NCBI RefSeq assembly: GCF_943737005.1
Contig: NZ_CALSFU010000001.1
Span: 62,001 to 126,000 of the forward strand
Direction: 5' to 3'
Length of the DNA stretch: 64,000 nucleotides
DNA from: Achromobacter sp. Marseille-Q4962
GTDB taxonomy: Bacteria > Pseudomonadota > Gammaproteobacteria > Burkholderiales > Burkholderiaceae_B
In this document: piece by piece, positions 1-64,000 of the stretch
Position numbering within the stretch: position 1 is the stretch's first letter
How the letters are laid out: the number at the start of each line of letters is the position of its first letter
Notes under the pieces: model-generated
What the model was told of the DNA's origin: nothing
The model's database searches: none
The model's input: only the letters and a program-made list of their open reading frames with translations
Translations under genes and position numbers: made by a program

Positions 1-2
1 AG

Positions 3-860
3 AGCGTGTTCGGCGGCGAGGCGGGACTGTCCGCCATGCGCATGCCGGCCTGGGGCTTCGGCTTCGGCTCGGACACGGAAGTGTATTTCCTGGTGCTGGC
101 CTGGGTGCTGGCCTCGCTGGCCGCGCTGTACGGCCTGACGCGCACGCCGCTGGGGCGGCTCACGCTCGGGCTGCGCGAAAACGCCCACCGCCTGCGTTAC
201 CTGGGCTACCGCCCCCATACCCTCAAGACGCTGGTGTTCGCGCTGTCGGCCATGTTCGCCGGCATCGCGGGCGGGCTGCAGGCGCTGAACATCGAGGCCG
301 GCAACTACGTGCTGTTCGACGTCAAGCTGTCCACCGACGCCGTGCTGTTCGCCTACATCGGCGGGGTCAATGCCTTCCTGGGGCCGGTGCTGGGCGCGTC
401 GGTGCTGACTTTCCTGTCGCAGACGCTGGCCGACATCACACGCTCGTGGCTGCTGTACCAGGGCATCCTGTTCGTGCTGGTGATGCTCTTCGTGCCCGAC
501 GGCCTGGTGGGGCTGGTGCAGCGCGCCGCCCGCTCGCTGCGCGAGCGCGGCCTGGCCGACTGGCTGCCGCGCGCGGCTGTCTCGGCGGCGGCGGGCCTGC
601 TGCTGGCGGCGGCCACGGTGTTCACGGTGGAAATGCTGCAGCGCATTTTCGCGCGCGACTACCGCTCGCTGCTCGCCATGAACCCCGACGCCGCCTGGCC
701 GGCCATTCCGCTTTTCGGCAGCGAATGGGCGCCGCGAGCCGTCTCGACCTGGCTGTGGCCGCTGGCGCTCTTCCTCCTGGGGCTGGCTGCCTGCCGCTGG
801 GCGTCCGCGCTCTGGCGCGCCGAGCCCGGCCCCGCCCGCAAGCTGGAGACGGCGCAATGA
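3..860 (+). CDS. livM: Branched-chain amino-acid-type ABC transporter permease LivM (5' partial)
   Basis: This is the inner-membrane permease of a HAAT-family (branched-chain amino acid or similar) importer. The reading frame is open to the window edge, so the N-terminus is missing; a GTG at 6 is not a credible start. Several hydrophobic segments are visible, and the family loop GLRENAHRLRYLGY sits at about residues 57-70. The LivM core ends near the motif FVPDGLVGL. Some 110 residues follow, carrying two more hydrophobic stretches, which is longer than an ordinary LivM tail. The stop codon overlaps the livG start (ATGA), so the genes are translationally coupled. The substrate cannot be told from sequence; the downstream dehydrogenase genes suggest an organic acid rather than necessarily an amino acid. 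Confidence 0.88.
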   Translation, partial: SVFGGEAGLSAMRMPAWGFGFGSDTEVYFLVLAWVLASLAALYGLTRTPLGRLTLGLRENAHRLRYLGYRPHTLKTLVFALSAMFAGIAGGLQALNIEAGNYVLFDVKLSTDAVLFAYIGGVNAFLGPVLGASVLTFLSQTLADITRSWLLYQGILFVLVMLFVPDGLVGLVQRAARSLRERGLADWLPRAAVSAAAGLLLAAATVFTVEMLQRIFARDYRSLLAMNPDAAWPAIPLFGSEWAPRAVSTWLWPLALFLLGLAACRWASALWRAEPGPARKLETAQ

Positions 861-1609
861 CTCACGACATTCTCACCCTGACCGACGTGCGCAAGTCCTT
901 CGGCGACGCGCAGATCATCCGCGGCGTGAACCTGAGCGTGCATGCCGGCGAGCGCCACGCCGTCATCGGCCCCAACGGCGCGGGCAAGTCCACGCTGTTC
1001 CACCTGATGTCGGGCTCGTTCGCGCCCACCTCGGGCCGCATCGAACTGCGCGGCCGCGCCATCGGCGGCCTGCCGCCCGAGCGCATCAACCGCCAGGGCC
1101 TGGCGCGCTCGTTCCAGATCACCAACGTCTTCCCGCGCCTGTCGGTGCATGAGAACCTGCGCCTGGCCGTGCTGCGCATGCACGGACGGGTCTATGACTT
1201 CTGGCGTCCGGTGGCGCGCAACCGGGCCGTGAACGAGGACGTGGACCGCCTGCTGGAGAAAGTGCGCCTGGCCGCCAGGCGCGACACCGCCGCCGGCGAT
1301 CTCAACTACTCCGAGCAGCGCTCGCTGGAAATCGGCATGACGCTGGCCTCGCGCCCCAAGGTGATCCTGCTGGACGAACCCATGGCCGGCATGTCCCAGC
1401 ACGAAGTGGACTACACCGTGGCGCTCATCAAGGAAGTGACGCGCGACTGCACCCTGCTCATCGTGGAGCACGACATGCAAGTGGTGTTTTCGCTGGCCGA
1501 CCGCATCAGCGTGCTGGTCTACGGCGAAATCCTCGCCACCGGCACGCCCGCCGAGATCCGCGCCGACGCGCGGGTGCGCGAGGCCTACCTGGGAGAGGAA
1601 ACAATATGA
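857..1609 (+). CDS. livG: ABC transporter ATP-binding protein LivG
   Basis: This is the first of two ATPases of the HAAT-type importer, 250 aa, the normal family length. The Walker A motif (IGPNGAGKST), Walker B (VILLDEP) and H-loop (LIVEHD) are all intact. The signature motif reads LNYSEQ, with Ser where most ABC proteins have the second Gly of LSGGQ. I believe such YSEQ forms occur in a subset of LivG proteins, so this is probably a subfamily trait. The start is ATG at 857, overlapping the livM stop, and it is preferred over longer upstream frames because the LivG N-terminus begins there. The gene overlaps livF by four bases. Confidence 0.93.
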   Translation: MTHDILTLTDVRKSFGDAQIIRGVNLSVHAGERHAVIGPNGAGKSTLFHLMSGSFAPTSGRIELRGRAIGGLPPERINRQGLARSFQITNVFPRLSVHENLRLAVLRMHGRVYDFWRPVARNRAVNEDVDRLLEKVRLAARRDTAAGDLNYSEQRSLEIGMTLASRPKVILLDEPMAGMSQHEVDYTVALIKEVTRDCTLLIVEHDMQVVFSLADRISVLVYGEILATGTPAEIRADARVREAYLGEETI

Positions 1610-2331
1610 GCGCGCAAGACAGCACGCCCCTGCTCACGCTGCAAGGCGTCCACGCCCACTATGGCAAAAGCCACATCCTGCACGGCATCGACCTGTCGGT
1701 GGGCCGCGGCGAGGTGGTCAGCCTGCTGGGCCGCAACGGCGCGGGCCGCTCCACCACCATGAAAAGCATCATGGGGCTGGTGGACGTCACCGCCGGGCGC
1801 ATCGCCATGCAAGGGCGCGACATCACCAACAGACGTCCCTTCGAGATCGCCCGGGCCGGCCTGGGCTTCGTGCCCGAGGAGCGCGAGGTGTTCGCCAACC
1901 TGACGGTGGACGAAAACCTGCGCATGGGCATGCAGCCCGCGCGCTCCGACGCGCCGGCCTGGACGGTGGATCAGATGTTCGATTATTTCCCGCGCCTGAA
2001 AGAGCGCCGCGCCACGCGCGCGGGCAATCTGTCCGGCGGCGAGCAGCAGATGCTCACTATGTGCCGCTCGCTGCTGGGCAATCCCAAGGTCATGCTGATC
2101 GACGAGCCCACCGAGGGGCTGGCGCCCAAGATCGTCGAAGTGATCGCCGACGTGATCCGCGACATCCACCGTCGCGGCGTGTCGGTGGTGCTGGTGGAGC
2201 AGAAGCTGACCATCGCCCTCAAGGTGTCCACGCGCGTAAGCGTGATGGGGCACGGCCGCATCGTTTTCGAGGGCCCGCCGCCGGCGCTGCAGGAGCGCCA
2301 GGACGTGGTCCAGGAATGGCTGGCGGTCTGA
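1606..2331 (+). CDS. livF: ABC transporter ATP-binding protein LivF
   Basis: This is the second ATPase of the importer, 241 aa, a typical LivF length. The signature LSGGEQ, Walker B (VMLIDEP) and the H-loop region (VLVEQK, where LivF proteins often have Gln) are present. The Walker A motif is GRNGAGRST: the invariant phosphate-binding Lys is Arg (codon CGC at 1747-1749). An Arg here would normally weaken ATP hydrolysis, so LivG may do most of the work, or this may be a tolerated subfamily variant. The start codon overlaps the livG stop. The next gene begins 33 bases downstream, which suggests one operon with the catabolic genes. Confidence 0.92.
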   Translation: MSAQDSTPLLTLQGVHAHYGKSHILHGIDLSVGRGEVVSLLGRNGAGRSTTMKSIMGLVDVTAGRIAMQGRDITNRRPFEIARAGLGFVPEEREVFANLTVDENLRMGMQPARSDAPAWTVDQMFDYFPRLKERRATRAGNLSGGEQQMLTMCRSLLGNPKVMLIDEPTEGLAPKIVEVIADVIRDIHRRGVSVVLVEQKLTIALKVSTRVSVMGHGRIVFEGPPPALQERQDVVQEWLAV

Positions 2332-2364
2332 GCGCCGACCGCATCTCAACAAGAGGCTATCAAC

Positions 2365-3171
2365 GTGCACAAGATCGACGCCGCCCCGGCGGATTCCGGA
2401 GTCAGGCATACCGACCTGGTCGGCAAATCGGTGATGGTGACGGGCGGCGCCCGGGGCATAGGCCTGGCCACCGCCCGGGCCTATGCGCGCCAGGGAGCGC
2501 GCGTGGCCCTGCTGGACCTGGACGAGGACGCCCTGCGCAGCGCTGTCGCCGGCATCGCCGCGCAGGGCGGACAGGCCCTGGCCTGCCCGGCGTCCGTCAC
2601 CGACGCCGATGCGGTGGAGCGGGCCTTTGCCCAGGCCGAGGCCGCGTTCGGCGGCCTCGACGTGCTGGTCAACAATGCCGGCGTCTCCGCCAACAAGCCC
2701 ACGCTGGAGGTGACGGTGGACGAATGGCGGCGCGCCGTGGACATCAATCTCACCGGCGTGTTCCTGTGCGCGCAGGCGGCCGGGCGGCGCATGGTGCCGC
2801 GCGGCGCGGGCTGCATCATCAACCTGGCTTCCATGTACGGCGTGGTGGCCGCGCCCGACCGCGCCGCCTACTGCGCCACCAAGGGCGCGGTGGTGCTGCT
2901 GACCGAAACCCTGGCGGTCGAATGGGGGCCGGCGGGCGTGCGCGTCAATGCGCTCGCGCCCGGCTATGTGGAAACCGACCTGGTGCGCGACTTGGCCGCG
3001 CGCGGCCGGCTCGACCCCGAACGCCTGCGGCAGCGCACGCCGCTGCGCCGCCTGGCCCAGCCCGGCGAGATGGCCGAACTGGCCGTTTTCCTGGGTTCGC
3101 GCCAGGCCGCCTACATCAACGGACACACCCTGGTGGCCGACGGCGGCTGGAGCCGCTACTGCTACCTCTGA
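2365..3171 (+). CDS. Short-chain dehydrogenase/reductase (SDR family)
   Basis: This is an NAD(P)-dependent oxidoreductase of 268 aa with the classical SDR layout. The cofactor motif TGGARGIG is at about residues 27-34, NNAG follows at mid-protein, and the catalytic Ser-Tyr-Lys set is seen as LAS...YCATK. The C-terminal GHTLVADGGW is typical of the FabG/acetoin reductase group. It starts at GTG 2365 behind an AAGAGG ribosome site. It lies between the liv transporter and a 2-oxoacid dehydrogenase complex. A reasonable guess is that it oxidises an imported 2-hydroxy acid or diol to the oxo compound used by that complex; this is inference from context only. Confidence 0.88.
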   Translation: MHKIDAAPADSGVRHTDLVGKSVMVTGGARGIGLATARAYARQGARVALLDLDEDALRSAVAGIAAQGGQALACPASVTDADAVERAFAQAEAAFGGLDVLVNNAGVSANKPTLEVTVDEWRRAVDINLTGVFLCAQAAGRRMVPRGAGCIINLASMYGVVAAPDRAAYCATKGAVVLLTETLAVEWGPAGVRVNALAPGYVETDLVRDLAARGRLDPERLRQRTPLRRLAQPGEMAELAVFLGSRQAAYINGHTLVADGGWSRYCYL

Positions 3172-3203
3172 ACCCACCCGCGACACATTCTGGAGACCGA
3201 CTC

Positions 3204-5387
3204 ATGGCCACCCACCACCCGCTTGCGCCGCAGGCGCCCTGGCGGCAACTGACGGCAGACGCGCAGGACTGGCAGCAGGCCGACCCGGCGCTGCTGGCCA
3301 CCATGCTGACCCAACTGCACTGGATCCGCGCATTCGAGGAAACCGTGCTCGAACTGGCCGCCGAAGGGCTGGTGCACGGCCCTGCGCATTCTTCCATCGG
3401 CCAGGAAGGCGGCGCCGTGGGCTCGGTGCTGGCCCTGGGCCCGGGCGACCAGGTCAACGGCTCGCACCGCGGCCACCACCAGTTCCTGGCCAAGGCCCTG
3501 CAGCACGCGGCGCCCGGCGGCCTGGACCCCGCCGACCCGCTCACGCCCGCCATCGACGAGGTGCTGCAGCGCACGCTGGCCGAGATCATGGGACTGGCGC
3601 AGGGCTACTGCCGGGGCCGCGGCGGCTCCATGCACCTGCGCTGGCTGGAGGCCGGCGCGCTGGGCACCAACGCCATCGTGGGCGGCGGCGTGCCGCTGGC
3701 GGCCGGCGCGGCCTGGGCGCACCGGCACGCCGGCACCGACCGCGTGGCCGTCACCTACTTCGGCGACGGCGCGGTGAACATCGGCTCCGTGCTCGAAACC
3801 ATGAACCTGGCCGCGGCCTGGAAACTTCCGCTGTGCTTCTTCATCGAGAACAACCGCTACGCGGTCTCGACCACCGTGGAGGAATCCACCGCCGAGCCGC
3901 GCCTGTCGGCCCGCGGCCTGGGTTTCGGCATCCCGTCCTGGCAGGTGGACGGCATGGATCCGCTGGCCGTGCACCTGGCCATGTCGGAAGCGGTGGCGCA
4001 CATGCGCGCCGGCAACGGCCCCGTCATCGTGGAAGCCGACGTGTACCGCTATTTCCACCAGAACGGCCCCTTCCCCGGCAGCGCCTTCGGCTACCGCAGC
4101 AAGGAAGAGGAGGCGCAGTGGCGCCGCCGCGATCCGCTGGACCGCCTGGCGGCCGAAATGACCGCGCGCGGCCTGATCGCGCAGGCCGGCGTGGACGCGC
4201 TGCGCCAGCGCTGCAAGGAGGCGATGAAAGACATCGCCGGCCGCCTGACCGAGGCCGGCGACGGCGGCAAGCGCCGCGTGCGCGCCGACCTCTGGCCGCG
4301 CCCGGACTTCCGCGACGTGGGCCTGCGCAGCGACGGCTCGGAACTGCAGGGCCTGCGCTACCAGGAAACGGACGACTACGGCGGTCCGCGCGTCGAGCGC
4401 AAGTTCGTCGACGCCGTGGCCGACGTGCTGGACCGCCGCATGGAAACCGATCCGGGCGTGGTGGTGCTGGGCGAGGACGTGCACCGCCTCAAGGGCGGCA
4501 CCAACGGCGCCACGCGCGGCCTGAAGGACAAGTACCCCGACCGCGTGCTGGGCACGCCCATTTCCGAGAACGCCTTCGCCGGCCTGGGCGGCGGGCTGGC
4601 CATGGACGGCCGCTACCGGCCGGTGGTGGAGTTCATGTACCCCGACTTCATGTGGGTGGCGGCCGACCAGGTTTTCAATCAGATCGGCAAGGCCCGCCAC
4701 ATGTTCGGCGGCGACATAGACGTGCCCTTCGTGCTGCGCACCAAGGTCGCCATGGGCACCGGCTACGGCTCGCAGCACTCCATGGACCCGGCCGGCATTT
4801 TCGCCACCGCGCCCGGCTGGCGCATCGTGGCGCCGTCCACGCCCTACGACTACGTCGGCCTCATGAACACGGCGCTGGCGTCCAAGGATCCGGTGCTGGT
4901 CATCGAGCACGTGGACCTGTATGCGTCTTCCGGCGAAGTGCCCGAGGCCGACCTCGACTACTGCATCCCCTTCGGCAAGGCGCGCGTGCGCCGCGCGGGC
5001 GGCAAGGTCACGGTGCTGACCTATCTCTCGATGGTGAGCCGCGCGCTCCAGGCGGCCGAGCAGGCCGGCGTGGACGCCGAGGTGATCGACCTGCGCACGC
5101 TGGACCGCGCCAGCCTGGACTGGGACACCATAGGCGCCAGCATCCGCAAGACCAACAACGTCCTCATCGTGGAGCAGGGCGCGCGCGGCACCTCTTACGG
5201 CGCCATGCTGGCCGACGAGATCCAGCGCCGCTACTTCGACTGGCTGGACCAGCCCGTCAAGCGCGTCACCGGCGGCGAAGCCTCGCCCAGCATCTCCAAG
5301 GTGCTGGAGCGCGCGGCCTTCGCCGACACCGGGGAAATCGTCGCCGGCCTGCAAGACGTGCTGGCCGACCTGGGAGAACGGACATGA
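3204..5387 (+). CDS. 2-oxoacid dehydrogenase E1, fused alpha and beta subunits
   Basis: This is thiamine-diphosphate-dependent E1, the decarboxylating component of a 2-oxoacid (or acetoin) dehydrogenase complex, 727 aa. The N-terminal half is an E1-alpha with the ThDP motif starting GDGAVN near residue 187 and ending in ENN. The C-terminal half, from about residue 395 (VERKFVDAVADVL), is an E1-beta with the transketolase-type pyrimidine domain and C-terminal domain. In most bacteria these are two genes, so this is a natural fusion. Context with E2 and E3 confirms complex membership. Substrate could be acetoin, pyruvate or a branched-chain 2-oxo acid. The stop overlaps the next start (ATGA). 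Confidence 0.9.
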   Translation: MATHHPLAPQAPWRQLTADAQDWQQADPALLATMLTQLHWIRAFEETVLELAAEGLVHGPAHSSIGQEGGAVGSVLALGPGDQVNGSHRGHHQFLAKALQHAAPGGLDPADPLTPAIDEVLQRTLAEIMGLAQGYCRGRGGSMHLRWLEAGALGTNAIVGGGVPLAAGAAWAHRHAGTDRVAVTYFGDGAVNIGSVLETMNLAAAWKLPLCFFIENNRYAVSTTVEESTAEPRLSARGLGFGIPSWQVDGMDPLAVHLAMSEAVAHMRAGNGPVIVEADVYRYFHQNGPFPGSAFGYRSKEEEAQWRRRDPLDRLAAEMTARGLIAQAGVDALRQRCKEAMKDIAGRLTEAGDGGKRRVRADLWPRPDFRDVGLRSDGSELQGLRYQETDDYGGPRVERKFVDAVADVLDRRMETDPGVVVLGEDVHRLKGGTNGATRGLKDKYPDRVLGTPISENAFAGLGGGLAMDGRYRPVVEFMYPDFMWVAADQVFNQIGKARHMFGGDIDVPFVLRTKVAMGTGYGSQHSMDPAGIFATAPGWRIVAPSTPYDYVGLMNTALASKDPVLVIEHVDLYASSGEVPEADLDYCIPFGKARVRRAGGKVTVLTYLSMVSRALQAAEQAGVDAEVIDLRTLDRASLDWDTIGASIRKTNNVLIVEQGARGTSYGAMLADEIQRRYFDWLDQPVKRVTGGEASPSISKVLERAAFADTGEIVAGLQDVLADLGERT

Positions 5388-5878
5388 GCGAACCGCTGCT
5401 GTCCATGGCCGTACCCATGGAAGTGGGCATCTGCTGCGCCGACCTGGACGCGCAACTAGCCTTCTACACCGGCGTACTGGGCCTGGCGCTGGTCAACCGC
5501 GTGACGGTGCCGCCGGCCAAGGCGGCCGCCACCGGCCTGAGCCCGCACGGCTACGACGTGGCGCGCCTGCAGACTTCCTACGGCGAGCGCATCAAGCTGC
5601 TGCAGCCGCACGCCGCGCCGCAGGCGCGCGAGCGCGGCGGCGCCATCCTCGACCGCCAGGGCTCGGCGTACCTTACCTTCATCGTGCGCGGCCTGCCCGG
5701 CGTGGTGCGCGCGCTGCGGGCGCGCGGCGTGCGCTTCGACAGCCAGCCCGCCCCGATGGAAGTGCGGCCCGGCACCTGGCTGGCCTTCTTCCGCGACCCC
5801 GAGGGCAATGTCCTGGAGCTCGTGGAGTACGACGACCCCGCCGGCTACCGACCCGACCTGGCGAGCCAGGCTGAATAG
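5384..5878 (+). CDS. VOC-superfamily protein (glyoxalase/dioxygenase fold)
   Basis: This is a small protein of 164 aa with the beta-alpha-beta-beta-beta repeats of the vicinal oxygen chelate fold. The first module is seen in the stretch DLDAQLAFYTGVLGLALVNR, and the C-terminal metal-site region in FFRDPEGNVLELVEY, whose final Glu is the usual metal ligand. It sits inside the dehydrogenase operon, overlapping E1 by four bases and 11 bases ahead of E2, so it is co-translated with the complex. Its reaction is unknown; isomerase/epimerase, lyase or dioxygenase roles all occur in this fold. Its position suggests action on the same substrate or its CoA ester. Confidence 0.82.
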   Translation: MSEPLLSMAVPMEVGICCADLDAQLAFYTGVLGLALVNRVTVPPAKAAATGLSPHGYDVARLQTSYGERIKLLQPHAAPQARERGGAILDRQGSAYLTFIVRGLPGVVRALRARGVRFDSQPAPMEVRPGTWLAFFRDPEGNVLELVEYDDPAGYRPDLASQAE

Positions 5879-5889
5879 GAAAGAACATC

Positions 5890-7134
5890 GTGGCATCCCT
5901 GATCAAACTCCCCGCCGTGGCCGCCGACGCGACCGGCGGCACGCTGCACCAATGGCTCAAGCAGGAAGGCGACGCGGTCGCCGCGGGCGAGGCCATTGCC
6001 GAAGTCGAAACCGAAAAAGCCATCGTGGAGATCAACGCCGAGCAGGCCGGCGTGCTGGGCCGCATCGTGGTGCCCGCCGGCACGGCCTCGGTCGCGGTGA
6101 ACACCGTGCTGGGCGTGCTGCTGGCCGAAGGCGAAGATGCCGGGGCCATCGACCGCGCGCTGGCCCAGGCCGGCGCGGGCGCGGCGGCAGCCCCCGCGCA
6201 AGCCGCCCGTGCGCAAGACGGCGAGCCGCCAGCGCCCCCGGCCAGCCCGCAGGCGGCCTCCGGCGCGCCGGCCGGCCGCCGCTTCGCCAGTCCGCTGGCG
6301 CGGCGGCTGGCGGCGCAGTGGCAGGTGGATCTCGCCGGCGTGAAAGGCTCGGGCCCGCGCGGGCGCATCCTGCGCCGCGACGTGCAAGCCGCGCGCGGCA
6401 GCGCGGCGCCTGCCTCCCCGGCCGCGCCTGCCGCCACGGCCGCATCCCCGCGCGCGGGCCGGCGCGTGCCGCACACCGGCATGCGCCGCGCCATCGCCCG
6501 CCGCCTCAGCGAAAGCAAGCAGCAGGTGCCGCACTTCTACCTCACGGTGGACTGCCGCATGGATGCGCTGCTGGCCCTGCGCGCACAGGCGAACCAGGGC
6601 GTCGCCGTGAAAATTTCGGTCAACGACTTCATCGTGCGCGCCGCCGCCCTGGCGCTGCGCGCGGTCCCGGAAGTCAACGCCTGCTGGCAGGAAGACGCCA
6701 TCGCGTTCCACGAGGCCGCCGACATCTCGGTGGCCGTGGCCACCGAGGGCGGCCTGGTCACGCCCATCGTGCGCGACGCGGACCGCAAGCCGCTCTCGGC
6801 CATCGCGGACGAGATCGCCGAACTGGCCGCGCGCGCCAGAATCAACCGCCTCAGGCCCGAGGAGTTCAGCGGCGGTTCGCTCACGGTGAGCAACCTGGGC
6901 ATGTACGGCATCCGGCAGTTCGCCGCCATCGTCAATCCGCCGCAGGCCGCCATCCTGGCGGTGGGCGCGGCCGAGCGGCGCGCCGTGGTGGACGAGGACG
7001 GCGGCATCGTGGCGGCCTCGGTGATGACGGCCACCCTCTCGGCGGATCACCGCGTGGTGGACGGCGCGGTCGGTGCGCGCTGGCTGGCAGCCTTCCGCGC
7101 GCTGATCGAAAACCCCGTGCGCATCCTGGTGTGA
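5890..7134 (+). CDS. Dihydrolipoamide acyltransferase (E2 component)
   Basis: This is E2 of the 2-oxoacid dehydrogenase complex, 414 aa; it transfers the acyl group from lipoamide to CoA. It has one N-terminal lipoyl domain (residues 1-75, lipoyl Lys about 43 in VETEKA), then an Ala/Pro-rich linker. A peripheral-subunit-binding domain follows at about 137-172 (FASPLARRLAAQW, GPRGRI). The catalytic domain ends with the active-site motif DHRVVDG near residue 387. It starts at GTG 5890 behind AGGAAAG. A single lipoyl domain and this length match acetoin and branched-chain complexes better than housekeeping pyruvate E2 with several lipoyl domains. Confidence 0.92.
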   Translation: MASLIKLPAVAADATGGTLHQWLKQEGDAVAAGEAIAEVETEKAIVEINAEQAGVLGRIVVPAGTASVAVNTVLGVLLAEGEDAGAIDRALAQAGAGAAAAPAQAARAQDGEPPAPPASPQAASGAPAGRRFASPLARRLAAQWQVDLAGVKGSGPRGRILRRDVQAARGSAAPASPAAPAATAASPRAGRRVPHTGMRRAIARRLSESKQQVPHFYLTVDCRMDALLALRAQANQGVAVKISVNDFIVRAAALALRAVPEVNACWQEDAIAFHEAADISVAVATEGGLVTPIVRDADRKPLSAIADEIAELAARARINRLRPEEFSGGSLTVSNLGMYGIRQFAAIVNPPQAAILAVGAAERRAVVDEDGGIVAASVMTATLSADHRVVDGAVGARWLAAFRALIENPVRILV

Positions 7135-7142
7135 GCCGCCCC

Positions 7143-8540
7143 ATGTCCAAGACCGAATTCGATCTGGCCGTCGTGGGCGGCGGCCCCGGCGGTTACGTGG
7201 CCGCCCTCCGCGCCGCGCAGCTCGGCATGTCCGTGGCGCTGGTGGAACGCGCCGAGCTGGGCGGCATCTGCCTGAACTGGGGCTGCATTCCCACCAAGGC
7301 CCTGCTGCATAGCGCCGCCGTGCTGCGCGCCTGCCGCGAAGCCTCGGGCTACGGCGTGACGGGCGCGGACGCGGCCCGGCCCGACCTGGCGGCCATGGTG
7401 GCGCGCTCGCGCGCGGTGGCGGGCCGGCTGGGCCAGGGTGTGGCCCACCTCATGAAAAAGAACGGAATCGCCGTGTTCCGGGCCAGCGCGCGCCTGGACG
7501 GCGCCGGCCGGCTGGCGCTGGATGCCGGCCCCGCGCTGTCCGCCTCGCACATCGTGCTGGCCACGGGCGCCCGTGCGCGCGAACTGCCCGCGCTGCCGGC
7601 GGGCGAGCGCATCTGGTACTACCGCCAGGCGCTCGCGCCCGACATCCAGCCGCGCTCGCTGCTGGTGGTGGGCGCGGGCGCCATCGGCGTGGAGTTCGCC
7701 AGCTTCTACCGCGCGCTGGGCGTCGACGTCACGCTCATCGACATGACGCCGGAGATCCTGCCCCAGGAAGACGCGGAAATCGCCGCGCTGGCGCGCAAGT
7801 CTTTCGAGAAACAGGGCATCCGCGTCCTGACAGGATGCGCGGTGGCCTCGTCCTCGCCCTCGCACGACGGCGTGCGGGTCGTGCTGCGGCAACAGGGCCG
7901 GCAGCGCGAGCTGGAAACGCACCGCGTTATCGTGGCCGCCGGCATCGTGGGCAATGTGGAGAACCTGGGGCTGGAAACCACGCGGGTCAGGGTCGGGCAA
8001 ACGCACATCATGACCGACGGCCTGTGCCGCACGGACGAGCCGGGCGTCTATGCCATCGGCGACGTGGCGGGCGCCCCCTGGCTGGCGCACAAAGCCAGCC
8101 ATGAGGGCGTGCTGTGCGTGGAGGCCATCGCGGGCATGCCGGCGCATCCGCTGGACCCGCTGCGCATTCCCGCCTGCACATACTCGCATCCGCAGGTGGC
8201 CAGCATCGGCATGACCGAGGCGCGCGCGCGCGAGCACGCCGCCCGCACGGGCGCGGAAATCCGGGTGGGGAGATTCGGTTTCGCGGGCAACGGCAAGGCC
8301 ATCGCCATGGGCGAAGACCAGGGCCTGGTCAAGACCGTATTCGATGCGAACTCGGGCGAGCTGCTGGGCGCGCACATCGTGCACCCCGAGGCGTCCGAAC
8401 TCATCACGGGTTACGGCGTGGCGTCCGCGCTGGAAGCCACCGAAGAAGACCTGATGCACACCGTATTCGCGCACCCGACGCTGTCGGAAACGCTGCACGA
8501 ATCGGTGCTGGCGGCCTTCGGCCGCGCGCTGCACGCCTAG
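7143..8540 (+). CDS. lpdA: Dihydrolipoyl dehydrogenase (E3 component)
   Basis: This is an FAD-dependent flavoprotein disulfide reductase, 465 aa, that reoxidises lipoamide and reduces NAD+. The FAD motif GGGPGGYVAA is near the N-terminus, the redox-active disulfide is in GGICLNWGCIPTK (Cys about 43 and 48), and the NAD site is VVGAGAIGVEF. The C-terminal catalytic base motif is HPTLSE. The start is ATG at 7143, nine bases after the E2 stop codon. It is the last gene of the liv-to-E3 module. There is no lipoyl domain fused to it, unlike some beta-proteobacterial E3 proteins. Confidence 0.93.
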   Translation: MSKTEFDLAVVGGGPGGYVAALRAAQLGMSVALVERAELGGICLNWGCIPTKALLHSAAVLRACREASGYGVTGADAARPDLAAMVARSRAVAGRLGQGVAHLMKKNGIAVFRASARLDGAGRLALDAGPALSASHIVLATGARARELPALPAGERIWYYRQALAPDIQPRSLLVVGAGAIGVEFASFYRALGVDVTLIDMTPEILPQEDAEIAALARKSFEKQGIRVLTGCAVASSSPSHDGVRVVLRQQGRQRELETHRVIVAAGIVGNVENLGLETTRVRVGQTHIMTDGLCRTDEPGVYAIGDVAGAPWLAHKASHEGVLCVEAIAGMPAHPLDPLRIPACTYSHPQVASIGMTEARAREHAARTGAEIRVGRFGFAGNGKAIAMGEDQGLVKTVFDANSGELLGAHIVHPEASELITGYGVASALEATEEDLMHTVFAHPTLSETLHESVLAAFGRALHA

Positions 8541-8596
8541 CCGCGCGGGACCGCTCCGGGCGCGGCGGCGTCGCGCTCGCGCCGGAGCCTGCCAGC

Positions 8597-8616
8597 CGGG
8601 GCGGCGCGCCGCCCCG
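8597..8616. terminator. 20-bp perfect GC palindrome between convergent genes
   Basis: A perfect 20-base palindrome made only of G and C lies between the convergent E3 and Bug receptor genes. It can form a strong stem on both strands, so it may act as a bidirectional transcription barrier. There is no T-run on either side, so it is not a textbook intrinsic terminator. Confidence 0.35.
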
Positions 8617-8626
8617 CCGGCGCGTC

Positions 8627-9646
8627 TCAGTTCAGGCTGGCGCCGGAGATCTTGACGATCTCCTGGTACTTGGTCATTTCGTTCTTGACGAAGGCGGCGA
8701 AGGCTTCGGGCGTCATTGGCGCCGCTTCGGAGCCCATGGTGAGCAGGCGCTGCTTCACGTCGGGCTGGCGCATGGCGTCGGCGTAGGCTTTGTTGAGCTT
8801 GGCCACCACCGGCGCGGGCGTGCCGCCGGTGGTGAACACGCCGAACCAGGTGCCCAGATCGAAGCCCTTCACGCCCGACTCTTCGACGGTGGGCACCTCG
8901 GGCAGCAGCGAAGACCGCCCGGCCGTGGTGACGGCCAGCGCCTTGACCTTGCCGTCCTTGATCAGGGGCGCCGAGGCGGCCAGGTTGTCGAACATGAAAT
9001 CGGACTGGCCGGCCAGCAGGGCCAGTTGCGCGGGCGCGGCGCCCTGGTAGGGAATGTGCTCGACCTTGATGCCGGCGCGCGCCTTGAGCAGCTCGCCCGA
9101 CAGGTGGCCGGCGCTGCCGTTGCCGCCCGAGCCGTAGTTCAGCTTGCCCGGGTTCTTCTTCGCGTAGGCGATGAGATCGGCCAGCTTGGCGATGTTGTTC
9201 TTCTCAGCGAATTCCTTGTTCACCACCAGCACGTTGGGCACCGACGCCACGATGGTGACCGGCGCGAAATCCTTGACCGGGTCATAGGGCAGGTTGGCGA
9301 ACAGCCAGGGGTTGATGGCGTGCGTGGCCACCGCGCCCATCACCAGGGTGTAGCCGTCGGCCGGGGCCTTGGCCACCAGGTCGGCGCCGATGTTGCCGCC
9401 CGCGCCGGCCCGGTTCTCCACGATGACCGGCTGGCCCAGCGAGCCCCGCACCTTCTCGGCCAGCATGCGGGCCATCGTATCCAGCGGGCCGCCGGGCGGA
9501 TAAGGCACGACGAAGCGCAGCGGCTTGGTCGGAAAATCGGCGCCCTGGGCCAGCGCGGGCGCGCCGGCGGACAGGGTGGTGGCGGCCAGCGCCACCGCGC
9601 CGGCAAGCAGGGCGCGGCGCGCGGCGCCGCGGCGGGATTGCATCAT
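8627..9646 (-). CDS. Bug/TctC-family periplasmic substrate-binding receptor
   Basis: This is a solute receptor of the tripartite tricarboxylate transporter family, 339 aa. It has an N-terminal signal peptide (Arg-rich start, hydrophobic stretch, ALAQGA cleavage region). The family motif FPTKPLRFVVPYPPGG comes next, then ENRAGAGGNIG, and later YGSGGNGSAGHLSGE. The start at 9646 (ATG ATG) follows a good GAGGAGAA site; an in-frame start 69 bases upstream has no such site. No membrane genes (tctA/tctB) are near, as is usual for the many orphan Bug genes of Bordetella-like bacteria. The ligand is unknown; it may be the compound handled by the neighbouring convergent cluster. Confidence 0.9.
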   Translation of the reverse strand: MMQSRRGAARRALLAGAVALAATTLSAGAPALAQGADFPTKPLRFVVPYPPGGPLDTMARMLAEKVRGSLGQPVIVENRAGAGGNIGADLVAKAPADGYTLVMGAVATHAINPWLFANLPYDPVKDFAPVTIVASVPNVLVVNKEFAEKNNIAKLADLIAYAKKNPGKLNYGSGGNGSAGHLSGELLKARAGIKVEHIPYQGAAPAQLALLAGQSDFMFDNLAASAPLIKDGKVKALAVTTAGRSSLLPEVPTVEESGVKGFDLGTWFGVFTTGGTPAPVVAKLNKAYADAMRQPDVKQRLLTMGSEAAPMTPEAFAAFVKNEMTKYQEIVKISGASLN

Positions 9647-9756
9647 GGTCTTCTCCTCGCTTCGATGTGGATGGTCGGCACGTAGCATACCGCAGCGAGG
9701 CAACCGTAGTAACAAAGAGAAACGCCCGCCGGACCGCCCTGATCGTGCGATCCAGC

Positions 9757-9803
9757 AAAAGCCCCCCGGCAGAGGCGCCGCAGGCGCTTCCGGGGGGGCT
9801 TAT
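9757..9803 (-). terminator. Rho-independent terminator of the aap operon
   Basis: A stem with six or seven G:C pairs (GCCCCCCGG against CCGGGGGGGC) is flanked by A on one side and T on the other. It lies four bases beyond the aapP stop. In the minus-strand transcript the stem is followed by TTTT, which is the expected layout for an intrinsic terminator. Confidence 0.75.
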
Positions 9804-9806
9804 CCC

Positions 9807-10547
9807 TCAGTGCAGGATCTGGCTCAGGAACAGCTTGGTGCGGTCGTTCTGCGGATTGTCGAAGAACGCGTCCGGCGTGTTCTGTTCGATGATCTCGCCG
9901 CGATCCATGAAGATGACGCGGTTGGCCACCTTGCGCGCAAAGCCCATTTCGTGGGTCACGCACAGCATGGTCATGCCGCTCTCCTGGGCCAGGTTCACCA
10001 TCACGTCCAGCACTTCCTTCACCATTTCCGGGTCGAGCGCGCTGGTGGGCTCGTCGAACAGCATGATCTTGGGGCTCATGCACAGCGAGCGGGCGATCGC
10101 CACGCGCTGCTGCTGGCCGCCGGAAAGCTGTCCGGGGTATTTCTGGGCCTGGTCCGGAATGCGCACGCGCTCCAGGTATTTCATGGCCGTGGCCTCGGCC
10201 TCGGCGCGCGGCTTCTTCAAGACCCACATGGGTCCCAGCGTCAGGTTCTCCAGCACCGTGAGGTGCGGGAACAGGTTGAAGTGCTGGAACACCATGCCCA
10301 CGTCCTTGCGGATGGTTTCGATGTGCTTGAGGTCGTTGGTGAGCTCGGTGCCGTCGACGATGATGTGGCCCTGCTGGTGCTCTTCGAGCCGGTTGATGCA
10401 GCGGATCATGGTGGACTTGCCGGAACCCGACGGGCCGCAGATCACGATCCGCTCGCCCGGCGCCACGTCCAGGTTGATGTTGCGCAACACGTGGAACTGG
10501 CCGTACCACTTGTTCACGTTCTGCATGCGAATGATGGCATCGGACAT
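9807..10547 (-). CDS. aapP: General L-amino acid ABC transporter ATP-binding protein AapP
   Basis: This is the ATPase of the polar amino acid (PAAT) importer, 246 aa. Walker A is [10 protein letters not shown] (Lys about 44), the signature is LSGGQQQR, Walker B is IMLFDEP and the H-loop is CVTHEM. It closely follows the GlnQ/HisP pattern throughout. It is the last gene of aapJQMP, with a 60-base gap after aapM that contains a strong hairpin, and an intrinsic terminator directly downstream. It works with AapQ and AapM in the inner membrane and the periplasmic AapJ. Confidence 0.95.
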
Positions 10548-10573
10548 GCCTGTACTCCCATTAGTATCGCTGG

Positions 10574-10601
10574 GCGCGCCCGCCGCAAACGGCGGGCGCG
10601 C
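10574..10601 (-). repeat. 12-bp perfect intergenic hairpin between aapM and aapP
   Basis: The inverted repeat has 12-base GC arms (10574-10585 and 10590-10601) around a CAAA loop. It lies wholly in the gap between aapM and aapP and has no T-run after it in the minus-strand transcript. It is more likely an mRNA-stability or partial attenuation element than a full terminator. Confidence 0.6.
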
Positions 10602-10607
10602 GGGTTT

Positions 10608-11708
10608 CTAGCGCGAGTGGCCGGTTTGGAGGCGCCGTTCGAGCGCCTGGCTGTATTTGGACATCGAGAAGCAGAACACGAAGTAGATAAGCGAAATGAA
10701 TATGTACGCTTCCACGCCGAATCCGCGCCACGCCGCGTCCGACAAGGCTGCCTTGGCCGCCAGGGTGAGATCGAAGATGCCGATGATCACCACCAGCGAG
10801 GTGTCCTTGAACAGGGAAATGAAAATGCTGACCAGCGGCGGAATCACGATCTTCAGCGCCTGCGGCAGGATGATCTTGCGCATCTGCTGCCAGTAGGTCA
10901 GGCCCAGCGAATCCGCGCCTTCGTACTGCCCCTTCGGAATGGCCTGCAGGCCGCCGCGCACGGTTTCCGCGATGTAGGCCGCGGCGAACATGATGATGGC
11001 GATCTGCGCGCGCAGCAGCTTGTCGATCGAGAAGCCTTCCGGCAGGAAAAGCGGCAGCATCACCGACGACATGAACAGCAGGCTGATGAGCGGCACGCCG
11101 CGGATCAGCTCGATGTACACCACGCACAGCGCCTTGATCGCCGGCATCTTCGAGCGCCGGCCCAGCGCCAGCAGCACGCCGAACGGAAAGGCGAAGGCGA
11201 TGCCGAACGTGGAGAGAATGAGCGTGAGCGGCAGGCCGCCCCAGCGCGCGTTCTCCACGTAGTCCAGGCCCAGGACGCCGCCCCACATCAGCACGGCCAC
11301 GGCAATGAGCCCCACCGTCCAGATGATGGCCAGGCCCCAGTTCCAGAACCGCCGGACGCCGCTGCAGACGATGACGGCCACCAGGATGATGGTGGCCAGC
11401 AACGGCCGCCACTGCTCGTCGTACGGATAGGTGCCGAAGAGGATCAGCCGGTGTTTCTCGGCGATGAAGGCCCAGCACGCGCCCGCCGACTGGCGGCATT
11501 CCTGCGCATTGGTGGCGGTGAAATTGGCCTGGATGAAGGCCCATTCCACCAGCGCCGGAACCGCCATGAGCAGGAACCAGGCAACCAGCACCGTGATGAT
11601 GATGTTCAGCGGCGAGGAAAACAGGCGCGACTTCAGCCAGGCCCACAGGCCGGTGTGCGAGCTGGGCGGCGGCAGACCCTCGCTGGGGATACGCGTAGTA
11701 CTGCTCAT
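10608..11708 (-). CDS. aapM: General L-amino acid ABC transporter permease AapM
   Basis: This is an inner-membrane permease of the PAAT family, 366 aa. It has a long N-terminal part with extra hydrophobic segments, as is usual for AapM. The C-terminal half carries the HisM/GlnP-type permease domain, seen in the EAA-loop stretch ADSLGLTYWQQMRKIILPQA, and ends with the usual last membrane segment and a basic tail. The start lies two bases downstream of the aapQ stop codon, so the two permeases are co-translated. The pair forms the heterodimeric channel fed by AapJ. Confidence 0.94.
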   Translation of the reverse strand: MSSTTRIPSEGLPPPSSHTGLWAWLKSRLFSSPLNIIITVLVAWFLLMAVPALVEWAFIQANFTATNAQECRQSAGACWAFIAEKHRLILFGTYPYDEQWRPLLATIILVAVIVCSGVRRFWNWGLAIIWTVGLIAVAVLMWGGVLGLDYVENARWGGLPLTLILSTFGIAFAFPFGVLLALGRRSKMPAIKALCVVYIELIRGVPLISLLFMSSVMLPLFLPEGFSIDKLLRAQIAIIMFAAAYIAETVRGGLQAIPKGQYEGADSLGLTYWQQMRKIILPQALKIVIPPLVSIFISLFKDTSLVVIIGIFDLTLAAKAALSDAAWRGFGVEAYIFISLIYFVFCFSMSKYSQALERRLQTGHSR

Positions 11709-11709
11709 G

Positions 11710-12909
11710 TCAACGCTCCACCAGCGCGATGCGCTTGTTGTACCAGTTCATGAAGATCGAGATCGACAGGCTGACCGTCAGGTAGGCCGCCATGATGATG
11801 AGAATGCCCTCGATGGCCTGGCCGGTCTGGTTCAGGGTGGTGTTCACCACGGACACGATGTCCGGGTAACCGATGGCCACGGCCAGCGAGCTGTTCTTGG
11901 TCAGGTTGAGGTACTGGCTCGTCATGGGCGGGATGATGACGCGCAGCGCCTGCGGCAGCACCACCAGGCGCAGCACCTGCTTGCGGCGCAGCCCCAGCGA
12001 GCCGGCGGCCTCCCATTGGCCCATGTTCACGGCCTGGATGCCGGAACGCACGACTTCGGCGATGAAGGCCGAGGTGTAGATCACCAGGCCCGCCAGCAGC
12101 GCCGCGAACTCCGGCGACAGCGTCAGGCCGCCCACGAAATTGAAGCCCTTGAGCTCCGGCATGTTGAGCGTGAGCGAGGCGCCGCTCACGAGCCAGCCGA
12201 TCACGGGCAGTGCAATCAGCAGGCCGATGGCCACGCGCCCCAGCGGAAACACCTGGCCGGTGGCTTCCTGCCGCTTCCTGCCCCAATGGCCCAGGACCAG
12301 GATGGCCACGATCGCCAGCCCCAGTCCGCCCAGGATCCAGTCCAGCGAATGGCCTTCCAGCCCGGGCACCTTGAGGCCGCGGTTGGAAATGAACACGCCC
12401 GGCAGCGGATTGCGCGCCTGGCGCGGGCCCGGCATGTTCTCGGTGATGAGGGCATACCAGAAGAAGAGCTGCAGCAGCAGCGGAATGTTGCGCATGACCT
12501 CGACATAGATCGAGGCCATCTTGGCCACCAGCCAGTTCTTCGACAGCCGGGCGATGCCGATCAGCGTGCCCAGCAGCGTGGCCAGCACGATACCCAGCAC
12601 CGCGACGCGCAGCGTGTTGAGCAGGCCCACCACGATGGCTCGGCCGTAGGTGTCTGCGGGGGTGTATGAAATCGGGGTTTCGCCGATCGCGAAGCCCGCC
12701 TCGCGCCCCAGGAAACCGAAGCCCGTGGCGATGTTGCGCACCGCCAGGTTGTGCAGCGTGTTGGAAACCAGGAACCAGACGGCCAGCGCGACCAGCGCCA
12801 GGGCCACCACCTGGTAGACCACGGCGCGCACGCCGGGATCGTTCCAGTTCAGACGCCGCGGGGGAGCCGGGATAGGGGCGTTTTTGTTGGAAGTCGTCAT
12901 CGGATGCAT
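11710..12909 (-). CDS. aapQ: General L-amino acid ABC transporter permease AapQ
   Basis: This is the second permease subunit of the Aap system, 399 aa. It has several hydrophobic segments and the conserved binding-protein-dependent permease loop near the C-terminus (EAAGSLGLRRKQVLRLVVLPQA). Two possible starts are nine bases apart (12909 and 12900), both ATG, and neither has a strong ribosome site; the longer is used here. A 166-base gap separates it from aapJ, with two consecutive hairpins that probably lower expression of the membrane genes relative to the binding protein. Confidence 0.93.
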   Translation of the reverse strand: MHPMTTSNKNAPIPAPPRRLNWNDPGVRAVVYQVVALALVALAVWFLVSNTLHNLAVRNIATGFGFLGREAGFAIGETPISYTPADTYGRAIVVGLLNTLRVAVLGIVLATLLGTLIGIARLSKNWLVAKMASIYVEVMRNIPLLLQLFFWYALITENMPGPRQARNPLPGVFISNRGLKVPGLEGHSLDWILGGLGLAIVAILVLGHWGRKRQEATGQVFPLGRVAIGLLIALPVIGWLVSGASLTLNMPELKGFNFVGGLTLSPEFAALLAGLVIYTSAFIAEVVRSGIQAVNMGQWEAAGSLGLRRKQVLRLVVLPQALRVIIPPMTSQYLNLTKNSSLAVAIGYPDIVSVVNTTLNQTGQAIEGILIIMAAYLTVSLSISIFMNWYNKRIALVER

Positions 12910-12991
12910 CTACAGAAGTCGGACACCGGGCGGCAAAACCGGAAAGAGCCATCCCGCCCGCTCCTGCCGCCCGCGCACGGCGGGTCGGACA

Positions 12992-13064
12992 GAGCCCCCG
13001 GCGCGACCCAGGGCCGCGTTGGGGGCTCCATGCAAAACGGACCGCGGGGGTCCGTTCTGCATGG
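12992..13064 (-). repeat. Two adjacent hairpins between aapJ and aapQ
   Basis: The first hairpin has 8-base arms at 12992-12999 and 13021-13028. The second has 16-base arms at 13028-13043 and 13049-13064 with a 5-base loop. Its only non-Watson-Crick position (13035/13057) is a U-G wobble in the minus-strand RNA but an A-C mismatch in the plus-strand RNA, so the structure fits the aap transcript. It starts 11 bases after the aapJ stop. Likely role: protection of the aapJ message or partial termination, so that binding protein is made in excess. Confidence 0.6.
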
Positions 13065-13075
13065 CGGGACCGGGA

Positions 13076-14092
13076 TCAGCGCACCGGCCAGCCGTACATC
13101 AGGCCACCTTGCTTGTACGAGGCGTTCAGGCCCCGATCCAGCTTCATGGCGCTGCTCTTGCCCAGCGTGGCTTCAAAGCTTTCGCCATAGTTGCCCACCT
13201 GCTTGATGATGTTGTAGGCCCACTTGTCGTCCACGCCCAGGTTCTTGCCCATGCCGGGCGTCACGCCCAGGATGCGCTGGATGTTGGGATTGGTGCTCTT
13301 GGTCATTTCGTCCACGTTCTTGGACGTAATGCCGTATTCCTCGGCCTCGAGCATGGCGTTGAGCGACCAGCGCACCACGTTGAACCACTGCTCGTCGCCC
13401 TGGCGCACCATGGGGCCCAGCGGCTCCTTGGAGAAGTCTTCCGGCAGAATGACGTACTTGTCCGGATTTTCGAGCGTCGTGCGGGTGGACGCAAGCTGCG
13501 ACTTGTCGGTGGTGAAGGCGTCGCAGCGGCCGGCCGAGAAGGCGCGCACGATTTCGTCGTATTTGTCGATCACGACGGGCTTGAATTCGATCTTCTGGCC
13601 GCGGAACCAGTCGGCGAGGTTGAGCTCGGTGGTGGTGCCGGGCTGCACGCAGATGGTGGCGCCGTTCAGTTCCTTGGCGCTCTTGACGCCCAGGTCCTTG
13701 GACACCATGACGCCCTGGCTGTCGTAGTAGTTGACGCCCACGCCGATCAGGCCCAGCGTGGTGTCGCGGGTGAGCGTGACGGTGGTGTTGCGGGTAAGCA
13801 CGTCCACTTCGCCGGACTGCAGCGCGGTGAACCGCTGCTGCGTGTTCAGCGGCGTGACCTTGAACTTGGAAGCGTCGCCGAACATGGTGGTGGCGATGGC
13901 GCGGCACAGGTCCACGTCCAGGCCCTTCCATTGGCCCTTGCTGTCAGCAATGGAGAAACCCGGGATGCCCGTCGACACGCCGCACTGGACAAACCCTTTC
14001 TTCTTGACGCTGTCGAAGGTGGCACCCGCATTGGCGGCCGCGGAAACAGCGAACAGAGCGGCGCCGATCGCGGCGAGTTTCAGTACTTTCAT
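13076..14092 (-). CDS. aapJ: General L-amino acid periplasmic binding protein AapJ
   Basis: This is the periplasmic receptor of the Aap importer, 338 aa. The signal peptide is MKVLKLAAIGAALFAVSAAA followed by NA. The SBP family 3 pattern follows: GVSTGIPGFS, then GLDVDLCRAIATTMFGD, then GEVDVLTRNTTVTLTRD, which is characteristic of AapJ rather than HisJ. The ATG at 14092 has a GGAGAT site eight bases upstream and gives a proper signal peptide; a longer frame reaching 14215 is rejected for that reason. It is the first gene of the operon and is separated from aapQ by two hairpins. Confidence 0.95.
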   Translation of the reverse strand: MKVLKLAAIGAALFAVSAAANAGATFDSVKKKGFVQCGVSTGIPGFSIADSKGQWKGLDVDLCRAIATTMFGDASKFKVTPLNTQQRFTALQSGEVDVLTRNTTVTLTRDTTLGLIGVGVNYYDSQGVMVSKDLGVKSAKELNGATICVQPGTTTELNLADWFRGQKIEFKPVVIDKYDEIVRAFSAGRCDAFTTDKSQLASTRTTLENPDKYVILPEDFSKEPLGPMVRQGDEQWFNVVRWSLNAMLEAEEYGITSKNVDEMTKSTNPNIQRILGVTPGMGKNLGVDDKWAYNIIKQVGNYGESFEATLGKSSAMKLDRGLNASYKQGGLMYGWPVR

Positions 14093-14316
14093 TGTGATCT
14101 CCGTATAGGATGAAGCAATCAGTACGCGGGCCGGGTAGGCTGCACGCATGGGGCGGATGGTAGCGTCCACGCCGCAGACGGCGCATCCGGGAATTCCCTC
14201 GAAATATAGGGACACTGGTGGAAACGCTGCCCCGTGCCGCCCCGCAAAAAGGGACGCGTCAGGGGGCCCGCCACGGCCGCGGCGAGTTACTATTGCGGCT
14301 TCATCTGACAGCCGCC

Positions 14317-15057
14317 ATGATCGAATTCCAGCACGTATTCAAATCGTATGGCCGCGGCCGGAACATCCTGGCCGACATCAATTTCCGCGTGAGCGCGGGA
14401 GAATTCGTTTTCGTATCGGGGCCCTCGGGCGCCGGCAAATCCACCCTGCTCAAGCTGATCGGCGGGCTGGAACCCGCCAGCCGCGGCTCCATACAGGTCA
14501 ACGGCCAGCGGCTGGACAAGCTGCCGGCCCGCGCCCGCCCCTACCTGCGGCGCGCCGTGGGCGTCATCCTCCAGGACACCCACCTGCTCTTCGACCGCAG
14601 CGCCTTCGAGAACGTCATGCTGCCGCTGGCGGTGGTCGGCCAGGCCCGCGACGCGGCGGCCGCGCGCGCCCGGGCGGCGCTGGACAAGGTGGGCCTGTCG
14701 GGCAAGGAAGACCTCAACCCCATCGAACTGTCGGGCGGCGAACAGCAGCGCCTGGCGATCGCGCGGGCCATCGTGAACCGGCCCGCCATCCTCATCGCCG
14801 ACGAGCCCACCGCCAATCTCGACCACGACAACGCGCAGCGCATCATGAACGTGTTCCGCGACTTCAACCGCGTGGGCGTCACCACGCTCATCGCCTCGCA
14901 CGACCAGGAGCTCATGGCGAACTACGCCACGCGCACCCTGCGCATCGAACCGGGCAAGTTCTCCGACTCCCACCCCGGCGCGGCCCCGGCCGACGCCGCC
15001 GGCGTCCCCGCCGGACGCGCCGCCCCGCGCGCGCCCCACGCCGGAGACGCCGCATGA
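14317..15057 (+). CDS. ftsE: Cell division ATP-binding protein FtsE
   Basis: This is the ATPase of the FtsEX complex, which couples cytokinesis to septal peptidoglycan hydrolysis; 246 aa. Walker A is SGPSGAGKST (Lys about 41), the signature is LSGGEQQR, Walker B is ILIADEP, and the H-loop is IASHD. The protein ends with an Ala/Pro-rich tail of about 30 residues beyond the usual FtsE end, which is probably disordered. The ATG at 14317 is chosen because MIEFQHVFKSYG is the family N-terminus. The stop overlaps the ftsX start by four bases. FtsE and FtsX act together at the inner face of the membrane. Confidence 0.95.
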   Translation: MIEFQHVFKSYGRGRNILADINFRVSAGEFVFVSGPSGAGKSTLLKLIGGLEPASRGSIQVNGQRLDKLPARARPYLRRAVGVILQDTHLLFDRSAFENVMLPLAVVGQARDAAAARARAALDKVGLSGKEDLNPIELSGGEQQRLAIARAIVNRPAILIADEPTANLDHDNAQRIMNVFRDFNRVGVTTLIASHDQELMANYATRTLRIEPGKFSDSHPGAAPADAAGVPAGRAAPRAPHAGDAA

Positions 15058-15962
15058 ACGCCTGGCTGCGCCAACACCGCTATGCGCTCATGGTGACGAT
15101 ACGCCGGCTGCTCAAGCAGCCCTTCTCGTCGCTGGCCAACCTGCTCGTCATGGCCCTGGCGCTGGCCCTGCCGCTGCTGGGCACCGCCATCCTGGTGTCG
15201 GTGCAGCCGGTGGCCCGCCAGGTGTCAGTCACCCCCGAACTCACGGTTTTCATGCGGGTGGATGCCCCCGCCAGCGCCACCGCCGAAGTGGCCCGGCGCA
15301 TCCAGAGCGACTACGCCGGCGACATCAAGGCGGTGCGCGTGGTGGGCCGCGACGACGCCCTGGCCGACCTGCGCGCCAATCCCGCCTGGCAGCAGGCGCT
15401 GGCCGTGCTGCCGGGCAACCCCCTGCCCGACGCGGTCGTGGTCACCCTGGCCGACGGCGACGACCTGTCCGGCCGGGCCGACAAGCTCGCCCGCGCCTGG
15501 AAACAATGGGACCAGGTCGACCTGGTGCAACTCGACAGCGCCTGGGTGCAGCGCCTGGAAGCCATCTTGCGCTTCGCCCGCATCGGCCTGGCCTTCCTGG
15601 CGGCGGCGGTGGCGGTGGTGGTGCTGGCCACGGTGTTCAACACGGTGCGCATGCAGGCCATGCTCCAGCGCGAGGAAATCGCGGTGGCGCGGCTGGTGGG
15701 CGCCACCGAGTCCTTCGTGCGCCGGCCCTTTCTCTACCTGGGCGGCCTGTCCGGCGCCCTGGCCTCGCTGCTGGGCATCGGCCTGGCGGCGATCTGCCTC
15801 GCGCCCCTGAACGACGCCCTGCTCGGCCTGGCCCGCAGCTACGGCGCCGAGTTCGCCCTGCACCTGCCCTCGCCCGCAATCCTGGCGCTGGCCGTGCTCG
15901 CCTCGGCGGCGCTCGGCGCGCTGTCCGCGCGCTGGTCGGTCACGCGCAACACGCGGTTCTAG
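15054..15962 (+). CDS. ftsX: Cell division membrane protein FtsX
   Basis: This is the membrane partner of FtsE, 302 aa. One transmembrane segment lies near residues 29-50, followed by a periplasmic domain of about 110 residues. Three more membrane segments fill the C-terminal half, which is the FtsX/MacB permease layout. The family stretch ATVFNTVRMQAMLQREEI between the periplasmic domain and the C-terminal helices is present. The start overlaps the ftsE stop. A GC hairpin with 7-base arms (15981-15987 and 15995-16001) lies just downstream and may end the operon, although no T-run follows it. Confidence 0.94.
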   Translation: MNAWLRQHRYALMVTIRRLLKQPFSSLANLLVMALALALPLLGTAILVSVQPVARQVSVTPELTVFMRVDAPASATAEVARRIQSDYAGDIKAVRVVGRDDALADLRANPAWQQALAVLPGNPLPDAVVVTLADGDDLSGRADKLARAWKQWDQVDLVQLDSAWVQRLEAILRFARIGLAFLAAAVAVVVLATVFNTVRMQAMLQREEIAVARLVGATESFVRRPFLYLGGLSGALASLLGIGLAAICLAPLNDALLGLARSYGAEFALHLPSPAILALAVLASAALGALSARWSVTRNTRF

Positions 15963-16290
15963 GAAACCGCCCGCCGGCGCCGCCCCTTGCCCGCAGGGGC
16001 GCGTCGGCCAAACCGCCTGACTGGCCCCGCTTCCTCCCCGTGATCGGGAAAAAGAAACCGCGCAGGTGCGGCTAGGATGACCAGGCCATGCGCGGCCCCC
16101 GGCCGCGCCCGTTTCCGCTCCGGAGATGAGGGAAATCAGGGACACACATCGCCGTTACATAGCCGTTCTTGTGTCTGGCCCAGGATATGTAAGAATAAAG
16201 CGATAATTTTCTACATATTTTGAAACTTTTCTTCTTGCAGGCCGTGCCTTTTCGTGTCCAAACCGCTGTTCTCATCCTTCCTCCCGAGCC
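15963..16290. other. 328-base gene-free stretch between ftsX and cheD
   Basis: The first half is GC-rich and includes a possible ftsX terminator hairpin. The second half (about 16150-16240) is clearly AT-rich against its neighbours and most likely contains the cheD promoter. A possible pair is TTCTTG at 16166-16171 and TAAGAA near 16190. The ten-base word TGTAAGAATA at 16188-16197 also occurs, on the other strand, upstream of the Tim44-like gene at 40411-40420. I found no open frame or RNA gene here. Confidence 0.4.
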
Positions 16291-17037
16291 ATGGTTTCCC
16301 GTCTTGATGCCCGCGCAACGCGCCATTACTTCGACAGCGCGTTCCAGTGCCAGGCGGTGAAAGTGCTGCCCAACGAGTTCTACGTCACCGACGAAGACAT
16401 CATGATCTCGACGGTGCTGGGCTCTTGCGTGGCCGCCTGTGTCCATGACCCGGTCAACGGCGTGGGCGGCATGAATCACTTCATGTTGCCGGAAGGCGAC
16501 ATGCAATCGCCGGCGTCGGCCACCATGCGCTACGGGGCTTTCGCCATGGAAGTGCTCATCAACGAGCTGCTCAAGGCCGGCGCCGTGCGCGACCGCCTCG
16601 AAGCCAAGGTGTTCGGCGGCGGCGCGGTGCTCAGCGCCATGCAACAGATGAACATCGGCGAGCGCAATGCCCAGTTCGTGCTGAGCTACCTCAAGACGGA
16701 AGGCATCCCGGTGCGCGCGCAGGATCTCGGCGACGTGCATGCGCGCCGCATCAATTATTTCCCGCGCACCGGCCGCGTCATGGTGCGCAAGATGGCGCCG
16801 CACCACCAGCGCGCCGAAGAAATCATCGCCAAGCGCGAAGTGGCCGCGGCGCAGAGCGTGCAGGCCAAGACCCAGAGCCCGCCCCGCGTGGAGCGCTTCA
16901 CGCGTCCGGGCGTGGAGCGCTTCGACCGCCCGGGCGTGGAACGCCTTGCCCCGGGGCGGCAGCCGGCGCCGCGCCCCGGCGTCGAGCGTTTCGACACCGG
17001 CCTCACCCGCCGCAAGACCGAGGCCGCCAGCAGCTAG
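16291..17037 (+). CDS. cheD: Chemoreceptor glutamine deamidase CheD, with a repeat tail
   Basis: CheD deamidates glutamines of methyl-accepting chemotaxis proteins and in some species works with CheC. The 248-aa protein has the family core to about residue 170, with the catalytic set in TVLGSCV (Thr41, Cys46) and MNHFMLP (His63). CheD proteins are often 160-200 aa; here the C-terminal 50 residues are an Arg/Pro-rich tail with four copies of a VER(F/L) unit spaced by RPG. No other chemotaxis or flagellar gene is next to it, so it stands alone between ftsEX and an oxidoreductase on the opposite strand. Its upstream region is AT-rich. Confidence 0.92.
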
Positions 17038-17066
17038 GGCCGCGCCTCCTTATCTACCTTATCCAT

Positions 17067-20000
17067 TTATGCCGCGCGGATGCCGCCCAGCTTCACCACC
17101 GTGGCGCTGAAGCCTTCCAGCAGCTTTTCGCGGCGCCGGGCCGCGCGCGCCATGGCGGCTTCCTTCACGGGACCGTAGCCGCGGATTTCCTCGGGCAGGC
17201 TGGCCAGCTCGACGGCGCGGTCCAGGTTGCCGCGGTTGAGCTTGCCCAGGATCGCCGCCATGGTTTCGCCGTACTCCCGCATGAGCGCGCGCTCGGCCTT
17301 GCGCTCGGCGGCGTAGCCGAAGGGGTCGAATCGCGTGCCGCGCAGAAAGCGCAGGCGCGCCAGCATGCGGAACACGCGCAGCATCCCGTGCCCGTAGGCA
17401 TGCTTCCGGGGCCGGCCGTCGGGCCCCGGCCGCGCCAGCAGCGGCGGCGCCAGGTAGAAGCGCAGCTTCCAGTCCCCCTCGAACTGTTCGTTGACGCGGG
17501 CAAGGAATTCGCCGTCGCTGTAGAGCCTGGCCACCTCGTATTCGTCCTTGTAGGCCATGAGCTTGAAGTAATTACGCGCCACCGCGATCGCCAGCCGGTC
17601 GGTGCCGGTGGCCTCCCGCTCGGCGGCGGCCACCTTGCGCACCAGGGCCTCGTACTTCGCGGCATAGGCCGCGTTCTGGTATTGGGTCAGGTACGCCTTG
17701 CGCACGGCGACCAGCCGCTCCAGCTCGGCGGGCGGCTTCTTCAGTTCCAGCACCGGCTTGTGCGCGCGCGGACGGCTGATCTCGACGACCCCGTCGGGCA
17801 GCCCGGAAGCCGGCTCGTCGCGGTCCAGCTCGCGCAGCAGGCCGGCCAGGTCGTGCGCCGCGCGGCGGCCCCAGCCGAATGCCGCGAGGTTGCGCTCGAC
17901 CTGCTGGCCGTTGAGCTCGATGGCGCGGCGCAGCGCCTGCGCGGACAGCGGCAGCCAGCCCTTCTGCCAGGCATAGCCCAGCATCAGCGGATTGGCGTAA
18001 ATGGCGTCTCCCAGCAGACGCAGCGCCAGGCCCGAGGCGTCCACCAGCGCCAGGCGGTCCGGGCCGCAGGCCGCCCGCAGGTCGGCCAACAGGTCCGAGC
18101 CGGGCAGCGCCCAGTCCGGGTCGTGCACGAAGGCCGCCGTGGGCAGGGTTTCGCTGTTGAGCAGACCGTGCGTGCGGCCCGGCGCCAGGCGCGCGATCGC
18201 ATCCGGCCCCGCCGCCACGACGAGATCGCCCGCCAGCAGCAGGTCGGCCTCGCCCATGGCCACGCGCGTATTGAGCAGGGCGCCCGGATCCGCCGCCAGC
18301 AGCACGTGCGAGTAGACCGCGCCGCCCTTCTGCGCCAGGCCCGCCATGTCCAGCACCGACGCGCCCTTGCCCTCCAGGTGGGCCGCCATTCCGACGAGCT
18401 GGCCGATGGTGACCACGCCCGTGCCGCCCACGCCCGCCACGAACACGCCGTACGGGCGGTCCAGGCCCGGCCGCGACGCCGGCCCGGGCAGACCCTCGTC
18501 GGGCGCCGTCTCGCCGCCGCGCATGGCCCGGGGCGGCTTCAGCCGCCCGCCTTCCACCGTCACGAAACTGGGGCAGAAGCCCTTCAGACAGGAAAAGTCC
18601 TTGTTGCAGCTCGACTGATTGATGCGGCGCTTGCGGCCGAATTCCGTCTCCAGCGGCTCCACCGAGAGACAGTTCGACTGCTCCGAACAATCGCCGCAGC
18701 CCTCGCAGACCCGCTCGTTGATAAGCACCCGGCGCGCCGGGTCGGGATAGGCGTTGCGCTTGCGGCGGCGCCGCTTCTCGGTGGCGCAGGTCTGGTCGTA
18801 GATCAGCACCGACACGCCCGGGTATTCGCGCAGCTCGCGCATCACGGCGTCCAGCTCGTCGCGGTGCCTCACGGGCACACCCGGCGCCATGCCCGCCATG
18901 CCGCGGTACTTGCCGGGATCGTCCGTCGCCACCACGATTTTCTCTATGCCCTCGGCCGCCATCTGGCGGCTGATCATGGGCACCGACAGCGGCCCGTCCA
19001 CCGGCTGCCCGCCGGTCATGGCCACGGCGTCGTTGAACAGGATCTTGTAGGTGATGGGCACGCGCGCCGCCACCGCCGCGCGGATGGCGAGCAGGCCCGA
19101 GTGGAAATACGTGCCGTCGCCCAGGTTGGCGAATACGTGCTTTTCCTCGGTAAACGGCGCCTGGCCGATCCAGGGCACGCCCTCGCCGCCCATCTGGGTG
19201 CAGACCTGGGTGTTGCGGCCCATCCACGTGACCATGTAGTGGCAGCCGATGCCCGCCATGCCGCGCGAGCCATCCGGCACCCGGGTCGAGGTATTGTGCG
19301 GACAGCCCGAACAGAACCACGGCTTGCGCTCGGCCGTCACCCTCGGCCGCGCCAGCGCCGCCTCGCGCCCGGCGATCTCCGCCAGCCGCGCCTCGATGCC
19401 CGCGCGCACGTCCTGCGGCAGCGCCATGCGCAGCAGCCGGGCCCCCACGGCCTTGGCCACCATGGCCGGCGAGAACTCGTAGTGCGCCGGCAGCAGCCAG
19501 TTGCCCTGGGGCACCGACCACTCGCCGCCGTCCTTGTCGTCGAACTTGCCCACCACGCGCGGAATCTTGCGCCCGCTGCCGATCCAGCCGAACAGCTCCT
19601 CCTTGAGCTGGTACTCCAGGATCTGCCGCTTTTCCTCCACCACCAGGATCTCGTCCAGGCCCTCGGCGAAACGCTGCACGCCCGTGGCCTCCAGCGGCCA
19701 GACCATGCCCACCTTGAAAACCCGCAGGCCGATGCGCCGGCACACGTCTTCGGTCAGGCCCAGGTCGGCCAGCGCCTGCATGGTGTCCAGGTGCGCCTTG
19801 CCCGAGGTCATGATGCCGTAACGGGCCGTGCCGGCCGGCACCGTCCACAGTTCCCGGTTCAGGCCGTTGGCGCGCGCATAGGCCAGGGCTGCGTATAGCT
19901 TGTGGTCCAGCAGCCGCGCCTCCTGCTGCAGGGGCGTGTCCGGCACGCGGATGTTGAGGCCGCCGGGCGGCATGTCGAAATCCTCCGGCAGCGCGATCCG

Positions 20001-20687
20001 CACGCGCTCGGGGTCGACCTCCACCGGCGCCGAAGCCTCCACGATGTCGGTAATGCACTTCAGGCCGACCCACACCCCCGCGTAGCGGCTCATCGCCCAG
20101 CCGTGGATGCCGTAGTCCAGCACCTCCTGCACGCTGGCCGGAAACAGCACCGGAATCATGCAGGCCTTGAGTATGTGGTCGCTCTGGTGAGGCAGCGTGG
20201 AAGACTTGGCCGGGTGGTCGTCGCCGGCCACCGCCAGCACGCCGCCATGGCGCGAAGTGCCCGCCGCGTTGGCATGCTTGAAGACGTCGCCGCAGCGGTC
20301 CACGCCCGGCCCCTTGCCGTACCACATGCCGAACACGCCGTCGTATTTCGCGCCCGGAAACAGATTGACCTGCTGCGAGCCCCACACCGCCGTGGCCGCC
20401 AGGTCTTCGTTGACGCCCGGCCGGAACTCGACGTGGTGCGCCTTGAGATGGGCGGACGCCTTCCACATGTTCTGGTCCAGCCCGCCCAGCGGCGACCCCC
20501 GGTAGCCCGACACGAAGCCGGCGGTGTTCAAGCCCGCGCGCCGGTCGCGCATGCGCTGCATCATGGGCAGGCGCACCAGCGCATGGATGCCGCTCATCCA
20601 GGCGCGGCCGGATTCCAGGGTGTATTTGTCATCGAGCTGGACGGATTCGAGCGCCGCCCGCACCGCGGGCGAGAGGGGAGCATTCAT
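17067..20687 (-). CDS. Indolepyruvate ferredoxin oxidoreductase, fused subunits
   Basis: This is a large one-chain ThDP and iron-sulfur enzyme of 1206 aa that oxidatively decarboxylates aryl or branched 2-oxo acids to acyl-CoA. It has an N-terminal pyrimidine domain with FVSGYRGSPLGGLD, and a ThDP-binding domain with GDGTYFHSGLL and CSGCPHNTS. A 4Fe-4S motif follows (VCEGCGDCSEQSNC), then a gamma-type domain from about residue 740 (GVGGTGVVT). The C-terminal DUF6537-type region continues to the end. The start at 20687 has a GGAGG site. It is a monocistronic gene, convergent with cheD and divergent from mutY. Likely role: aromatic or branched amino acid catabolism. Confidence 0.93.
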   Translation of the reverse strand: MNAPLSPAVRAALESVQLDDKYTLESGRAWMSGIHALVRLPMMQRMRDRRAGLNTAGFVSGYRGSPLGGLDQNMWKASAHLKAHHVEFRPGVNEDLAATAVWGSQQVNLFPGAKYDGVFGMWYGKGPGVDRCGDVFKHANAAGTSRHGGVLAVAGDDHPAKSSTLPHQSDHILKACMIPVLFPASVQEVLDYGIHGWAMSRYAGVWVGLKCITDIVEASAPVEVDPERVRIALPEDFDMPPGGLNIRVPDTPLQQEARLLDHKLYAALAYARANGLNRELWTVPAGTARYGIMTSGKAHLDTMQALADLGLTEDVCRRIGLRVFKVGMVWPLEATGVQRFAEGLDEILVVEEKRQILEYQLKEELFGWIGSGRKIPRVVGKFDDKDGGEWSVPQGNWLLPAHYEFSPAMVAKAVGARLLRMALPQDVRAGIEARLAEIAGREAALARPRVTAERKPWFCSGCPHNTSTRVPDGSRGMAGIGCHYMVTWMGRNTQVCTQMGGEGVPWIGQAPFTEEKHVFANLGDGTYFHSGLLAIRAAVAARVPITYKILFNDAVAMTGGQPVDGPLSVPMISRQMAAEGIEKIVVATDDPGKYRGMAGMAPGVPVRHRDELDAVMRELREYPGVSVLIYDQTCATEKRRRRKRNAYPDPARRVLINERVCEGCGDCSEQSNCLSVEPLETEFGRKRRINQSSCNKDFSCLKGFCPSFVTVEGGRLKPPRAMRGGETAPDEGLPGPASRPGLDRPYGVFVAGVGGTGVVTIGQLVGMAAHLEGKGASVLDMAGLAQKGGAVYSHVLLAADPGALLNTRVAMGEADLLLAGDLVVAAGPDAIARLAPGRTHGLLNSETLPTAAFVHDPDWALPGSDLLADLRAACGPDRLALVDASGLALRLLGDAIYANPLMLGYAWQKGWLPLSAQALRRAIELNGQQVERNLAAFGWGRRAAHDLAGLLRELDRDEPASGLPDGVVEISRPRAHKPVLELKKPPAELERLVAVRKAYLTQYQNAAYAAKYEALVRKVAAAEREATGTDRLAIAVARNYFKLMAYKDEYEVARLYSDGEFLARVNEQFEGDWKLRFYLAPPLLARPGPDGRPRKHAYGHGMLRVFRMLARLRFLRGTRFDPFGYAAERKAERALMREYGETMAAILGKLNRGNLDRAVELASLPEEIRGYGPVKEAAMARAARRREKLLEGFSATVVKLGGIRAA

Positions 20688-20959
20688 GTCGCCTCCGAGG
20701 ATCGTCTATCCCCGCCGCCGCCGCCCTGCATGCCCGCCGGACTCCCTTCGTGCCGCGCACGCCGGTATGAGCCCTTGGAGCGGCCCGGCGGCGGCTGTCA
20801 GCCCGCGGCGGCGCGTGAGCCGCGCGTCGCGCAGACAGGCGCCAGGCCGGACGATGCAAGCTGACGATGTGACGGGGCCGTGCAGTCCAGGCGCGGATGC
20901 GCTTGTGGTCCGTCCGTTGTAACCGCTACCCCGCCGCCCGGCAATAGTGCGGTGCGATA

Positions 20960-22054
20960 ATGCCGGCCATGGACTTCGCCTCTCGCATCGCCGCCTGGCA
21001 GCGCCGGCATGGCCGCCATGGCCTGCCCTGGCAGCGCAGCCGCGACCCCTACCGGGTCTGGCTCTCGGAAATCATGCTCCAGCAGACGCAGGTGGCCACC
21101 GTCATTCCCTATTACGAGCGATTCCTCGAGCGCTTTCCCGACGTGCAGGCGCTGGCCGCCGCCGCCCAGGAAGACGTCATGCCCTACTGGGCGGGCCTGG
21201 GCTACTACGCCCGGGCGCGCAACCTGCACCGCTGCGCCCAGGAAGTCGCGCGCGACTGGAACGGCCGGTTTCCGCCCAGCGCCGAACAGATCGCCACCCT
21301 GCCCGGCATCGGCCGCTCCACCGCCGCCGCCATCGCCGCCTTCAGCTACGGCGAGCGCTCGCCCATCATGGACGGCAACGTCAAGCGCGTCTTCACCCGC
21401 CATTTCGGCATCGAGGGCGATCCCTCGCGGCGCGAGGTGGAACAGCGGCTCTGGGCGCTGGCCGAGGCCCAGGTCGAGGCCGCGCCCGGCCTGGACATGG
21501 CCGCCTACACGCAAGGGCTGATGGACCTGGGCGCCACCGTCTGCACCCGCGGCAAGCCCGCCTGCGGGGCCTGTCCGGTGGCGGCCACCTGCGTGGCGCG
21601 CCGCGATGGCCGCCAGGCCGAACTGCCTGCGCCCAAGGCGCGCAAGGCCATTCCCGAACGCCAGACCGCCATGCTGGTGCTGCAGCACGGCGGCGCCGTG
21701 CTGCTCCAGCAGCGCCCGTCGCCCGGCATCTGGGGCGGGCTGTGGAGCCTGCCGGAGTTCGATCCCGGGCAAGACCCCGGCGACGCCTCCCGCGCGCTCG
21801 GACTGGAGCCCGAAGGCCGCCACGAACTGGCCGCCTTCGCCCATACCTTCACCCACTACCGCCTGCACGTGCGGCCCTGGTACGTGCCCGTGCGCGCCGC
21901 CGGCCTGCGCGACGCCGGCCCGCCGCAGCGCTGGGTGCCTGCCGCCGAACTGCCGCGGGTGGCGCTGCCGGCGCCGGTGAAGAAGCTGTTGCTGGGCCTG
22001 ATGGAAGCCGCCGCGCAAGGCAGCCTGCTGGAAGGCCCGCCCGGAATCGGTTAG
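20960..22054 (+). CDS. mutY: A/G-specific adenine glycosylase MutY
   Basis: This DNA-repair enzyme removes adenine paired with 8-oxoguanine; 364 aa. The catalytic Glu37 is in LSEIMLQQTQ, the helix-hairpin-helix is LPGIGRSTA, and the catalytic Asp138 is in PIMDGNVKRVF. The 4Fe-4S cluster has Cys-X6-Cys-X2-Cys-X5-Cys spacing near residues 195-212. The C-terminal NUDIX-like domain begins about residue 235. The start could be ATG 20960 or ATG 20969, nine bases apart. The stop overlaps the stop of the convergent regulator gene by three bases. Confidence 0.95.
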   Translation: MPAMDFASRIAAWQRRHGRHGLPWQRSRDPYRVWLSEIMLQQTQVATVIPYYERFLERFPDVQALAAAAQEDVMPYWAGLGYYARARNLHRCAQEVARDWNGRFPPSAEQIATLPGIGRSTAAAIAAFSYGERSPIMDGNVKRVFTRHFGIEGDPSRREVEQRLWALAEAQVEAAPGLDMAAYTQGLMDLGATVCTRGKPACGACPVAATCVARRDGRQAELPAPKARKAIPERQTAMLVLQHGGAVLLQQRPSPGIWGGLWSLPEFDPGQDPGDASRALGLEPEGRHELAAFAHTFTHYRLHVRPWYVPVRAAGLRDAGPPQRWVPAAELPRVALPAPVKKLLLGLMEAAAQGSLLEGPPGIG

Positions 22055-22887
22055 CCGCCCTGCCCGCCCTGAGCCGCGCCGCTCAGCAACATCACCAGCT
22101 TCAGATCCGGATGCGTGGCGAGGCGGAAGGTGATCTGCTGGTAGGCCAGGCGGCCCTTGGCGGGATGCTGGAATTCGCGCACGCCGCCTTCGCGTTCGAC
22201 CACGGCATGGCGCGTCCACCAGTGCGCGAAGACAGGGCTTTGGCGGTTGAGGCCGTCGATGAGGGCAAGCACGGCGGGTTCGTCGAGGTGGGCGCCGGCG
22301 TCGGCGCGGAACTCGGCCACCACGCGGCGGGCGCGCTGGTCCCAGTCCACCACCAGGTCGCGGGCGGCGGGGTCCAGGAAGATGTAACGCAGCAGGTTGG
22401 GCTCGGGGTCGCGGCGCGGCCAGTCGTCGAACAGCTCGCGCAGCGGCTCGTTATAGGCCAGCACGTTCCAGGCGCGGTCGAGCACGTAGGCGGGCGCCTG
22501 GATGGCGTCCACACAGGCCTGCAGCGTCCCGGGCACGCCGTTCGCGTCGCCGCGGTCGTGCTGGGGGTCGGCGCAGTCGGCCAGATCGAAGAGATAGGCG
22601 CGTTCGGCGCGGGCGAGCTGCAGCACGCCCGCGATGCGCGACCATACCGAAGGCGAGACGGACACTTCCCGGCCCTGCTCGATCCAGGTGTACCAAGTGA
22701 CGCTGATGCCGCAAAGCTGGGCGACTTCTTCGCGGCGCAGGCCGGGCGTGCGCCGCCGCAGGCCCTCGGGCAGGCCGGCCATCTGCGGCGTAATGCGCGC
22801 GCGCGCACTGCGCACGAATTCGCCGAGCGCCTGGCGGCGCAGGCGCGATCCTTCCTGGCCCGCGGCCGCTTGAGGGGAAGTATTCAT
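22051..22887 (-). CDS. XRE-family regulator with MmyB-type ligand-binding domain
   Basis: This is a transcriptional regulator of 278 aa. The N-terminal part has a helix-turn-helix, seen as REEVAQLCGISVTWYTWIEQ, preceded by the LRRRTPGLRREE motif typical of this group. The C-terminal two thirds match the PAS-like MmyB sensor domain (AYVLDRAWNVLAYNEPLREL). The start MNTSPQ at 22887 is preferred over a longer frame to 22977 because the family N-terminus fits. It is divergent from a methyltransferase gene with 113 bases between them, so it probably controls that gene and itself. The ligand is unknown. Confidence 0.88.
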   Translation of the reverse strand: MNTSPQAAAGQEGSRLRRQALGEFVRSARARITPQMAGLPEGLRRRTPGLRREEVAQLCGISVTWYTWIEQGREVSVSPSVWSRIAGVLQLARAERAYLFDLADCADPQHDRGDANGVPGTLQACVDAIQAPAYVLDRAWNVLAYNEPLRELFDDWPRRDPEPNLLRYIFLDPAARDLVVDWDQRARRVVAEFRADAGAHLDEPAVLALIDGLNRQSPVFAHWWTRHAVVEREGGVREFQHPAKGRLAYQQITFRLATHPDLKLVMLLSGAAQGGQGG

Positions 22888-22906
22888 ACCAGGATGAACA
22901 ATGGTC

Positions 22907-22935
22907 TTGTACGTGTATGGGAGGCCGCCTATCTT
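22907..22935 (+). promoter_or_regulatory. Sigma-70 promoter for the methyltransferase gene
   Basis: The sequence TTGTAC at 22907-22912, a 17-base spacer and TATCTT at 22930-22935 give a good sigma-70 match, with transcription expected to start near 22942. It lies in the gap between the divergent regulator and methyltransferase genes, so binding of the regulator there could control both. Confidence 0.6.
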
Positions 22936-23000
22936 AGCGCCATGCGCCTGCGAGCAGGCGCGGTTTCCCATGCGCACCTGCCTTCGAGGACTCCCCCATC

Positions 23001-23771
23001 ATGCTGAACCACACCCATGACGACGCCGTGCAACGCCAGTTCAGTCCGCAGGCGCGGGCCTACCTGGCCAGCGCGGTGCATGCGCAAGGCGAAGACCTGC
23101 GCCAGATAGCGGACATCGCCCGCGCGCATCCCGGGGCGCGGGTGCTGGACCTGGGCTGCGGCGGCGGCCACGTCAGCTTCCACGTGGCGCCGCACGCGGG
23201 CCAGGTCGTGGCCTACGATCTGTCGCAGCAGATGCTGGACGTGGTGGCGGCCGAGGCGGCCCGGCGCGGCCTGTCCAATCTTGCCACCTGTCGCGGCAAG
23301 GCCGAGACGCTGCCGTTCGCCGACGGCGAATTCGACCTGGTGATGTCGCGCTACTCCACCCACCACTGGGAAGACCCCGGCCGCGCGCTGCGCGAGGCCC
23401 GGCGCGTGCTCAAGCCGGGCGGCACGGCAGTGTTCGCCGACGTGGTGTCGCCGGGCGAGGCGCTGCTGGACACCTGGCTGCAGACCATCGAAGTGCTGCG
23501 CGACCCCTCGCATGTGCGCGACTATTCGGTGTCGGAATGGACCCGCATGCTGGCCGAGGCGGGCTTCGTGGTTCAGGGCGTGACGGCGCGCCGCCTGCCG
23601 CTGGAATTCGGCGCGTGGGTGCAACGCATGCGCACGCCGGACGCGCTGGTGGCGGCGCTGCGGCACATGTTCGGCATCGCGCCCGACGTGGTGCGCGCGC
23701 ATTTCGACGTGCAGGGCGACGGCTCCTTCACCAGCGACAACGCGGTCATCGTGGCGAAGAAGCCGGGCTGA
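23001..23771 (+). CDS. Class I SAM-dependent methyltransferase
   Basis: This methyltransferase of 256 aa has motif I VLDLGCGGGHVSFH, then YDLSQQMLDVV, and the post-motif FDLVMSRYSTHHWEDP. This is the methyltransferase-11 layout seen in UbiE and E. coli YafE. It is too different from the real UbiE encoded at 40509-41282 to be a second copy. It is preceded by a clear sigma-70 promoter and shares its control region with the divergent XRE/MmyB regulator. The acceptor substrate is unknown. Past the stop there is an amidase remnant and then a hairpin terminator. Confidence 0.87.
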   Translation: MLNHTHDDAVQRQFSPQARAYLASAVHAQGEDLRQIADIARAHPGARVLDLGCGGGHVSFHVAPHAGQVVAYDLSQQMLDVVAAEAARRGLSNLATCRGKAETLPFADGEFDLVMSRYSTHHWEDPGRALREARRVLKPGGTAVFADVVSPGEALLDTWLQTIEVLRDPSHVRDYSVSEWTRMLAEAGFVVQGVTARRLPLEFGAWVQRMRTPDALVAALRHMFGIAPDVVRAHFDVQGDGSFTSDNAVIVAKKPG

Positions 23772-23805
23772 TCCATCCCGACAGCCGCCTCGCGTATCGC
23801 CGGCG

Positions 23806-23985
23806 GACCTGACCGCCACGCAGGCCGCCGCCCTGGTCCGCCAGGGCGGCCTCAGCAGCGTCGCGCTGACGCAGGCATGCCTGGACCGCATCGCCGCCCG
23901 CGGGGAGCTCAACGCCTTCATCACCGTCGACCGGGACGGCGCGCTTGTCCAGGCCGCGGCCCCGCGCGCCAGGGCCGGCGCACCC
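23806..23985 (+). pseudogene. N-terminal remnant of an amidase-signature gene
   Basis: Reading from 23809 gives about 59 residues without a start codon that match the N-terminus of GatA-type amidases: LTATQAAALVRQGGLSSVAL, then an ACLDRIAA segment, then ELNAFITVDRDGAL. The catalytic Lys-Ser-Ser region, which would follow downstream, is absent, and the frame runs straight into a terminator hairpin and the end of metH. It is therefore a broken gene, cut at both ends. The intact amidase probably once followed the methyltransferase. The match is from family knowledge of these motifs. Confidence 0.75.
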
Positions 23986-24001
23986 CGGCGCGCCCGCAAA
24001 T

Positions 24002-24029
24002 GCAAAGCCGGCCCGCAGGCCGGCTTTGC
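24002..24029. terminator. Hairpin terminator between convergent methyltransferase and metH
   Basis: A perfect 12-base stem (GCAAAGCCGGCC and its complement) has a 4-base loop. The AAA/TTT in the stem base works on either strand, so it probably serves both the amidase/methyltransferase side and metH. It is followed on the plus strand by a run of ten G (24032-24041). Confidence 0.65.
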
Positions 24030-24047
24030 GCGGGGGGGGGGCCCCGA

Positions 24048-27821
<3,774 letters not shown>

Positions 27822-27984
27822 GGTCGGAGCGGACAGGAAATGGATGGATGGAAAAGCCGGGGCCGCCGCGCGCCGGCGGGGCGGACGGCGGCCGTCTGTG
27901 GCGAAAAAGGGAATTCCGCCTCAAAAAGCAAGCCCTGATCGTAACAAAACGGGCCGCCCCCCGCCTGCCAGTGTTACAGTTCTC

Positions 27985-28212
27985 GCCCCGAACAGGTGCT
28001 TTCGGCGCAACCCGCCATGCAGGCAAGACCCGCATGGCCGCGCGCGAAAGGTAAACGGGAAACAGGAAGGCCCGCCCCCGGCCGCGCCGTCCGCCCACGA
28101 GGCGCGACGCCCGCGCCGCGGCCCGCCCAGCCTGTGCTGCCCCCGCAACGGTCCCCATGCGCGCCGCCCGGCGCCATGGCAGCCCGATACCGGCCCGTTC
28201 GATCGCCAGGAT
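27985..28212 (+). ncRNA. Cobalamin (B12) riboswitch
   Basis: The leader upstream of the TonB receptor carries the ordered conserved parts of the cobalamin aptamer. They are CAGGTGC at about 27993, ACGGGAAACAGG at about 28054, the TGTGCTGCCCCCGCAACGGT block at about 28133-28152, and the B12 box AGCCCGATACCGGCCC at 28181-28196. The exact ends are estimates. It should shut off the receptor and binding-protein genes when B12 is plentiful. It is the only B12 aptamer I see; metH, on the other strand, is not under it. Confidence 0.87.
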
Positions 28213-28219
28213 GACCGTC

Positions 28220-28275
28220 GCGGCCCGCCCGCGCGCATCCTCCCATCGTGTCTGGCCTGCGGGGTCGCGGGCCGC
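28220..28275 (+). promoter_or_regulatory. Expression-platform hairpin of the B12 riboswitch
   Basis: Inverted repeats GCGGCCCGC (28220-28228) and GCGGGCCGC (28267-28275) pair just ahead of the GAGG ribosome site (28279-28282) of the receptor gene. No T-run follows, so control is more likely at translation than by termination. Confidence 0.5.
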
Positions 28276-28290
28276 CTCGAGGTCATGTAG

Positions 28291-30348
28291 ATGAAAACCC
28301 GCACCTTCCGGCGCCGCGCAGGCGCTCTTGCAGGCGCTCTCGCCTGCGCCGCTCCGGCGCTCTCCGCCGCCCAGCAGTCCGCCCCCGAGCCCCCCGAGCT
28401 GTCTCCCGTCACCGTCACCGCCGCGCGCGTGCCCGCCGACGGCCGCACCTTGCCGGTGTCGATCTCGGTCATCACCGCCCGGGACATCGCCGCCAGCAGC
28501 GCGCGCACCATGCAGGACCTGCTGTCCACCCAGGCCGGCATCCACCTCATCAATACGAGCAGCTCCAGCGACAACGCCATCGTGGACCTGCGCGGCTTTG
28601 GCATCACGGGCGCGAGCAACACCCTCGTCCTCGTCGACGGCGTGAAGCAGAACACCAACGACCTGTCCGCGCCCAGCCTGGGCGTGGTGCCGCTGGACCA
28701 GGTGGACCGCATCGAGATCGTGCGGGGCAGCGGCTCGGTGCAGTACGGCGGCGGCGCCACCGGCGGCGTGATCAACATCATCACGCGCAAGGATTTCTCC
28801 AAGGAGCCGGCGCGCGCGCGCGCCACCGCCACCTTCGGCAGCTACGGGCTGCGCCAGTACGATGCCGCGGCCGCTTTCAACAACGAGAAAGTAGGCGTGG
28901 ACGCCTACATGCAATCGCTGCATACCGACAATTACCGCGACCACAGCGGCGAGCGCCGCGAGGGCGGCGGCGGGGGCATCACGCTGCGCCACGACGGCGG
29001 CTCCATCCGCCTCTACGGCCGCACCACCACGCAGAAGCTGGAGCTGCCCGGCCCGCGCCTGGTCGATCCGTACACGGGCGCGAACGAGTTCGAGGACGAC
29101 CCGCGGGGCGCCAAGAACGACATCGACTACATCAAGACCACCACCACGGCCTTCGGCCTGCAGGTGGAGCAGGAGATCGGCCCCGGCACGCTGTATGCCG
29201 ACGCCTCCACCCGCACCAAGAAGCTGAGCGGCCTGTCCTACGACGGCTACGGCGACACGCTGCGCGACCAGAAGCTGGAAGAATCCGTCGCCAGCCTGCG
29301 CTACCGCCTGCCCATCCAGGGCGGCCACAGCGTGGTGGTGGGCGCGGACGGCCAGCGTGCCAAGACCACCGCCGCACAAAACGCCTATTACGATTTCGAG
29401 CCCACGCAATGGCGGTCGCGCCAGCGGCAGCACGGCCTGTTCGCCGAAGGCCAGGCGCGCGCCACCGACAGCACCTACGTGACCCTGGGCGTGCGCCGCC
29501 AATACGCCTCCGACGACCTGGACGTCGTCTCCGGCTCGGGCACCGAGTCCGACAAGGGCCGCCATCTCACCGCCTGGCAGTTGGGCGTGCGCCAGGACCT
29601 GGCCGGCGGCTTCGGCCTGTACGGCAAGATCGGCCGCAGCTTCCGCCTGCCCAACGCCGACGAAATGCTCTCGGTGCAACAGCCGCTGGCGCCGCAGACC
29701 TCCACCGACAAGGAGCTGGGCGTGACCTGGCGCTCGCCCGGCACCAGCGTGCGCCTGTCGTGGTTCCGCTACGACCTGACCAACGAGATCCAGTACAACC
29801 CGCTGGCCGACGGCATGTGGGGCCCGGGCACGGGCGCCAACGTCAACCTGGATCCGACCCGCCGCCAGGGCGTGGAACTGGAAGCCCGCCATGCCATCGC
29901 GCCCGGCCTGACGCTGGATGGCAACCTCACCTGGATGCAGGCCGAGTTCCGTTCCGGCGCCTACCACGGCGTGGACCTGGCGGGCAAGACCGTGCCGCTG
30001 GTGCCCAAGTGGCTGGCCAACGCCGGCGTGACGTGGCGGCCCACCGATGCGCTGCTGTGGAACGTAAGCGCGCAGTACGTGGGCAAGTCGCGCATGGACA
30101 ACGACCAGGCCAACCAGTTCGGCAAGCAGCTCGACGCCTACGTGCTCTTCAATACGAAGGTGGCGTACACGTTCACCCGCAACATCGAAGGCGCGCTGGG
30201 CGTGAACAACATCTTCGACCGCCGTTATGCGAGCTACGGCGTGCGCGGCGCGAACGCGGCCTTCGAGTACCTGGGCTCCACGGCGCGCTACAACCTGTAC
30301 CCGGCGCCGGGCCGCAACTTCTACGCCGCGCTCACGGTGCGGTACTGA
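28291..30348 (+). CDS. btuB: TonB-dependent outer-membrane receptor, probable cobalamin receptor
   Basis: This outer-membrane beta-barrel transporter has 685 aa. The signal peptide spans about residues 1-27. A TonB-box-like stretch follows (ELSPVTVTAARV), then the plug domain (DLLSTQAGIHLINT, VDRIEIVRGSGSVQYGGGAT, GGVINIITR). A 22-strand barrel ends in Tyr (LTVRY). The B12 riboswitch upstream and the BtuF-like gene downstream argue for cobalamin or cobinamide as ligand; sequence alone would also fit a siderophore receptor. It starts at ATG 28291 with GAGG eight bases upstream. It is 67 bases from the next gene. Confidence 0.85.
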   Translation: MKTRTFRRRAGALAGALACAAPALSAAQQSAPEPPELSPVTVTAARVPADGRTLPVSISVITARDIAASSARTMQDLLSTQAGIHLINTSSSSDNAIVDLRGFGITGASNTLVLVDGVKQNTNDLSAPSLGVVPLDQVDRIEIVRGSGSVQYGGGATGGVINIITRKDFSKEPARARATATFGSYGLRQYDAAAAFNNEKVGVDAYMQSLHTDNYRDHSGERREGGGGGITLRHDGGSIRLYGRTTTQKLELPGPRLVDPYTGANEFEDDPRGAKNDIDYIKTTTTAFGLQVEQEIGPGTLYADASTRTKKLSGLSYDGYGDTLRDQKLEESVASLRYRLPIQGGHSVVVGADGQRAKTTAAQNAYYDFEPTQWRSRQRQHGLFAEGQARATDSTYVTLGVRRQYASDDLDVVSGSGTESDKGRHLTAWQLGVRQDLAGGFGLYGKIGRSFRLPNADEMLSVQQPLAPQTSTDKELGVTWRSPGTSVRLSWFRYDLTNEIQYNPLADGMWGPGTGANVNLDPTRRQGVELEARHAIAPGLTLDGNLTWMQAEFRSGAYHGVDLAGKTVPLVPKWLANAGVTWRPTDALLWNVSAQYVGKSRMDNDQANQFGKQLDAYVLFNTKVAYTFTRNIEGALGVNNIFDRRYASYGVRGANAAFEYLGSTARYNLYPAPGRNFYAALTVRY

Positions 30349-30415
30349 GGAGGCGACGTGCGGCGGCGTTCTTCCGGCCATCCGATATAGTCGGCGCTCC
30401 GCCCGCCGCACCGCC

Positions 30416-31381
30416 ATGCCCATGTTCCTTTCCCCCGCCCGCTTCGCCGCCGCGCTCACGCTGACGGCCTCGGCCGCGACCGCCGCCGCGCCCATCCAGG
30501 CGCGCGACGACCTGGGCCGCGTGGTAACGCTGGCCGCGCCAGCCCGGCGCGCCGTGACGCTGACGCCGCACGCCACCGAACTGGCGTATGCCGCGGGCGC
30601 GGGCCGGTACATCGCGGCCACGGTGCTGGGCAGCGACTACCCGCCCGCCGCGCGCGCCCTGCCCGTGGTGGGCGACGGCACGCGGCCCGACCCGGAACGC
30701 CTCGCGGCGGCGCGCCCCGACCTGCTGATCGCCTGGCAACCGGCTGCGGCCGGCTCAGGCGCGGCCGGCTCAGGCGTGGCCGGCTCAGGCGCGGCCGGCT
30801 CAGGCGCGTCGGATGCGGCGCTGCGCTTCATGGAACGCCTGGGCGTGCCGGTGTACTACAGCGACCCGCGCACCCTGGCCGCGATTCCCGACGCCGTGGA
30901 GCGCCTGGGCGTGCTGTTCGGCACCGAGCCGCAGGCGCGGGAAGCCGCCCGGGCGCTGCGCGGGCGCCTGGCCGCGCTGTCGGCGCGCTACGCCGGCAGG
31001 CGGCCCGTGCGGGTGTTCCTGCAGGCGGGGCTCGAACCTGTTTTCACCCTCAGCGACGCCAGCATCGTGGGCGACGCGCTGCGGCTGTGCGGCGGGGTGA
31101 ACGTGTTCGCCCGGATGCCCGCGCTGGCGCCGCGGGTCGGGCTGGAAAGCGTGCTGGCCGCCCGGCCCGAGGCGGTGATCGCGGGCGTGATGTCGCCGTC
31201 GGACGCGGCGCGCGACCTGCGCGTGTGGCAGGCGCGCGGCCTGCCCGCCGCCCGCGCCGGCCATGTGTATGGCGTGGACGCCGACGCGCTCTACCGGCCC
31301 GGCCCCCGGCTGGTGGACGCCGCCGAAACCATCTGCGCGGCGCTGGACCGGGTGCGCGCCGGCGACGCGAAAGCCGAATAG
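30416..31381 (+). CDS. btuF: Periplasmic cobalamin-binding protein, BtuF-like
   Basis: This is a helical-backbone metal receptor of the class III binding-protein fold, 321 aa. The signal peptide is at residues 1-25. It then has [22 protein letters not shown] (split here), a motif typical of BtuF and heme/B12 receptors, and a C-terminal RPGPRLVDA stretch. Residues 111-130 are four copies of a five-residue AAGSG unit, an unusual insertion in the N-terminal lobe. The start is ATG 30416. It follows the riboswitch-controlled receptor gene, so it should share its control. No btuC or btuD lies nearby; permease and ATPase must be elsewhere or absent. Confidence 0.83.
30746..30805 (+). repeat. Four in-frame 15-bp tandem repeats within btuF
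   Basis: The unit GCGGCCGGCTCAGGC occurs four times in a row (one copy has T for C), coding for AAGSG. The length is a multiple of three, so copy-number change would alter a flexible linker without breaking the gene. Confidence 0.9.
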
Positions 31382-31496
31382 TGGAACGCTGCCCTGCCGC
31401 GGCGGCGCGTGTCGGCGGCCCGGTGCTATATCATTCACGCAGACAAAGCCTTCTTTCCGCGGGCCGCGCCGCGCGCCCCGCCCTGCAGACACCGCC

Positions 31497-32306
31497 ATGA
31501 CCACTCAAGACACGCTCATCATCGCCGGCCGCGCCTACCGTTCGCGCCTGCTCGTCGGCACCGGCAAATACAAGGACTTCGAACAGACCCGCGCCGCCCT
31601 GGACGCCAGCGGCGCCGAAATCGTCACCGTGGCCATCCGCCGCACCAACATCGGCCAGAACGCCGGCGAGCCCAACCTGCTGGACCACGTGCCGCCCTCG
31701 CGCTTCACGCTGCTGCCCAACACCGCCGGCTGCTACACGGCCGACGACGCGGTGCGCACGCTGCGCCTGGCCCGCGAGCTGCTCGACGGGCACGACCTCG
31801 TCAAGCTGGAAGTGCTGGGCGATCCGCACACCCTGTTTCCCAACATGCCGGAAACGCTGAAGGCGGCCAAAACGCTCGTCGACGAGGGCTTCAAGGTCAT
31901 GGTGTACTGCACCGACGACCCCATCCAGTGCCGCATGCTCGAAGACCTGGGCGTGGTGGCGGTGATGCCGCTGGCCTCGCTGATCGGCTCCGGCATGGGC
32001 ATTCTCAACCCCTGGAACCTCAAGCTCATCATCGAGCAGTCCAAGGTGCCGGTAGTGGTGGACGCCGGCGTGGGCACGGCCTCCGACGCCGCCATCGCCA
32101 TGGAGCTGGGCTGCGACGCCGTGCTGATGAACACCGCCATCGCCGCCGCCCGCGATCCCATCCTGATGGCCAGCGCCATGAAGAAAGGCGTGGAGTCCGG
32201 CCGCGAGGCCTACCTGGCCGGCCGCATGCCGCGCAAGCTCTACAGCGGCTCGCCCAGCTCGCCCACCGAAGGGCTGATCACCGCCGCGCCGGCCCACGCC
32301 AAATGA
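31497..32306 (+). CDS. thiG: Thiazole synthase ThiG
   Basis: ThiG forms the thiazole phosphate ring of thiamine from deoxyxylulose phosphate, dehydroglycine or iminoglycine and ThiS-thiocarboxylate; 269 aa. The TIM-barrel motifs are clear: [13 protein letters not shown] at the start, [27 protein letters not shown] with the Schiff-base Lys region, and [19 protein letters not shown]. The start is ATG 31497. The gene overlaps thiD by four bases. No thiS is found just upstream, where it often lies, and no THI-box riboswitch is visible in the 115-base leader. Confidence 0.95.
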
Positions 32307-33139
32307 GCGCCGGCAAGACGGGCGCGCGCCCCGTTCCGAACGCGCTGACCATCGCCGGGGTGGACCCCTCCGGCGGCGCGGGCATCCAGGCCGACGTCAA
32401 GGCCATGAGCGCGCTGGGCGCCTACGGCTGCGCGGTCATCGCCGCGCTCACCGCGCAGAACACGCAGGGCGTCACGGGCATCTCGCCCGTGCCGCCGGCC
32501 TTCGTCGGCCAGCAGATCGACACGCTGTTCGCCGACGTGCGCATCGACGCCGCCAAGATCGGCATGCTGGGCCAGCGGCCGGTGATCGAAGTGGTGGCCG
32601 ACCGGCTCGCCCACTGGAAGCCCGCCCACGTGGTGCTGGACCCCGTCATGGTGGCCAAGAGCGGCGACCTGCTGCTCGAACGCGACGCCGTGGGCGCGCT
32701 GCGCGACGCGCTGCTGCCGCTGGCCACGCTGCTCACGCCCAACCTGCCCGAGGCCGGCGTGCTGCTCGACGAGCGGCCCGTGGAAACGCTCAAGGAAATG
32801 CGCCGCGTGGCCGAGCGGCTGCGCAACCGCATGGCCTACGACGGCCAGCGCTGGGTCATGGTCAAGGGCGGCCACCTGCCCGGCAGCGACACGGTAGACC
32901 TGCTGCACGACGGCGACCGCATGATCGAGTTGCCCGGCCACCGCATCGACACGGCCAACACGCACGGCACCGGCTGCACCCTGTCGGCCGCGCTGGCGGC
33001 CCTGCTGCCGCAGCTGAACGACGTGCCCGAGGCGGCGCGCCGCGCCAAGGCTTACCTGACCGAAGCCATCCGCCAGGCCGACCGCCTGTCGGTGGGCTCC
33101 GGCCACGGCCCCGTGCACCATTTCCACGCCTGGTGGTGA
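32303..33139 (+). CDS. thiD: Hydroxymethylpyrimidine (phosphate) kinase ThiD
   Basis: ThiD phosphorylates HMP and HMP-phosphate to HMP-diphosphate for joining to the thiazole unit; 278 aa. The ribokinase-fold features are present: [20 protein letters not shown] at the N-terminus, [11 protein letters not shown] in the middle, and the anion-hole/catalytic motif [14 protein letters not shown] near the C-terminus. It overlaps thiG (ATGA), so the two thiamine genes form an operon. Two small hairpins lie just after the stop codon. Confidence 0.95.
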
Positions 33140-33145
33140 ATCGTT

Positions 33146-33187
33146 CCCGGTTACAAATACCGGGCCCCGGGCGGCCTCGCGCCGCCC
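33146..33187 (+). terminator. Two tandem hairpins after thiD
   Basis: The first has 6-base arms (33146-33151 and 33159-33164), the second 7-base arms (33169-33175 and 33181-33187). Neither is followed by a T-run, so this is only a possible transcript end before the next gene. Confidence 0.35.
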
Positions 33188-33255
33188 CCCGTCACACCGC
33201 GCTACGAATCGGTACAATGGGCGGCTGATTCTCCCCCTGTTTTTTCCAGACCGTC

Positions 33256-33936
33256 ATGAACGCTTCGACCCTGCCCGACGTAGAACAAGCCCGCTTCAAC
33301 ATGGTGGAACAACAGATCCGCCCGTGGGATGTTCTGGACCCCAACGTGCTGCAAGCGCTGTTCGACGTGCGCCGCGAGCAGTTCGTGCCCCCCGCGCTGC
33401 GCGCGCTGGCGTTTTCCGACCTGGAAATCCCGCTGGAAATCAACGGCGTCAACACGCGCCAGAACATGCTCGCGCCCAAGCTGGAAGCCCGCCTGGCGCA
33501 AGACCTGCAGCTGACCAAATCCGACTGCGTGCTCGAAATCGGCACCGGCTCGGGCTACCAGGCCGCCCTGCTCGGCTACCTGGCCCAGCAGGTCACCTCG
33601 GTCGAGATCGACAGCCGCCTGGTGACCTTCGCGCAGCAGAACCTGCAGATGAACAACGTCGCCAACGTCAAGGTCGAGACGGGCGACGGCCGCAACGGCT
33701 GGGGCTCCACCGAATACGACGCCATCCTGGTCACGGGCTCGGTGCCGACGGTGCCCGATGCGCTCAAGTACCAGCTACGCGTGGGCGGCCGCCTCGTCGT
33801 GGTGGTGGGCCAGACTCCCATCATGACCGCCTGTCGCATCACCCGCACCACGGCGGCCAGTTTCGAAACCGTCAATCTCTTCGAAACCGTCATCAAGCCG
33901 CTGCGCGGCGTCACGGTATCCCAGTTCAAATTCTGA
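33256..33936 (+). CDS. Protein-L-isoaspartate O-methyltransferase family protein
   Basis: This SAM-dependent methyltransferase of the PCMT family has 226 aa. The N-terminal part (ARFNMVEQQIRPWDVLDPNV) and the motif I block (DCVLEIGTGSGYQAALLGYL) match the protein-repair methyltransferase family. Motif II is seen as YDAILVTGSVP. The usual Pcm stretch around QTISQP is replaced by NTRQNMLAPK, so true isoaspartyl repair activity is doubtful. It is four bases upstream of tolC, so the two are likely co-transcribed. A TACAAT element at 33213-33218 may be its -10 box. Confidence 0.85.
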   Translation: MNASTLPDVEQARFNMVEQQIRPWDVLDPNVLQALFDVRREQFVPPALRALAFSDLEIPLEINGVNTRQNMLAPKLEARLAQDLQLTKSDCVLEIGTGSGYQAALLGYLAQQVTSVEIDSRLVTFAQQNLQMNNVANVKVETGDGRNGWGSTEYDAILVTGSVPTVPDALKYQLRVGGRLVVVVGQTPIMTACRITRTTAASFETVNLFETVIKPLRGVTVSQFKF

Positions 33937-33940
33937 TCTC

Positions 33941-35278
33941 ATGCGCGTCCGGCAGCTAGCGGCTTTACTGGGTTTTGCCATCGCCGCCGGCGCCGTCGCG
34001 CCCGCATCCGCCGCGCAAGACCTCATGCAGGTCTGGCAGGCGGCCCTGAGCCGCGACCCGATCTATGCGGCAGCCCGCGCCAGCTACCGGGCCGGGCTCG
34101 AAAAAGAGCCCCAGGCCCGCGCCGGCCTGCTGCCCGCCGTGGGCGCCGAGATCACCGGCGGCTACAACGAAACGCGCAGCTCGCGCGGCTTCGGCGTGGC
34201 CTACGACCGCGGCCGCGGCACCTGGGACCTGGTTCTCACCCAGCCCCTGTTCGACTGGGCGCGCTGGCAGAACTACGAACAGTCCAGGCTCGTCACGGCC
34301 GACACCGAAGTACAGTTGCAGCAAGCCTACCAGTCGCTGCTGCTGCGCGTGGCCGAAGCCTACTTCAACGTGCTTTCCGCCCAGGACGCGCTGGCGGCCA
34401 CCGAGGCCGAGAAGGCCGCCGTGGCCGGCCAGCTCGAGGCGGCCAAGCGCAATTTCGAGCTGGGCAACGCCACCGTCACCGACACCTACGAAGCGCAGGC
34501 CCGCTACGAGCTGGTCGAGGCCGAGGAGCTGCGCCTGCAGAACCAGGTGGAGGTGCGGCGCGACGAACTGGCCCGCATCATCGGCGCCGCGCCGGGCGCG
34601 CTGGCCGAGCTGCCGCCCGCCGTGCAACTGCCCGCGCCCACGCCGGCCCGCCTGAACGACTGGAGCGTGCAGGCCGAATCCTCCAACCTGGACGTGCTGC
34701 GCGCCCAGCTGCAAACCCGCATCGCCGCGCGCGGCATCGAAATCGCGCGCAGCGGGCACTACCCCACGCTGGCGCTGCGGGCGGCCAGCGGCACGTCCAG
34801 CGACGCGGTCATGGACAGCTCGGCCACGGCGCCGGGCAAGCCCATCAACAACTCCATCGGCGTGGTGCTGTCCATTCCCCTGTACTCGGGCGGCGGCGTG
34901 TCGTCGCAGGTCACCGAACAGGTGCAGCTCGAACAGAAGGCGCGGCACGATTTCGAAACGGCGCGGCGCCAGGCCATCCAGGCGGCGCGCGAATACTACA
35001 CCGGCGTGATAACCGGGCTGGCGCGCATCCGCGCCCTGGAGGCGGGCGAAAAATCCAGCCGCGCCGCCGTGGAGGCCAACCGCACGGGCTACGAGGTGGG
35101 GGTGCGCATCAACCTGGACGTGCTCAACGCCCAGCAGCAGCTCTACGCCACCCAGCGCGACCTGGCCCTGGCCCGCTACGGCACCGTGCTTTCGGGGCTG
35201 CGCCTGAAGGCGGCCAGCGGCATCCTGGCCGAAAGCGACCTCGAAGCCATCAACCGCCTGCTGCGCGAGCCGCGCTGA
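33941..35278 (+). CDS. tolC: TolC-family outer-membrane efflux channel
   Basis: This is the trimeric outer-membrane duct used by multidrug efflux pumps and type I secretion systems; 445 aa. The signal peptide ends near residue 25 (APASAA). Two OEP repeats of mostly helical sequence follow: DLMQVWQAALSRDPIYAAA begins the first, and the second begins near residue 220. The C-terminal motif GVRINLDVLNAQQQLYATQRD (split here) is the TolC signature. It starts four bases after the Pcm-family gene. No pump genes are adjacent, which is normal for tolC. It is convergent with rfaE2. Confidence 0.94.
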   Translation: MRVRQLAALLGFAIAAGAVAPASAAQDLMQVWQAALSRDPIYAAARASYRAGLEKEPQARAGLLPAVGAEITGGYNETRSSRGFGVAYDRGRGTWDLVLTQPLFDWARWQNYEQSRLVTADTEVQLQQAYQSLLLRVAEAYFNVLSAQDALAATEAEKAAVAGQLEAAKRNFELGNATVTDTYEAQARYELVEAEELRLQNQVEVRRDELARIIGAAPGALAELPPAVQLPAPTPARLNDWSVQAESSNLDVLRAQLQTRIAARGIEIARSGHYPTLALRAASGTSSDAVMDSSATAPGKPINNSIGVVLSIPLYSGGGVSSQVTEQVQLEQKARHDFETARRQAIQAAREYYTGVITGLARIRALEAGEKSSRAAVEANRTGYEVGVRINLDVLNAQQQLYATQRDLALARYGTVLSGLRLKAASGILAESDLEAINRLLREPR

Positions 35279-35334
35279 AAGACGCCGGCGCCTGCCCTGC
35301 CCGCCATGCATGAACCGGCGAGCAGCGGGCTGCT

Positions 35335-35823
35335 CTACCCCGCCTGTATCTTGCGCACCAGCGCCGTGGTGGAGCGCTCGAATTCGAAAGGAATCGCCAC
35401 CGCCCTGCCGCCCCACGACTTCACGAGCGCGGTTTCGGGCAGTTTTTCCATGTCGTAGTCGCCGCCCTTGACGATGAGATCGGGCCGCAGCTCGCCGATA
35501 AGCGCCTCGGGCGTGTCTTCGTCGAAAGACGTCACCAGGGTGACGCAACCCAGCGCGGCCAGCAGGGCGGCGCGGTCTTCCATGCGATTGAGCGGCCGCT
35601 CCGGCCCCTTGCCCAGGCGGCGCGCGGACGCGTCGGTATTGACGGCCACGACCAGCGTGGCGCCCAGCTGGGCGGCCTGGTCGAGGTAGGTGGCATGCCC
35701 CCGGTGCAGGATGTCGAACACGCCGTTGGTGAACACCAGCGGGCGCGGGTAGCGGCCCGAGGCGATGGCGGCGACGCACTCGGCGCGGGACAGGACTTTG
35801 GATTCAAAGCGGGCGGCGGTCAT
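35335..35823 (-). CDS. rfaE2: Heptose-1-phosphate adenylyltransferase (RfaE domain II)
   Basis: This enzyme makes ADP-heptose from D-glycero-beta-D-manno-heptose 1-phosphate and ATP for lipopolysaccharide core synthesis; 162 aa. It is the stand-alone nucleotidyltransferase domain: the HxGH-type motif is FDILHRGHATYL, and the C-terminal ISTT-type motif is seen as RSTTALVRKI. In E. coli this domain is fused to the kinase in HldE; here it is separate, as in other beta-proteobacteria. It lies downstream of the ferritin-like gene on the same strand. Confidence 0.94.
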   Translation of the reverse strand: MTAARFESKVLSRAECVAAIASGRYPRPLVFTNGVFDILHRGHATYLDQAAQLGATLVVAVNTDASARRLGKGPERPLNRMEDRAALLAALGCVTLVTSFDEDTPEALIGELRPDLIVKGGDYDMEKLPETALVKSWGGRAVAIPFEFERSTTALVRKIQAG

Positions 35824-35899
35824 GGGCGAATTGTACGACGCCGCCCTCCCGGGGCGGCCGGGGCCAGCCGGCGCCCGAAGCTGCCCCGTGCGGGCGGCC

Positions 35900-36778
35900 C
35901 TAGGCGCCCGCCGGCGCGATCTCGCGCTCGCGCGGCGCGACCAGCGCGGTCATTTCCTTGCGGTAGCGGTTGAGGTCCTTGACCGTCTCGAAGCTGCGGT
36001 CCATGAGCTTGGACAGCACGTGCAGGATGCGGCTGGCCACCTTCTGTTCCCAGACGCCGTCGAAGCGGATCTGCTGGTCCAGCCAGTGCTCCAGCCAGCC
36101 CGGCTCGGGCAGGCGGGACTGCACCGTGTCGTTGGGAAACAGGGCCTTGTTCACGTGCAGATTGGTGGGGTGCAGGGCCTGCTGGGTGCGCGAGGCCGAG
36201 GCCATGAGCACGCCGATCTTGGAAAACGCCAGCCGGGCCTGCTCGCTGACGCGCTGGCCGCGGTCGTGCAGGGCGCGGCGCATGTATTGCAGGTAGGCGC
36301 CGGCGTGGCGGGCCTCGTCCTGGGCCACGGTGCGGTAGATGGACTTGATGACCGGCTCGGTATGCCATTCGGCCGCGCGGCGGTACCAGTGGTTGAGGCG
36401 GATCTCGCCGCAGAAGTGCAGCATCAGCGTCTCCAGCTCTGGCGCGGGGTCGAACTCGAAACGCACCTTGTGCAGCTCCTCTTCGGTGGGCGCCAGATCC
36501 GGGCGGAAGCGGCGCAGGTATTCCATGAGCACCAGCGAATGCTTCTGCTCCTCGAAGAACCACACCGACATGAAGGCGCAGAAGTCGCTGTCGCCGCGGT
36601 TGTCGCGCAGGAACATCTCGGTGGCCGGCAGCGCCGCCCACTCGGTGATGGCGTTCATCTTGATGGTGTGCGCCTGCTCGTCCGAGAGCTTGCTGCGGTC
36701 GAAATCCCCCCAGGGGATGTCGTGCGCCATGTTCCAGCGCACGGCTTCCATGGTCTTGAAGAGTTCGGGATAAAGCAT
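35900..36778 (-). CDS. Ferritin-like diiron protein
   Basis: This is a helical protein of 292 aa with the two metal-binding motifs of the ferritin-like/acyl-ACP-desaturase fold. One is EEQKH near residue 72-76, and the other is DEARH near residue 160. Additional Glu residues come from helices 1 and 3 (for example the E in ITEWAALP). It has no signal peptide or membrane segment. Family members in beta-proteobacteria are uncharacterised; oxygenase, desaturase or ubiquinone-related roles are possible. Its position next to ubiB could hint at the last, but this is speculation. Confidence 0.8.
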   Translation of the reverse strand: MLYPELFKTMEAVRWNMAHDIPWGDFDRSKLSDEQAHTIKMNAITEWAALPATEMFLRDNRGDSDFCAFMSVWFFEEQKHSLVLMEYLRRFRPDLAPTEEELHKVRFEFDPAPELETLMLHFCGEIRLNHWYRRAAEWHTEPVIKSIYRTVAQDEARHAGAYLQYMRRALHDRGQRVSEQARLAFSKIGVLMASASRTQQALHPTNLHVNKALFPNDTVQSRLPEPGWLEHWLDQQIRFDGVWEQKVASRILHVLSKLMDRSFETVKDLNRYRKEMTALVAPREREIAPAGA

Positions 36779-36939
36779 GGTCTGCCCTTGTGTCGCCCCC
36801 GCGGGGCGTTGGTGATCGTGGTGGACGGCGCCCGGGGAACCCGCATGCCCCCCGGGGCGCCGGCCCTCGCTGGTCCGGCCCCAGGCCGCAGGCGCGGCGC
36901 AGGAACATTCTTTCCGCCGTTGGCGTATATCTGATGACG

Positions 36940-36955
36940 GTTTCGTGACCGAAAC
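36940..36955. promoter_or_regulatory. Palindrome upstream of the ferritin-like gene
   Basis: GTTTCG and CGAAAC arms flank a 4-base centre in the 206-base gap between ubiB and the ferritin-like gene. It lies about 160 bases before the ferritin-like start. It may be an operator; no assigned regulator fits. Confidence 0.3.
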
Positions 36956-36984
36956 GTGACGATGGCGCTAGAACATGAAACCGC

Positions 36985-38538
36985 CTACCGTGTCAGCGCC
37001 CAAAGGGCGACCGCGATGCCCAGGGCCACGACGCCCACCAGGGCGGCGACCAGCCGGTTGTTCTGCTCCTGCGCGCGGCGCAGCTGCGTCAGCTCCGCCA
37101 GCATGGCCGGCGACACATTGGGCCGGCCCAGGTAGTCGTGGACCAGGCGGGGCAGCGCGGGCAGCGTCTGCGACCACTGCGACGCCTCTTTCTCGAGGCT
37201 CTGGCGCAGGCCCTGAATGCCCACCCGCTGGCGCATCCAGCGCTCCAGGTAGGGCTTGGCGGTTTTCCAGAGGTCGAGGTTGGGGTCGAGCTGGCGGCCC
37301 AGCCCCTCCACGTTGAGCAGGGTTTTCTGCAGCAGCACGAGCTGCGGCTGGATTTCCACGTTGAAGCGGCGCGACGTCTGGAAGAGCCGCAGCAGCACCT
37401 GGCCCAGCGATATCTCGGACAGCGGACGGTCGAAGTACGGCTCGCACACGGCGCGCACCGCGCCTTCCAGTTCTTCTTCGCGCGTGTCCGGCGGCACCCA
37501 GCCCGATTCGATGTGCAATTGGGCCACGCGCCGGTAATCGCGGTGGAAGAACGCCAGGAAGTTCTGCGCCAGGTAGTTCTTGTCGAACTCCGAGAGCGAG
37601 CCCACGATGCCGAAATCCAGCGCGATGTAGCTGCCCAGGGTATCGGGGCGGTCGGAAACGTAGATGTTGCCCGGGTGCATGTCGGCATGGAAGAAGCCGT
37701 CGGTGAACACCTGGGTGAAGAAGATTTCCACCCCCGTGCGGGCCAGCCTGGGGATGTCGATGCCCGCGGCGCGCATGCGTTCCACCTGGCCCACGGGCAC
37801 GCCGTACATGCGCTGCATGGTGAATACGGTGGAAGCGGTGTATTCCCAGATCACCTCCGGCACGATGAGCATGTCGCCGCGCCCGGATTCCGGGCCGAAA
37901 TTGCGGCGCAGCTGGCTGCAGTTGGAAGCCTCGCGCACCAGGTCCAGCTCGTCGTGCAGGTATTTGTCGAATTCGGCCACCACCTCGCGCGGCTTCAGGC
38001 GGCGCCCGTCCGGGCCCAGGCGCTCGATGACGCGCGCCACGATCTTCAGCAGCGACAGGTCTTTTTCGATGATGTCCAGCATGCCGGGGCGCAGCACCTT
38101 GACGGCCACCTCGCGGCCGTCGCGCAGCACGGCGAAATGCACCTGGGCGATGGAGGCCGAGGCCACGGGGTCCACGTCGAACTGGGCAAAGAGCTTGTCG
38201 GGCGGCGCGCCCAGCGCGGCTTCGATGCAGGCGGCCGCCTGCGCCGAGGGGAACGGCGGCACGCGGTCCTGCAGCAGCGCCAGCTCGTCGGCGATGTCGG
38301 CGGGGATGAGATCGCGCCGGGTGGAAAGCACCTGGCCGAACTTCACGAAAATCGGACCGAGCGACTCCAGCGCCCGCCGCAGGCGCAACCCGCGCGGCTG
38401 GCGCGGGCGCGTGCCCAGGCGGATGACCCGCAGCAGCAGCGTGGCCAGGGGATGGTTCAGACTGGAAAGCACCAGCTCGTCCAGGCCGTAGCGCAGCGAC
38501 ACCAGGGTGATGCGAAGCAGACGGAACAAGGGAAACAT
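36985..38538 (-). CDS. ubiB: Ubiquinone biosynthesis accessory kinase-like protein UbiB
   Basis: UbiB is an atypical kinase/ATPase of the ABC1/ADCK family needed for ubiquinone synthesis, probably helping to extract the hydrophobic precursors; 517 aa. The KxGQ motif is in [16 protein letters not shown], the Ala-rich nucleotide loop in SASIAQVH, and the catalytic DMHPGN and DFGIVG motifs follow. Two hydrophobic segments are at the C-terminus. It starts three bases after the ubiJ stop, so ubiJ and ubiB form a translation pair. Confidence 0.95.
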
Positions 38539-38541
38539 GGA

Positions 38542-39198
38542 TCAGCCGCCCCGCTTCGCGCCGGCCGGGGCCAGCCGGGATTCCAGGGAAGCCGCCGCCC
38601 GCGCCAGCGCGTCGGCGCGCGCGTTCAGCTCGGCGAGGTCCAGGCGCCATTGCTCCAGGGCCGGACGGCCCAGCAGCACGCCGCTCTCCTCGGCCAGGTA
38701 TTCGCCCACATTGCCCGCCAGGCGCTCGCCCGCCGTGCGCATGCCGCCGACCGCCGCCCGCGCGCCGCTCACCAGTCGCACGGCGGCGATGTCGCCCACC
38801 ACGCGCGCCAGCGCGTCTTCGGGATCCCAGCGCAACTGCCTGGCCAGGTCGGCCACCACCTGGGCCAGCGCGGCGTCGCCCGAGATATGGGTGGCGTCGG
38901 CGAAATCGGGCGCATGGCCGCCCGCCGCCGGCAGGCCTGGCACCGGCAGCTTCCCGGGCGAAACCGTCAGCGTCACGTCGGGCACCACCGCCGCGTCGGC
39001 CAGGTCGGCCAGCCCTTCGCTGTCGATGGTCAGCCCCAGCGTGAACCCGCCCAGCGCGAACCGCACCGTCTTGCCGGCGTGCCGGACCAGGCGCTCGCGC
39101 GCCCAGGCTTCGCGCCGCAACAGGGCGTTGAGCGCATTGACGGCCAGCCGCGAGGGAGTGGGCAGAAACGAAAAAGGCAGCATGATACGCAGGGACAC
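38542..39198 (-). CDS. ubiJ: Ubiquinone biosynthesis accessory protein UbiJ
   Basis: This is an SCP2-domain lipid-binding protein of 218 aa that works with UbiK in the soluble ubiquinone-synthesis complex. The N-terminal SCP2 domain is seen in FALGGFTLGLTIDSEGLADL and DVTLTVSPGKLP. The C-terminal part is helical with a coiled-coil-like LNARADALARAAASLESRL. It is only three bases ahead of ubiB. The start may be ATG 39198 or ATG 39183. A weak promoter (TACACT, minus strand, 39241-39246) lies after the terminator of the upstream gene, so ubiJB may have its own promoter. Confidence 0.9.
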   Translation of the reverse strand: MSLRIMLPFSFLPTPSRLAVNALNALLRREAWARERLVRHAGKTVRFALGGFTLGLTIDSEGLADLADAAVVPDVTLTVSPGKLPVPGLPAAGGHAPDFADATHISGDAALAQVVADLARQLRWDPEDALARVVGDIAAVRLVSGARAAVGGMRTAGERLAGNVGEYLAEESGVLLGRPALEQWRLDLAELNARADALARAAASLESRLAPAGAKRGG

Positions 39199-39276
39199 CC
39201 GAAGACGGGTCCGCCGGACGGAGTTGATGACTAAACCGGGAGTGTACCGGGTCGCCGGCGTTTTCGACCGGGCATG

Positions 39277-39302
39277 CGAAAACCGGCCCTTGCGGGCCGG
39301 TT
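39277..39302 (-). terminator. Rho-independent terminator after the Tim44-like gene
   Basis: A perfect 9-base stem AACCGGCCC / GGGCCGGTT with a 4-base loop is followed by TTTTCG in the minus-strand transcript. It ends the Tim44-like gene before ubiJ. Confidence 0.75.
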
Positions 39303-39355
39303 CATGGGTTCGGCAAACCGGCCGGCGGGCGGGCCCGCCGGCGCGGGGCGCCGCG

Positions 39356-40363
39356 TCAGCTCGCGTATTCGACCGGAATCTGCTGGATGCCGGCCAGCAG
39401 CCAGCCGCCGTTGGACGGCTTGAACAGGTTCCAGACTTCTTCGAAGCGGAAGGCCTCGGCGCCCGGGGTTTCGCGCAGCATGCCGGAGAAGCGCACGCTG
39501 GCGAGATGGCCGTCGGACACGGTTTCGATACCCAGCAGCTCCGCGTTGAGCAGCACCACTTCGGTCTTGTTGGCGGCGCTGCCGCGCTCGGCCAGCTGGG
39601 GCATGAGTTCGGCGATGAGATCGTCGGTGAGGAATTCGCGCAGGCGGTCCGTGTCGCCGCTGTCCCAGACGGCCTGGATGCGGACGAACTGCTCCTTGGC
39701 CTGCTTCAGGAAGCCGACGGTGTCGAAGTCGCCGGGAATGAACCAGTTGCCGTCCTCGCCGGCCTTGGGCAGCGCCGCGGCCGGGGCGGCGGCCGCGACA
39801 GAGGCCGCCGGGACCGCCGCCGGCGCAGCCGGGGCAGCCGGTTTCAGGCTTTCGCGCCACAGGGACTGCTGGCCCTGCTGGCCGGCGCCCTGGCCGTACG
39901 CGCCCTGGGCGGCAGGCCGCGGGCCGGCGCCGCGCAGGCGGCGCACGATGAACATGATGGCGAAGACGACCAGCGCGATCAGCAGCGCGGAAGACAGGAA
40001 TTCGGCAAAGGCGCCCGACAGGCCCAGGTGCGAAAGCAGCGCGGCGATGCCCAGGCCGGCGGCGATGCCGGCGATGGGGTCGAGCCAGCGCGACGCGCCG
40101 CTCTTGGCGGCGGCGCCCGCGGTCGCCGCGCCCGCCGTGGCGGCGCCGGCGGCCGGCGCCGCGGCGGAATTCGCGGCGTTGGGACGCGCGGCCGGCGGCG
40201 TAACCGCCTGGCGCTGCTGGGTGATGTTGGTGGACTGGCGGCCCACGCTGGCGCCGCCGCCCATGCGCCGGGCTTCGGCGTCAAAGGATGCGGTCACCAT
40301 TGCCGTGCCGGCGACGGCGACGAGCGCCGCGGCCAGAAACCGCGAAAAACAGATCTTCGACAT
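39356..40363 (-). CDS. Tim44-like domain membrane protein
   Basis: This 335-aa protein has an N-terminal signal or anchor segment (residues 5-28) and a low-complexity Ala/Pro/Gly region. Two hydrophobic stretches follow near residues 100-140. The C-terminal Tim44-like domain runs from about residue 210 (FLKQAKEQFVRIQAVWDSGD, LREFLTDDL, and the final GWLLAGIQQIP). In mitochondria this fold binds cardiolipin membranes at the import motor; its bacterial role is not known. It lies between ubiE and ubiJ in a ubiquinone neighbourhood and has its own terminator and an inverted-repeat promoter region. Confidence 0.85.
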   Translation of the reverse strand: MSKICFSRFLAAALVAVAGTAMVTASFDAEARRMGGGASVGRQSTNITQQRQAVTPPAARPNAANSAAAPAAGAATAGAATAGAAAKSGASRWLDPIAGIAAGLGIAALLSHLGLSGAFAEFLSSALLIALVVFAIMFIVRRLRGAGPRPAAQGAYGQGAGQQGQQSLWRESLKPAAPAAPAAVPAASVAAAAPAAALPKAGEDGNWFIPGDFDTVGFLKQAKEQFVRIQAVWDSGDTDRLREFLTDDLIAELMPQLAERGSAANKTEVVLLNAELLGIETVSDGHLASVRFSGMLRETPGAEAFRFEEVWNLFKPSNGGWLLAGIQQIPVEYAS

Positions 40364-40410
40364 AGATAGGGGCTCCCTCGTGCTTGCGCCCGCCTTTTTG
40401 GGGGACGAAG

Positions 40411-40443
40411 TATTCTTACAGAAATCTGAATGGCGTAAGAATA
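40411..40443 (-). promoter_or_regulatory. 9-bp inverted repeat in the Tim44-like gene promoter region
   Basis: TATTCTTAC (40411-40419) and GTAAGAATA (40435-40443) form a perfect inverted repeat with a 15-base spacer, 48 bases upstream of the start codon. Read on the minus strand the arms are TTCTTA and TAAGAA with 17 bases between, the spacing of a sigma-70 promoter, so it may be operator, promoter or both. Confidence 0.5.
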
Positions 40444-40508
40444 ACGGACAAGGCGTCCCCCCACAAGTTCCCTTGCGGGTGCGCGGCCTGTCCGTGGACG
40501 AACGGGGT

Positions 40509-41282
40509 TCAGCTCAGCTTTACGCCCTCGTGCAGCGCGGCGATGCCGGCCGTGAGGTTGAAGTACTGGACGCGCTCCAGTCCCGCCGTGCGCAGCATGT
40601 CGGCCAGCGTCTCCTGGTCGGGGTGCATGCGGATGGATTCGGCCAGGTAGCGGTAGCTGGCCTCGTCCTTGGCGATCTTGCGGCCCAGCCAGGGCAGCAC
40701 GTTGAAGGAATACCAGTCGTAGGCGGGCGCGAGCGGCTTGGCGATGCGCGAGAATTCCAGCACCAGCAGCTTGCCGCCCGGCTTGAGCACCCGGGTCATC
40801 TCGGCCAGGGCGCGGTCTTTGTGCGTCATGTTGCGCAGGCCGAAGGCCACGCTGACGCGGTCGAAATAGCCCGTGGGAAATGGCAGGCGCTCGGCGTCGC
40901 AGACGGCCACCGGCAACAGCAGGCCGTCGTCGGTGAGGCGGTCGCGCCCCACCCGGAGCATGGAATCGTTGATGTCGGTGAGCCAGACTTCCCCGGTGGG
41001 GCCGGCCCGCTTGGCGAAGGCGCGCGCGAGGTCGCCCGTGCCGCCGGCGATGTCCAGCACCTTCATGCCCGGACGCACGGCGGCCCGGCCGATGGTGAAG
41101 GCCTTCCATACCCGGTGCAGGCCCGCCGACATGAAGTCGTTCATGATGTCGTAGCGCTGGGCCACCGAATGGAAGACTTCCGCCACCTTGCGGGCCTTTT
41201 CGCTTTCAGGGACGGTCTGGAAGCCGAAATGCGTGGAGCCGGCGGCATCCGCCGATTGTTGCGGTTCGGAGGGGTTTTGCAT
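40509..41282 (-). CDS. ubiE: Ubiquinone/menaquinone C-methyltransferase UbiE
   Basis: UbiE methylates the benzoquinone ring (and demethylmenaquinone where present); 257 aa. The family signature motifs are present: [17 protein letters not shown] near the N-terminus, [14 protein letters not shown] (SAM motif I), [11 protein letters not shown] and the C-terminal [14 protein letters not shown]. The start ATG at 41282 is chosen over a longer frame to 41426 because it fits the family N-terminus. It is divergent from phoB with 152 bases between, and upstream of the Tim44-like gene on the same strand, 145 bases away. Confidence 0.96.
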
Positions 41283-41352
41283 GGTGTGTTCCCGATATAT
41301 CGTGAAATGGTAGCCTATCGGGCGCGAACCGGCGCGCAAAACGCCCGGGCGG

Positions 41353-41386
41353 CGGTCACATACCTGAAATATTGCGGCCATACTAT
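41353..41386 (+). promoter_or_regulatory. Pho box and -10 element of phoB
   Basis: Positions 41353-41370 match the PhoB box (two direct 7-base CTGTCAT-like halves with a 4-base spacer) at about 13 of 18 positions. A TACTAT -10 element lies at 41381-41386, exactly 10 bases after it, which is the layout of PhoB-activated promoters that lack a -35 box. This predicts that phoBR is autoregulated under phosphate starvation. Confidence 0.65.
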
Positions 41387-41434
41387 CGCAACGTTCGCGC
41401 CGCGCCGGCGCTTCGAGATGTTTCAATTTCCGCC

Positions 41435-42133
<699 letters not shown>

Positions 42134-42146
42134 CACGCCGCTTTCG

Positions 42147-43451
42147 ATGATCTGGCTGCGCACGCTTTTCCTGGTCGCCCTGTGGGCGCTGGCCGCGCTC
42201 GCCGCGCATTGGCTCATCGGAGAGCCAGCCGGCTGGATCGTCTTCGCTTCGGCGCTGGTCGCCATGCTGTTCTGGCGCAGCTGGCGGCTGCAGAAAGTGT
42301 CGTACTGGGCGCGCCACCCCGATACCGCGCCCCCGGCCTCGGTCGGCCCCTGGGACGACATCCTGGCGCCGCTCTACCGTTACACGCGCGCCCGCGCCCG
42401 CGAGCTGGCCGACACCCAGCGCGCCATGCAGGGCATGCTGGCGGCCGCCCAGGCCCTGCCCGACGGCGCCGTCACCATGAACGAGGATTTCCAGATCGAC
42501 TGGTGCAACCGCATGGCGCGCCAGCACCTGGGCCTGCGCCTGCCCGCCGACCGCGGGCACAACCTGCTCAACCTGCTGCGCGCCCCCGAGTTCGTGGAGT
42601 ACGCGCACCGGGGCTCGTGGCCCGAGCCCATTCTCGTGCGCCTGGGGCAGAACGGCCAGGAGCGGCTCATGATGATGCAGCTCACGGCCTACGCCAGCAA
42701 TCAGCGCCTGCTCATCACGCGCGACGTGACGCAGATCGAGCGGCTGGAAACCACGCGCCGCGATTTCGTGGCCAACGTCTCGCACGAGCTGCGCACGCCG
42801 CTCACCGTGCTGGCGGGCTTTCTCGAGACGCTGCGCGAAATGCCCGACGAGGCGCTGCCGGCCGAGCAGCGCGCGCAATACCTGGCCATGATGCACGAGC
42901 AGGCGCAGCGCATGCAGGCCATCGTCGAAGACCTGCTGACGCTGTCCACGCTGGAATCGTCGCCCGGCGGCGACCAGCGGCCCGTGGACATGCGCGCCCT
43001 GCTCGAAAAGGCCCGCCAGCAGATCGAGGCCCTGTCCGGCGGACGGCACACGCTGCGCTGGCACATCGACGAATCGCTGGACGTGGTGGGCACCGAAACG
43101 GAATTGGCCTCGGCCATCTCCAACCTGCTCACCAATGCGGTGCGCTATACGCCCGAGGGCGGCGAGATCACCGTGCGCTGGGAGCGCGACGAGGACGGCG
43201 GCGCGCGCTACAGCGTGCGGGACACCGGCATCGGCATTGCCGCCCGGCACCTGCCCCGGCTGACGGAGCGCTTCTACCGCGTGGACCGCGGCCGCTCGCG
43301 CGCCGTGGGCGGCACGGGCCTGGGCCTGGCCATCACCAAGCACATCGCCATGCGGCACGATGCCGAGCTGCTCATCAGCAGCGAGCCCGGCAAGGGCAGC
43401 GTGTTCACGCTGCGGTTCCCGCCCGAGCGCATCGCCGGCGACGCCGGCTGA
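42147..43451 (+). CDS. phoR: Phosphate regulon sensor histidine kinase PhoR
   Basis: PhoR is the partner kinase of PhoB, 434 aa, the usual size. Two membrane segments near the N-terminus have almost no periplasmic loop, as in PhoR of other proteobacteria. A PAS domain follows (DGAVTMNEDFQIDWCN), then HisKA with the phosphoacceptor in NVSHELRTPLTV. The HATPase domain has N-box LLTNAVRYTPEG, DTGIGI and GGTGLGLAI. No terminator separates it from copR, which begins 39 bases later, so some read-through into copRS is possible. Confidence 0.95.
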   Translation: MIWLRTLFLVALWALAALAAHWLIGEPAGWIVFASALVAMLFWRSWRLQKVSYWARHPDTAPPASVGPWDDILAPLYRYTRARARELADTQRAMQGMLAAAQALPDGAVTMNEDFQIDWCNRMARQHLGLRLPADRGHNLLNLLRAPEFVEYAHRGSWPEPILVRLGQNGQERLMMMQLTAYASNQRLLITRDVTQIERLETTRRDFVANVSHELRTPLTVLAGFLETLREMPDEALPAEQRAQYLAMMHEQAQRMQAIVEDLLTLSTLESSPGGDQRPVDMRALLEKARQQIEALSGGRHTLRWHIDESLDVVGTETELASAISNLLTNAVRYTPEGGEITVRWERDEDGGARYSVRDTGIGIAARHLPRLTERFYRVDRGRSRAVGGTGLGLAITKHIAMRHDAELLISSEPGKGSVFTLRFPPERIAGDAG

Positions 43452-43490
43452 AGCGGCCGCGCCGGCCGCCCGGGTGGTACATTTCCGCCC

Positions 43491-44165
43491 ATGCGCATCC
43501 TGGTCATCGAAGACGAACCCAAGCTGGCCGGCTATCTCAAGAAGGGACTGTCGGAGCAGAGCCACGTCGTGGACCTGGCTCACGACGGCATCGACGGCCG
43601 CCACCTGGCGCTGGAAGGCAGCCACGACCTGATCGTGCTGGACGTCATGCTGCCGGGGGTGGACGGTTTCGAGGTGCTGGCCTCGGTGCGCGCCCGCAAG
43701 AACACGCCCATACTCATGCTCACCGCCCGCGACGCGGTCGAGGACCGGGTCCGCGGCCTGGAAGGCGGCGCCGACGACTACCTGGTCAAGCCCTTCGCTT
43801 TTTCCGAGTTCCTGGCCCGCGTGCAGGCGCTGCTGCGGCGCGGGCGCGCGCAGGAGCCGGTGGTGCTGCGCCTGGCCGATCTGGAGCTGGACCTGGCCCG
43901 CCGGCGCGCCACCCGGGGCGGCCAGCGGCTGGACCTCACGGCCAAGGAGTTCAACCTGCTCGCGCTGCTGCTGCGGCGCCAGGGCCAGGTGCTGTCGCGC
44001 ACCACCCTGGCCGAACAGGTGTGGGACATGAATTTCGACAGCGACACCAACGTCATCGACGTGGCCGTGCGCCGCCTGCGCGGCAAGCTCGACGATCCCT
44101 TCCCCGCCAAGCTGCTGCACACCGTGCGGGGCATGGGCTACGTGCTGGAATCGCGCGGCCCATGA
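43491..44165 (+). CDS. copR: Heavy-metal (copper) response regulator, CopR/CusR type
   Basis: This is an OmpR-family response regulator of the CopR/CusR/CzcR/SilR subfamily, 224 aa. Receiver features are VIEDEP, the phospho-Asp in [10 protein letters not shown] and Lys in [10 protein letters not shown]. The C-terminal winged helix carries [15 protein letters not shown] and the subfamily stretch [20 protein letters not shown]. It overlaps copS by four bases. The copper resistance genes copABG follow copS, and a CopR-type operator overlaps the copS end, so copper is the likely signal. Confidence 0.93.
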
Positions 44166-45550
44166 AGCCGCCGCGCATGGGCTCGATGCAGGCCCGGCTG
44201 ACGCTGCTGCTGGGCGCGATCGCCCTGCTGGTTTCCAGCGTCGCCGGCGCCACGCTGTTCTGGGCGCTCAAGCGCGAAGTGGCGCGGCAGGAGATTACCG
44301 AGGCCAGCGGCAAGTCCGAGCTCGTGGAGCACCTGATCGACATGCAGGGCGGCGCGGGCGGACTGGACGAGCTGGCCGCGGCCCTGGATGGCATGCGCGC
44401 CGGCCACGGCCACCTGGGCATCTGGATCGAAGACGGGCGCGGCGCCCTGCTCTACGGCGGCGAGCCGCCTCGCATCCTGCAGGCGCTGCCCGGCCGGGAA
44501 GTCGTGCTGCAGGCCGCCGACGGCGCGCGGCTGCGCGGCCTGCGCATGCCGCTGGACGAGCGCCTGGCGCCGGGCGGCCAGCTCACGGTGGCGGTCGGCA
44601 CCGATGCCGGCGCCCGGCTGCTCTACGCCTACGGCACGGCGCTGCTGCTGATCTGCGCGCTCTGGGTGGGCGCCACGGTGATGCTGGCGGCCTGGGCCGT
44701 GCGCCGCAGCATGGCGCCCGCCCGGCGGCTGTCCGAGCAGGCCGCGCGCATCCAGCCCGACAACCTGGCCCTGCGCCTGCCCCTGCAGGACACCGACCGC
44801 GAACTGCACGATCTGGTGCGTTCGTTCAACCGCACGCTGGAACGCCTGCAGGCGGCCTACCAGCAGATGGAAGGCTTCAATGCCGACGTGGCCCATGAGC
44901 TGCGCACGCCGCTGGCCACCCTCATCAACGGCACCCAGGTCATGCTGTCTTCGCCGCGCGAGGCGGCCGAGCTGCGCGATGCGCTGGAATCCAACCTGGA
45001 AGTGCTGGAAGACCTGAAGACCCTGGTCAACGACATGCTGTTCCTGGCGCGCGCCGATCGCGGCGAGCGGGCCGCCGAACTGGCGCCGGTATCGCTGGCC
45101 GCCGAGGCGCGCCGCGTGGCCGAGTTCTACGAAGCCGCGCTGGAAGAGCGCGGGCTGCGGCTGCGCTGCGAGGGCGATGCCGTGGCGGCCGCCAACCCCG
45201 GGCTGCTGCGCCGCGCGCTCGCCAACCTGGTTTCCAACGCCATCCAGGCCACGCCGCGCGGCGGCGAGATCGTGCTGGCCTGCCGGCAGACGCCGGCCGG
45301 CGCGCGCGCCGAAGTGCGCAATCCCGGCCCGCCCATCGCGCCAGCCGACCTGCCGCGCATCTTCGACCGCTTCTTCCGGGCCGGGGCGCCCCATGCCGCG
45401 CGCGGCGAGGGGCACGGGCTGGGCCTGGCCATCGTGCGCGCCATCGCGCTCATGCACGGCGGCGGCGCCGATGCCCGGTCCGACGCCGCGGGCACGGTGG
45501 TCGGCATCACGCTGCGCGGGCCGGACCGCGCCAACATTACAGAAAAGTAA
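44162..45550 (+). CDS. copS: Heavy-metal (copper) sensor histidine kinase CopS/CusS
   Basis: This membrane sensor kinase has 462 aa. There are two membrane segments (about residues 12-35 and 155-180) around a periplasmic sensor domain of about 120 residues. A HAMP region follows, then HisKA with the phosphoacceptor His in [15 protein letters not shown], and HATPase with [12 protein letters not shown] and [13 protein letters not shown]. This is the CusS/IrlS family layout. The start overlaps the copR stop. The last codons overlap an inverted repeat ATTAC-N6-GTAAT that is probably the CopR binding site for the genes downstream. Confidence 0.93.
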
Positions 45551-45551
45551 T
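45536..45551 (+). promoter_or_regulatory. CopR operator (cop box) overlapping the copS stop codon
   Basis: The perfect inverted repeat ATTAC-AGAAAA-GTAAT spans the copS stop codon (TAA, 45548-45550). TTAC-N6-GTAA repeats are the recognised sites of CopR/CusR/CzcR-type regulators. It lies 72 bases before copA; a TACAGT -10 element at 45585-45590 is suitably placed downstream. Confidence 0.7.
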
Positions 45552-45623
45552 CCGGCCGACAGCCTGGGGTCATCCCGGCTTCTCTACAGTGCCATCACCG
45601 CAACTCCCGCAACAAGGAAGACA

Positions 45624-47405
45624 GTGACAGGCACTCCGCCCCGCGCCGCCCGCCGCCGCTTCGTCCAGGGGCTGGCCGCCGGCGGCGCGCTGGCCGCGAT
45701 GGGCGGCTGGCGCGCCGCCATGGCGCATGCGCATCCGCCCGCCGACGAACTGCGCGGCACCGAATTCCACCTGGAGATCGGCGAGACGCCCGTGAATTTC
45801 ACGGGCGCGTCCCGCATGGCCACCACGGTCAACGGCCGGCTGCCCGCGCCGCTGCTGCGCTGGCGCGAGGGGGACACGGTGACGCTGCACGTCTCCAACC
45901 GCCTGCGCGAGCAGACCTCCATCCATTGGCACGGCATATTGCTGCCCTCGGACATGGACGGCGTGCCCGGCATGAGCTTCGAGGGCATCGCGCCGGGCGC
46001 GACCTTCACCTACCGCTTTCCGGTGCGCCAGAGCGGCACCTACTGGTATCACAGCCATTCCGGCTTCCAGGAGCAGACCGGGCTGTACGGCCCCATCGTG
46101 ATCGAACCGCGCGGCGGCGAGGCCGCGGCCAGCGACCGCGAATACACGGTGCTGCTGTCCGACTGGACCGATGAAGATCCGATGCGCGTCTTCCGCAAGC
46201 TGATGGCGATGCCCGACTACTACAACCGCCTGCAGCCCAGCGTGGAAACCCTGGTGCGCGCCGCGCGCGCCGAAGGCTGGGGCGCGGCGCTCTCGGAGCG
46301 CCTGATGTGGGAACGCATGCGCATGAGCCCGGCCGACCTGGCGGACGTCTCGGGCGCCACCTACACCTTCCTGGCCAACGGCGTCACGCCCGCAGGCAAC
46401 TGGACGGGGCTCTTCCGGCCGGGCGAGAAAGTGCGGCTGCGCTTCGTCAACGGCTCGGCCATGACGTATTTCGACCTGCGCATCCCCGGACTGAAGATGA
46501 CGGTGGTGGCGGCCGACGGCCAGGACGTGCGCCCCGTGGAAGTGGACGAGTTCCGCATCGCCGTGGCCGAAACGTACGACGTCATCGTCGAGCCCGCCGA
46601 AGACCGCGCCTACACGATCTATGCGCAGGCCATGGACCGCTCCGGCTACGCGCGCGCCACGCTGGCGCCCCGGCCCGGCATGCAGGCCGAAGTGCCGCCC
46701 CTGGACCCCGTGCGGCTGCTCGGCATGCGCGACATGGGCATGGCGCACGGCGCGGCCCATGGCATGCCGCGCGGCCAGGCGGCGGCGCAGGACATGCCCG
46801 GCATGGCGGACCACGCCATGCCGGGCCATGCCGCGCAAGGCCATGCCATGCAGGACCATGGCGGCGCGGCGGACGGCATGGTCCCGCAGGCGCACCCCTA
46901 TCCGGCCGAGCGCGGCGTGGGCAACGCCATGCTGCCCGATGCGGTTTCCACCCGGCTGGACGACCCGGGCGTGGGACTGCGCAACAACGGCAGGCGCGTG
47001 CTGACCTACGCCGACCTGCGCTCGCTGCGCGAGCCCGCCGACAACCGGCCGCCCACGCGCGAGATCGAACTGCATCTCACAGGCAACATGGAACGCTATA
47101 TGTGGTCTTTCAATGGCGTGAAGTTCTCGGACGCCAGGCCCATCGTGCTGCGCCTGGGCGAGCGGGTGCGCTTCGTGCTGGTCAACGACACCATGATGAC
47201 CCACCCCATTCACCTGCACGGCCTGTGGAGCGACCTGGAGTCGCCCGACGGCGCGTTCCAGGTGCGCAAACACACGATCTCGCTCAACCCGGCGCAGCGC
47301 CTGAGCTATCGCGTCAGCGCCGACACCCGGGGCAAATGGGCCTATCACTGCCATTTGCTGTATCACATGGAGGCCGGCATGTTCAGGGCGGTCGTGGTGG
47401 AGTAG
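45624..47405 (+). CDS. copA: Copper resistance multicopper oxidase CopA
   Basis: This periplasmic multicopper oxidase oxidises Cu(I); 593 aa. The N-terminus has a twin-arginine signal (RRRFVQGLAAGG). Copper-site motifs are all present: HWHG (His101, His103), WYHSHSGFQEQTG, HPIHLHGLW and the C-terminal HCHLLYHMEAGMF. A Met/His-rich insertion lies at about residues 372-425 (repeated HGM, PGM, HAM), a typical Cu(I)-binding region. It starts at GTG 45624 behind AAGGAAG. It is the first gene of copABG, two bases ahead of copB, and likely induced by CopR. Confidence 0.95.
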   Translation: MTGTPPRAARRRFVQGLAAGGALAAMGGWRAAMAHAHPPADELRGTEFHLEIGETPVNFTGASRMATTVNGRLPAPLLRWREGDTVTLHVSNRLREQTSIHWHGILLPSDMDGVPGMSFEGIAPGATFTYRFPVRQSGTYWYHSHSGFQEQTGLYGPIVIEPRGGEAAASDREYTVLLSDWTDEDPMRVFRKLMAMPDYYNRLQPSVETLVRAARAEGWGAALSERLMWERMRMSPADLADVSGATYTFLANGVTPAGNWTGLFRPGEKVRLRFVNGSAMTYFDLRIPGLKMTVVAADGQDVRPVEVDEFRIAVAETYDVIVEPAEDRAYTIYAQAMDRSGYARATLAPRPGMQAEVPPLDPVRLLGMRDMGMAHGAAHGMPRGQAAAQDMPGMADHAMPGHAAQGHAMQDHGGAADGMVPQAHPYPAERGVGNAMLPDAVSTRLDDPGVGLRNNGRRVLTYADLRSLREPADNRPPTREIELHLTGNMERYMWSFNGVKFSDARPIVLRLGERVRFVLVNDTMMTHPIHLHGLWSDLESPDGAFQVRKHTISLNPAQRLSYRVSADTRGKWAYHCHLLYHMEAGMFRAVVVE

Positions 47406-47407
47406 CC

Positions 47408-48391
47408 ATGCGGAACCGGACTATCATCGCGGCCCTGGCGCTCGCGCTGGCCGCCCCGCCCGCCTGGGCGCAGCCGATGGACCACGCGTCGATGGCGCAC
47501 GGCGCGTCCGGGCCAGCGTCCCCGGACGCCGCCGCGGATCACGCGGACCATGCGGGCCATGCGGGCCACGGGAATCCTCGCGGCATGGACCCCGCCGGCC
47601 GGGACGCCGCCGCCCCGGGCCATGCCGGCATGGATCACGCCCGGCGCGGCGCGCCGGACTCGCCCGCCCCCGATGCCGTTCCCGTGGGCAGCCTGCCTTC
47701 CGGCGACGGCGCGGGAACGGGCGACTATGCAAGCTACGGCATCCATCCGCACATGATGGACAACGCGCCCGCCTGGCAGTTGCTGATGGACAAGTTCGGC
47801 TGGGCCGGCGACCGCGACGGCCGCGACGCCCTGCAATGGGACGGCCGCTTCTGGTTCGGCACCGCCACCGACCGTCTGCTCATAAAGAGCGAGGGCGAGC
47901 GGCAAGGCGGCCGCGGCGACGGCAGGCTGGAGGCTTACTGGAGCCGTGCCGTCTCCCCCTTCTGGGATCTGCAGCTCGGGGCGCGGCGCGACATCGGCGC
48001 CGGCCCGCGGCGCAACTGGGCCGCGCTGGGCATGGGGGGCGTGCTGCCGTACCGCATCGACCTGCAAGCCACGGCCTATGCCGGCGGCTCGGGCCGCACC
48101 GCGCTGGGCCTGAAGGCCGAATACGACCTGCGGCTCACGCAGCGCCTGGTCTTCACGCCCGAACTGCAAGCCAGCCTGTATGGCAAGAACGACCCGGCGC
48201 GCGGCGTGGGCTCGGGCCTGTCGTCCGGCTCGCTGTCGCTGCGGCTGCGCTATGAGGCCACGCGCGAGTTCGCGCCCTATGTGGGCGTGTCCTTCGAGCG
48301 CAAGTTCGGCCGCACGGCCGGCTACGCGGCGGACGCGGGCGAGGGGCGCTCGCAGGTGCGCGCCCTGGCCGGCGTCCGTTTCTGGTTCTGA
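47408..48391 (+). CDS. copB: Copper resistance outer-membrane protein CopB
   Basis: CopB is an outer-membrane beta-barrel involved in copper sequestration or export; 327 aa. A signal peptide (ALALALAAPPAWA) is followed by a His/Met/Asp-rich region at residues 22-80 (HADHAGHAGHG). The conserved CopB domain starts at about residue 105 (YGIHPHMMDN, FGWAGDRDGRDALQWDG, WSRAVSPFWDLQLGARRD). It ends in Phe (VRFWF), a normal outer-membrane barrel C-terminus. It begins two bases after copA and is followed 22 bases later by a DUF411 gene. Confidence 0.93.
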   Translation: MRNRTIIAALALALAAPPAWAQPMDHASMAHGASGPASPDAAADHADHAGHAGHGNPRGMDPAGRDAAAPGHAGMDHARRGAPDSPAPDAVPVGSLPSGDGAGTGDYASYGIHPHMMDNAPAWQLLMDKFGWAGDRDGRDALQWDGRFWFGTATDRLLIKSEGERQGGRGDGRLEAYWSRAVSPFWDLQLGARRDIGAGPRRNWAALGMGGVLPYRIDLQATAYAGGSGRTALGLKAEYDLRLTQRLVFTPELQASLYGKNDPARGVGSGLSSGSLSLRLRYEATREFAPYVGVSFERKFGRTAGYAADAGEGRSQVRALAGVRFWF

Positions 48392-48413
48392 CGCTTCCCC
48401 TCCCCCTGCTTTC

Positions 48414-48899
48414 ATGAGAACCGCCGCCATGATGTCCGCTACCCTCGTCCGCCGCCTCGCCGCGGCAACCGCCCTGGCCGTCCTCCCGGCCCTGCCCGCC
48501 CTGGCGCCCGCCCAGCCTCCGGTGTCCGTGCAGGTCTGGAAAACCCCGGCCTGCGGCTGTTGCGAGGACTGGATCCGCCACATGCGGGAAAACGGCTTCG
48601 ACGTGGCGGCGCACGAGGTGAACGACACCTCGGCGGTGCGCCGCCACGCCGGCATGGACGGCTACGGCTCCTGCCACACGGCCGTCGTGGACGGCTACGC
48701 CATCGAAGGCCACGTGCCCGCCCGCGACGTACGGCGGCTCCTGGCCGAGCGCCCCGACGCCGCCGGGCTGGCCGCGCCGGGCATGCCGCTGGGCTCGCCC
48801 GGCATGGACGGCCCGGAATACGGCGGCCGCAAGACGCCGCACGACGTGCTGCTGGTGGACAGGACCGGCCGCGCCACGGTGTGGCGGCCCTACCGTTGA
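48414..48899 (+). CDS. copG: Periplasmic DUF411/CopG-type copper protein
   Basis: This is a small periplasmic metal-binding protein of 161 aa. The signal peptide ends around LAPAQP. A thioredoxin-like part has the metal motif TPACGCCEDWI, and a second Cys/His region (GYGSCHTAVVDGYAIEGHVP) follows; both are hallmarks of DUF411 proteins found in cop clusters. CopG members bind several copper ions. It is the last gene of copABG. Starts at 48414, 48429 and 48432 are possible; the first is used. No ribosome site is clear. Confidence 0.88.
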   Translation: MRTAAMMSATLVRRLAAATALAVLPALPALAPAQPPVSVQVWKTPACGCCEDWIRHMRENGFDVAAHEVNDTSAVRRHAGMDGYGSCHTAVVDGYAIEGHVPARDVRRLLAERPDAAGLAAPGMPLGSPGMDGPEYGGRKTPHDVLLVDRTGRATVWRPYR

Positions 48900-49036
48900 A
48901 ATCATTCGCCCCTGCCGGCTTAATGGCTACTTGCTGCAGCGCGGCGGAAATGCGCCACAATAAATAGAACGCATTCTCCGCCCGCGTTCGCCCGTCCGCG
49001 TTTTCTCCATCCGTTTTTCCACCCCTGCAGGCAGCC

Positions 49037-50236
49037 ATGGCAAAAATCGTCCTGTTCGAGAACATCCATCCCAGCGCCCGCGCCGTCTTCGAAGCGGCCG
49101 GCTACACCGACATCGTCACGCATGCGTCCGCGCTGCCGCCCGAGCAGTTGCGCGACGCGCTGCGCGGCGCGCACGTGGCCGGGATCCGCTCTCGCACCCA
49201 CCTGGACGCCGACCTCATCGCCGCCAACCCCGAGCTGCGCGTGGTGGGCTGCTTCTGCATCGGCACCAACCAGGTCGACCTGGACGCCGCCATGCAGCGG
49301 GGCGTTCCGGTTTTCAACGCCCCCTTCTCCAACACGCGCTCGGTGGCCGAGCTGGTGCTGGGCGAGGCCATCCTGCTGCTGCGCCGGATTCCCGAGAAGA
49401 ACGCCCGCGTGCACCAGGGCCATTGGGACAAGACCGCCTCCGGCGCCTTCGAAACGCGGGGCAAGACGCTGGGCATCGTGGGCTACGGCAACATCGGCTC
49501 GCAGATCAGCACCCTGGCGGAAAGCCTGGGCATGCGCGTGGTGTTCTACGACGTCGAAGCCAAGCTGCCGCTGGGCAACGCGCGCGCCGTGTCCACGCTG
49601 AACGAGCTGCTGGAGCAGTCCGACGTGGTCACGCTGCACGTGCCGGGCGGCAAGTCCACCGAGAACATCATGAACGCGGACACCATCGCGCGCATGCGGC
49701 GCGGGGCCATCCTCATCAATGCCTCGCGCGGCACGGTGGTGGACATCGACGCCCTGCATGCCGCCCTGACGTCCGGCCACCTGGCCGGCGCGGCCCTGGA
49801 CGTGTTCCCGGTGGAGCCCAAGGGCGCGGGCGAGCCGCTGGCCAGCCCGCTCATCGGCCTGCCCAACGTCATTCTCACGCCGCACATCGGCGGCAGCACG
49901 CAGGAATCGCAAGAGAACATCGGCCGCGAAGTGGCCGAAAAGCTGGTGCGCTTCCTGCAGGCCGGCACCACCAAGGGCGCGGTGAACTTCCCCGAGCTGC
50001 CCTACCTGGAGCCCGCCGGCGGCGCGCGCATCCTGCACGTGCACCGCAACGCGCCCGGCGCGCTGGGCACGCTGGACAACCTCATGGCGCAGCACGGGCT
50101 GAACATCGTCAGCCAGAGCCTGCAGACCAAGGGGCAGATCGGCTATGTCATCACCGATGTCGAGGGCCAGGTGGACGACGTGGTGATGAGCACGCTGCGC
50201 AACCACCCCATCACCGTGCGCTGCGACCGCGTCTGA
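49037..50236 (+). CDS. serA: D-3-phosphoglycerate dehydrogenase SerA
   Basis: SerA catalyses the first step of serine synthesis from 3-phosphoglycerate; 399 aa. The substrate domain is seen in GIRSRTHLDADLIAANP, the NAD domain in TLGIVGYGNIGSQIS, and the catalytic Arg-Glu-His set in NASRGTVVDI and LTPHIGGSTQESQENIG. The C-terminal ACT domain from about residue 325 (ARILHVHRNAPGALGTL) is the serine feedback site, as in E. coli SerA. The gene is convergent with a LysR gene, 22 bases apart. Confidence 0.95.
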   Translation: MAKIVLFENIHPSARAVFEAAGYTDIVTHASALPPEQLRDALRGAHVAGIRSRTHLDADLIAANPELRVVGCFCIGTNQVDLDAAMQRGVPVFNAPFSNTRSVAELVLGEAILLLRRIPEKNARVHQGHWDKTASGAFETRGKTLGIVGYGNIGSQISTLAESLGMRVVFYDVEAKLPLGNARAVSTLNELLEQSDVVTLHVPGGKSTENIMNADTIARMRRGAILINASRGTVVDIDALHAALTSGHLAGAALDVFPVEPKGAGEPLASPLIGLPNVILTPHIGGSTQESQENIGREVAEKLVRFLQAGTTKGAVNFPELPYLEPAGGARILHVHRNAPGALGTLDNLMAQHGLNIVSQSLQTKGQIGYVITDVEGQVDDVVMSTLRNHPITVRCDRV

Positions 50237-50258
50237 GGCCCGGGCCGCCGGCCCGCTT

Positions 50259-51119
50259 TCAGGGCTCGGCGGCCGCCTCGGCCAGGCAGTCGGCCATTTT
50301 CTGGCGCACGCTGCCCGGTTCGAAAGGCAGGCGGCCGATGATGCCGATCTCCCGATAAAAAGCCGCCTCGCCCAGCGGCAGCAGGCGCAGCCCGGTTTCG
50401 TCCAGGCCGCGCAGGTGCGGCAGCAGCGCCACGCCCAGGCCGTGGCGCACCAGACCGGCGATGGCCTCGATCTCGTCCAGCTCCACCGCTTCGTGCGTGT
50501 GGATGCGGTGCTTTTTCAGGAAGCGGTCGACCGCGCGGCCGCCGAAAGACGCGCGATCGTAGCGGATGAACGGCTGCGTGGACAGCAGCTCGCGCCAGGA
50601 AGCCTGCGGCGCGGCGGCCGGCGCGGCCAGCACCATGGGCTCGCGCAGCAGCGGCAGCCAGCCCAGTTCGGGCGGCAGCGCGAAGGGCGGCCGGATGACC
50701 ACGGCCATGTCCACCTCGCCCGCGTCCACCTGGCCCAGCAGCGACAGCGACACGCCCGGCACGATGCGCACCCGCACATCCGGATAGGCGGCGCGCAAGC
50801 CGCCCAGCGCGCGCACCATCAGATCCTGCTGCGCCGACACGATGGCGCCGATGCGCAGCGAACCGCTCACCTGCCCCGCCCCCGCCGCCATGCGCTCGGC
50901 CATGGCGACCAGCTCTTCGGCCTGGGGCAGCATGTCGCGGCCATGGGCGTTGAGCACGGCCGCGCGGGCGCCGCGGTCGAACAGCGCCACACCCAGGTAT
51001 TCCTCCAGCCGCCGGATCTGCGCGCTGACGGCGGACTGCGTCAGGCCGAGCTGCGCCCCCGCGCCCGTAAACGTGCCGTCGCGCGCCACGGCGATGAAGG
51101 TTTTGAATTCCTTTATCAC
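50259..51119 (-). CDS. LysR-family transcriptional regulator
   Basis: This LysR-type regulator has 286 aa. The N-terminal helix-turn-helix spans residues 1-60 (FIAVARDGTFTGAGAQLGLT, QSAVSAQIRRLEEYLGV), and the C-terminal effector domain follows (GSLRIGAIVSAQQDLM). It starts at GTG 51119. It is divergent from the VOC gene at 51273, with an AT-rich 153-base control region between, so it probably regulates that gene and perhaps the pxp operon beyond. The inducer is unknown. Confidence 0.92.
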   Translation of the reverse strand: MIKEFKTFIAVARDGTFTGAGAQLGLTQSAVSAQIRRLEEYLGVALFDRGARAAVLNAHGRDMLPQAEELVAMAERMAAGAGQVSGSLRIGAIVSAQQDLMVRALGGLRAAYPDVRVRIVPGVSLSLLGQVDAGEVDMAVVIRPPFALPPELGWLPLLREPMVLAAPAAAPQASWRELLSTQPFIRYDRASFGGRAVDRFLKKHRIHTHEAVELDEIEAIAGLVRHGLGVALLPHLRGLDETGLRLLPLGEAAFYREIGIIGRLPFEPGSVRQKMADCLAEAAAEP

Positions 51120-51205
51120 AATCGATTTTTTTGTTGCTTAGTCTCAAAAAATATCGTTTTTCAATCAAAAAAACAATCTCTACACTAAGTCTGCCTTTAT
51201 TCCGG

Positions 51206-51243
51206 AACGCGGAGCGCGGGCTTGCCGCCCGCATCCGCGTTTT
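51206..51243 (+). terminator. Terminator-like hairpin in the leader of the VOC gene
   Basis: A stem of eight perfect pairs (51206-51213 with 51234-51241), an internal bulge and five more GC pairs is followed by TTGATTTAATCTTTG. It precedes the VOC gene by 30 bases, where no upstream plus-strand gene needs ending, so it looks like an attenuator. Confidence 0.45.
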
Positions 51244-51272
51244 GATTTAATCTTTGCCTTCTGGAGCCTTGC

Positions 51273-51704
51273 ATGTCCGCCCAAACCTCCCTCCCGCCGT
51301 TCCACCTCGCCTTCCCGGTCCGCGACCTGGAAGAAGCCCGCGCCTTCTATGGCGAAAAACTGGGCTGTCCGGAGGGGCGCAGCTCGTCCGAATGGGTGGA
51401 CTTCAATTTCTACGGCCACCAGATCGTGGCGCACCTGTCGCCCGGCGAATGCGGCCACAAGGCCACCAGCGCCGTCGATTCGCACAATGTGCCGGTGCGC
51501 CATTTCGGCGCCGTGCTCTCCATGGAACAATGGGAAGCCATGGCCAAGCGCCTGACCGACGCCGGCACCGAATTCGTCATCAAGCCCTACATCCGCTTCA
51601 AGGGCGAGGTGGGCGAGCAGGCCACCATGTTCTTCCTGGATCCGTCGGGCAACGCGCTGGAGTTCAAGGCCTTCAAGAACCTGGATTCCCTGTTCGCCAA
51701 GTAA
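51273..51704 (+). CDS. VOC-family protein (glyoxalase/bleomycin-resistance fold)
   Basis: This is a single-domain vicinal oxygen chelate protein of 143 aa. [20 protein letters not shown] opens the first half (His11 a likely metal ligand), [15 protein letters not shown] gives the next strands, and the C-terminal half ends in [16 protein letters not shown], where Glu is a likely ligand. Relatives include uncharacterised glyoxalases and dioxygenases. It follows a terminator-like leader hairpin and is divergent from a LysR gene; pxpB begins 25 bases after its stop, so they may be one transcript. Its substrate is unknown. Confidence 0.85.
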
Positions 51705-51729
51705 CCCCCTCTATGAAGGTTTCGCGCCG

Positions 51730-52461
51730 TTGAATGCCCATTCCGATTCTCTTTCACCGGCCGGGACCCGCTGGCGCATCCTCCCCCAGGGTGACCGCTG
51801 CCTCATCATCGACTTCGGTACGGAAATCGATGCCGCCACCGGCCGGCTGTGCCTGGCCGCCGCGCGGCGGCTGCGCGAAGCCGGGCTGCCCGGCGTGACC
51901 GACGTGGTGCCGTCCTTCGTGGCCGTGGCCGTGCACTACCGGCCCGACGCCGGCGGCACGCCCACCTACGGCGCGCTGGCGGACCGCATCGAGGCCCTGC
52001 TCGGCGCCGGCATCGCGGCCGAGGACGCGATCGGGCGCGAGATCGACGTCCCCGTCTGCTACGGCGGCGAACACGGCCCCGACCTGGACGACGTCGCCCG
52101 CGCCGCCGGCCTGACGCCCGACGAGATCATCGCGCTGCACAGCGGCCCGCGCGCCATGGTGTTCATGCTGGGCTTCGCGCCCGGCCACGCCTACCTGGGC
52201 GTGCACGACGACAGGCTCAACATTCCGCGCCGCGCGTCGCCGCGCACCGCCGTGCCCGCCGGCGCGGTGGCCGTGGCCAACCGCCAGACCGTCATCTACC
52301 CGGCGCGGCTGCCGGGCGGCTGGAACCTCATCGGCGCCACGCCGCTCGCGCTGTTCGATCCCGCCCGCGAGCCCGCGGCGCTCCTGCAGCCCGGCGACTC
52401 GGTGCGCTTCGTGCCCATCGGCCCCGAAGAATTCGAACGGCTGCGGGGAGAACGCGCATGA
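51730..52461 (+). CDS. pxpB: 5-oxoprolinase subunit PxpB (KipI family)
   Basis: PxpB is one of three subunits of the ATP-dependent bacterial 5-oxoprolinase, which opens pyroglutamate to glutamate; 243 aa. Family motifs are seen in GDRCLIIDFG at the N-terminus, VDVPVCYGGEHGPDLDDVA (written here IDVPVCYGG...), and the loop FMLGFAPGHAYLG. The only sensible start is TTG 51730, since the ATG codons close by are out of frame. The stop overlaps pxpC by four bases. The Bacillus homologue KipI was first described as a kinase inhibitor. Confidence 0.93.
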   Translation: MNAHSDSLSPAGTRWRILPQGDRCLIIDFGTEIDAATGRLCLAAARRLREAGLPGVTDVVPSFVAVAVHYRPDAGGTPTYGALADRIEALLGAGIAAEDAIGREIDVPVCYGGEHGPDLDDVARAAGLTPDEIIALHSGPRAMVFMLGFAPGHAYLGVHDDRLNIPRRASPRTAVPAGAVAVANRQTVIYPARLPGGWNLIGATPLALFDPAREPAALLQPGDSVRFVPIGPEEFERLRGERA

Positions 52462-53540
52462 GCCTCCCGCGCCAGTCCAGGAGCGAAGACCGCGGCGCGC
52501 CCCGCGAAGGCGCGCCCCGCGAAGATGCGCCCGCGGGCTTCACGGTGCTCAAGCCCGGCATGCTGTCCAGCTTCCAGGACCGCGGCCGCGAAGGCTGCCA
52601 GCATCAGGGCATTCCGGCCGCGGGCGCCATGGACGAGCGCGCGCACCGGCTGGCCAATGCGCTGGCGGGCAACACACAAGACTGCGCCACGCTGGAAATC
52701 ACGCTGGCCGGCCCCACGCTGCGCTTCGACGCGCCCGCCTGTTTCGCGTTGGCCGGCGCCGACCTGGGCGCCACGCTCAACGGGCAGGACATCCCTCGCC
52801 ACCGCCCGCTGGTCGCCCGCGCGGGCGACACGCTGGCCTTCGGCGCGCGGCCGGCGCTGGGCGTGCGCGCCTACCTGGCCGTGCATGGCGGCTATGCCCT
52901 GCCGCCCGTCATGGGCAGCCAGGCCACCTACCTGCGCAGCGGCTTCGGCGGCTTCCATGGACGCGCGCTCGCCAAGGGCGACCAGGTGCCGCTGGCCAGG
53001 CCGCTGCCGGCCGGCGCCGACCTGGACGCGCTGGCCCAGGCCCTGTGGAACCTGCGTGTCTACCTGCCGTCGGCCCTGGGCGGCCGCACGCGCGCAGGCA
53101 TCCGCTTCCTGCCCGGCCGCCACTGGAACGAGTTCTCCGCCGCGTCGCGGCGCGCCTTCGCCGAAGCCGAGTTCCGCATCAGCCCGCAGTCCGACCGCAT
53201 GGGGTACCGGCTCACCGGCCCGGCGCTCGCCATGGATGCGCCGCGCCAGATGCTGTCGGAAGCCGCGTGCTTCGGCACGGTACAGGTGCCGGCCGGCGGC
53301 GAGGCCATCATTCTCATGGCCGACCGCCAGACCACCGGCGGCTACCCCAAGATCGCGCAGATCGCCACGGTGGACCTGCCCCTACTCGCGCAATGCGCGC
53401 CAGGGCACGCCCTGCGCTTCGAGCCCATTCCGCTCGAAGAGGCGCAACGGCTGGACGCCGCGCGGGAACGCGCTTTCGCGCAATTGCACGAGGCGCTGGC
53501 CCCCCTGCGCGCCCTGCTCAACGACGGAGAGTCCTCATGA
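52458..53540 (+). CDS. pxpC: 5-oxoprolinase subunit PxpC (KipA family)
   Basis: PxpC is the second allophanate-hydrolase-like subunit of 5-oxoprolinase, 360 aa. After a short basic/Ala-Pro-rich N-terminus with a small tandem repeat (REGAP-REDAP), the family region begins at FTVLKPGMLSSFQDRGREG. GVRAYLAVHGGYALPPVMGS comes next, then the C-terminal DRMGYRL and TGGYPKIAQIATVDLPLLAQ. It overlaps pxpB and pxpA by four bases each, giving a tightly coupled pxpBCA operon. Confidence 0.94.
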   Translation: MSLPRQSRSEDRGAPREGAPREDAPAGFTVLKPGMLSSFQDRGREGCQHQGIPAAGAMDERAHRLANALAGNTQDCATLEITLAGPTLRFDAPACFALAGADLGATLNGQDIPRHRPLVARAGDTLAFGARPALGVRAYLAVHGGYALPPVMGSQATYLRSGFGGFHGRALAKGDQVPLARPLPAGADLDALAQALWNLRVYLPSALGGRTRAGIRFLPGRHWNEFSAASRRAFAEAEFRISPQSDRMGYRLTGPALAMDAPRQMLSEAACFGTVQVPAGGEAIILMADRQTTGGYPKIAQIATVDLPLLAQCAPGHALRFEPIPLEEAQRLDAARERAFAQLHEALAPLRALLNDGESS

Positions 53541-54322
53541 ATGCAAGTATCGACCTGAACTGCGACATGGGCGAAAGCTACGGCGCCTGGAAAATGGGCA
53601 ACGACGCCGAAGTGCTGGCCTACGTCAGCTCGGCCAACATCGCCTGTGGCTTTCACGGCGGCGACCCCGCCACCATGCGCAAGACCCTGGCCGCCGCGCT
53701 CGGGCACGGCGTGGCGCCGGGCGCCCATCCCAGCCTGCAGGACCTGGCCGGATTCGGCCGCCGCGTCATGCAGATCAGCCCCCAGGAAGCCTACGACATC
53801 GTGGTCTACCAGATCGGCGCGCTGGCCGGCGTGGCCGCCTCGCAGGGCGCCCGCCTGCATCACGTCAAGGCGCACGGCGCGCTCTACAACATGGCCGCCA
53901 AGGACGCGCCGCTGGCCGAGGCCATCTGCCAGGCGGTCAAGGACGTGGATGCGACGCTCATCCTGTACGGTCTGGCAGGCAGCCGTCTCATCGACGCGGC
54001 GCGCAAGCTCGGCCTGACGGCCGCCAGCGAAGTCTTCGCCGACCGCACTTACCAGGACGACGGCTCGCTCACTCCGCGCACGCGCCCGGACGCCATGATC
54101 GAAGACGTGGAACAGGCCGTGGCCCAGGTGGTGCGCATGGTGCGCGAGGGCAAGGTGCGCTCGGTGGGCGGCAAGGACGTGGCGGTGCAGGCGGACACGC
54201 TCTGCATCCATGGCGACCAGCCCAACGCGCTGGTCTTCGCCAGCGGCATCCGCCGCGCGCTCGAAGATGCGGGCATCGAAGTGCGCACGCCCGGCCAGGG
54301 GAGCCGGCCGAAAGCGGGATAA
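53537..54322 (+). CDS. pxpA: 5-oxoprolinase subunit PxpA (LamB/YcsF family)
   Basis: PxpA is the third subunit of 5-oxoprolinase; 261 aa. The family signature is clear: IDLNCDMGESYGAWKMGND at the start, SANIACGFHGGDP, GAHPSLQDLAGFGRR, HHVKAHGALYN and the C-terminal IHGDQPNALVFA. It overlaps pxpC by four bases. A GntR/FadR-type regulator gene lies directly downstream on the opposite strand, convergent, and is a plausible controller of pyroglutamate use. A LysR gene upstream is the other candidate. Confidence 0.95.
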   Translation: MNASIDLNCDMGESYGAWKMGNDAEVLAYVSSANIACGFHGGDPATMRKTLAAALGHGVAPGAHPSLQDLAGFGRRVMQISPQEAYDIVVYQIGALAGVAASQGARLHHVKAHGALYNMAAKDAPLAEAICQAVKDVDATLILYGLAGSRLIDAARKLGLTAASEVFADRTYQDDGSLTPRTRPDAMIEDVEQAVAQVVRMVREGKVRSVGGKDVAVQADTLCIHGDQPNALVFASGIRRALEDAGIEVRTPGQGSRPKAG

Positions 54323-54335
54323 GCCCCGGCGCGGA

Positions 54336-55046
54336 TCAGCGCGGCAGACGCGGCTGCGCCTGCGCGTCCTGCGCCAGGGTATCGCGGTAGGCTTCCAGAA
54401 TGCCGGGCAAGGCGGTCAGCACGTGGCCGCGCGCCAATTGCGCGGCGTGGTCGAAGTCGCCGCGCTCCAGGGCATCGGCGACGCCTTCGGTGAGATCCGG
54501 CTTGACGCCCGATTCGAAGATGCGCCGCGCCAGCATGTAGCGCAGCGGCTCCACCTGCTCGTAGAGCTTGGCCAGCACGTCGCGCAGGGGCGCGTTGCCG
54601 GTGTGGCGCGCGCCCACGAGATAGAAATCGCGCAGCGCGGCCAGATAGGCGCGTATGTCCCGCCGGGCGAAGGCATCGTCGCGCGCCGCATCCAGGCGGC
54701 GTAGCTGGTCCAGCAGCGGGCCCAGGTCCGGCAGAGAGGCAACCTGGCGCAGGCAATAGGCCTCCAGCTCGGCGCGCAGCTCGTACAAGTGGCGGATCTG
54801 GACTTCCGAATACAGCGTGACGCGAAAGCCCTTGCGCTGCACATGGGTGACCAGGCCGCTGAGCTCCAGCAAGCGCAAGGCTTCGCGGATCGGGCTGCGG
54901 CTGGTACCGAAGCGTTGTTCGAGCTCTTGTTCCCGCAGCGGCTGCCCGGGCCGGATGGTGCCATCCACGATCAGGTCACGAATCTGTTCCTGGAGGAAAT
55001 ACGGAATCGTGGCGGGTGGAATCGTGGCGGGCGCTTTGAGGTCCAA
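54336..55046 (-). CDS. GntR-family regulator with FCD domain
   Basis: This FadR-subfamily regulator has 236 aa. The N-terminal winged helix is IPYFLQEQIRDLIVDGTIRP and then FGTSRSPIREALRLLELSGL; the C-terminal FCD ligand-binding domain is helical, with LYELRAELEAYCLRQVA. No ATG is available. TTG 55046 is chosen because AAGGGGAG lies four bases upstream; a TTG at 55082 adds 12 residues but lacks a ribosome site. A 15-base tandem repeat near the N-terminus codes for two ATIPP/ATIPY units. An inverted repeat at 55105-55131 upstream may be its operator. Confidence 0.88.
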   Translation of the reverse strand: MDLKAPATIPPATIPYFLQEQIRDLIVDGTIRPGQPLREQELEQRFGTSRSPIREALRLLELSGLVTHVQRKGFRVTLYSEVQIRHLYELRAELEAYCLRQVASLPDLGPLLDQLRRLDAARDDAFARRDIRAYLAALRDFYLVGARHTGNAPLRDVLAKLYEQVEPLRYMLARRIFESGVKPDLTEGVADALERGDFDHAAQLARGHVLTALPGILEAYRDTLAQDAQAQPRLPR

Positions 55047-55104
55047 TCGGCTCCCCTTGTACTGCGATGCGTGTTGCGACAACGTGACGATACTAGAAAA
55101 CTAT

Positions 55105-55131
55105 TGAAACATGAATGATAAAAATGTTTCA
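55105..55131. promoter_or_regulatory. Inverted repeat upstream of the GntR/FCD gene
   Basis: TGAAACAT (55105-55112) and ATGTTTCA (55124-55131) form a perfect 8-base inverted repeat with an 11-base AT-rich spacer, about 60 bases upstream of the proposed start. It could be the autoregulatory operator of the GntR protein. Confidence 0.45.
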
Positions 55132-55159
55132 TCGGCGGGTTGCCGCGCGGTGGGCGGCG

Positions 55160-55801
55160 TCAATCCCAGTCGTCGCGATAAACGAACTTGGGCATCTGCC
55201 AGTTGAACCGCAGCGCCAGCAGGCGGAACGCCAGGCCGGCGGCCAGCGCCAGCGGCACCGCTGCGTTGGCCGACAGGCCCAGCGCCTGGCCCCCGAGATA
55301 CAGCGCGCCCGTGGCGGCGGAGACGCTGGCGTACAGTTCCTTGCGGAACAGCAGCGGCACCTCGTTGCAGAGCACGTCACGCAGCACGCCGCCCGCGCAG
55401 CCCGTAATCATGCCGCTGATGAGCACCACCGTGACGGAAAGCTGCATCTGCTGGGCCACCTGGCAGCCGATGACGGTGAACGCCACCAGGCCCAGCGCGT
55501 CGGCCAGCAGGAACACGCTGCGCAGGCGCCGCATGACCGGCGCGATGAGCGCCGTGAGCAGGGCCGCCCCGGCCGTCATCCAGAGATATTCGGGGTGCAC
55601 GATCCAGGTGAGCGGGTAGTGGCCCAGCAGCACGTCGCGCACGGAACCGCCCCCCAGGGCGGTAACGCAGGCAATGGCGCACACGCCCAGCCAGTCCATG
55701 TCGCGGCGCCCCGCCGACAGGGCGGCCGTCATGGCTTCGGCCACGATCGCGACCAGGTACAGGCTGTGCAGCAATAGCGGGGAGATGGTGGAGAAAAACA
55801 T
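55160..55801 (-). CDS. TRIC-type cation channel family protein (UPF0126/YadS)
   Basis: This is a seven-helix membrane protein of 213 aa, formed of two repeats of the UPF0126 domain. The paired motifs are ALGGGSVRDVLLGHYP in the first repeat and TGCAGGVLRDVLCNEVPLLF in the second; the glycine-rich kinks and Arg-Asp pair are typical of prokaryotic TRIC channels. It probably conducts monovalent cations as a trimer. It is on the same strand as the GntR gene and 227 bases away from the divergent universal stress protein gene. Confidence 0.88.
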   Translation of the reverse strand: MFFSTISPLLLHSLYLVAIVAEAMTAALSAGRRDMDWLGVCAIACVTALGGGSVRDVLLGHYPLTWIVHPEYLWMTAGAALLTALIAPVMRRLRSVFLLADALGLVAFTVIGCQVAQQMQLSVTVVLISGMITGCAGGVLRDVLCNEVPLLFRKELYASVSAATGALYLGGQALGLSANAAVPLALAAGLAFRLLALRFNWQMPKFVYRDDWD

Positions 55802-55906
55802 GGCCGGGACGGATTCTGCGCAAACGCCATTGTATTGAAGCGGCGGCAGACTTCGCGCAAGCGGACGTTGCCTGCTTTGGCCGCATCCCTTACGCTCGGA
55901 AATGCA

Positions 55907-55948
55907 TTGATATCAGTCAAGCCCGGACGCGCACCGCGGCGCGACAAT
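55907..55948 (+). promoter_or_regulatory. Class II FNR/ANR promoter of the universal stress gene
   Basis: TTGAT-ATCA-GTCAA at 55907-55920 matches the FNR/ANR site TTGAT-N4-ATCAA at nine of ten positions. GACAAT at 55943-55948 is a good -10 box; the implied transcription start (about 55955) puts the FNR site centre at -41.5, the exact class II activator position. The usp gene starts at 56029. Confidence 0.72.
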
Positions 55949-56028
55949 GGGCATGTGCCCGCAAGGGCGGCAATGCCGGTCCGTGGATTGCGGGAGCCGC
56001 GAACCGGTCCTCAATACGGGAGAAAAGC

Positions 56029-56898
56029 ATGTCTAAGCAACCTGGCCCCATTCTGCTGGCCACGGATCTCAGCTCGCGCGGCGACCGCGCCCTGGACCGG
56101 GCGCTGCAACTGGCGCAAGAACTGGATCGCCCCCTGATCGTGCTGCACGTCATGGAAGCGCAAGGGCAGACCGCCCGCCTCACCACGCCTGTCTGGCGCC
56201 GCCTGTCTCCTGACCACAAGGCCCTGGCCGAGCGCGAGCTGGCCGAAGACCTGGCCGGCGCCAAGGTGCGCACCGAAGTGGTGGTGGTGTCCGGCGATCC
56301 GCTCGCGCAGATCATGGCCACCGCCGACAGCTACGGCTGTTCGCTCATCGTGACCGGCATCGCGCGCGACGAAACGCTGGGCCGCCTGCTGCTGGGCACC
56401 ACGGTCGAGAAACTGGTGCGCAAGGCGAGCCAGCCGGTGCTCATCGTCAAGACGCGGCCGCGCAAGCCGTACCGCGACGTGCTGGTCGCCACCGACTTCT
56501 CGGAAGGCTCGCGCGAGGCCCTGCGCGCGGCGCTGGACCTGGTGCCCAACGCCGACCTGACCCTGTTCCATGCCTACGACGTGCCGTTCCACGGCAAGCG
56601 CGCCCCGGAAGAAGCCGTGGTGCGCAGCTTCCACAAGGCGGCCGAGCAGGAGTCGCACGCGTTCCTCGCCGCCACGCCCGAGCTGTCCGGCAAGCCGGCG
56701 CCCAAGGTGGTGCTCGAATGCGGCCAGCCCGAAACCGTGCTCTCGGAGTATTCGTTCACCCACCGCTCCGACCTGGTGGTGACGGGCACGCACGGCCGCA
56801 CGGGCATCCTGCGCACGGCGATCGGCAGCGTGGCCGAGCGCCTGCTCGAATCGCTGCCCAGCGACGTGCTGATCGTGCGGCTCACCACCGAAGAGTAG
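56029..56898 (+). CDS. Tandem universal stress protein (two Usp domains)
   Basis: This stress protein of 289 aa is built from two Usp domains. Domain 1 (residues 1-145) has ILLATDLSSRGDRALDRALQ. Domain 2 (from about 147) has DVLVATDFSEGSREALRAAL and the ATP-binding motif GTHGRTGILRTAIGSVAERL; the first domain has a weaker form of that motif. Such tandem proteins support survival under low oxygen or energy stress in pseudomonads and mycobacteria. An FNR/ANR-type promoter upstream predicts induction under oxygen limitation. It is convergent with ampG. Confidence 0.93.
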   Translation: MSKQPGPILLATDLSSRGDRALDRALQLAQELDRPLIVLHVMEAQGQTARLTTPVWRRLSPDHKALAERELAEDLAGAKVRTEVVVVSGDPLAQIMATADSYGCSLIVTGIARDETLGRLLLGTTVEKLVRKASQPVLIVKTRPRKPYRDVLVATDFSEGSREALRAALDLVPNADLTLFHAYDVPFHGKRAPEEAVVRSFHKAAEQESHAFLAATPELSGKPAPKVVLECGQPETVLSEYSFTHRSDLVVTGTHGRTGILRTAIGSVAERLLESLPSDVLIVRLTTEE

Positions 56899-56931
56899 CC
56901 GCGGCGGACCGCGCCACGCACGGGGCGGGGC

Positions 56932-58212
56932 TCAGTCCTCGCCCTCGCGCACCATGGCTTCGATGCGCCCGCGCAAGGCGTGCAGCAGCAGCAGGCCGGG
57001 CACGGCGATCGCCACCGTCACCAGGAAGAAACCGGGCCAGCCCAGCTCCTGCACCAGCGGCGGCGTGAGCGGCCCGGCCAGGTACGTGCGGCCCACGGCC
57101 GATAGCCCCGACAGCAGCGCGAACTGCGTGGCCGAGAAACGCTGCCGGCACAGCGCCATCAGCAGGCCCACGAAGGCGGCCGTGCCCAGGCCGCCGCAGA
57201 GGTTCTCCAGCCCCACGCCGGCGGCCATCAGCCACAGGTTGCGGGGGCTGACGGCGATCAGCCAGTACGCCAGGTTCGACACGCCCTGCAGCACCCCGAA
57301 GCACATCAGCGAACGGTACAGGCTCCAGCGCGCCATGACGGCGCCCCCGGCCAGCGCGCCCACAATGGTGGCCGCGATGCCCATGACCTTGTTCACCGCC
57401 CCCACCTCGGTCGGCGTATAGCCGGCGCCGCGCAGCAGGAAGGTGGTGGACAGCGCGCCCGCGAAAGCGTCGCCCAGTTTGTACAGCACGATGAGCAGCA
57501 GCACCGCCAGCGCGCCGCGCCGGCTGAAGAACTCCGACAGCGGCTCCACCACCGCTTCGCGCAGGCGGCGTGGCGCCAGCGCCACGTGGTCGGGCTCCGG
57601 CGCGGCCAGCGTCGCCAGCGCGCACAGCAGCATGAACACGCCCATCAACACGTAGGTGCGGCCCCAGCCCAGCGGCGGCACGAGCACGTGCTCGCCCCAA
57701 TGCAGGCCGCTGTCGGCCAGGATGAAGGCCAGCCCCCCGGAGACGATCATCGCCAGCCGGTAGCCCAACACCTTGACCGCCGCCCCGGCGCCGCGCTCTT
57801 CCTTGTGCAGGACGTCGGTGCAGTATGCATCGAAGGCGATGTCCTGCGTGGCCGACAGGAAGGCCACCAGCAGCCCCAGCAGGGCCAGCGGCTTGAGCGC
57901 CTCCGACGGCGACAGCAGCCCCATCACCATGATGGTCAACGCCAGCAGCGCCTGCGTCACCAGCATCCAGCCGCGCCGGCGTCCCAGCACCGGCGGCACG
58001 TAGCGGTCCACCAGGGGCGCCCAGAGGAACTTGAGGGTATAGGCCGAACCGACCAGGGTGAGGAAACCGATTTCCTGCAGCGGCACGCCCTCCACGGTGG
58101 CCCAGGCCTGCAAGGTGCTGCCCGACAGGGCCAGCGGCAGCCCGCTGGCGAAACCCAGCACCAGCAGGGGCGCGACGCGCGGACTCGTATAGACGTTCAG
58201 TACTGCGGAAAT
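56932..58212 (-). CDS. ampG: Muropeptide permease AmpG, probable ATT start
   Basis: AmpG is a major-facilitator transporter that brings anhydromuropeptides from the periplasm for cell-wall recycling, and it affects beta-lactamase induction. It has 12 or more membrane segments. The family motif LVLGFASGLPLALSGSTLQA is at the N-terminus, then FLWAPLVDRY and SATQDIAFDAYCTDVL. A GTG at 58161 would begin inside the first membrane helix. In-frame upstream there is no ATG, GTG or TTG, but an ATT at 58212 sits six bases after GGGAG and gives 426 aa with a short cytoplasmic lead. CTG at 58200 is another option. Confidence 0.88.
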   Translation of the reverse strand: MSAVLNVYTSPRVAPLLVLGFASGLPLALSGSTLQAWATVEGVPLQEIGFLTLVGSAYTLKFLWAPLVDRYVPPVLGRRRGWMLVTQALLALTIMVMGLLSPSEALKPLALLGLLVAFLSATQDIAFDAYCTDVLHKEERGAGAAVKVLGYRLAMIVSGGLAFILADSGLHWGEHVLVPPLGWGRTYVLMGVFMLLCALATLAAPEPDHVALAPRRLREAVVEPLSEFFSRRGALAVLLLIVLYKLGDAFAGALSTTFLLRGAGYTPTEVGAVNKVMGIAATIVGALAGGAVMARWSLYRSLMCFGVLQGVSNLAYWLIAVSPRNLWLMAAGVGLENLCGGLGTAAFVGLLMALCRQRFSATQFALLSGLSAVGRTYLAGPLTPPLVQELGWPGFFLVTVAIAVPGLLLLHALRGRIEAMVREGED

Positions 58213-58296
58213 GGCGGTCTCCCGATGCGTGGCCCGGCCGGGGGCGGCGGGCTTGGGGCATTGTAGGGCAGCGGCCGGGCCGGGCCCGGCCCGCCT

Positions 58297-58908
58297 TCAG
58301 GACGCGAAGCGGTACACGGCCAGCGTGCTGCGCCAGCCCGGGAGCACGCGCACCTCGCGCCCCTCGTTGAAGGTGGCGCGCTCCAGGATGCGCAGACCCA
58401 GGTCGGCGGCCAGCCGCTCGAAGTCGCGCAGCGTGCACAGGTGGATGTTCGGCGTGTTGTACCACTGGTAGGGCATCTGCCCGGTGACGGGCATGCGTCC
58501 GCGCAGGATGGACCAGCCGTGCGGCCAGTAGCCGAAGTTGGGAAACGACACCACGCCGTAGCGCGCCACCCGCGCCATCTCGCGCAGGATGTGCTCGGTG
58601 CGGTGCATGGACTGCAGCGTCTGCGACAGCACCACCGTGTCGAACTGCGCGTCGTCGAAGAGCGCCAGCCCGTCTTCCAGGTTCTGCTGGATGACTTCGA
58701 CGCCGCGCCGCACGCAGGCGATGACGCAGTCGTCGTCCAGTTCCACGCCCGCGCCGCGCACCTGGCGATGGTCGCGCAGATGCGCGAGCAGGGCGCCGTC
58801 GCCGCAGCCCAGGTCCAGCACGCGGCTGCCCGGCTCTATCCAGCCGGCGATGCGGGCCAGGTCGGGCCGCAGCGCGCCGGCGGCGGGGCTCAGAGTTGCG
58901 GAAGTCAT
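58297..58908 (-). CDS. metW: Methionine biosynthesis protein MetW
   Basis: MetW is a methyltransferase-fold protein of 203 aa that pairs with Met[17 protein letters not shown] is the SAM-type motif, and the MetW signature is [19 protein letters not shown] followed by [15 protein letters not shown]. In beta-proteobacteria MetW partners MetX and is needed for full acyltransferase activity. The start overlaps the metX stop by four bases. ampG follows after 84 bases. Confidence 0.94.
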
Positions 58909-60137
58909 GCGGGGCTTTCTCCGGTCAGGGCCGCGCCGGCGAGCCCCAGCTCGCGGGCGATGCGCTCGTAATAGCCGCGCACCACCGCGTGGTAGCGCGC
59001 GTCGTCCAGCAGGAAGGCGTCGTGGCCGTGCGGCGCGTCGATTTCTGCGTAGGTGACGGGCCGGGCGTTCTTGAGCAGGGCGCGGACGATCTCGCGCGAA
59101 CGCTCGGGCGGAAAGCGCCAGTCCGTGGAAAACGACACCAGCAGGAAATCGGCCTGCGCCGGCGCCAGCGCGCGCGCCAGGTCGCCGCCGGTGTTGCGCG
59201 CCGGATCGAAGTAGTCCAGCGCGCGGGTGATGAGCAGATAGGTGTTGGCGTCGAAGTAGCGGGTGAACTTCTCGCCCTGGTAGCGCAGGTACGACTCGAC
59301 CTCGAACTCCACGTCATAGCCGTAGCGGTACGCGCCGTTCTCGGCGGGCGCGCGCTGCGCGCGCCCGAACTTCTCGGCCATGTCGTCGTCGGACAGGTAC
59401 GTGATGTGGCCGATCATGCGCGCCACCGACAGGCCGCGGCGCGGCACCGCGCCGTGCGCGTAATAGTCGCCGCCGTGGAAATCCGGGTCGGTGATGATGG
59501 CACGCCGCGCCACCTCGTTAAAGCCGATGTTCTGCGCCGACAGGCGCGGCGTGCTGGCGATCACCACGCAATGCGCCACCCGCCGCGGCAGCGTGATGGC
59601 CCAGCTCAATGCCTGCATGCCGCCCAGCGAGCCGCCCATGACGGCGGCAAAGCGCTCGATGCCGAAGTGGTCGGCCACGCGGGCCTGCGCGCGCACCCAG
59701 TCTTCGACCGTCAGCACCGGAAAGGCCGCGCCCCAGGGCTTGCCGGTTTCCGGATTGATCGACGCCGGGCCGGTGGAGCCGAAGCACGATCCGAGGTTGT
59801 TGACGCCGATCACGAAGTAGACGTTGGTGTCCACCGGCTTGCCCGGGCCCACCATGTTGTCCCACCAGCCCACGTCGGCCGGGTTGCCTGCCGCCCGGCC
59901 CGCCACGTGATGCGAGGCGTTGAGCGCGTGGCAGATCAGCACGGCGTTGCTGCGCTCGGCGTTCAGCGTGCCATAGGTTTCGACCGCGAGTTCGTAGGAC
60001 GCGAGCGATTGCCCGCTTGCCAGCGGCAGCGGTTCGTCAAAGCGGAGGAAGGTGGGAGAAACCAGGCCGACGGAGCCGGGTTCGGGAGCAAGGGCGTGGG
60101 CCGGTTCGCCGGCCAGATTCAGGGCAGGAGTGGTCAT
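58905..60137 (-). CDS. metX: Homoserine O-acyltransferase MetX
   Basis: MetX acylates homoserine with acetyl- or succinyl-CoA in methionine synthesis; 410 aa. It has the alpha/beta-hydrolase nucleophile elbow [13 protein letters not shown] with the catalytic Ser, and the Asp and His of the triad in the C-terminal part (DWRFPP and [10 protein letters not shown]). The family stretch [12 protein letters not shown] is present. In many beta-proteobacteria MetX is in fact a succinyltransferase; sequence does not settle it for me. The ATG at 60137 follows an AGAGG site; a 13-codon longer frame is rejected. An extended -10 promoter lies about 75 bases upstream. Confidence 0.95.
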
Positions 60138-60213
60138 TCGGACCTCTTTAGCTGGATTTATTGGCGGCGCCCGCAAGCGGATCAGGCAAATCGGCGCCGA
60201 TGTGACAGCGGGG

Positions 60214-60222
60214 ATTCTAGCA
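60214..60222 (-). promoter_or_regulatory. Extended -10 promoter of metXW
   Basis: On the minus strand TGC-TAGAAT is an extended -10 element; no good -35 box is seen, as is common with TGn promoters. The predicted leader is about 70 bases and shows no SAM riboswitch. Confidence 0.5.
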
Positions 60223-60251
60223 CTTCGGCGCGGGCCCGGCCGCCCGCTCCG

Positions 60252-61019
60252 TCATGGCCGCGCTCCGCCGCCCGCTTCCCAGGGCTCGTGGCCCAGGTAC
60301 TCGTAGCGCTCGGTATTGACGCGGGAAATGCGCCATTCGACCGGCTGGCGGTTGTAGGAGTAAGCCACGCGGCGGATCTCCAGCAGCGCGCCGCCCTCCT
60401 CCACGCCCAGCCAGCGGGCATGGGCGCGGTCGGCAAGGCAGGTGCGCAGCCGCTCGTCGGTGGCGATGACGTTCACGCCGAACACGTCCTGGTAGAGCGC
60501 GTACAGCGTGCTGGGGCGGTCGCGCAGATGGGCTTCCGTCATGCCCGGAAAGCGCGTCTCGGGCAGGCAGATGTCGTCCACCAGCACCACGTCGCCGTTG
60601 AGCGTGAGCAGGTTGGTGAACTCGAACATATAGGCGCTGGCCGGAAGGTTGAGCTTCTCGCGGGCCAGCGCCGTGGCGCGCGTGCGCCGGAAGCGCAGCA
60701 GTTCGGTCGACGGATAGGCTTTGCTGCCGTCTTGCCGCAGGATGCGGAAGAACTTGAAGAAATGATGATTGCGCGTATGCGCCGCCACATAGGTGCCGCG
60801 CCCCTGGTGCCGCACGAGGATGTTCTCGGCGGCCAGTTCGTCGATGGCCTTGCGCAACGTGCCGATGGACACGCCGAACCGCTCGGCAAGCTGCTTTTCC
60901 GGCGGGATGGCCTCGCCCTGTTTCCATTCTCCCTGCGCCAGCGCGGCCAGCACCGCCTGCTTGACCTGCTGATACAGGGGGCTGCCCAAAGGCACCGTCG
61001 ACGAAAGGCTGATGTTCAT
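60252..61019 (-). CDS. GntR-family regulator with UTRA domain
   Basis: This HutC-subfamily regulator has 255 aa. The winged helix is LYQQVKQAVLAALAQGEWKQ, EKQLAERFGVSIGTLRKAID, then the UTRA ligand-binding domain from about residue 90 to the end. The start MNISLSS at 61019 is preferred over a longer frame to 61187. It is divergent from suyA; a strong promoter for suyA lies between them, so it likely represses the sulfolactate genes, with the substrate or an intermediate as the inducer. This role is inferred from position. Confidence 0.9.
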   Translation of the reverse strand: MNISLSSTVPLGSPLYQQVKQAVLAALAQGEWKQGEAIPPEKQLAERFGVSIGTLRKAIDELAAENILVRHQGRGTYVAAHTRNHHFFKFFRILRQDGSKAYPSTELLRFRRTRATALAREKLNLPASAYMFEFTNLLTLNGDVVLVDDICLPETRFPGMTEAHLRDRPSTLYALYQDVFGVNVIATDERLRTCLADRAHARWLGVEEGGALLEIRRVAYSYNRQPVEWRISRVNTERYEYLGHEPWEAGGGARP

Positions 61020-61106
61020 TGAGACGCTTCGCGATGTTCGGGAAGGCACAGTGTAGCGGCGCGGACGAGTCGCGCTCAAGTCATACAATTCATCTATATG
61101 ATTTAG

Positions 61107-61135
61107 TTGACATGCCCATGCGCCCGACCTAAGAT
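61107..61135 (+). promoter_or_regulatory. Strong sigma-70 promoter of suyAB
   Basis: TTGACA (61107-61112), a 17-base spacer and TAAGAT (61130-61135) form a near-consensus promoter. The AT-rich stretch TCATA-N11-TATGA (61081-61101) just upstream is a possible operator for the divergent GntR protein. Confidence 0.75.
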
Positions 61136-61191
61136 GGCCTGACCAACGGCAGCGCGTCCGCCCGGACGCGCCGGAAGAGGAGACCAAGACA

Positions 61192-61473
61192 ATGATTCAC
61201 GCCGTATTGCATGACGCCAAGGACACGGTGGCGGTCGCCGTGGTGGAAGGACTGACAGCGGGCACCGAACTCAACGCCTGGATCATGGACGAAGACCGCA
61301 TCATCCACGTGCGGGCCGCGCAGGACATTCCCATCGGCCACAAGGTGGCGCTCAAGGACATGGCCGTGGGCGACACGGTCTACAAGTACGGGGCCGACAT
61401 CGGCCGCGTGGTCGCGCCCATCAAGGCGGGCGAGCACGCCCACGTGCACAACATCAAGACCAAGCGCTGGTAA
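61192..61473 (+). CDS. suyA: (2R)-sulfolactate sulfo-lyase small subunit SuyA
   Basis: SuyA is the small subunit of an enzyme that splits 3-sulfolactate into pyruvate and sulfite; 93 aa. It is the stand-alone SAF domain of the UxaA (altronate/galactarate dehydratase) family. NAWIMDEDRIIHVRAAQDIP and GHKVALKDMAVGD are typical, and the conserved stretch VYKYGADIGRVVAPIKAGEH near the C-terminus resembles the dehydratase N-domain. It is followed 26 bases later by the large subunit. An altronate-type dehydratase cannot be fully excluded, but the split subunits and neighbours favour sulfolactate. Confidence 0.88.
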   Translation: MIHAVLHDAKDTVAVAVVEGLTAGTELNAWIMDEDRIIHVRAAQDIPIGHKVALKDMAVGDTVYKYGADIGRVVAPIKAGEHAHVHNIKTKRW

Positions 61474-61499
61474 GCCCTCACCCGTAAGGAAGAATCCCC

Positions 61500-62675
61500 A
61501 TGTCCGTCATCAACGCCTCCACCACTTTCCAGGGCTACCGCCGCGACAACGGCCGCGTCGGCGTGCGCAACCACGTCATCGTGCTGCCCGTGGACGATAT
61601 CTCCAACGCCGCGGCCGAAGCCGTGGCCAACAACATCAAGGGCACGCTCGCCCTGCCCCACCCCTACGGCCGGCTGCAGTTCGGCGAAGACCTGGAGCTG
61701 CATTTCCGCACGCTCATCGGAACGGGCTGCAACCCCAACGTGGCCGCCGTGGTGGTCATCGGCATCGAAGAAGGCTGGACCCGGCGCGTGGTCGACGGCA
61801 TCGCCGCCACCGGCAAGCCGGTATCGGGCTTCAGCATCGAGCTGCACGGCGACCACGACACCATCATGCGCGCCTCGCGGCAGGCCAAGGAATATGTGCA
61901 CTACGCCACCGCGCTCTCGCGCACCGAATGCCCGATTTCCGAACTCTGGGTCTCCACCAAGTGCGGCGAATCCGACACCACCTCGGGCTGCGGCGCCAAC
62001 CCCACGGTGGGCAACGCCTTCGACAAGCTCTACGCGCTGGGCAACACGCTGGTGTTCGGCGAAACCTCGGAACTCACCGGCGGCGAGCACATCGTGGCCG
62101 AGCGCTGCGCCAATGACGCCGTGCGCGAGCGGTTCATGTTCATGTTCAACCGCTACCAGGCCATGATCGACCGCTGGAAGACCAGCGATCTTTCCGAATC
62201 GCAGCCCACCAAGGGCAACATCGCCGGCGGCCTCACCACCATCGAGGAAAAGGCGCTGGGCAACATCCAGAAAATCGGCAGGAAGTGCCGCGTCGACGGC
62301 GTGCTGGACAAGGCCGAGACGCCCGACGGGCCGGGGCTGTGGTTCATGGATTCGTCGTCGGCCGCGGCCGAGATGGTCACACTGTGCGCGGCCTCGGGAT
62401 ATGCGGTGCATTTCTTTCCCACGGGCCAGGGCAACGTCATCGGCAATCCCATCCTGCCCGTCATCAAGATCTGCGCCAACCCGCGCACGGTGCGCACCAT
62501 GTCGGAACACATCGACGTGGACACCAGCGGCCTGCTGCAGCGCGAAATCGACCTGGACCAGGCCGGCGACAAGCTGCTGGCCTGCATGCTGGCCACCGCC
62601 AACGGCCGCTGGACGGCGGCCGAGGCCCTGGGCCACCGCGAGTTCGTGCTCACGCGCATCTTCGAAAGCGCTTGA
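61500..62675 (+). CDS. suyB: (2R)-sulfolactate sulfo-lyase large subunit SuyB
   Basis: SuyB is the catalytic subunit of the sulfo-lyase, 391 aa. It matches the UxaA C-terminal domain, with [27 protein letters not shown] and [20 protein letters not shown], whose Cys and Asp/Asn residues are likely metal ligands for iron. The [14 protein letters not shown] form differs from the CGGSDGFSGI form of altronate dehydratases, which supports SuyB. The first residues of the family ([19 protein letters not shown]) are intact. A perfect 10-base hairpin lies after the stop. The product sulfite would need an exporter or oxidase not seen in this window. Confidence 0.88.
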
Positions 62676-62679
62676 GCCC

Positions 62680-62702
62680 GCGGGCCGCGCCACGCGGCCC
62701 GC
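62680..62702 (+). repeat. 10-bp perfect hairpin between suyB and the Bug gene
   Basis: GCGGGCCGCG (62680-62689) and CGCGGCCCGC (62693-62702) pair around a 3-base loop, four bases after the suyB stop. No T-run follows. It could lower expression of the downstream genes or protect the suyAB message. Confidence 0.55.
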
Positions 62703-62793
62703 CATCCGCCACGCCACCACCAGACCCGGGCGCGAGCCCCAGCGGTACGGGCGCATGCATTCCTACCCGGGCGCCCCCCAAGGAGGAAGAGAA

Positions 62794-63804
62794 ATGAGTC
62801 ACGAACAACCGCAACACCCGCTGTCCGCCCGGCGGCGCGTGCTGGCCGCGCTGGGCGCGGCCGGCGCCTGCGCCCTGGCGCCCTGGCAGCGCGCGCTGGC
62901 GAAAAAAAGCGCCTGGCCGGACCGTCCCATCAATTATGTGGTGCCCTTTCCTCCCGGCGGCCTGACCGACGTGGCCGCGCGCCAGGTGGGCAAGGCGCTG
63001 GGCGACGCCGAGCGCTGGAACGTGGTGGTCGAAAACAAACCCGGCGGCAGCGCGAACATCGGGGCGGCCCACGTCTCGCACGCCGCCCCGGACGGCTACA
63101 CCTGGCTGGCCATCACGCTTTCGCACGCGGCCAACGCCACGCTTTTCACCGGCAAGGCCGGCTACGACCTGCTGCGCGACCTGACGCCCGTGGCCGGCCT
63201 GGCGTCTTCGCCCATCATGGTGGTGGTCAATGCCAAGAGCGGCATCCGCAGCATGGAAGACCTGGCGCGCGCCGCCAGGGCCAAGTCGCTGTCGGCCGGC
63301 TCCAGCGGCAACGGCACGCCGCCGCACCTCACCCTGGCGCTCTACCAGAAGCTCACCGGGCTCAAGCTCATGCACGTACCGTACAAGGGCGGCGCGCCCT
63401 CGCTCACCGATCTCATCGGCGGACACCTGGACGTGGTGTTCTCCAACTACCCCGAGTCGCTGGCGCACGTGAAGAGCGGCGCGCTGCGCGCGCTGGCCAT
63501 CACCACGCGCGAACGCAGCGCCGACCTGCCCGACGTGCCCACCGTGGCGCAGGCGGGGCTGCCCGATCTCATCGTCGAGAACTTCACCGGCGTGATGATG
63601 CCCGCGCGCACGCCGCCGGAGCTTGTCGAGCGGGTCGGCGACGCCATCGTGCGGCAGCTCCGGCAGCCGGCCATGCAGCAGTCGCTGCGCCAGCTCGGCT
63701 TCGTGCCCCAGCCGCGCGGCCCCGGAGAGTTCGCGGCCTACCTGAAGTCGGAGGTGGACCGCTGGTCCAGGATCATCCGCGAAGCCAACATCCAGGTCGC
63801 CTGA
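62794..63804 (+). CDS. Bug/TctC-family receptor of the sulfolactate cluster
   Basis: This periplasmic substrate-binding protein has 336 aa. An Arg-rich start (SARRRVLAALGAAG) and hydrophobic signal end near ALAKK. The family motifs are PDRPINYVVPFPPGGLTD, ENKPGGSANIGAAH and SSGNGTPPHLTLAL. The start ATG 62794 follows AAGGAGGAAGA, an excellent ribosome site. Its place between suyB and a SlcC-like dehydrogenase suggests it binds sulfolactate or a related sulfonate. No tctA/tctB genes are visible before the window ends. Confidence 0.9.
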   Translation: MSHEQPQHPLSARRRVLAALGAAGACALAPWQRALAKKSAWPDRPINYVVPFPPGGLTDVAARQVGKALGDAERWNVVVENKPGGSANIGAAHVSHAAPDGYTWLAITLSHAANATLFTGKAGYDLLRDLTPVAGLASSPIMVVVNAKSGIRSMEDLARAARAKSLSAGSSGNGTPPHLTLALYQKLTGLKLMHVPYKGGAPSLTDLIGGHLDVVFSNYPESLAHVKSGALRALAITTRERSADLPDVPTVAQAGLPDLIVENFTGVMMPARTPPELVERVGDAIVRQLRQPAMQQSLRQLGFVPQPRGPGEFAAYLKSEVDRWSRIIREANIQVA

Positions 63805-63816
63805 AACGGAGCCGCC

Positions 63817-64000
63817 ATGCTGATCGTGATTTCCGAGTTCATGGACGAACCCGCCGTCCAGGCGCTGCGCGAGCGCTTCGAGGTGCGCTACGACCCCGGC
63901 CTGGCGGAGTCGCGCGCCGCCTTGCTCGCGGCGGCGGGCGAGGCCGACGCGCTCATCGTCCGCAACCGCAGCCGCGTAGACGCCGCGTTGCTGGCCGCCG
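63817..64000 (+). CDS. slcC: D-isomer 2-hydroxyacid dehydrogenase, SlcC-like (3' partial)
   Basis: This frame is cut by the window end after 61 residues. It starts at ATG 63817, 12 bases after the receptor gene. The visible N-terminus, VISEFMDEPAVQALRERFEV, then DPGLAESRAALLAAAGEADA and IVRNRSRVDAALLA, fits the substrate domain of the D-3-phosphoglycerate dehydrogenase family. (S)-sulfolactate dehydrogenase SlcC belongs here. Next to suyAB it would oxidise (S)-sulfolactate to sulfopyruvate, allowing conversion to the (R)-form used by SuyAB. The assignment rests on context and the short N-terminus. Confidence 0.65.
   Translation, partial: MLIVISEFMDEPAVQALRERFEVRYDPGLAESRAALLAAAGEADALIVRNRSRVDAALLAA

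Follow-up and report, generated by a model that had tools for sequence, protein, structure and literature searches.

The gene for a tandem universal stress protein (usp) in the DNA analysed here, a window of 64,000 nucleotides from Achromobacter sp. Marseille-Q4962, can be assigned with high confidence to a class II promoter activated by FNR. Its induction by low oxygen through this regulator is very probable. From the sequence we infer FNR binding, the transcription start, the induction under low oxygen and a contribution of the Usp protein to survival when oxygen is limiting. The features that make up this promoter and its surroundings are collected in Table 1.

Table 1. Coordinates of the promoter, leader and gene features in the window, and of the candidate regulator
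Feature	Position	Strand	Remark
FNR box TTGATATCAGTCAA	55907-55920	+	centre 55913.5, -41.5 relative to the predicted start
P1 -10 element GACAAT	55943-55948	+	22-nt spacer after the box
Predicted P1 transcription start	55955	+	from the -10 element and the box position
Possible second promoter P2, TTGCCT-N17-TACGCT	55868-55896	+	putative promoter function; start near 55903
Leader hairpin 1, GCCC-GCAA-GGGC	55957-55968	+	first base at +3 relative to the predicted start
Possible leader hairpin 2	55975-56008 (arms 55975-55980 and 56003-56008)	+	modest covariation, 17 relatives
Ribosome-binding sequence GGGAG	56018-56022	+	sequence
Tandem universal stress protein gene, 289 aa	56029-56898	+	two Usp stretches, Pfam
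Divergent gene, two-domain membrane protein, Gly_transporter	55160-55801	-	Pfam
FNR-type oxygen sensor (L041)	G000:C5:45558-46283	-	outside the window

Architecture of the usp promoter

The sequence TTGATATCAGTCAA agrees with TTGAT-N4-ATCAA at 9 of 10 positions and is the sole match to an FNR box with at most one mismatch across the 64-kb window, against an expectation of 0.20. Since 18 of 100 shuffles of the window hold at least one box of this quality, the box alone is merely mildly unusual. The joint pattern of box and -10 element, TTGAYNNNNRTCAA-N22-NANNNT, has one match in the window and none in the 100 shuffles. The -10 element itself matches TATAAT at 4 of 6 positions, and the start predicted from it may be offset by 1 to 2 nt. 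The first-pass annotation had described a 9-of-10 FNR site and a GACAAT -10 element that place the activator centre at -41.5, upstream of a tandem universal stress protein gene, and both the elements and the nature of the gene were borne out. Its reading of the arrangement as a class II FNR promoter also gains support, from the genus-wide retention of box, spacer and -10 element, from an intact FNR homologue and from the recurrence of the same spacing at other genes, as described below. The possible upstream promoter P2 and the conserved leader hairpin were overlooked in that annotation.

The promoter scan revealed no sigma70-like promoter with a score of 9/12 in the region 55700-57000, as would be expected if transcription of usp needs an activator. 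The possibility that the box serves the divergent gene was considered and rejected, given that the minus strand carries GCGGCC at the 22-nt distance and no -10 element. When oxygen is scarce, FNR would retain its [4Fe-4S] cluster and dimerise, and the dimer would occupy the box in place of a -35 element. The bound FNR would then contact RNA polymerase at the GACAAT element, leading to transcription from near the predicted start and to a transcript in which about 74 nt of leader precede the coding region of the two-domain stress protein.

The usp product matches Pfam PF00582 in two stretches (172.4 bits, 1e-50), and a G-x2-G-x9-G-S motif is found in the second domain only, at residue 253. We take the G-x2-G-x9-G-S/T motif of the second Usp domain to be a nucleotide-binding motif. 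The score against the NCBIfam UspE equivalog is 57.7 bits, below the cut-off of 227, and by this measure the protein is tandem like UspE, yet is not UspE. A search of Rfam with positions 55700-56900 for a known RNA element gave a single match at E <= 1, sRNA P17, which was taken as chance because it scored 15 bits versus a gathering score of 45 and lies inside the gene. A plasmid origin of the DNA was likewise rejected, given that the six plasmid records matched cover at most 9% of the query. The divergent Gly_transporter gene lies beside usp in all 20 Achromobacter loci and in the loci of the sister genus (g36, possibly Bordetella) searched. The sequence CATTGTATTGA (55828-55838) is invariant across 25 aligned sequences and on the minus strand reads TACAAT, a likely -10 element for this divergent gene.

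Conservation of the promoter and its regulator

The arrangement box-N22-GA[CG]AAT was found in all 43 genus genomes searched. In 38 of them the strict pattern TTGAYNNNNRTCAA-N22-GACAATGG has exactly one match per genome, and none in the reversed control. The other five, which were inspected, contain usp and still have the box, followed after 22 nt by GACAAT or GAGAAT, deviating only at the -10 element or at the GG that follows it. The element was viewed immediately upstream of usp in 25 aligned sequences and in these five genomes, and its position before usp in the remaining genomes rests on the single, alike match. The 25 sequences comprise the window, 20 Achromobacter loci and four loci from the genus genome set; the set of 20 loci and that of 43 genomes overlap, and their counts are not additive. 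The -10 element has a mean pairwise identity of 1.00 and the box half-sites reach 0.94 and 0.91, compared with 0.85 for the four bases between the half-sites and 0.63 for the 22-nt spacer. These values were obtained from 24 of the 25 sequences, after removal of the near-duplicate L012, and the sequences are related and thus not independent.

Outside the genus, a tandem usp gene was found at E <= 1e-60 in 9 of the 15 genomes of the sister genus, and box and -10 element are retained at all nine loci, with a spacing of 22 nt in eight and of 23 nt in L085. At one locus of this genus (L086, genome G092) the usp match contains an internal TAG while the promoter is kept, and judging from the sequence this copy of the gene may be decaying. 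More distant members of the family contributed 18 loci (L087-L104) with 14 different upstream regions. Only one of these regions, L090, combines the box with a -10 element at 22 nt; the box of L095, with one mismatch, has no -10 element at that distance. For alphaproteobacterial relatives, the search covered 300 nt upstream of 17 loci and found no box with one mismatch or fewer.

The genome also encodes a candidate regulator. Pfam HTH_Crp_2 has 14 matches in it, 6 of them above the cut-off. Only one of the 14, L041, carries the cysteine motif CSTCMLGHVC, which has the C-x2-C-x5-C arrangement, and a later cysteine that aligns with that of solved FNR structures. L041 matches those structures at 3e-53 and scores 225.5 bits against NCBIfam Fnr, slightly below the cut-off of 228. 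All 16 usp-bearing genomes searched have an FNR at 84-100% identity that retains both the cysteine motif and the E..SR helix. Four genomes of the sister genus (G068, G151, G153 and G157) have neither a tandem usp match nor a close FNR orthologue; their FNR-type proteins are 43-44% identical and have both motifs. This pattern is suggestive of a linked loss of usp and the close FNR, but may instead reflect plain ancestry.

The 22-nt spacing is shared by further genes in the genome. Allowing at most one mismatch, TTGATNNNNRTCAA has 98 matches per strand, versus 35 in the reversed control. There are 11 distinct perfect FNR sites, 3 of which precede usp genes. From these 11 sites, 10 oriented boxes were obtained by dropping L059 and L060, which lie inside longer reading frames, and by counting the L057 box in both directions, with other reverse orientations uncounted. 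NANNNT lies exactly 22 nt downstream of 6 of the 10 chosen gene-facing boxes, and at any other spacing from 14 to 31 it is found at no more than 2 of them. The binomial figure for the 22-nt spacing, 1.7e-7, is indicative only because the boxes were chosen after looking. The six boxes with this spacing belong to the usp gene of the window, a single-domain Usp, a second tandem Usp, ompW, a COX1-family oxidase gene, which we read as ccoN, and an E1-E2 ATPase, and the four that lack NANNNT at 22 nt precede an MCP, a beta-CASP hydrolase, an Hsp20 and an MFS gene.

By our own count from 13 domain matches, the genome has 11 usp genes. Three have perfect boxes and one (L113) has a one-mismatch box that lacks a -10 element at 22 nt; for the other seven, neither kind of box was found in about 500 nt upstream. 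The enrichment figure for usp genes, 1.8e-6, supposes a total of 4500 genes, which is a guess. A stretch of about 8 kb (L057, L058 and L112; G000:C2, about 148-156 kb) contains two perfect boxes, two usp genes and an Hsp20 gene divergent from one for a beta-CASP hydrolase, and resembles the low-oxygen-activated locus of Burkholderia.

Two other explanations of the usp box were weighed against activation by FNR. Proteins of the Dnr or FixK type recognise boxes similar to those of FNR, and a different regulator of the Crp/Fnr family, responding to nitric oxide or a kinase, could use the box in vivo. The relatives G154 and G156 encode a further protein that has the E..SR helix and lacks the cysteine motif (L143 and L142). 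In the genome of the window, however, the helix (ETVSR) occurs in 1 of the 14 Crp-type HTH matches, which is the cysteine-motif FNR itself, and a search for FNR returned a single match at E <= 1e-20, so that the involvement of another regulator appears highly improbable. A chance resemblance, with box and -10 element both meaningless, would agree with the frequency at which shuffled sequence yields the box alone. Box plus -10 element never arose in the shuffles, however, and the pair is conserved throughout the genus and at every tandem usp locus of the sister genus, which leaves chance a very remote prospect. Activation by FNR is the best explanation.

A second promoter-like element and the usp leader

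A second conserved element, P2, terminates 10 nt upstream of the FNR box. It is the sole match in the window to TTGC-N19/20-TACSCT, for which 0.14 would be expected. The pattern extended to the box, TTGC-N19/20-TACSCT-N9/11-box, has one match each in 41 of the 43 genus genomes and none in the control. The two exceptions are G075, where TACGCT is changed to GACGCT, and G179, from which the element is missing. If P2 is a promoter with a start near 55903, FNR on its box would occupy positions +5 to +18 of P2 and would therefore close P2 while opening P1. This would extend activation by FNR to a hand-over between two promoters, in which P2 would be active in air and FNR would block it and activate P1.

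The genus-wide occurrence of P2 together with the box is consistent with such a hand-over, as is the distance between its hexamers, which is 17 nt in 22 and 18 nt in 3 of the 25 sequences and falls in the sigma70 range of 16-18 nt. The hexamers also have identities of 0.87 and 0.93, versus 0.63 on average for the middle and a 6-mer median of 0.67, a profile like that of a sigma70 promoter. On the other hand, they agree with sigma70 at just 4 of 6 and 3 of 6 positions, under the threshold of the promoter scan, and the element is absent at all nine loci of the sister genus as well as in G179. Moreover, the spacer contains a conserved CATCCC (0.90). Such conservation is not expected within a sigma70 spacer, and the block could thus bind another protein, through some other or additional site. 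On balance the hand-over is doubtful and is put forward tentatively, and we consider it rather unlikely that FNR acts in the genus as a promoter selector on usp that swaps an aerobic for an anaerobic promoter. Were this so, a leader of about 126 nt would be replaced by the leader of about 74 nt that starts with a hairpin, and cells would produce the stress protein in either oxygen state, from different transcripts. The P2 element beside the FNR promoter is a new detail and a modest lead, with a putative function.

The leader predicted for P1 opens with hairpin 1, whose position at +3 fits a start near 55955. Its arms have identities of 0.94 and 0.98 and its loop 0.47 (24 sequences), and the hairpin was recovered by RNAalifold from 20 leaders. 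It may protect the usp transcript. A second hairpin has mixed support and is possible only. RNAalifold did not find it in the 20 leaders. It was tested with pairs named by hand in 17 of the 25 leaders, a selection that excluded the window, L009, L011, L012 and L017-L020, mostly out of register in an earlier alignment. In this test 89.9% of cells pair, versus at most 50.4% when slid. Nine cells have double changes, a number reached by 5 of 500 shuffles, and these fall in two pairs, a number reached by 356 of 500. The sequence GCGGGAG (55990-55996), in the loop of this possible hairpin, is nearly invariant (GCGGGA 0.97) and resembles the ribosome-binding sequence further downstream; it could conceivably be a CsrA-type or ribosome standby site.

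Comparable systems and implications

In Pseudomonas aeruginosa, which unlike the host of the window is a gammaproteobacterium, usp genes are induced under low oxygen by the FNR homologue Anr. FNR-activated usp genes have already been published, one of them with its box at -41.5, and for this reason the arrangement of the usp promoter is ordinary and common. A close parallel is uspA (SGRAN_3353) of Sphingopyxis granuli TFA, which has Fnr-dependent expression and, as in the window, a class II Fnr box centred at -41.5, in that case from the start determined by RNA-Seq (PMC7713065). Unlike the host of the window, this organism is an alphaproteobacterium, and its uspA may not be the same gene, given that the relatives of the window's tandem usp found in sphingomonads, at 17 loci, lack an upstream box of one mismatch or fewer. 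In Herbaspirillum seropedicae, Fnr1 and Fnr3 together directly activate uspA_1 and uspA_2, which like the usp gene of the window are betaproteobacterial, when oxygen becomes limiting (PMC5934665); that organism has three Fnr orthologues, whereas the genome of the window has one.

In Burkholderia cenocepacia, usp genes, among them those in the lxa locus and a uspA beside anr2, are raised under low oxygen, and uspA is needed for anoxic survival in the absence of nitrate (PMC6127331, PMC9104464); the gene cluster differs from that of the window. The first of these papers also mentions Anr-controlled usp genes of P. aeruginosa (PMC6127331). Judged by title and the beginning of the abstract, none of the top literature matches concerned FNR control of usp in Achromobacter or Bordetella, which is not a claim that such control is unpublished.

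The usp promoter is a firm and directly testable FNR target in Achromobacter, a genus to which cystic fibrosis opportunists belong. With the genus-wide P2 element, it could be tested cheaply whether a single FNR site can both shut and open neighbouring promoters. With its FNR promoter, the two-domain stress protein would be tied to the same FNR switch as the cytochrome oxidase gene.
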